This document shows positions 1 through 22,780 of a stretch of 22,780 nt of DNA, in pieces. The translations under genes were made by a program, and so were the position numbers. The notes under the pieces are model-generated. The model saw only the letters and a program-made list of their open reading frames with translations, made no database searches and had not been told where the DNA came from. Source of the DNA: a virus; the IMG/VR virus record IMGVR_UViG_3300044675_000029, positions 1 to 22,780 of that record. One strand, given 5' to 3'. Numbering within the stretch: position 1 is the first letter of the stretch; each line of letters starts with the position of its first letter.

Positions 1-1
1 C

Positions 2-46
2 GGCTACAAGAAGCAGCTCAAGAAAGAAGAGACGGGGATGTACTAA
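2..46 (+). CDS. 3' end of an upstream gene, cut by the window edge
   Basis: An open frame runs from the left edge to a TAA at 44-46. The 14 visible residues are basic and helical in character (several KK and KE pairs, ending in TGMY). The stop shares its last base with the ATG of the next gene (TAATG), the same junction type used elsewhere in this operon, which supports it being a real C-terminus. Too little is visible to name it. Confidence 0.4.
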   Translation, partial: GYKKQLKKEETGMY

Positions 47-483
47 TGAAATGTCCCGCATCCACTCAAGACGTTAAGCTAAATCTCAAGAATCGGGATT
101 GGGCATTTAAGAATGTAGGATACGGTCCTGCAAACCCAGATTACGAAGATACCGAGTTTTGGGCTGAACGTGCTAAAGAATGGAACACGACAGAAGACGA
201 AGCTAAGACAATGCGTTGCGGTAACTGTGCCGCTTTCATTGTCACACCCAAAATGCTTGACTGTATTGTTAACGGCATGGGGTCAGGCACAGGCGGGGAC
301 GAGTACGAGGCGATTGTAGACGCTGCCGATTTAGGCTATTGCGAGTTGTTCGAGTTCAAGTGTGCAGGTAGCCGGACGTGTTCCGCATGGCTTTACGGCG
401 GTCCTATTACTAAAATTCCTACCGAAAGACAGCGCAATACTGTTGCAATGGCAAAGGTAGAGTATCGGGAAGATGACGAATGA
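46..483 (+). CDS. Cys-rich phage protein resembling high-potential iron-sulfur proteins
   Basis: 145 residues with seven cysteines. After an N-terminal segment without known domain signs, Cys58 and Cys61 form a CGNC motif, and a second cluster holds Cys99 (GYC), Cys106 and Cys112 (CSAW). The order C-x2-C, then C, then C-x2-W, with an aromatic-rich GYCELF stretch, resembles the four-Cys [4Fe-4S] ligand layout of HiPIPs, although the spacing between the second and third ligands is longer (37 residues). HiPIPs are small electron carriers; no signal peptide is visible here, so a periplasmic role is not supported. I know this protein type as a conserved hypothetical of aquatic phages. Zinc binding is the main alternative. 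It starts at TAATG with the upstream gene and overlaps the next by four bases (ATGA). The gene call is firm; the cofactor is inference. Confidence 0.85.
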   Translation: MKCPASTQDVKLNLKNRDWAFKNVGYGPANPDYEDTEFWAERAKEWNTTEDEAKTMRCGNCAAFIVTPKMLDCIVNGMGSGTGGDEYEAIVDAADLGYCELFEFKCAGSRTCSAWLYGGPITKIPTERQRNTVAMAKVEYREDDE

Positions 484-623
484 AAGGTCTCTACGCAAAT
501 ATCAATGCCAAACAAAAGCGCATTGCAGCCGGATCAGGCGAGAAGATGAACAAGGTTGGTAGCAAGGCAGCACCTAGTGCTAAAGACTTTAAGAAAGCCG
601 CTAAGACGGCTAAAAAGAAATGA
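480..623 (+). CDS. Very small Lys-rich conserved phage protein
   Basis: A 47-residue protein starting MKGLYANINAKQKR and ending in KTAKKK, about one quarter lysine. The start overlaps the upstream stop by four bases (ATGA at 480-483), and its own stop overlaps the next ATG in the same way (620-623), so the three genes form a translationally coupled chain. I recognise the opening as typical of small conserved hypothetical proteins next to terminase genes in aquatic phages, but know no function. The charge would suit a DNA- or RNA-binding or DNA-compacting protein; this is inference from composition only. Confidence 0.8.
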   Translation: MKGLYANINAKQKRIAAGSGEKMNKVGSKAAPSAKDFKKAAKTAKKK

Positions 624-871
624 TTAAGCGTGGCAAGGAAACATTCTCGGGCTTTAACAAGCCTAAGCGCACACCTAGCCATCCTACTAAGTCCCATGCT
701 GTACTTGCCAAATCAGGCGAGGACACAAAACTTATCCGCTTTGGTCAACAAGGCGCTACAGGCAGTCCTGACGGTAGTAAGCGAAACGAGGCGTTTAAAG
801 CTCGGCACGCTGAAAACATAGCTAAGGGCAAAATGTCCGCAGCTTATTGGGCTAATAAAGTTAAATGGTGA
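620..871 (+). CDS. Small conserved basic phage protein with FGQQG-SPDGSKR motif
   Basis: 83 residues. The core holds LIRFGQQGATGSPDGSKRNEAF followed by RHAENIAKGKMSAAYWANKVKW in its C-terminal half, split here only for description. The FGQQG...SPDGSKRNEAFKARH signature belongs to a family of conserved unknown function seen in cyanophages and many other aquatic phages (I associate it with DUF5872, from memory). The ending W-A-N-K-x-K-W is also typical. No catalytic residues stand out; the protein is basic and could bind nucleic acid. It overlaps the upstream 47-residue gene by four bases and lies three bases before the ART-like gene. Real gene with high confidence; function unknown. Confidence 0.88.
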   Translation: MIKRGKETFSGFNKPKRTPSHPTKSHAVLAKSGEDTKLIRFGQQGATGSPDGSKRNEAFKARHAENIAKGKMSAAYWANKVKW

Positions 872-874
872 GAT

Positions 875-1939
875 ATGAAAGGATTGCTCAGTGAAGAAGA
901 AGAGTTGCGTAGATTTAACGCAGCTCAAGGCGGCGAGCAACCTTGGTATGCTAAAGCCTTGCCGATGGAAGGTAGAGCTACTATTCTCCCGTTTCGTGAC
1001 TCAATGCCTGGCTCTGTGTTTAACAAGCGTGAGTTTGCGCTACCAGGTCTGCTTGCAGAGGCGGTAAACGCATTTACCTCACCTGCTCGTGCGCTGCTTG
1101 GTACGGATGCAGACTTCTATCCTGAGAAAGAAGCCGCAAACATGGCGCTTAATATGTTTGGTGGTGGTATTGCAACGGGTAAGGCATTGACCAACCCGAC
1201 AGGCGTAGGTGGCACAGACCTAGCGTTAAATGTGTGGCATGGTACACCCCATGAGATTAAAGGTAAATTTGATATTAGTAAGGTGGGTACAGGTGAAGGC
1301 GCACAGGCTTACGGGCATGGTATGTACTTTGGCGGTGCTAGAGAAACTGGCGAAAAATATGCTTTAGATTTGGCAAATAGGGATATTTCAAACCAAAACA
1401 GGTTAAACCCTCATGCAAATGCCCAACGGTTAGTAAAATTAGCTGGCGATCCAAAATACGCAGCAGATGATATTAAATTTGTTTTAGAAACAAGTCCAGA
1501 TCATGCACAAAAAGAATTGTTGTCTGCTACTTTAAAAATGATTGAAACAGGTGATTATGCAAAGCCATTGCAAACAACGGGCAATCTTTACAAAGTAGAC
1601 ATACCAGACGAAATGATCCCAAAAATGATTAATTGGGATAAGCCTTTTAGTGAGCAACCTGCAAGTGTTCAAGCAGCGTTTAATAAATTTGATCCAATAG
1701 CTGCAAAAGATAAAGACAGAAATACCATGTATATGCAAAGATGGTTTAGAGACCCATCAACAGCAAAAGAATTGCAAGAATTGGGATTTACAGGATTTCA
1801 GTATCTTGATGAAGGCAGTAGAGGTGCAGGTAAAGGAACAAGCAACTATGTAGTGTTTGACCCATCTACGGTAAAGATACTAGAAAAAAACGATATAAAG
1901 ATAGAAGATTTGATAGAAAAAGGTCTTTTAGGAGACTAA
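875..1939 (+). CDS. Protein with ADP-ribosyltransferase-like (ART, PolyVal-type) domain
   Basis: 354 residues. Residues 1-115 are a leader with the segment FALPGLLAEAVNAFTSPARALLG, a type of region I associate with phage structural or polyvalent proteins. From about residue 119 there is an ART-like fold: VWHGTPH (His122), then GHGMYFGG with Tyr151 and KYA near 161, and at the C-terminus GFTGFQYLDEGSRG followed by SNYVVFD (323-329). This order matches the H-Y-x ART family, whose members move ADP-ribose from NAD+ to a target; the exact third catalytic residue cannot be assigned by eye. It sits just upstream of the packaging genes, so it could be packaged and delivered to the host or act late in infection; both are inference. 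The first 450 bases are about 50% GC, the rest about 28-38%, suggesting a mosaic origin. Fold call good, activity unproven. Confidence 0.82.
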   Translation: MKGLLSEEEELRRFNAAQGGEQPWYAKALPMEGRATILPFRDSMPGSVFNKREFALPGLLAEAVNAFTSPARALLGTDADFYPEKEAANMALNMFGGGIATGKALTNPTGVGGTDLALNVWHGTPHEIKGKFDISKVGTGEGAQAYGHGMYFGGARETGEKYALDLANRDISNQNRLNPHANAQRLVKLAGDPKYAADDIKFVLETSPDHAQKELLSATLKMIETGDYAKPLQTTGNLYKVDIPDEMIPKMINWDKPFSEQPASVQAAFNKFDPIAAKDKDRNTMYMQRWFRDPSTAKELQELGFTGFQYLDEGSRGAGKGTSNYVVFDPSTVKILEKNDIKIEDLIEKGLLGD

Positions 1940-1973
1940 ATTGTATTTAACACGATGACCCATTAGGAATCGT

Positions 1974-2255
1974 ATGGACAGTAAAATAGAAACAGTTACA
2001 GAAAAGCGTATGCCTCCCAATGCGGGCAAAGGTAGACCAAAGGGTGCGTTAAATCGCACGACAACATCTGCTAAGGAGGCAATTGCTATTGCCGCTGATA
2101 AGCTAGGTGGCGCTGAAAGACTTGTAGCATGGGCGCAGGAAGACCCTGCTAACGAGCGTGCATTTTGGGCAACCATTTATCCTAAGTTGCTACCTTTGCA
2201 AGTAAGCGGAGAAGACGGTGCGCCGATTCAAGCCGTAATTACATGGCAAAAGTAA
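1974..2255 (+). CDS. Terminase small subunit-like protein
   Basis: 93 residues, placed directly before the terminase large subunit and overlapping it by 13 bases. A basic motif GKGRPKGALNR (18-28) is followed by a helical stretch (TSAKEAIAIAADKLGGAERLVAWAQ) and by ERAFWATIYPKLLPLQV, a pattern common in short phage proteins in the terS position. TerS recognises the packaging site and hands DNA to TerL. The length is short for a full TerS and no clear helix-turn-helix is visible, so the name rests on position plus the GRPKGA...YPKLLP pattern. The start is supported by AGGA at 1965-1968, five bases before the ATG. The 34-base gap before it shows no convincing promoter. Confidence 0.72.
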   Translation: MDSKIETVTEKRMPPNAGKGRPKGALNRTTTSAKEAIAIAADKLGGAERLVAWAQEDPANERAFWATIYPKLLPLQVSGEDGAPIQAVITWQK

Positions 2256-3511
2256 TCGAGATACCGTACTCACCTAGAGAGCCGCAGCTAGAGATACACA
2301 AGGCGATGGATAACAGCCGCTTTGTGGTGGTTGTAGCGCATCGTAGGATGGGTAAGACAGTATCGGCTATCAATCAGCTAATTAAGTCTGCTATCGAGTG
2401 CGATAGAGAGCGTCCAAGGTTTGCATATATTGCACCTACATACAGCCAGGCTAAGCGGGTGGCGTGGGATTACTTGTTGCATTACACAAGACCACTAGGC
2501 GCAGAGGCTAACATTGCCGAGATGCGTGTAGACTTTTGGGACAGGCGCATACAGTTATACGGGTCTGATAACCCTGATAGCTTACGGGGACAGTATTTTG
2601 ATGGCGTGATCTTAGATGAGATTGCAGACCAAAACCCTAAGATATGGAATGAGATTGTTCGCCCTGCCCTAGCGGATCGTGCTCCCCAAAGCTGGGCAAT
2701 GTTTATCGGCACACCTAAAGGTCAGAACCACTTTAAGGACTTGCGGGATAGGGCAGAGGTAGAGCCTAACTGGAAGATGCTTGAGTTTAAGGCGAGTCAG
2801 ACCAAACTTGTACTTGAGTCTGAGCTAGAAGCCGCCAAGCGTGAGATGGGCGAGGATAAGTACAACCAAGAGTTTGAATGTAGTTTCTCAGCAAGTGTAG
2901 AGGGAAGCTACTACGGTCAAATCTTGAATGGCTTAGAATCCGAGGGTAGATACCACAAGATAGAGCGTGATGACCTTTGCAAGACATTTGTTGCGTGGGA
3001 CTTGGGCATGGGTGACAGTACATCTATCTGGGTCGCTCAGTTGGCTAATAACGAAGTAAGGCTCATGGATTACATAGAGAATCATGGGCAAGGTTTAGAT
3101 TGGTACGTTCGGGAGTTGACTAACCGAGGATGGCACAAAGCACCTCAGTTATTGCCGCACGATGTACAGGTTAGAGAGCTAGGCACAGGTAAGAGCCGTT
3201 TAGAGGTTCTACAAGAGGCAGGACTTGACTGTACGGTAGTGGGTAGGCTAAGCGTAGATGATGGCATACAAGCCGTTAGAAGGCTGCTGCCGAGGTGTTA
3301 TTTCAATGTGCCACAGGTTAAGCAAGGATTGGATTGTTTGCGTAACTATAGGCGAGAGTTTGACGAAAAGAGACAAGTGTTTTTCGACAAGCCTTTGCAC
3401 GATTGGTCGAGCCACGGTTCAGATGCTTTCCGCTATCTTGCGGTGGGTATGGACGAACGAGGCTCAGGATGGGGCAAGCCGTTACTAGTTAATACTAAGT
3501 GGGTGGTCTAA
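2243..3511 (+). CDS. terL: Terminase large subunit (ATPase-nuclease packaging motor)
   Basis: 422 residues, normal for the family. The ATPase half shows a Walker A variant AHRRMGKT (32-39), Walker B VILDE (122-126) with the catalytic Glu126, and a coupling motif GTPKG (156-160). The RNase H-like nuclease half shows three acidic positions typical of the family: Asp253 in VAWDLG, Asp307 in LPHDV, and Asp394 in HGSDAFRY. The protein drives ATP-dependent DNA translocation through the portal and cuts the concatemer. No good Shine-Dalgarno is seen; the start lies 13 bases inside the upstream gene, so coupled translation is likely. All key residues appear intact. Confidence is very high. Confidence 0.97.
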   Translation: MAKVIEIPYSPREPQLEIHKAMDNSRFVVVVAHRRMGKTVSAINQLIKSAIECDRERPRFAYIAPTYSQAKRVAWDYLLHYTRPLGAEANIAEMRVDFWDRRIQLYGSDNPDSLRGQYFDGVILDEIADQNPKIWNEIVRPALADRAPQSWAMFIGTPKGQNHFKDLRDRAEVEPNWKMLEFKASQTKLVLESELEAAKREMGEDKYNQEFECSFSASVEGSYYGQILNGLESEGRYHKIERDDLCKTFVAWDLGMGDSTSIWVAQLANNEVRLMDYIENHGQGLDWYVRELTNRGWHKAPQLLPHDVQVRELGTGKSRLEVLQEAGLDCTVVGRLSVDDGIQAVRRLLPRCYFNVPQVKQGLDCLRNYRREFDEKRQVFFDKPLHDWSSHGSDAFRYLAVGMDERGSGWGKPLLVNTKWVV

Positions 3512-3696
3512 TGTTTGTGGAACGCCGAGGCAATCCGGTAACTCGTGAAGAGTACGATAATTTATTAAGGCGTGTTCAAGCGCTTGAGGAAATGTATGGA
3601 CGATGGGAAACTGAAGTCGATTCTGGAAAACGAAATCGACAACGCAATCGGGTATCTGGACACAGAGACAACGGAAGCGAGAACCAAAGCCCTTGA
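3511..3696 (+). CDS. Small ORF bridging terL and portal, overlapping the portal start
   Basis: A 61-residue frame starting at TAATG on the terL stop. The first 30 residues (ERRGNPVTREEYDNLLRRVQ and the following ALEEMYGRW) look like a genuine charged helix or coiled coil. The last 30 are Arg/Asn/Gly/Ser-rich and run out of frame through the portal start, so they may be unconstrained read-through. It fills the 84 bases between terL and the portal ATG and overlaps the portal by 101 bases. Translating this frame would bring ribosomes to the portal Shine-Dalgarno, so a coupling role is possible. I know no function. Confidence 0.55.
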   Translation: MFVERRGNPVTREEYDNLLRRVQALEEMYGRWETEVDSGKRNRQRNRVSGHRDNGSENQSP

Positions 3697-5647
3697 ATAC
3701 TACCTGCGTCAACCTTATGGTAACGAGGTAGAAGGTCGCAGTCAGATCGTAACGGGTGAGGTTGCAGAGGCTATTGATGGCGCTCTGCCGCAACTCGTGC
3801 GTGTCTTTACTCAATCGGACGATATCGTTCGCTTTGAGCCGAAAGGACCAGGCGATGAGGAAGGCGCTAAACAAGCTACGGACTACTGTAATTGGGTGTT
3901 CTATACGCAGAATCCAGGCTTCACCATCCTGCATAACTGGTTTAAAGACGCTCTCTTGCAAAAGAATGGCGTGGTCAAGTGCTATTGGGACGTTAAAGAA
4001 GACGTAACTAAAGAGGAATACCGTGGGCTGACAGACGAGGAGTTGATGCTCCTAATGTCGGACGGTAGCCGTGAGGTTGTAGCTCAGGACACCACAATAG
4101 TAGAAGAGATGGGCATGGATGGACAGCCTATCGTTATGCAAACAAATGATGTAATTGTCGCAAAACGTACACAACATGGCGCAGTCAAGGTAGAGAATGT
4201 GCCGCCTGAAGAGTTCTTAATCAGCAAGCGTGCAAGATCAATTGCTGACAGTCCGTTTGTTGCACATCGTAAGCTGTTGCCACGTTCAGACCTTATCGCA
4301 ATGGGTTTCGACCCTGAGATTGTGGAAAACTTACCGTCTTATAACGACCTGAGTTTCACAGACGAGCGATTGGCACGATACAGCCGAGGTGAGCAGCCGG
4401 ACGAAGAGGCATCACTTGACCATAGTATGCAAGAGATTGAGGTGTACGAAGCCTATCTTATGACAGACTATGACGGTGACGGTATCGCTGAGTTGCGTCA
4501 GATATTCTACGCAGGTTCAGACATCCTGAGCAACGTAGCAACAGATTACAACCCGTTCCACTCGCTCTGCCCTATCCCGATTCCGCATAAGTTCTTTGGT
4601 GAATCGTTAGCAGACCGCAGTATGGACATTCAGTTGATTAAGTCTACTGTTGTCCGTCAGATGCTAGATAACCTTTACCTGTCTAACAACGCCCGAGTCG
4701 GTGCTGTAGAGGGTCAGGTTAACTTGGATGACTTGCTGACCGTTACGCCTGGTGGCGTGGTTCGCATGAAGTCTCCAAACGCAGTCGTACCCATGCAAGT
4801 GCCAAGCGTTATCGCCCAAGCGTTCCCAATGTTGCAATACTTGGATGACGCACAAGCTAAGCGCACAGGCGTATCGGATATGCAGCAAGGGTTAAACCCC
4901 GATGTGTTGCAGAACGTAACGGCTGCGGCTGTTGCTGCGTCTACCGCTGCGGCAGGTGGCAAGCTAGAGCTAGTGGCTCGTATCTTTGCCGAGACAGGCG
5001 TTAAAACCCTGTTCCAAGGCATCTTACAGCTACTTTGTAAGTATCAGGACAAGCCTACTGTTATGCGTTTGCGTGGCAAGTATGTGCCTGTAGACCCTCG
5101 TGAGTGGTCGAATCAGTACGATATAGATATTTCCGTAGGTTTGGGGACAGGCTCGAAAGCTGAGCAGATGACTATGTTGCAGATGGTTCTTGCTAAACAA
5201 GAGGCAATCCTGCAACAGTTCGGTCCTAACAACCCATTGGTATCTGTCGGACAGTATCGTGGCACGCTAGGTCGGTTTATCGAGGCAGCAGGGTTTACAG
5301 ACAGCGCAGAGTTCTTTAAGGAGATTACTCCTGAGATTGAGGCGCAACTTGCACAACCTAAGCAACCACAGGCTGACCCGACTACTCAAGCCCTGATTCA
5401 GCAATCACAAGCACAGATTCAGATTGCCCAACAGAAAGCACAGGCAGATGTACAGGCAGCACAACAGAAGGCTATGGCTGACATTCAGTTACAGCGTGAG
5501 AAAGCAGCCGCAGAGATACAGTTAATGCGGGAAAAGACAGAGGCACAGATGGCGCTTAAGGCTCGTGAGCTAGAGGCTGAGATTCAGCTAAAAGCCGCAG
5601 AGTTAAGTGCTGGCATTGTCACTAGCGCAAACATTCGCAGCGTATAA
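3596..5647 (+). CDS. P22-type portal protein
   Basis: 683 residues from the ATG at 3596. GAGGA at 3586-3590 lies five bases before it, so I prefer this start to the in-frame GTG at 3572. The opening (MDDGKLKSILENEIDNAIG, then LEYYLRQPYGNEVEGRSQIV) and DLLTVTPGGVVR, YLDDAQAKRTGVS and MQQGLNPDVLQ farther on are typical of P22-like portals. Portals form the dodecameric ring at one capsid vertex that docks terminase, conducts DNA and holds the tail. From about residue 580 the protein is a long Gln/Ala/Lys-rich helix (AQIQIAQQKAQADVQAAQQK and on), matching the coiled-coil barrel of long portals. It directly follows terL in standard order. The call is strong. Confidence 0.95.
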   Translation: MDDGKLKSILENEIDNAIGYLDTETTEARTKALEYYLRQPYGNEVEGRSQIVTGEVAEAIDGALPQLVRVFTQSDDIVRFEPKGPGDEEGAKQATDYCNWVFYTQNPGFTILHNWFKDALLQKNGVVKCYWDVKEDVTKEEYRGLTDEELMLLMSDGSREVVAQDTTIVEEMGMDGQPIVMQTNDVIVAKRTQHGAVKVENVPPEEFLISKRARSIADSPFVAHRKLLPRSDLIAMGFDPEIVENLPSYNDLSFTDERLARYSRGEQPDEEASLDHSMQEIEVYEAYLMTDYDGDGIAELRQIFYAGSDILSNVATDYNPFHSLCPIPIPHKFFGESLADRSMDIQLIKSTVVRQMLDNLYLSNNARVGAVEGQVNLDDLLTVTPGGVVRMKSPNAVVPMQVPSVIAQAFPMLQYLDDAQAKRTGVSDMQQGLNPDVLQNVTAAAVAASTAAAGGKLELVARIFAETGVKTLFQGILQLLCKYQDKPTVMRLRGKYVPVDPREWSNQYDIDISVGLGTGSKAEQMTMLQMVLAKQEAILQQFGPNNPLVSVGQYRGTLGRFIEAAGFTDSAEFFKEITPEIEAQLAQPKQPQADPTTQALIQQSQAQIQIAQQKAQADVQAAQQKAMADIQLQREKAAAEIQLMREKTEAQMALKARELEAEIQLKAAELSAGIVTSANIRSV

Positions 5648-5650
5648 GGA

Positions 5651-6097
5651 ATGAAGCCATCCCTAAAGGTTGAGCATATTGAGGACATAGTGGACGAGTT
5701 ATTGCCACTAGCTATTAAGCACCATGCGGAAGTAAATGCTTTCCCTGATACCGAGCTAAACATAGATTGGCGTAGGTACTCAGTTGCAAAACACTCTTAC
5801 AGGCTAATTACTTGCCGAGTTGATGGCAAACTTGTCGGATGGGTTGGGTTCTTTATTGCTGACCACATCCGGCACAATGGCTACAGGATAGCAAAAGAGG
5901 ATTGGTATTACGTTGTTCCTGAGTACAGGGGTAACGGCATTGGCAAGGGAATGTTTAGATACGCAGAGAATGTATTGCGTAATGCCGATGTTAAACGGGT
6001 GATGATTAGCTGCAAAGTAGATCACGACCACACGGGCTTAATAGAGTCTTTAGGCTACATGAATTACGAAAAGAATTTCACTAAGGTGATTGCATGA
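5651..6097 (+). CDS. GNAT-family N-acetyltransferase
   Basis: 148 residues, the usual size of a single GNAT domain. The acetyl-CoA pyrophosphate loop is visible as YRGNGIGKG (92-100) after the strand DWYYVVPEY, matching R/Q-x-x-G-x-G/A. The later stretch VKRVMISCKVDHDHTGLIESLGYMNYEKNFTK matches the GNAT C-terminal motif with the LGY turn. These enzymes move an acetyl group from acetyl-CoA to an amine; the substrate here is unknown. It lies between portal and the next head-region gene and overlaps the latter by four bases, so it is expressed with virion genes. AGGA abuts the ATG with no spacer, so initiation may depend on coupling to portal. Similar GNATs in this position are common in aquatic phages. 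Confidence 0.9.
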   Translation: MKPSLKVEHIEDIVDELLPLAIKHHAEVNAFPDTELNIDWRRYSVAKHSYRLITCRVDGKLVGWVGFFIADHIRHNGYRIAKEDWYYVVPEYRGNGIGKGMFRYAENVLRNADVKRVMISCKVDHDHTGLIESLGYMNYEKNFTKVIA

Positions 6098-7482
6098 GAT
6101 ACAAACACGATAGTATGTTGCCGCTTGGCGCATTTAGACAGCGTGGTAGCGTAGGCAATCGTTCTATGCGTTTGCATGGTGGCGGATACGAGGCAACCCC
6201 TGAAGATTGGCGGTTGATGGAGATTTACTACGCCGCAAGGGATGCAGGGCTTAGCCAAAAAGAAGCAGAGAAAGTACAAATGCAAGCCGCAATGGACGCT
6301 ACTTACGGTGCTCCACAGGTATCTGTAGACACAGCCGGACTAACAGGCGCAGCGCCTAATAGCCAAGGCACGCCTACGGTTTATTACGATGCGGGTGGGA
6401 ATGTAGCGGGTGTGCTATCGCAAAATGGCGTGGTAACACCTGCCTCTATGAATACCATCCTGCAACCAGGACAGACAGCTACAGCGTCCACTCCTGTGCA
6501 GATGGTAAACGAGGAAGGATTAAGGCTATATTTGCGTGATGCAAACGACCCTACATCTGTTACGACAACTATTACGGGTATTCCAGCCATTGCCGGAACG
6601 TTAGGCGAGTCTGCTTACCGCCCTGTTGAGCAGAAAGGAGGTATCTTTGGTACGATTGGCAGTGACTTTGCTGGCATGGCTAAAGACCCTGCCTTTTGGA
6701 AGTTTCTAGCATCTGCTGCCGCTATTACAGGTGGTGGATTAGCGCTTAATAGTGCTTTCGGTGCGGGTGGACTCGGTGCTGCTAGTGGTGCTACGGCTTT
6801 CCCTGTTGCAGACCTTGGATTGTTAGGCGCTACTGAGCTTGGTGCTGCCGGAACTACTGGCGGGGTTGGTGCTATTGGCGCTGGCGGTATGAGCGCAGCA
6901 GAAGCACTTACTGCCGCTGCAAACGCAGGTGGCTTAGGTGCTGAGTTTGGAGTGCAAGGCGCTCTTGGAAGTCTAGGAGCTGCTGGCGCAGGTGGCATGA
7001 GTGCCGCAGAAGCGCTTGCATTAGCCTCAGAAGGCGGTCTAGGCGCTGAGTTTGGCGTACAGGGTGCATTAGGTGGTACTCCTGGCTTATGGGAGTCTAT
7101 TGTTGCGGCATTACCTGCGGGCGCTGCTGATTCTCTTCTTAAGGGCGGATTAACTTTAGGTGGATTGGCTGCTGCACAAGCACTAGCCCCTAAGCAGGGT
7201 GGCGGTGGTGGCACAAGCGGCACTACCAACCTTAGCGCAGATCAGTTAAAGGCAATCGTATCTCAAATGCCTAGCGCAATGGGTAATTACTTGTCTATGG
7301 CGGGTAATCCCTACGGCTACGGTGGAGGCACGATTGATAGTGCTAATGCAAACCTAGCTAACCTGTTCCCAGGCTTTAGCTTGCCGACCGCAGGACCGTA
7401 CTTTGGTGCGGGTAGGTTTGGAGACGCATACGCACCACAAGCATTACCTACAGCACCAATATCTCCTACAGGGTTGGTATGA
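6094..7482 (+). CDS. Gly/Ala-rich putative virion protein with internal repeat
   Basis: 462 residues; no known domain recognised. The N-terminal 60 residues are charged and helical (EDWRLMEIYYAARDAGLSQK, then EAEKVQMQAA). A hydrophobic segment begins near residue 205 (DPAFWKFLASAAAITGGGLAL), followed by roughly 170 residues very rich in Gly and Ala. Two copies of a 36-residue unit starting GAGGMSAAEAL and containing LGAEFGVQGALG lie at residues 262-297 and 298-328. The C-terminus has Gly/Tyr/Pro-rich turns. Position between portal and scaffold, and the amphipathic helix plus Gly/Ala-rich composition, suit an internal or head-associated virion protein, perhaps membrane-active at ejection; this is inference. 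It starts at ATGA with the GNAT gene and ends ATGA with the next. A long reverse-strand frame here is a composition shadow. Confidence 0.8.
   Translation: MRYKHDSMLPLGAFRQRGSVGNRSMRLHGGGYEATPEDWRLMEIYYAARDAGLSQKEAEKVQMQAAMDATYGAPQVSVDTAGLTGAAPNSQGTPTVYYDAGGNVAGVLSQNGVVTPASMNTILQPGQTATASTPVQMVNEEGLRLYLRDANDPTSVTTTITGIPAIAGTLGESAYRPVEQKGGIFGTIGSDFAGMAKDPAFWKFLASAAAITGGGLALNSAFGAGGLGAASGATAFPVADLGLLGATELGAAGTTGGVGAIGAGGMSAAEALTAAANAGGLGAEFGVQGALGSLGAAGAGGMSAAEALALASEGGLGAEFGVQGALGGTPGLWESIVAALPAGAADSLLKGGLTLGGLAAAQALAPKQGGGGGTSGTTNLSADQLKAIVSQMPSAMGNYLSMAGNPYGYGGGTIDSANANLANLFPGFSLPTAGPYFGAGRFGDAYAPQALPTAPISPTGLV
6877..7077 (+). repeat. Tandem 108-base coding repeat (36-residue unit)
   Basis: Two adjacent units begin at 6877 and 6985, 108 bases apart, each encoding GAGGMSAAEAL and then LGAEFGVQGALG. 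Synonymous codon differences between the copies are frequent, so the duplication is not recent and the protein sequence looks conserved. The second copy is shorter by one residue before LGAEFG. Confidence 0.85.
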
Positions 7483-7709
7483 ACAAAGCAGAGCGTGCAG
7501 CAAGCCTTTTGAGAGACGAGTTCTTTGTAGAAGAGATTGAAAGGCTTAAACAGATGTACGTCACACAGATTGTTAACTCAAACGCAGAGGACATAGACGG
7601 TCGGGAACAAGCCTACCGGAATTACTCCACGATTGAGCAGATTATTTCTCACTTTCAATCTATTGCGGATGACGCAAAGATTAACGAGAAACGATGGAAG
7701 ATATTTTAG
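7479..7709 (+). CDS. Small helical protein of unknown function
   Basis: 76 residues, almost entirely charged helix: MNKAERAASLLRDEFFVEEI, then a second helix around YRNYSTIEQIISHFQSI. No catalytic motif or Cys pair. The RAxxLLxDEFF opening and the later REQAYRNY resemble small conserved proteins found next to portal or scaffold genes in podovirus-like phages, for which I know no assigned function. Start overlaps the previous stop by four bases (ATGA). It is the last gene before a 62-base gap that carries two hairpins and precedes the scaffold gene. Likely a small head-assembly factor by position only. Confidence 0.75.
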   Translation: MNKAERAASLLRDEFFVEEIERLKQMYVTQIVNSNAEDIDGREQAYRNYSTIEQIISHFQSIADDAKINEKRWKIF

Positions 7710-7714
7710 GAATA

Positions 7715-7754
7715 TGCGCCAAATGGTGCAAAACTGCGCTAGACAGTATCTAGC
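7715..7754 (+). promoter_or_regulatory. Tandem hairpins upstream of the scaffold gene
   Basis: Two inverted repeats lie in the 62-base gap. The first pairs TGCGCC (7715-7720) with GGTGCA (7725-7730), six pairs with one G-T, loop of four. The second pairs GCTAGA (7738-7743) with TCTAGC (7749-7754), six perfect pairs, loop of five. No T-run follows, so a classical intrinsic terminator is unlikely. The scaffold Shine-Dalgarno AGGG (7761-7764) begins seven bases after the second stem. An mRNA processing or stability element is possible; function not shown. Confidence 0.45.
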
Positions 7755-7771
7755 AACATTAGGGTAATCAA

Positions 7772-8740
7772 ATGAGCGAAAACATGACTCCCGCAGAGGG
7801 AAATGGGACGCTTTCGGTGGATCAAGCCGCCGGAGCATTTTTAGGGCTAATGGGTGGTGAGGACTCGCAAGAGCAACCAGATACCGCACCTGAATCCGAA
7901 GAGATAACTCAGGAAGCACAGTCAGACGAGGAGCAATCCGAATCAGATGGTGAGCAAGTTGAAGACCAAGAGCAAGTAGAAGAGCAACCTCGCTACAAGG
8001 TGAAAGCCTCGGGTGAAGAAATAGAGGTCACGCTCGATGACTTAATCAAGGGTTATCAACGAGAGGCAGACTACACTAAGAAAACCCAAACACTCGCAGA
8101 ACAGCGCAAGCAGGTCGAATCTGAGCGCCAAGTAATCGAGCAAGCAAAGACAGAGAGAGATCAGTACCAAGCTAGGCTTGCACTAATTGAGACCGCATTA
8201 AAGTCTCGTGAGCCGCAGGAAAACCTAGAAGCTCTTAAGGAAACCGACCCGATTGGGTTTGCAGTAAAGGTAGCCGAACAAACTCAGCGAGAGAGGCAGC
8301 TACAAGCTATTCAGCTAGAGCGAGCACGCATTGCCCAACAGCAACAAGCGGAGCAGACTCAAAACTTAAATAGCCATCTAGCCGTGGAAGCGCATAAGTT
8401 AGCAGAGGCAATACCTGAATATGCAGACGAGCAGAAGTCCGTACAGGTCAAAAAAGACATACGAGACTATGCTAGAAAGATTGGATGGTCGGACGAAGAG
8501 TTGGCTAGTGTGTATGACTCTCGTGCCGTTCTGACTTTGTATCGTGCGATGCAATACGAGAAGCTAATGGGCAACAAGGCAAACGTAACCAAAAAGGTTA
8601 ACGAAGCCCCTAAGATGCTCAAGGCTGGCGTATCCCGTCAAACGGATGCAAATGCAGATCAGACTAAGAAAGCCCAAAACCAGCTCAAGCGAACCGGAAA
8701 AGTCCGAGACGCAGCGAGCGTATTTGAACGATTCATTTAA
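7772..8740 (+). CDS. Capsid scaffolding protein
   Basis: 322 residues. Residues 30-72 are extremely acidic and Glu/Gln/Ser-rich. A short folded motif YKVKASGEEIEVTLDDLIKG is followed by YQREADYTKKTQTLAEQRK, a pattern found in many phage scaffolds placed before the capsid gene. From about 100 to 220 it is a Gln/Glu/Arg-rich coiled coil, then a basic C-terminal region (KKAQNQLKRTGKVRDA) of the kind that contacts coat protein. Scaffolds direct procapsid assembly and leave before or during packaging. It sits directly upstream of the major capsid gene with a nine-base gap. Start supported by AGGG at 7761-7764, seven bases from the ATG. Confidence is high from position plus composition. Confidence 0.9.
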   Translation: MSENMTPAEGNGTLSVDQAAGAFLGLMGGEDSQEQPDTAPESEEITQEAQSDEEQSESDGEQVEDQEQVEEQPRYKVKASGEEIEVTLDDLIKGYQREADYTKKTQTLAEQRKQVESERQVIEQAKTERDQYQARLALIETALKSREPQENLEALKETDPIGFAVKVAEQTQRERQLQAIQLERARIAQQQQAEQTQNLNSHLAVEAHKLAEAIPEYADEQKSVQVKKDIRDYARKIGWSDEELASVYDSRAVLTLYRAMQYEKLMGNKANVTKKVNEAPKMLKAGVSRQTDANADQTKKAQNQLKRTGKVRDAASVFERFI

Positions 8741-8749
8741 GGAAATAAA

Positions 8750-9694
8750 ATGCCTACATTTACCGCACATAGTGCTATTGGTCAGCGTGAAGACCTAACC
8801 GATGTTATCTATAACATCTCCCCAACAGAAACCCCATTGCTGAACACTTTGGCTCGTGCTAAAGCTACAGCCGTGTACCACGAGTGGCAGACAGACTCGT
8901 TGGCAGCCGCTACTACTGCTAACGCAGCAGTTGAAGGTGCTGACGCTACATCGGCAACACTCAGCCCAACAACCCGCCTTGGTAACTACACACAGATCGT
9001 TCAAAAGACGATTCAGGTGTCCGGCACTCTTGAGACTGTTAACAAAGCAGGTCGCAAGTCGGAAAAGGCTTACCAATTGGCTCGTGCATCAAGCGAGTTG
9101 AAGCGTGACATCGAGACCATTCTTTGTGCTAACCAAGCTCGTAGCGCTGGCAGCAGCTCGACAGCCCGCACAATGGGTTCTATGTTGTCATGGCTCACGA
9201 CTAACGTAGACAAAGCATCTAACGGTGCAAACCCTACGACTATTGGTTCGACAACCCGCTCAGACGGTACTGCCCGCACGTTTACTGAGACTCTTCTCAA
9301 GAACGTAGTGGCAAGCGTTTACGGTTCTGGTGGCGCTCCTAAAGTATTGATGGTTGGTGCAGCAGGTAAGCAGAAAGTGTCGAGCTTTGCAGGTATTGCT
9401 GCACAGCGCTACATGGCTCCAGCCGATGCTCCTACCACCATTATTGGTGCGGCTGACGTGTACCTGTCGGACTTCGGTTCGATTTCTGTTGTCCCTAACC
9501 GTTTCATGCGTGCTCGTGATGCGTTTATTCTTGATCCAGAATACGCAGCAGTTGCTTACCTGCGCCCATTCGCAACAAACGAATTGGCTAAGGCTGGCGA
9601 TAGCGACAAAACTCAGATTCTTGCTGAGTTGACGCTTGAAATGCGTAATGAAGCAGCCCATGGCTTGGTCGCTGACCTAGATATGTCGCTGTAG
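8750..9694 (+). CDS. Major capsid protein, SU10/DUF5309 type (HK97 fold)
   Basis: 314 residues. The opening (TAHSAIGQREDLTDVIYNIS, then PTETPLLNTLARAKA) is the hallmark of the DUF5309/SU10-like major capsid family, followed by HEWQTDSL, the segment NYTQIVQKTIQVSGT, and ELKRDIETILCANQAR. Near the C-terminus AFILDPEYAAVAYLRPF is also typical. Subunits build the icosahedral shell; no protease cleavage site or separate maturation protease is visible here. The best ribosome site in the region, AAGGAA at 8739-8744, lies five bases before the ATG, fitting heavy expression. Codon use shows many C-ending choices compared with neighbours, also consistent with high expression. A strong hairpin follows the stop. 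Confidence 0.96.
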   Translation: MPTFTAHSAIGQREDLTDVIYNISPTETPLLNTLARAKATAVYHEWQTDSLAAATTANAAVEGADATSATLSPTTRLGNYTQIVQKTIQVSGTLETVNKAGRKSEKAYQLARASSELKRDIETILCANQARSAGSSSTARTMGSMLSWLTTNVDKASNGANPTTIGSTTRSDGTARTFTETLLKNVVASVYGSGGAPKVLMVGAAGKQKVSSFAGIAAQRYMAPADAPTTIIGAADVYLSDFGSISVVPNRFMRARDAFILDPEYAAVAYLRPFATNELAKAGDSDKTQILAELTLEMRNEAAHGLVADLDMSL

Positions 9695-9733
9695 TCTCAA
9701 CTTGAGATAGGGGTAGGGCTTTGGCTCTACCCC
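9695..9733 (+). terminator. Tandem hairpins after the major capsid gene; candidate terminator or processing site
   Basis: Immediately after the capsid stop, TCTCA (9695-9699) can pair with TGAGA (9703-9707). It is followed by a strong stem: 9710-9719 pairs with 9724-9733 over ten positions (one G-T), with a four-base TTTG loop and four G-C pairs at the base. No T-run follows (the next bases are GCATTAGG), and the next Shine-Dalgarno begins a few bases later, so full termination is doubtful. A partial terminator or RNA-stabilising 3' end for the capsid transcript is more likely. Confidence 0.5.
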
Positions 9734-9744
9734 GCATTAGGATT

Positions 9745-10065
9745 ATGAAAAAACTATTTAATGTTGACACCGAAGTAGGTAGACATACGGTAGCCCACGA
9801 TGACGGAAATGGTGGACTAATCCTCGAAACTAAACAAGATATTTCAGAAATACTAGAAGCAAACAAGCGGGACTACAACAGCATTACTTCTGTAGACCGT
9901 TGGGGTGATTTAACGCACATAGCTCGGATACCTTATACGGTCATAGATGACCTGAATACAAAGGGTATTATGAGAGGGTTCGCAGTTGTTGATGAAAGCG
10001 CATTTGCTGCTTTTCTCAATAATCCTGAAAACCGATTCTTGCGTGTTCGCCCAGGGAATGTATGA
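9745..10065 (+). CDS. Small conserved post-capsid protein
   Basis: 106 residues from the ATG at 9745; TAGGA lies just upstream. An in-frame TTG at 9721 would start inside the hairpin loop and is less likely. Features include ETKQDISEILEANKRDYN, WGDLTHIARIPYTVIDDLN and a C-terminal LNNPENRFLRVRPGNV. The order DV/DI-xx-ILExNK ... ARIP ... LNxPxNxFxRxxPG is one I associate with a small family found right after the capsid gene in many podovirus-like phages; its function is not known to me. It may be a capsid-associated or head-completion protein. Its stop overlaps the next ATG by four bases. The gene is firm; the role is not. Confidence 0.8.
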   Translation: MKKLFNVDTEVGRHTVAHDDGNGGLILETKQDISEILEANKRDYNSITSVDRWGDLTHIARIPYTVIDDLNTKGIMRGFAVVDESAFAAFLNNPENRFLRVRPGNV

Positions 10066-10742
10066 AGATAGCTATATGCGTACCATGCCGTGATAGTGTT
10101 ATGTCGGGCTTTGCCTTTGACCTAGCTAACTTGGTTGGTTATGTATCAAGAAACACAGATCACAAGATAACGCTTTTGCAGATGCCAGGCACGCTGATAT
10201 TCACCCAAAGGGAGAAGTTAGCGGAGGAAGCCTTAGCAGACGGTGCGGAGGCAATCTTGTGGATAGACTCAGATATGCGGTTTCCGGCAAATACGTTAGA
10301 AGTAATGTTAAGCCGGAAAGTACCTATATTGGGAGTTAACGCTACAACCCGTAGAGAGCCTATTATCCCTACTGCGGGACAGTTAGAAATGAAGGACGGG
10401 ATGGCAACATTCCGCAAGGTAGAAAGTAGAGGCAAGCAAGGGATAGAGCAGGTAACAGCCGTAGGATTCGGGGTTACGCTTGTTAAGTCTCAAGTATTTA
10501 GGGAAATCCCTAAGCCTTGGTTTAACATTATCTGGAAGGATGATGGAGACATTATTGGCGAAGATGTACATTTCTGCGTCAAGGCGCAAGATTGCGGGAT
10601 AGAAACTTATGTCGATCACGACCTAAGCCCGTTAATCAAGCATATAGGCACAAAAGAATACGGATGGGATGACGTAAAACATGGCAATAACAACATACAG
10701 CGACCTGCAAACAACAATCGCAAGCTATCTCGCAAGAAGTGA
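10062..10742 (+). CDS. GT-A (family 2-like) glycosyltransferase
   Basis: 226 residues. The start MKIAICVPCRDSV is the first strand of a GT-A fold, LLQMPGTLIFTQREKLAEEA follows, and AILWIDSDMRFP carries the DxD motif (Asp69-Ser-Asp71) that binds metal and nucleotide sugar. A later GEDVHFCVKAQDCG near residue 165 matches the acidic ED motif of family 2 enzymes. It would transfer a sugar to an unknown acceptor: virion protein, host surface or DNA base. It lies between small head genes, so virion protein is a reasonable guess. The last 20 residues (NNN-rich, then RKLSRKK) overlap the next gene by 62 bases and may be a late extension past an ancestral stop. Confidence 0.85.
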   Translation: MKIAICVPCRDSVMSGFAFDLANLVGYVSRNTDHKITLLQMPGTLIFTQREKLAEEALADGAEAILWIDSDMRFPANTLEVMLSRKVPILGVNATTRREPIIPTAGQLEMKDGMATFRKVESRGKQGIEQVTAVGFGVTLVKSQVFREIPKPWFNIIWKDDGDIIGEDVHFCVKAQDCGIETYVDHDLSPLIKHIGTKEYGWDDVKHGNNNIQRPANNNRKLSRKK

Positions 10743-11301
10743 CCTAACGGCTCAGATACCGGACTTTATCCGCTTAGCCGAGACACGATTGCGTAGGGAC
10801 TTGCGTATCCGGCAGATGATGACCGCAGCCACTACGACTACTACGGGTGGCGATGCTACCGTAGCCTTGCCTAGTGACTTCCTAGAGGTGCGTGACCTTA
10901 CATTGTTGACTAACCCAGTTACGCCATTAAACTACATCTCCCCATCCGTATTCTCTCGTAACGCTCGTGTGACTGAATCAGGTAGACCATTGGATTACAC
11001 CATCTTGGCTACCGAGTTTAAGTTTGCACCCGTACCGGATACTGCGTACACGATTGAGATTCTGTATTACGCAGCACCAGCGTTCCTAACAAGCTCAAAC
11101 CCTAGCAATACATTCCTAGCCGTTTGCCCTGACCTACTGCTTTACGCATCCTTGGTCGAGGCAGAGCCGTACCTTATGAACGATTCACGGATTCAGGTAT
11201 GGGCGGGTATGTACGACAGAGGTTTAGCATCAACAAATACATCGGATGAAGCCGCACAATATAGTGGCGTTCCGCTTACAATGACACTTACAGCGAGGTA
11301 A
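10681..11301 (+). CDS. Head-tail adaptor (SU10-type connector)
   Basis: 206 residues. The opening MAITTYSDLQTTIASYLARS followed by IPDFIRLAETRLRRDLR is the standard signature of podovirus and SU10-like adaptor proteins, and a central PSDFLEVRDLTLL strand with LYYAAP later is also characteristic. Adaptors form a ring under the portal and connect it to the tail. The start is set by the conserved N-terminus, even though it lies 62 bases inside the glycosyltransferase gene and its ribosome site is weak (GGATGA region). The C-terminal part is a helix typical of adaptors (LLLYASLVEAEPYLMND). Strong call. Confidence 0.9.
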   Translation: MAITTYSDLQTTIASYLARSDLTAQIPDFIRLAETRLRRDLRIRQMMTAATTTTTGGDATVALPSDFLEVRDLTLLTNPVTPLNYISPSVFSRNARVTESGRPLDYTILATEFKFAPVPDTAYTIEILYYAAPAFLTSSNPSNTFLAVCPDLLLYASLVEAEPYLMNDSRIQVWAGMYDRGLASTNTSDEAAQYSGVPLTMTLTAR

Positions 11302-11303
11302 AC

Positions 11304-11690
11304 ATGGCTGCTCTTAGCAATTACTTGGAAAACGCACTTATTAACGGTACTCTGCGTGCTACGAATTACTCAGCACCCGCAACCGTTTATGTGGGCTTGT
11401 TTACCTCTGACCCTACAGACGCAGGTACAGGTACGGAAGTATCCGGCAACGCCTATACCCGTAAATCAGCTACCTTTGCAGCACCATCTAACGGTGTAAG
11501 CGTAACTAGCGCAGACATTCAGTTCGACCAAGCCACAGGCTCATGGGGAACGATTGGATGGTTTGGTATCTTAGACGCTTCTACATCCGGCAACCTTTTG
11601 TATCACGGTGCGCTTACGACAAGCAAGACGATTGATACAGGCGATGTATTTAAGATTGCAGCAGGTAGCTTGACCGTTACGTTGGCTTAA
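11304..11690 (+). CDS. Beta-rich virion structural protein
   Basis: 128 residues. The sequence reads LSNYLENALINGTLR, then TVYVGLFTSDPTDAGTGTEV, a YTRKSATF strand, WGTIGWFGILD, and LLYHGALTTSKTIDTGDVFK to the end. This layout recurs in phage structural genes near the adaptor and fibre region; databases often call similar proteins tail or fibre proteins without biochemical proof. Repeated Gly-x-Val/Ile-Thr strands suggest a beta-sandwich. Start supported by GAGG at 11295-11298, five bases before the ATG. Two bases separate its stop from the next ATG. Likely tail or decoration role; moderate confidence. Confidence 0.75.
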   Translation: MAALSNYLENALINGTLRATNYSAPATVYVGLFTSDPTDAGTGTEVSGNAYTRKSATFAAPSNGVSVTSADIQFDQATGSWGTIGWFGILDASTSGNLLYHGALTTSKTIDTGDVFKIAAGSLTVTLA

Positions 11691-11692
11691 TT

Positions 11693-12283
11693 ATGGCTGA
11701 CGTATGCGGACCATTTACGCTCGAAGGACTAGATCAGTTCGGCACGCTAGATAGTCTCGCATTTTCGCTCGATAGTTCCGTATGGACTTCTGCTAACACT
11801 TGTATCCTAGAATTTAGCTCAAGTGTTACAGGCACAGCACAAGCTATTGCTGACGCTATCCGTATATTGGCAGGTGTAGGAAGCATTAGTGGAAACGCTA
11901 CGGTTTCCGGCACACCTATCCGCATACGAATGTCTAGCGCAAGTGTATCGGGCGATGCTACGGTATCAGGCGATGCAATCCGTATCCGATTGGCTACAGC
12001 CTCTATTACTGGTATCGGGTCGGTAACTTGCTTAGGCGGTGTTGAATACTTAAGTGGCGGCACAGCTAATGGCATTGCAAGCGCCTATGCGACCGCAGGG
12101 ACGATTAAAAGCGCAAGCATGAGCATTACCGTGTTCGGTACTGTTGTGTGCGCTGGCGAGCGTTTAGGCGAGAATTGGACGGATGAGACTTTCGGGTCTA
12201 ACACATGGACAGATATACCAGCGGGGTCTAATACATGGACTCCTGTGGCTCAGGGGAATAACACATGGCAGAGAGTAGGATAA
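11693..12283 (+). CDS. Repeat-rich virion structural protein (20-residue beta repeats, W-x9-W repeats)
   Basis: 196 residues in three parts. Residues 9-31 carry a TLEGLD/GTLDSL/SLDS/W motif that also occurs inside the next protein. From residue 44, units beginning SVTG, SISG, SVSG and SITG occur at exactly 20-residue steps (44, 64, 84, 104), each with AIRI or PIRIR in the middle, suggesting a beta-solenoid or stacked beta-hairpins. The C-terminus has Trp at 162, 172, 182 and 192, each preceded by N or NT, in a ten-residue repeat. No enzyme motif. Context between adaptor and a tail protein indicates a virion component. Its last 19 bases overlap the next start. No good Shine-Dalgarno precedes the ATG, so coupling is likely. 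Confidence 0.8.
   Translation: MADVCGPFTLEGLDQFGTLDSLAFSLDSSVWTSANTCILEFSSSVTGTAQAIADAIRILAGVGSISGNATVSGTPIRIRMSSASVSGDATVSGDAIRIRLATASITGIGSVTCLGGVEYLSGGTANGIASAYATAGTIKSASMSITVFGTVVCAGERLGENWTDETFGSNTWTDIPAGSNTWTPVAQGNNTWQRVG
11822..12061 (+). repeat. Four coding units of 60 bases (20-residue beta repeat)
   Basis: The encoded units start at residues 44, 64, 84 and 104 of the 196-residue protein with S-[VI]-[TS]-G. The second and third units share the order S-x-S-G-x-A-T-V-S-G, then IRIR. The fourth is degenerate after its first residues. Regular 20-residue spacing indicates a repeated structural unit. Confidence 0.8.
12176..12268 (+). repeat. 30-base repeats encoding W-x9-W, each with a GGGG/ATG pair in another frame
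   Basis: Codons for Trp fall at a fixed 30-base period. In the +1-shifted frame, the same repeats give ATGs at 12205, 12235 and 12265, each eight bases after a GGG or GGGG. The first two open eight-codon frames that stop three bases before the next ATG; the third is the start of the 475-residue gene. Confidence 0.8.
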
Positions 12284-13692
12284 ATCTAGGCGAATGGATG
12301 CCGGATCAGCCTGGCTTGGCTGGCGCTCTTACGGAAGCCAAGAACGTAATCCCTATGGGAATTGGCTACGGTCCATTCACCTCAGAGGTTAACTTATCGC
12401 AAGACGCATCCCAAAACATCCTAACGGTGTTTGCGGGTAAGTTTGCAGGTACGACTACGCTATTTGGTGCAGGTGCAACAAAGATATTTAAGTTTGACTC
12501 GACAGACGCAACAATGGACGATGTGTCCCGTACCGCTAGTGCGTACACAAGTACGGATCGGTGGTCTTACACACAGTTCGGTCGGGTAATTATTGCGGCA
12601 AACGGTACAAACGTCCTGCAAGGTTGGACGCTTAACTCGTCTACTAACTTTGCTGACCTGTCTGCCTCTGCTCCGGCAGCGGCTTTTGTAACGGTTGTGC
12701 GTGACTTTGTAGTGGCGGCTAAGACTGCCTCTAACGCTAACCGTGTCTTATGGTCGGATATTAACGATGAGACGGATTGGGTATCGGGTCCTACCTCTCA
12801 ATCGGATTATCAAGACATACCGGACGGTGGAGACATTCAGGGCGTGCGTGGTGGTGAGTTTGGTCTAGTATTCCTAGAGCGAGCCATTGTGCGTATGTCT
12901 TATGTCGGCGCACCTTTATTCTTTCAGTTTGACACCATCTCCCGCAACTTGGGATGCTACGAATCACGGTCAATTGTGCAGTACGGACCGACCTCGTACT
13001 TCCTTTCGGACGATGGTTTCTATGCTTGTGACGGTCAGAATGTAATACCTATCGGTGCTGAGAAAGTAGACCGATTCTTTTTTGCAGACGCTAACCCGTC
13101 ACTTATTAACCAAATGTCTAGCGCTATTGACCCGATTAACAGCCTAGTTATCTGGTGCTATACAAACGTATTTGGCTCTAAGTCCTTGCTGATCTATAAC
13201 TGGCAGACTAAGAAATGGACGCACGCAGACACAAGCGCAGACTATATCGCTACGGCTGCTAGTGCCACGATTACCTTGGAAGGCTTGGACGCATACGGCA
13301 CGATGGACAGCCTGAGCACGAGCTTAGATTCTCGCCTATGGGCGGGTGGTAAGGTTCTATTGGCAGGTGCGGATGGGGCTAAAATTATCACTTATACGGG
13401 TCAGCCAAAAACGGCAGACATACAGACCGGAGACTTTCAAGCAGGTCCACAGTCTATCGTTAAGTTAGCCCGCCCGCAGGTGGACAATGGTTCGGCAGAG
13501 GTGGCTGTGTTCTCTCGCAGTAGGCTAGATACCGAGGTAGTTTTTGGTGCTACCACAGCGGCAAGCACAGAGAACCGTGTGTCTCTCAGGTCTACGGGTT
13601 CGTACCACAGGCTCAAACTTGTGCCGACAGGTGCTAATTGGTCTAGGGCTGCGGCAATTGATGTAGACATTACCCCAATAGGTACTCGATAA
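12265..13692 (+). CDS. Tail hub/stabilization-like structural protein
   Basis: 475 residues. The start MAESRINLGEWMPDQPGLAG followed by LTEAKNVIPM and YGPF, the middle LVFLERAIVRMSYVG, LGCYESRSIVQYGPTSYFLS and DDGFYACDGQNVIPIGAEKV, and YNWQTKKWTH are typical of a widespread podovirus tail protein, related in my memory to proteins called tail hub, nozzle or DNA-stabilization (P22 gp10-like) proteins. The many short W/Y-containing strands suggest a beta-propeller-like fold. It would sit under the adaptor and seal the packaged DNA. Residues 337-359 repeat the TLEGLD...LDS..W motif of the preceding protein (16 of 23 identical). AGGGG lies eight bases before the ATG, inside a coding repeat. Its stop overlaps the next ATG by one base. 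Family membership strong, exact role moderate. Confidence 0.82.
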   Translation: MAESRINLGEWMPDQPGLAGALTEAKNVIPMGIGYGPFTSEVNLSQDASQNILTVFAGKFAGTTTLFGAGATKIFKFDSTDATMDDVSRTASAYTSTDRWSYTQFGRVIIAANGTNVLQGWTLNSSTNFADLSASAPAAAFVTVVRDFVVAAKTASNANRVLWSDINDETDWVSGPTSQSDYQDIPDGGDIQGVRGGEFGLVFLERAIVRMSYVGAPLFFQFDTISRNLGCYESRSIVQYGPTSYFLSDDGFYACDGQNVIPIGAEKVDRFFFADANPSLINQMSSAIDPINSLVIWCYTNVFGSKSLLIYNWQTKKWTHADTSADYIATAASATITLEGLDAYGTMDSLSTSLDSRLWAGGKVLLAGADGAKIITYTGQPKTADIQTGDFQAGPQSIVKLARPQVDNGSAEVAVFSRSRLDTEVVFGATTAASTENRVSLRSTGSYHRLKLVPTGANWSRAAAIDVDITPIGTR

Positions 13693-14471
13693 TGTTTAGA
13701 GTTTTACCTCCGTTTGGTGGCGATCCACGAGCTACGGCTGAGATTGTCAACGGCATTATGAACGGTAAGACGAATAACACAGGGTTGATTACTCTAGCCA
13801 CAGGTGGTGCTATTACAACCACTATAAATGACGCTAGGATCGGCGCTGACAGCATTATTATCCTAGTTCCGGTATCTGCTGCTGCCGAGGCTGATACAGC
13901 GCCTTATGGCTCGTTTCAAAGCCTTGCAGACCAATCGGCTGCATCTGCTAATACAGCATACGCAATAACTTACGATACAACAGACTTTTCTAACGGTGTA
14001 AGTGTAGCTAGTAGCTCTAGGGTTACGGTTAAAAACTACGGTATTTATAACTTCCAAACAAGTATTCAGTTTACTAATACAGACTCACAGGAACACGCTG
14101 TTTCTGTTTGGTTTAGAAAGAATGGCTCAGATATTGTAAACAGCAATACGCAATTAAGCATTATTGCTAGACACGGATCAATAGATGGAAGTTGTGTATT
14201 TGCGGTTAACTTTTACTTTGAATTACAAGCTAATGATTACATTGAAATGATGTGGTCTACCACTAGCACTACTGTACGCCTTGATTATTTGGCAGCACAA
14301 ACAACGCCTACAAGACCTGCTACACCATCTGTTATAGCAACAATGCAATATGTCGCTCCGTCTGCGTCAACAAATGTATACATTTCAGCACAAACGAATG
14401 GAAGTGCAACGCTCTCCCACTATGCCAATACTACGGCAGATAAAACCTACGGATATGTGGTTATCGGATGA
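13692..14471 (+). CDS. Virion protein with nested C1q/TNF-like domain
   Basis: 259 residues. Residues 1-72 (MFRVLPPFGGDPRATAEIVN, then NGKTNNTGLITLATGGA and INDARIGADSIIILVPVS) look like a virion-anchoring domain. Residues about 74-221 look like a C1q/TNF jelly roll: AYAITYDTTDFSNGVSV, YGIYNFQTSIQF, VSVWFRKNGSDI, and LQANDYIEMMWSTTSTTVRL. The last 38 residues (NVYISAQTNGSATLSHYANT, then YGYVVIG) resemble the second half of the first domain, so the jelly roll appears inserted in a loop. The gene follows the tail protein at TAATG. C1q-like domains are usually trimeric binding modules, so a receptor-binding or decoration role is plausible. The insert is AT-rich (33-38% GC in lines sampled) against about 50% at the gene start. 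Confidence 0.82.
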   Translation: MFRVLPPFGGDPRATAEIVNGIMNGKTNNTGLITLATGGAITTTINDARIGADSIIILVPVSAAAEADTAPYGSFQSLADQSAASANTAYAITYDTTDFSNGVSVASSSRVTVKNYGIYNFQTSIQFTNTDSQEHAVSVWFRKNGSDIVNSNTQLSIIARHGSIDGSCVFAVNFYFELQANDYIEMMWSTTSTTVRLDYLAAQTTPTRPATPSVIATMQYVAPSASTNVYISAQTNGSATLSHYANTTADKTYGYVVIG

Positions 14472-14866
14472 GATATGAATACGTCACGCAGTCCACGATC
14501 AAACAGCATTGGGACTTTATTAAGTTTGGACTCAACAAAATCCTGCGGAAATCGCCGGAGGAATGGATACCGGAAGATGTATATGCCAAAGCGATATATC
14601 AGCAAGCGCATATATGGTTGGTTAAATCAGAAAATGGCAACGCTGACGGGTTTTTTATCCTTGAACCAAGTGGAGATACTTGCCATGTTTGGTGCGCTTG
14701 GGCTGTTGAAAGTGATTTATTGGTAGACGGTGTTGAGCAGATAGAAAAGATTGCAAGAGAAACAGGAGCGAGGCGTATCACTTTTGATACAAACCGAGCC
14801 GGATGGTCAAGGGTCGCAACTAAATTAGGATTTATACCCCGTACATGGGTTAAGGAGTTGAAATGA
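14468..14866 (+). CDS. GNAT-like acetyltransferase (second copy type)
   Basis: 132 residues. The fold is suggested by a strand HIWLVKSENGNADGFFILEP, the following CHVWCAWAV, the helix GVEQIEKIARETGARRITFD, and the closing WSRVATKLGFIPRTWVKELK, matching GNAT motif B with its LGF turn. The acetyl-CoA loop R/Q-x-x-G-x-G is not obvious, so activity is less certain than for the gene at 5651. The protein is distinct in sequence from that gene. It overlaps both neighbours by four bases (ATGA), so it is part of the virion operon. Possible roles include modifying a virion protein or a host target; none is shown. Confidence 0.72.
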   Translation: MRYEYVTQSTIKQHWDFIKFGLNKILRKSPEEWIPEDVYAKAIYQQAHIWLVKSENGNADGFFILEPSGDTCHVWCAWAVESDLLVDGVEQIEKIARETGARRITFDTNRAGWSRVATKLGFIPRTWVKELK

Positions 14867-15798
14867 GTGGTTCAAGCACACCTAGCACACAGGTAGTCAC
14901 GCAGCAGATTGATCCTGCTATGCAGCCGTACATTAGCTACGGTCTACAAGAGGCGCAGAAGCTATACCAAAACCCTAGCGTGCCAGGGTATTACCCAGGA
15001 CAGGGCTATGTATCGCCTACCGAGTCTACACAACAGGCTCTACAGTTCGGCGCTAATCGTGCCGTACTTGGAAACCCATTGTTGCCTCAAGCGCAACAGA
15101 CTGTTAGCGGTATGCAGAATACATTTAACCCTGCTATCCAACAGATGCAAGGTACAGCGGGCGGTCAATACCTATCAGGTAATCCATTCTTTAGCGGTGC
15201 GTTTGATGCTGCGGCTCGTGCTGCGGGTACTTCTTTCCAAGACCAAATGCAACAAGTAGCGTCCAACACAAGCCGAGCAGGTCGTTACGGCTCAGGCGCA
15301 ATGGGTCAGCTACAGGATCGTGCGGCAGGTACATTTGCTACGGCATTGACCGATACGGCAGGTAAACTAGCCTATCAGAATTACGATGCCGAACGAGCAC
15401 GCCAAGAGGCTGCACAGGGCAACATTGGTAACTTGTATGGCGCTGATTACGCTCGCCAATTACAAGCCGCACAGATGTCTCCTGCGCTTGCACAAGCTGA
15501 CTATCAAGACATTAGCCAACTATACCAAGTTGGTCAGGCTCAAGAAAGCTATCAGCAAGCAGCCCTTGCAGACGCTATGCAGCGTTATAACTTCCAACAA
15601 AACCTACCCGCAGCTAAGTTACAGAGCTTCCTGTCGGCGGCTTATGGCGCTCCTATGGGTCAGCAAACCACACAGCCTATCTATCGCAATCAGGCAGCCA
15701 ATGTACTCGGCGGCGCAGCGTTAGGTGGAGCATTGGGTGGCGGTCCACTAGGCGCAGGTATCGGCGCAGGTGCTGGATTACTTGGACTCTTGGGGTAG
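14863..15798 (+). CDS. Ala/Gln-rich putative internal or ejection protein
   Basis: 311 residues. The N-terminus (VVTQQIDPAMQPYISYGLQE, then QKLY and a GYYPGQGYVSPTESTQQALQF motif) and the central FFSGAFDAAARAAGTSFQDQ, with SNTSRAGRYGSGAMG, are characteristic of a phage family I know from podovirus internal virion genes. The middle is a long Gln/Ala helix region. The last 30 residues are hydrophobic and glycine-rich (ALGGALGGGPLGAGIGAGAG, then LLGLLG), a likely membrane-inserting tail. By composition it would be stored in the virion and enter the host envelope on infection; this is inference. Start overlaps the GNAT stop and is served by AAGGAG at 14852-14857, five bases from the ATG. Confidence 0.78.
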   Translation: MSGSSTPSTQVVTQQIDPAMQPYISYGLQEAQKLYQNPSVPGYYPGQGYVSPTESTQQALQFGANRAVLGNPLLPQAQQTVSGMQNTFNPAIQQMQGTAGGQYLSGNPFFSGAFDAAARAAGTSFQDQMQQVASNTSRAGRYGSGAMGQLQDRAAGTFATALTDTAGKLAYQNYDAERARQEAAQGNIGNLYGADYARQLQAAQMSPALAQADYQDISQLYQVGQAQESYQQAALADAMQRYNFQQNLPAAKLQSFLSAAYGAPMGQQTTQPIYRNQAANVLGGAALGGALGGGPLGAGIGAGAGLLGLLG

Positions 15799-15801
15799 AT
15801 T

Positions 15802-16083
15802 ATGTCAGGAATGTTCAGTCCAGAAGGTACGCTAGATACATCTAAACTTGAGAATATGACTCAGGAAGATGTAATGAAAATGATAGCAGCGCAGCGAGCA
15901 CAACAGACTCAAAGCGGAATAATGCAACAGGCTATGCAGATGCAAAACCAAAAGATGCAAGGTCAAGCTCCTGCGCCACAAATTAGGCGTGGTCAAGCAC
16001 CACAGATTATGTCTCCGTATGAGGAGCTTATGAAACTACAGCAGATGCAAGCAATGCGTCAGCGTCCACAATCTTTACTCTGA
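15802..16083 (+). CDS. Small Met/Gln-rich virion-associated protein
   Basis: 93 residues, dominated by Gln, Met and Ala: a charged N-terminus (MSGMFSPEGTLDTSKLENMT), a helix with QAMQMQNQKMQ, a linker with PAPQIRRGQAPQ, and a second Gln/Met helix near MKLQQMQAMRQ. No domain recognised. It sits between two Ala/Gln-rich candidate ejection proteins, three bases after the first, so it probably belongs to the same assembly, for example as a small ejected protein or a chaperone. GGGG at 15792-15795 gives a modest ribosome site. Real by context and codon use; function unknown. Confidence 0.7.
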   Translation: MSGMFSPEGTLDTSKLENMTQEDVMKMIAAQRAQQTQSGIMQQAMQMQNQKMQGQAPAPQIRRGQAPQIMSPYEELMKLQQMQAMRQRPQSLL

Positions 16084-16090
16084 GGTAGAC

Positions 16091-17182
16091 ATGGCAGATT
16101 TTATTAGCGGATTGCTCGGCATGGGGGACGATCAAGACCCTATGGCTCGTGCAAAGCAAGCAGGATTGTTAGGACTCGGCGCAACATTGTTACAGGGTGG
16201 CGCTCCGTCCCTTACCCCTACATCCTTGGGTAGTACATTAGGTCAAGGCGTAATGGCAGGTCAGCAAGCCTCGCAACAAACATTACAGCAAGCACGCCAA
16301 CAGGCTATCCAACAGGAAATGATGGGTACGATGGGCGGTATGGGTGGTGCGGGTGGTCAAGGTGGCGATACGCAAGCTCAGATTGCTAAGCTACAAAAGA
16401 TGGCATTGCTTGACCCTAAAAACCAAGCGGCTTACCTTAAGATTGCTGAACAATTGCAGGGTAAGACTGCTGCGTTTACAGGTGAAATTGGTAACGCAGC
16501 GCTTAATTTGTTTGGTACGGCAGATGTGTCAAAACTAACACCTGAGCAACGCCAACAAGCTAACGACTTTGCTATCCGACAGAAATTAGCTGTAGCGGGA
16601 GCAAGCGCACCTCGTATGACGGTTAATACATCTGATCCTACTGCGGTGTCTAGAGAATTGCGTCAAATTGTAAATGACTTTAATACGCAAACAGCGGACG
16701 CACAAAAGGTTGTTAAAACTTATAAAACAATGGAGAACGCAGTACAAAACCCATCTGTAGCGGGTGACGTTTCTCTTGTGTTTAATTACTTTAAAACGAT
16801 TGACCCACAATCTACTGTGCGTGAGGGCGAATACGACACAATTATTAACGCCACATCTGTTCCTGATCGTATTAAAAATTACGCACAGCGTCTTAAAACT
16901 GGTCAAAAATTAACAGAAGGTCAGCGACAAGACTTGCTCAATACGGCACGACAAAACGTAATGGCTATTGCGCCTCAAGTGCAAACTACCGTTGATAATT
17001 ATCGAGGGTTTGTAGGCACATTAGGCAAAGACCCAGATAAAGTTATTCGTAACCCGTTCGAGGGTATATTTCCTCCGACTAGCGGAGCAACACCTCTAGC
17101 ACCTCCTGCCGCTCCACCATCCGGTGCGCCAAGAACAAATCCACCTAGACGATGGAATCCACAAACGGGAGCGTTTGAATAA
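16091..17182 (+). CDS. Putative internal virion (ejection) protein
   Basis: 363 residues. A hydrophobic start (MADFISGLLGMG, then AGLLGLGATLLQGG) is followed by a Gln-rich helix and a Gly/Met-rich hinge (MMGTMGGMGGAGGQGG). The better conserved core is the C-terminal half, with MENAVQNPSVAGDVSLVFNY, FKTIDPQSTVREGEYDTI and RLKTGQKLTEGQRQDLL, a helical pattern I associate with internal or ejection proteins of podovirus-like phages. The last 35 residues are a Pro-rich tail. No lysozyme motif is visible. GAGG at 16082-16085 lies five bases before the ATG; the stop overlaps the next ATG by one base. Function inferred from family pattern and position. Confidence 0.77.
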   Translation: MADFISGLLGMGDDQDPMARAKQAGLLGLGATLLQGGAPSLTPTSLGSTLGQGVMAGQQASQQTLQQARQQAIQQEMMGTMGGMGGAGGQGGDTQAQIAKLQKMALLDPKNQAAYLKIAEQLQGKTAAFTGEIGNAALNLFGTADVSKLTPEQRQQANDFAIRQKLAVAGASAPRMTVNTSDPTAVSRELRQIVNDFNTQTADAQKVVKTYKTMENAVQNPSVAGDVSLVFNYFKTIDPQSTVREGEYDTIINATSVPDRIKNYAQRLKTGQKLTEGQRQDLLNTARQNVMAIAPQVQTTVDNYRGFVGTLGKDPDKVIRNPFEGIFPPTSGATPLAPPAAPPSGAPRTNPPRRWNPQTGAFE

Positions 17183-19362
17183 TGGAAGATGATATTATTG
17201 TTGATGTGCCTGGGTATGGTGAGGTAGCTTTCCCCAAAGGTACTTCGGATGCTGAAATGATTAAGGCTTTAAAAAGCCTTACAGCGAGACCGACTGAGCA
17301 AGCTCCACAGGCAGCACCACAAGCCGCTCCTGTTATGCAAGCACCGACAGCGCCACAAGTTGCACCTGCGCCAAAACCTCCGGCAGCACCTCCGCAGCTA
17401 TACGCACCTCGCACAAGAGTACAGCAAGAAGCATTGCCTTTTCAGTCTGTGGCTGAAATGGGTGCTACACCTAGCGCAGCGTTTCGTGCTGGTGTGCAGA
17501 CGGACAAGAAAGCCGCAATAACAGAGTTTGCTAAAGCCCGTGGTATTCCAGAAAGTCGCTACCGTATTGTTGGAAACGACATTGTGTACGAGGCTGATGA
17601 TGGTAAGTTTTACGCTGAAGTGCCTGGCATCTTAAAAGCGCCTAAAACCTCTATGGCGTATGTTGCGCCAGATATTGCAGAGGCACTACCCTCAGTTGTT
17701 ACTGGCATAGCATCCGCTCCTATGATGCTTGGCGGTCCTGTTGGTGCAGCCGGAAGTATGGCGCTTACTGGCGGCGCTGCGTCTCTTGCAAACGTAGGTC
17801 GGCAAAAGATTGCGGGACTGATCTCCGGAGAGGAGAGACCGTTAGATGTTGGTCAGGTAGCCACAAGCGGGTTATTGGATGCGGCTACTCAGTTAATACC
17901 TGGCGCTAAGGTAGGTATGTATAACGCTCGTACAGCGGCAGATATTGGTAGACTTGACCCTGCTGCTGTAGCTGAGTTACAACGTATGGCACAAGCCCGT
18001 GGTATCCAATTAACTCCTGCCGAATTGACAAATCTACCATCCTTGAAGTCTCAACAAAAGGTGCTTGGCAACATCCCAGAAAGTAGCGATGTGTTGGGTA
18101 GGTTTTACGAGAAACGACTTCAGGAACAGGTGCAACCCGCTGTTGATGATTTTCTTGGATCAATCAGCCGAGTAAGCGATCCAATGACAGCAGGGTTTAG
18201 AGGTCAGACAGCACTCAAGGATCAACTAGAAACGCTTAAAAAACAGCGTGAAACTTTAGTAGACCCTTATTACAAAGCGGCTTTTGATGTTGCTGAACCT
18301 GTTGATGTTAAGCCTATTGTTTCTCGCATTGACAGTATGCTAGAAATTGCCAAGGGCGATGAAAAACGAGAGTTACAACGCATCAAAGATTTAATGTATA
18401 GAGACGTAAAAGTAAAAGATGCGGACGGGAAAGAAATCACTCAAAAAGTATTGGATGATCGACTTCCCGCATTGCAAAGGGCTAAGTTTGCCATTGATGC
18501 TACTTTGGAATCCGATGCCGTTAAGACAATGGATAAAGTTATTCAAGGCGAAATTACCGCCATTAAAAATGATCTAGTGTCCGCTATGGGTGCTAAAAAC
18601 CCAAAATATCTAGAGGCAAATGAGGCTTTTGCTACATTCTCTGAGCCTATTAACAGGTTTATGGAAAAGCGCCCAGGCTTGTCTTTAACAGGCGTTAGCC
18701 CAGACAATCTTGGTCAATTTGCTAGTAGAGTGTTTGATAATGCTTCTCCTCAGACAGTCAGATATGTACGCCAACAAATAGAGGCTGCTAATCCTGCCGC
18801 ATGGCAAGATGTTACTAGAGCATTTTTGCAACAGAAATGGGAAAAAGCCTCTGGCGTTACCCCAGGCTCTAGGGAGATTCCTGTGGATGCCGGAGCAACA
18901 TGGCGTAACCTTTTGTTGGGTAACGAAAAGGATAAGCGGGTTTTACAGGCTGCGTTAAGCAAAGAGCAATACACAGCCTTAACAGACCTTACAAGCGTCC
19001 TAGAGGCTGCTGGAAGGGTTAAGAAGATAGGCTCTGATACCGCTTTTAACCAAAAGGTTTTAAAGGATATGGGCAATCAGGCTGGTGGTCTTATTCAGAC
19101 AGCAGGTAAATTGGCGGGTGGTATTCGCTTAGATGCTCCGCTAAAGTTTGTAGCGGATTGGGCATCCGAGCGCCAGTTTTCTAAAAACGCTGAGTCTATT
19201 GCCGGAATTATTACAAGCCCAGACGGTATGAATAAGCTGCGCCAATTGCGTAAGTTATCACCTACAAGCGTACAATTTTGGTCAGGGTTATCACAATTAG
19301 TTGTTGATTCGTCTGCTCCTGCGGTAGAGGAATTTTTCACAGATTACGGTTACGTTCAATAA
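17182..19362 (+). CDS. Large internal virion (ejection) protein
   Basis: 726 residues, the second largest protein here. Residues 6-32 hold VDVPGYGEVAFPKGTSDAEM followed by IKAL, a short fold that recurs at the N-terminus of many phage internal proteins. Residues 36-75 are a Pro/Ala/Gln linker. Residues 166-206 form a hydrophobic Gly/Ala segment (VVTGIASAPMMLGG and on), a possible membrane-active region. The rest is helical with a coiled-coil style core (KDQLETLKKQRETLVDPYYK, and LQRAKFAIDATLESD). No lytic transglycosylase motif is visible. Its place at the end of the internal protein set and before the fibres suits a large ejected protein. Codon use between about 18,200 and 18,700 is AT-leaning, perhaps a mosaic patch. 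Confidence 0.8.
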   Translation: MEDDIIVDVPGYGEVAFPKGTSDAEMIKALKSLTARPTEQAPQAAPQAAPVMQAPTAPQVAPAPKPPAAPPQLYAPRTRVQQEALPFQSVAEMGATPSAAFRAGVQTDKKAAITEFAKARGIPESRYRIVGNDIVYEADDGKFYAEVPGILKAPKTSMAYVAPDIAEALPSVVTGIASAPMMLGGPVGAAGSMALTGGAASLANVGRQKIAGLISGEERPLDVGQVATSGLLDAATQLIPGAKVGMYNARTAADIGRLDPAAVAELQRMAQARGIQLTPAELTNLPSLKSQQKVLGNIPESSDVLGRFYEKRLQEQVQPAVDDFLGSISRVSDPMTAGFRGQTALKDQLETLKKQRETLVDPYYKAAFDVAEPVDVKPIVSRIDSMLEIAKGDEKRELQRIKDLMYRDVKVKDADGKEITQKVLDDRLPALQRAKFAIDATLESDAVKTMDKVIQGEITAIKNDLVSAMGAKNPKYLEANEAFATFSEPINRFMEKRPGLSLTGVSPDNLGQFASRVFDNASPQTVRYVRQQIEAANPAAWQDVTRAFLQQKWEKASGVTPGSREIPVDAGATWRNLLLGNEKDKRVLQAALSKEQYTALTDLTSVLEAAGRVKKIGSDTAFNQKVLKDMGNQAGGLIQTAGKLAGGIRLDAPLKFVADWASERQFSKNAESIAGIITSPDGMNKLRQLRKLSPTSVQFWSGLSQLVVDSSAPAVEEFFTDYGYVQ

Positions 19363-19371
19363 GGACAAAAA

Positions 19372-20259
19372 ATGCCACGCACAAAAATCTCTGAGTTCAG
19401 CGCAACACCAGGCGATAACACCGACATTGACGGTATCGACATTGCAGAAGGCTGCGCTCCATCCGGTATTAACAATGCTATCCGTGAGCTTATGGCTCAA
19501 CTTAAGGATATGCAGACAGGCTCATCGGGCGATACCTTTACGCTTACTACCGTTAACTCTACTACTGTAGACACCACTAACCTAGAGGTTACTAACCTTA
19601 AGGCTAAGGACGGTACGGCTGCGGGTTCTATTGCTAACTCTACGGGTGTTGTAACCCTAGCGTCTACTGTCCTGACCACAACGGATATTAACGGCGGTAC
19701 GGTAGACGGTGCGGCTATTGGTGCATCCTCTGCCTCTACGGGTGCGTTTACTACCGTATCGGCAAGCGGAGTTATTACATCTACCCTAGCTACGGGTAAT
19801 CCCCCATTAGTTATCGCTTCTACTACAAAAGTAGCAAACCTGAACGTAGATCAGCTAGACGGTGCTGATTGGGCTGCTCCTGCGGCTATAGGATCGACAA
19901 CTCCTGCGGCGGGTACATTTACTACTATCACGGGTAAAAAAGGCGTAGGCACGCCTGTAGCGCTTACTAGCACCTCTGCGTCTATTGCTGTCAACATGAA
20001 CGATAGCAACTTTACGCACACGTTTACAGAAAATACTACACTTGCTAATCCTACTAACCTAACTGCCGGACAGTCAGGGGTTATCGTGTTTACGCAGCAC
20101 GCTAGTTCGCCTAAGACGTTAGCATTTGGCTCGTATTGGGACTTCCCTAGCGGCACAGTACCTACGGTTACGGCAAGCAACAGCGCAGTAGATGTACTTG
20201 CATACTATGTTAATTCGTCAACTTCCATCACAGCTAAACTGCTTGGGGATGTCAAATGA
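19372..20259 (+). CDS. Tail fibre protein with virion-attachment N-terminus
   Basis: 295 residues. The N-terminus TKISEFSATPGDNTDIDGID followed by APSGINNAIRELMAQLKDMQ is a common adapter segment of podovirus fibres that attaches them to the tail. The middle is a Thr/Val/Asn-rich beta region. Fibre-type repeats appear: TTDINGGTVDGAAIGASSAS followed by TGAFTTV, and later IGSTTPAAGTFTTI. The C-terminal third (DSNFTHTFTENTTLANPTNL and on) resembles the beta domain closing short fibres. It would form a trimer linking tail to receptor-binding modules. AAGGAC precedes the ATG; stop overlaps the next ATG by four bases. Strong as a fibre; receptor unknown. Confidence 0.88.
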   Translation: MPRTKISEFSATPGDNTDIDGIDIAEGCAPSGINNAIRELMAQLKDMQTGSSGDTFTLTTVNSTTVDTTNLEVTNLKAKDGTAAGSIANSTGVVTLASTVLTTTDINGGTVDGAAIGASSASTGAFTTVSASGVITSTLATGNPPLVIASTTKVANLNVDQLDGADWAAPAAIGSTTPAAGTFTTITGKKGVGTPVALTSTSASIAVNMNDSNFTHTFTENTTLANPTNLTAGQSGVIVFTQHASSPKTLAFGSYWDFPSGTVPTVTASNSAVDVLAYYVNSSTSITAKLLGDVK

Positions 20260-22616
20260 TTGGTAACAATCTTTTATTGGGTAGCGGAGACGAAGGCTAC
20301 AACCTCACACGCTCGCTGCGGTTTAGAAGCTCGGCTAGTGCGTATTTGAATCGGACTCCTGCAAGTGCAGGGAATCAAAAGACTTGGACGTACTCAGATT
20401 GGATTAAACGTGGGGCATTAGGAACAGATCAAGTAATACTCTCTGCCGGTCAAGGTGCGGGAACACTTTATTTTTATTTGCGTTTTTTAGCGTCAGATGC
20501 GTTAGATATTTTTACTTATGACTCTAACACCGCAACATTTATTTGGCGTTTAACTACGACCCAAGTGTTTCGTGATCCGTCTGCTTGGTATCACCTTGTT
20601 ATTTCAACTGACACCACTCAAGCAACGGCAGCAAACAGGGTCAAGATATACGTCAACGGCACTCAAGTTACAGCGTTTACTACCGCAAGTTATCCGTCGT
20701 TAAATTACGACACAAGATTTAACGCAAACATTGCTCACTATATATCTTCGTACATTGGGTCGGCTAATTTTGCTGACTGTTACCAAACAGAAGTAAATTC
20801 TATCGACGGTCAGGCGCTCGCCCCCTCATCATTTGGCTCAACCAACGCTCTCACAGGCGTATGGCAACCCGCACGATATGTTGGAACATACGGCACAAAC
20901 GGTTTCTATTTGCCTTTCACGGATAATTCCGGTGCAACAGCCACAACCATTGGCAAAGACTTCAGCGGTAATAGTAACAACTGGACACCAAACAACATCA
21001 GCGTAACTGCTGGTGTGACGTATGACTCAATGACCGATGTGCCAACGCTGACAAGTGCTACGGCGGCTAACTACTGTGTTGGAAACCCGTTATCAATCGG
21101 ACCTAATGCTTCGTTGTCTGATGGAAACTTGACAGGAACATTAACCGGATCTGGTGGTTGGGCTGGCAGCATTTGCGGTCTAACTTCAGGCAAGTGGTAT
21201 TACGAGGCAACTAATACAGCAAGCGCAGGCAATAGCAGATGGGTTGGTTTTTTAAGTGATGTGTACACAAAAAATGACAACGCTTGGTCTTTCAGTACAC
21301 AGACTGCTTTATATGCTAACGATGCACGCAACGGAAACAACGCATCATACGGTGCAACATGGACAACCAATGATGTAATTGGTGTTGCGTTAGACCTATC
21401 AACAAGTAGCGGTTCAGTTACGTTTTACAAGAATGGCGTGTCTCAAGGCGTGATGTTTAGTTCTCTTACATCGTCTGCCGTATGGCGACCACTAATTTCC
21501 GGTGGTGGCACAGGCACAACAATGGCTATGAATTTCGGTCAACGCCCATTTGCCTACACACCCCCATCAGGCTTTGTAGCCCTGAACACGTTTAACTTGC
21601 CGACAAGCACTATCGTCAAAGGCAATACGGTGATGGATGCTACGTTGTATACGGGTAATGGTTCAACGCAGACCGTTACTAATGCTGCGGGGTTTAAACC
21701 TGATTTGGTGTGGGATAAACGTAGAGATGCGGCTGGCAACCACGGATTATTTGACTCAGTAAGAGGTGGTGGCAATTGGATAAGTTCTAACGCTACTAAT
21801 GCTGAAACAGCGGGTGTAAATGGTGTAACCGCTTTTAACTCAAACGGATTTTCTGTTGGCAGTCATCCTGATTACAATACTAACGCAGCTACTCAAGTCG
21901 CTTGGCAATGGCAAGCAGGACAAGGCTCAACATCATCCAACACAAGCGGCACAATCACAAGCACGGTCAGCGTTAATGCTAGTGCTGGGTTTAGTATTTG
22001 TACTCTAACAACTCCCGCATCCGGTATTTGCACTTTTGGTCATGGTCTTGGCGTTGCCCCATCGTTAGTGCTTACAAAATACCGATCTTCAACAAGCGAT
22101 TGGCTTTCTTATCATTCTAGCGTTGGAAATACGGCTTATTTGCTTTTGAATGGAACAAATGCGGCTACAACAAATGCAAACACTTGGAACAATACAAGCC
22201 CTACATCGTCTGTTGTAACTTTAGGTTCAGACTTTTCAGGCACTCGATCTATTGTCGCCTACTGCTGGACACCCATAGCAGGATACTCAGCGTTTGGCGG
22301 ATACACGGGTAACGGTAGCACAAACGGTGCATTTATCTATACAGGTTTTAGACCAAGATTTGTGTTAGTTAAACAAACTGACGCGGCGGGAAACTGGTTG
22401 ATTTGGGATACAGCTCGTTCGACATACAATCAAATGCAAGATTATTTAATTCCAAACAGTTCATCTCAAGAATTAAATAATGTGCTTGTTTCTATTGATG
22501 TGTTATCCAATGGATTTAAATGCCGTACCGCAGACGATGATATTAACGGAAACGGAAACTCCTACATCTACATGGCATTTGCCGAAAACCCAACGAAATT
22601 TGCACTCGCACGCTGA
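20256..22616 (+). CDS. Multidomain fibre: LamG-like lectin, SPRY domain, three repeated C-terminal domains
   Basis: 786 residues. Residues about 18-205 show a concanavalin/LamG-type pattern (SLRFRSSASAYLNRTP, then WYHLVISTDTTQ and VKIYVNGTQV). Residues about 298-443 show a SPRY/B30.2 pattern (GKWYYEATN, RWVGFLSD, then GVALDLSTSSGSVTFYKNGV and MAMNFGQRPF). From about 461 onward there are three related units: one near 461 with YTGNGSTQTVTNAAGFKPDL, one near 572 with FGHGLGVAPSLVLTKYRSS, and one near 681 with YTGNGSTNGAFIYTGFRPRF, which match in my memory a repeated fibre domain of unknown function (DUF7483-like). All are extracellular binding modules, so this is probably the receptor-recognising fibre. 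Coupled to the preceding fibre by a four-base overlap, and to the next gene by AAGGAA. Confidence 0.85.
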   Translation: MIGNNLLLGSGDEGYNLTRSLRFRSSASAYLNRTPASAGNQKTWTYSDWIKRGALGTDQVILSAGQGAGTLYFYLRFLASDALDIFTYDSNTATFIWRLTTTQVFRDPSAWYHLVISTDTTQATAANRVKIYVNGTQVTAFTTASYPSLNYDTRFNANIAHYISSYIGSANFADCYQTEVNSIDGQALAPSSFGSTNALTGVWQPARYVGTYGTNGFYLPFTDNSGATATTIGKDFSGNSNNWTPNNISVTAGVTYDSMTDVPTLTSATAANYCVGNPLSIGPNASLSDGNLTGTLTGSGGWAGSICGLTSGKWYYEATNTASAGNSRWVGFLSDVYTKNDNAWSFSTQTALYANDARNGNNASYGATWTTNDVIGVALDLSTSSGSVTFYKNGVSQGVMFSSLTSSAVWRPLISGGGTGTTMAMNFGQRPFAYTPPSGFVALNTFNLPTSTIVKGNTVMDATLYTGNGSTQTVTNAAGFKPDLVWDKRRDAAGNHGLFDSVRGGGNWISSNATNAETAGVNGVTAFNSNGFSVGSHPDYNTNAATQVAWQWQAGQGSTSSNTSGTITSTVSVNASAGFSICTLTTPASGICTFGHGLGVAPSLVLTKYRSSTSDWLSYHSSVGNTAYLLLNGTNAATTNANTWNNTSPTSSVVTLGSDFSGTRSIVAYCWTPIAGYSAFGGYTGNGSTNGAFIYTGFRPRFVLVKQTDAAGNWLIWDTARSTYNQMQDYLIPNSSSQELNNVLVSIDVLSNGFKCRTADDDINGNGNSYIYMAFAENPTKFALAR

Positions 22617-22628
22617 TAAGGAAAAATT

Positions 22629-22780
22629 ATGTTCGCTATAGTAAAAAATTCAACTTTCGTACAATTCCTGCCTGAGAACACACCATTCAAGCTAGATGGC
22701 ACGCAATTCCCTGCCAACTACTTAAACCTGTCTACGCCTGACGAAAAGTCTCGCTTAGGTATCGTGGATGTAGTCTACGG
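22629..22780 (+). CDS. Start of probable fibre-assembly or fibre-associated protein, cut by the right edge
   Basis: The first 50 residues are visible: MFAIVKNSTFVQFLPENTPF, then KLDGTQFPANYLNLSTPDEK and RLGIVDVVY. This opening (a short strand, a phage fibre-assembly style F-x-LDGTQFPANxLxLST motif and LGIV) matches a small protein often found right after tail fibre genes, sometimes with a DUF4376-like C-terminus. It may act as a fibre chaperone or tip. AAGGAA lies six bases before the ATG. The rest is outside the window. Confidence 0.7.
   Translation, partial: MFAIVKNSTFVQFLPENTPFKLDGTQFPANYLNLSTPDEKSRLGIVDVVY

Follow-up and report, generated by a model that had tools for sequence, protein, structure and literature searches.

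The gene 32 leaders of phages T4, T2 and RB69 contain an H-type pseudoknot of ~28 nt, which is located 67 nt 5' of the start codon and is followed by UUAA repeats, as described in the available parts of the published accounts (PMC3014915, PMC535899). A 2010 review, in the portion available, regards this T4-type knot as perhaps the sole viral pseudoknot employed in translational autoregulation (PMC3014915). Highly structured leaders are also described for the toxin mRNAs tisB and timP; according to the available part of that report, the timP knot lies between two stem-loops, raises initiation even when the Shine-Dalgarno (SD) site is open, and supports the mRNA level (PMC11228461). The preQ1-I and SAM-V riboswitches, as far as the available sources describe them, are small H-type pseudoknots acting at translation. 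Intrinsic terminators at the ends of capsid genes are known in other phages, and T-phi of phage T7 is one that follows the major capsid gene.

The window analyzed here is an IMG/VR virus record of 22,780 bases. Its head genes match SU10-type models for the portal and major capsid proteins (Table 1) and for the adaptor (PF24175). Family searches gave no PHROG or Pfam match for the 76-aa ORF that precedes the RNA module; a ...WKIF/L motif at the C-terminus of this ORF (window 7680–7709) recurs across several clades. Elsewhere in the window, the ORF at 875–1939 weakly matches ART-PolyVal (ADP-ribosyltransferase of polyvalent proteins), with E 1.5e-4, under the curated cut-off; the gene at 10062–10742, two genes past the capsid gene, possibly encodes a glycosyltransferase-like protein (Anp1 under cut-off; phrog_1574), and the large product of 20256–22616, in which SPRY and DUF7483 domains were recognized, is likely to be an adhesin or tail fibre.

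A sequence-only reading had noted tandem hairpins on both sides of the scaffold and capsid genes, in two spacers that it regarded as the only ones so large among the head genes, and had proposed that such bracketing would allow the scaffold-capsid mRNA to be cut out or protected, giving a high dose of both proteins without separate promoters. The two spacers are indeed long (62 nt before the scaffold gene and 50 nt after the capsid gene) and the remaining head-gene spacers are ≤9 nt, except that the terminase-portal spacer is also large (60–84 nt, depending on the choice of portal start) and is partly covered by a small, doubtful ORF that overlaps it. A promoter search of the upstream spacer detected no sigma-70-like site on the + strand.

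Both members of the hairpin pair before the scaffold gene are real as stems of six pairs, but the second of them (7738–7754) is not an independent hairpin. It corresponds to one stem, S2, of a predicted compact H-type pseudoknot of 21 nt, in which the 3' strand of the other stem, S1, lies within the S2 loop. The predicted knot is small, with 3 bp in S1 and 2 nt in L3. When the window is considered without its relatives, the upstream pair looks ordinary, since hairpin A and the S2 stem rank only 33 and 85 among the 247 hairpins of a window scan; the pair has z = -2.16, with 9 of 200 shuffles equally stable. Single-sequence folding would thus dismiss elements of this kind.

Table 1 Features of the scaffold-capsid region of the window.
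Feature	Position	Strand	Remarks
Portal gene	3572 or 3596–5647		PF23899; two possible starts
GNAT acetyltransferase gene	5651–6097		PF00583, E 3.1e-14; directly 3' of portal gene, in head operon
ORF	6094–7482		Between GNAT gene and small ORF
Small ORF, 76 aa	7479–7709	+	Stop TAG 7707–7709, 5' of RNA module; stop within hairpin A in two other clades
Hairpin A, UGCGCC-AAAU-GGUGCA	7715–7730	+	6 pairs; rank 33/247 in window scan
S1 5' strand, CUG	7734–7736	+	Partner 7744–7746; covaries in relatives
Loop L1, 1 nt	7737	+	
S2 5' strand, GCUAGA	7738–7743	+	
S1 3' strand, CAG	7744–7746	+	Inside loop of the hairpin seen by the sequence-only reading
Loop L3, UA	7747–7748	+	
S2 3' strand, UCUAGC	7749–7754	+	
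SD-like UAGGGU of scaffold gene	7760–7765	+	Unpaired in predicted minimum-energy fold of 7710–7771
Head scaffolding protein gene	7772–8740	+	phrog_3927, E 9.9e-53
Major capsid protein gene, SU10 type	8750–9694	+	PF17236, E 4.6e-101
Small hairpin, 5 pairs	9695–9707	+	Rank 150 of 247 when scanned as 9694–9708
Ten-pair hairpin	9710–9733	+	9 Watson-Crick pairs and 1 G-U; no U-tract
phrog_3982 gene, unknown function	9745–10065	+	ATG 9745, 11 nt past ten-pair hairpin

Conservation was assessed among relatives collected by five viral-contig scans with capsid queries, together with 14 named phage records. These gave 358 capsid-gene sequences (window included), many of which overlap as copies of the same contig. 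After removal of duplicates, 147 scaffold leaders of 55 nt and 191 N-free post-capsid stretches of 60 nt remained. A scan with fixed geometry and place detects the knot in 110 of the 147 leaders vs. 96 of 2,940 shuffles; the strength of this result, and of the parsimony counts made with it, is partly built in, because the scan sets its register by pairing, which is not the case for the MAFFT alignments described below. L092, although included in the 110, is regarded as a false positive. Seven further leaders have a weak knot by eye (L009, L085, L240, L254, L264, L271 and L282) and 30 have none by scan or eye, indicating that the knot is not essential across the family. The leader of Methylophilales phage Venkman, which is cultured on strain H5P1, is interpreted as having a weak form of the knot. 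Copies of the knot at other genes were looked for and rejected: at a knot score of ≥19, 109/147 scaffold leaders are retained vs. 63/995 other start regions and 81/1,470 shuffles, and several of the top-scoring control start regions are post-capsid hairpins.

Twelve S1 pair types were observed in which both sides have changed together (CCG/CGG, CUG/CAG, GGG/CCC, CCU/AGG, CAG/CUG, CGG/CCG, UGG/CCA, GGC/GCC, GGU/ACC, GCG/CGC, CGU/ACG and ACG/CGU); a thirteenth, AAG/CUU, is that of L092 and probably arose by chance. When S1 strands are exchanged among leaders (39 distinct stem sets), pairing results in just 412 of 1,482 combinations. Three groups of leaders (I–III) were aligned with MAFFT without the use of structure (A1–A3), and these alignments represent knot-bearing leaders since the 30 knot-less ones were excluded by eye. 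For group I (A1, 46 sequences), S1 is 90.6% and S2 73.3% paired, the latter figure being lowered by several rows out of register in S2, and covariation is 0.415 vs. 0.150 shuffled. For group II (A2, 40 sequences, 38 distinct), S1 is 97.4% and all cells 98.0% paired, with 0.284 vs. 0.116 shuffled. Group III (A3) was reduced from 31 to 21 rows of like geometry prior to counting; here S1 is 90.5% and all cells 95.2% paired, with 0.413 vs. 0.117 shuffled. A further alignment (A4), in which MAFFT misplaced L275 and L299, was discarded, and its remaining 18 rows constitute A5.

Among 18 distinct 21-nt cores, 100% of S1 and 98.8% of all pairs are formed, and the covariation score is 0.829 vs. 0.238 when shuffled and ≤0.138 when slid, with the middle pair of S1 represented by five pair types. 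In each of these four sets (groups I–III and the 18 cores), all 500 shuffles fell short of the observed covariation, and slid controls of the whole structure fall far below the true register. S1 and S2 are interleaved and compensatory changes occur in both, across the three alignments and the 18 cores, as expected for an H-type pseudoknot. The cores contain 14 G-U cells, their sole two unpaired cells are U-U in the outer S2 pair, and A-C cells are absent, which favors RNA of the + strand, i.e. the mRNA strand, as the molecule that folds. A search of known RNA families yielded 0 Rfam matches at the gathering threshold and chance-level hits only (E 2.3 and 3.9).

The position of the knot follows the scaffold gene. 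From the end of S2 to the scaffold ATG the distance is 17.4 ± 1.8 nt (range 11–22; 106 leaders), whereas from the upstream stop to S1 it is 11.5 ± 7.0 nt (range 0–24) in the same leaders, and an SD-like word starts 4–8 nt past S2 in 99 of the 110 knot leaders. Where the spacer could be measured, it is 39–65 nt long in 106 of the 107 clear-knot leaders, the exception (-11) being the probably fortuitous L092, and ≤33 nt long in 28 of the 29 knot-less leaders. These lengths suggest that the scaffold gene either sits close behind its neighbor or is given a knotted leader, and on a capsid tree with 145 leaves at least eight changes in knot presence are required. A switch in which S1b masks the SD was rejected: an S1b complement occurs in the SD region in 0/39 leaders (1.5 expected), so the knot appears unlike an SD-masking switch. 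Leaders of the L084-like clade could form a CCUA...UAGG pairing, but L230 and L253 do not conserve it. Separately, in the knot-less leaders L051 and L062 a CCUUAUAAUUAAGG inverted repeat would mask the scaffold SD, representing a different structure in the same place.

Since the knot stays at a near-constant distance from the ATG and leaves the SD free while its own sequence varies, its effect is expected at scaffold initiation. We regard it as moderately probable that the leader pseudoknot acts in cis on translation initiation of the scaffold gene, and that a separate capsid hairpin thins out and/or protects the transcript. In this leader, a hairpin that in relatives often encloses the upstream stop codon is followed directly by the knot, ending ~17 nt 5' of the scaffold start. 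The likeliest way of action is that the knot would form a rigid 5' edge aiding 30S/S1 loading on the open SD site and shielding that site from the upstream gene, so that a multi-gene mRNA would yield large amounts of scaffold protein. A positive or insulating action is preferred to feedback, since the leaders show no conserved motif that a protein could read, although the fixed knot-ATG spacing could also be compatible with repression.

Alternatively, the leader may serve to insulate the scaffold gene, with the stop-codon hairpin and the knot blocking the sliding of terminating ribosomes and thereby freeing the scaffold gene from translational coupling. Immediately 5' of the knot, 81 of the 110 leaders carry a hairpin vs. 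152/1,100 shuffles, and this hairpin shows a compensatory change in L005. In 57 of these 81, all from clades other than the window's nearest, the upstream stop codon lies within the 5' arm and the opposite arm tracks the stop type (UAG-CUA, UAA-UUA, UGA-UCA), which speaks for this explanation, and the mostly short spacers of knot-less leaders are typical of coupled genes. In the window, by contrast, the upstream stop sits 5 nt 5' of hairpin A, and in the L014-like clade hairpin A is missing although the knot is present. As a rival to the main reading, this explanation is rather unlikely.

Feedback by a protein appears less probable still. The knot could serve as a translational operator, bound by excess scaffold (or capsid) protein, which would stop scaffold synthesis and set the scaffold:capsid ratio. 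The scaffolding protein of phage P22 limits its own synthesis post-transcriptionally, and a knot tied to the scaffold start codon would be suitably placed for such control. In the available parts of the gene 32 reports, T4 gp32 similarly shuts off its own mRNA via a pseudoknot 5' of the initiation codon (PMC3014915, PMC535899). However, loops and stems vary freely in the 18 cores, except at the G-C junction pair and at a U that follows S1, so that only the shape would be readable, and no UUAA-type repeats occur between the knot and the ATG (window 7755–7771). If the operator explanation were true, these phages would be the second kind of virus after the T4 type to employ an mRNA pseudoknot in translational autoregulation, and scaffold autoregulation would gain a concrete RNA target.

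On the other side of the module, the ten-pair stem after the capsid gene is the strongest simple hairpin of the window scan (rank 1/247), and the downstream region has z = -4.43, with 0 of 200 shuffles equally stable. The pair of hairpins previously seen here thus holds for its second member; the small first member is weak, its pattern being limited to close relatives (8 of the 206 post-capsid sequences) by a count with one typed pattern that may miss variants. In contrast, 181 of the 191 distinct sequences have a hairpin of ≤-10 kcal/mol after the capsid stop, vs. 40 of 191 shuffles; at ≤-14 kcal/mol the counts are 160 vs. 7. The stem sequences are diverse, with 57 distinct hairpins in the window-like and L082-like groups. 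At least 5 T within the next 8 nt are found in 56/59 L083-like, 15/35 L082-like, 7/32 L084-like and 6/51 window-like sequences, counts that are lower bounds, since in some cases (L108, L113) the T run is counted into the stem. The window's hairpin is stable and G+C-rich as in an intrinsic terminator, but its tail GCATTAGG has 2 T of 8, short of a U-tract, and a terminator scan listed no terminator-like site there.

The best reading is that the post-capsid hairpin is of an ordinary, common type, forming a full terminator with U-tract in one clade and not in the window. Since the U-tract is missing, the window's hairpin may instead be a U-less block that protects the 3' end, may cause pausing or may damp initiation at the gene that follows, whereas those with a U-tract would terminate transcription. 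In L034, L043 and L075, the 3' arm of the post-capsid hairpin holds the SD of the next gene (GGGAGGAUUUAUG) and may repress that gene. In Sinorhizobium phage phiM5 (L088), the post-capsid spacer contains a tRNA-Met gene (3170–3244) by annotation, confirmed by ARAGORN.

Conserved structures therefore do flank the scaffold and capsid genes on both sides, and a pseudoknot can also support the mRNA level, as the available part of the timP report describes (PMC11228461). Still, joint action of knot and capsid hairpin, protecting a scaffold-capsid mRNA of ~2 kb or marking it for cutting, is improbable. A strong post-capsid hairpin is present at 100 of 107 readable clear-knot loci (absent from 7), at 7/7 weak-knot loci and at 28 of 30 readable knot-less loci; being kept with and without the knot, it fits an independent element and is not an obligate partner. 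Moreover, the knot tracks the start codon and not the upstream gene, and this fixed spacing, against a variable distance to the stop, leads us to prefer control of translation initiation to generic mRNA bracketing. Stems of 5–10 pairs also look short for RNase III. Thus, the earlier observation was partly right and its interpretation is partly supported, with the upstream half more interesting than had been thought. Finally, although a pseudoknot just 3' of a stop codon resembles viral readthrough signals, readthrough or frameshifting that joins the upstream ORF to the scaffold was rejected as highly improbable, since spacer lengths modulo 3 take all values (21, 47 and 46 leaders), showing no constant frame relation, and the window's spacer contains an in-frame stop.

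Taken together, a covarying knot at near-fixed distance from the start codon precedes the scaffold genes of many environmental phages related to the SU10/LUZ24 capsid type. The near-fixed spacing and the matched-pair changes point to a hidden control of scaffold amount, and how scaffold dosage is set without a dedicated promoter can be tested directly by fusing a short leader to a reporter. In literature searches on scaffold autoregulation, phage pseudoknots and capsid terminators, with subscription papers mostly outside reach, none of the titles and abstracts found describes the element; this is weak evidence of its novelty.

Compared with known systems, the scaffold leader resembles that of gene 32, as far as the available parts of the reports describe it: both have an H-type pseudoknot in a phage mRNA leader, 5' of the SD of a gene for a many-copy protein, and in both structure counts more than sequence (PMC3014915, PMC535899). 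The scaffold knot differs in being 21 nt long and ending 17 nt upstream of the start, in having no UUAA/UUAAA repeats, and in belonging to a different gene of unrelated phages, with no repressor known. The proposed role resembles by analogy that of tisB and timP, in which, in the available part of the report, a 5'-leader pseudoknot aids initiation (PMC11228461); unlike them, the scaffold element is a knot of only 21 nt that lies locally next to an open SD within an operon of a phage, and in the predicted fold this SD is not masked in a stable stem. It shares its fold with the preQ1-I and SAM-V riboswitches, but no conserved ligand loop core is seen in it and it has no Rfam match. The post-capsid hairpin, in turn, resembles the terminator-like hairpins in the same position in Pseudomonas phages NV1 and PaP4 in being G+C-rich and just 3' of the capsid stop, and in the window it departs from them in its T-poor tail.
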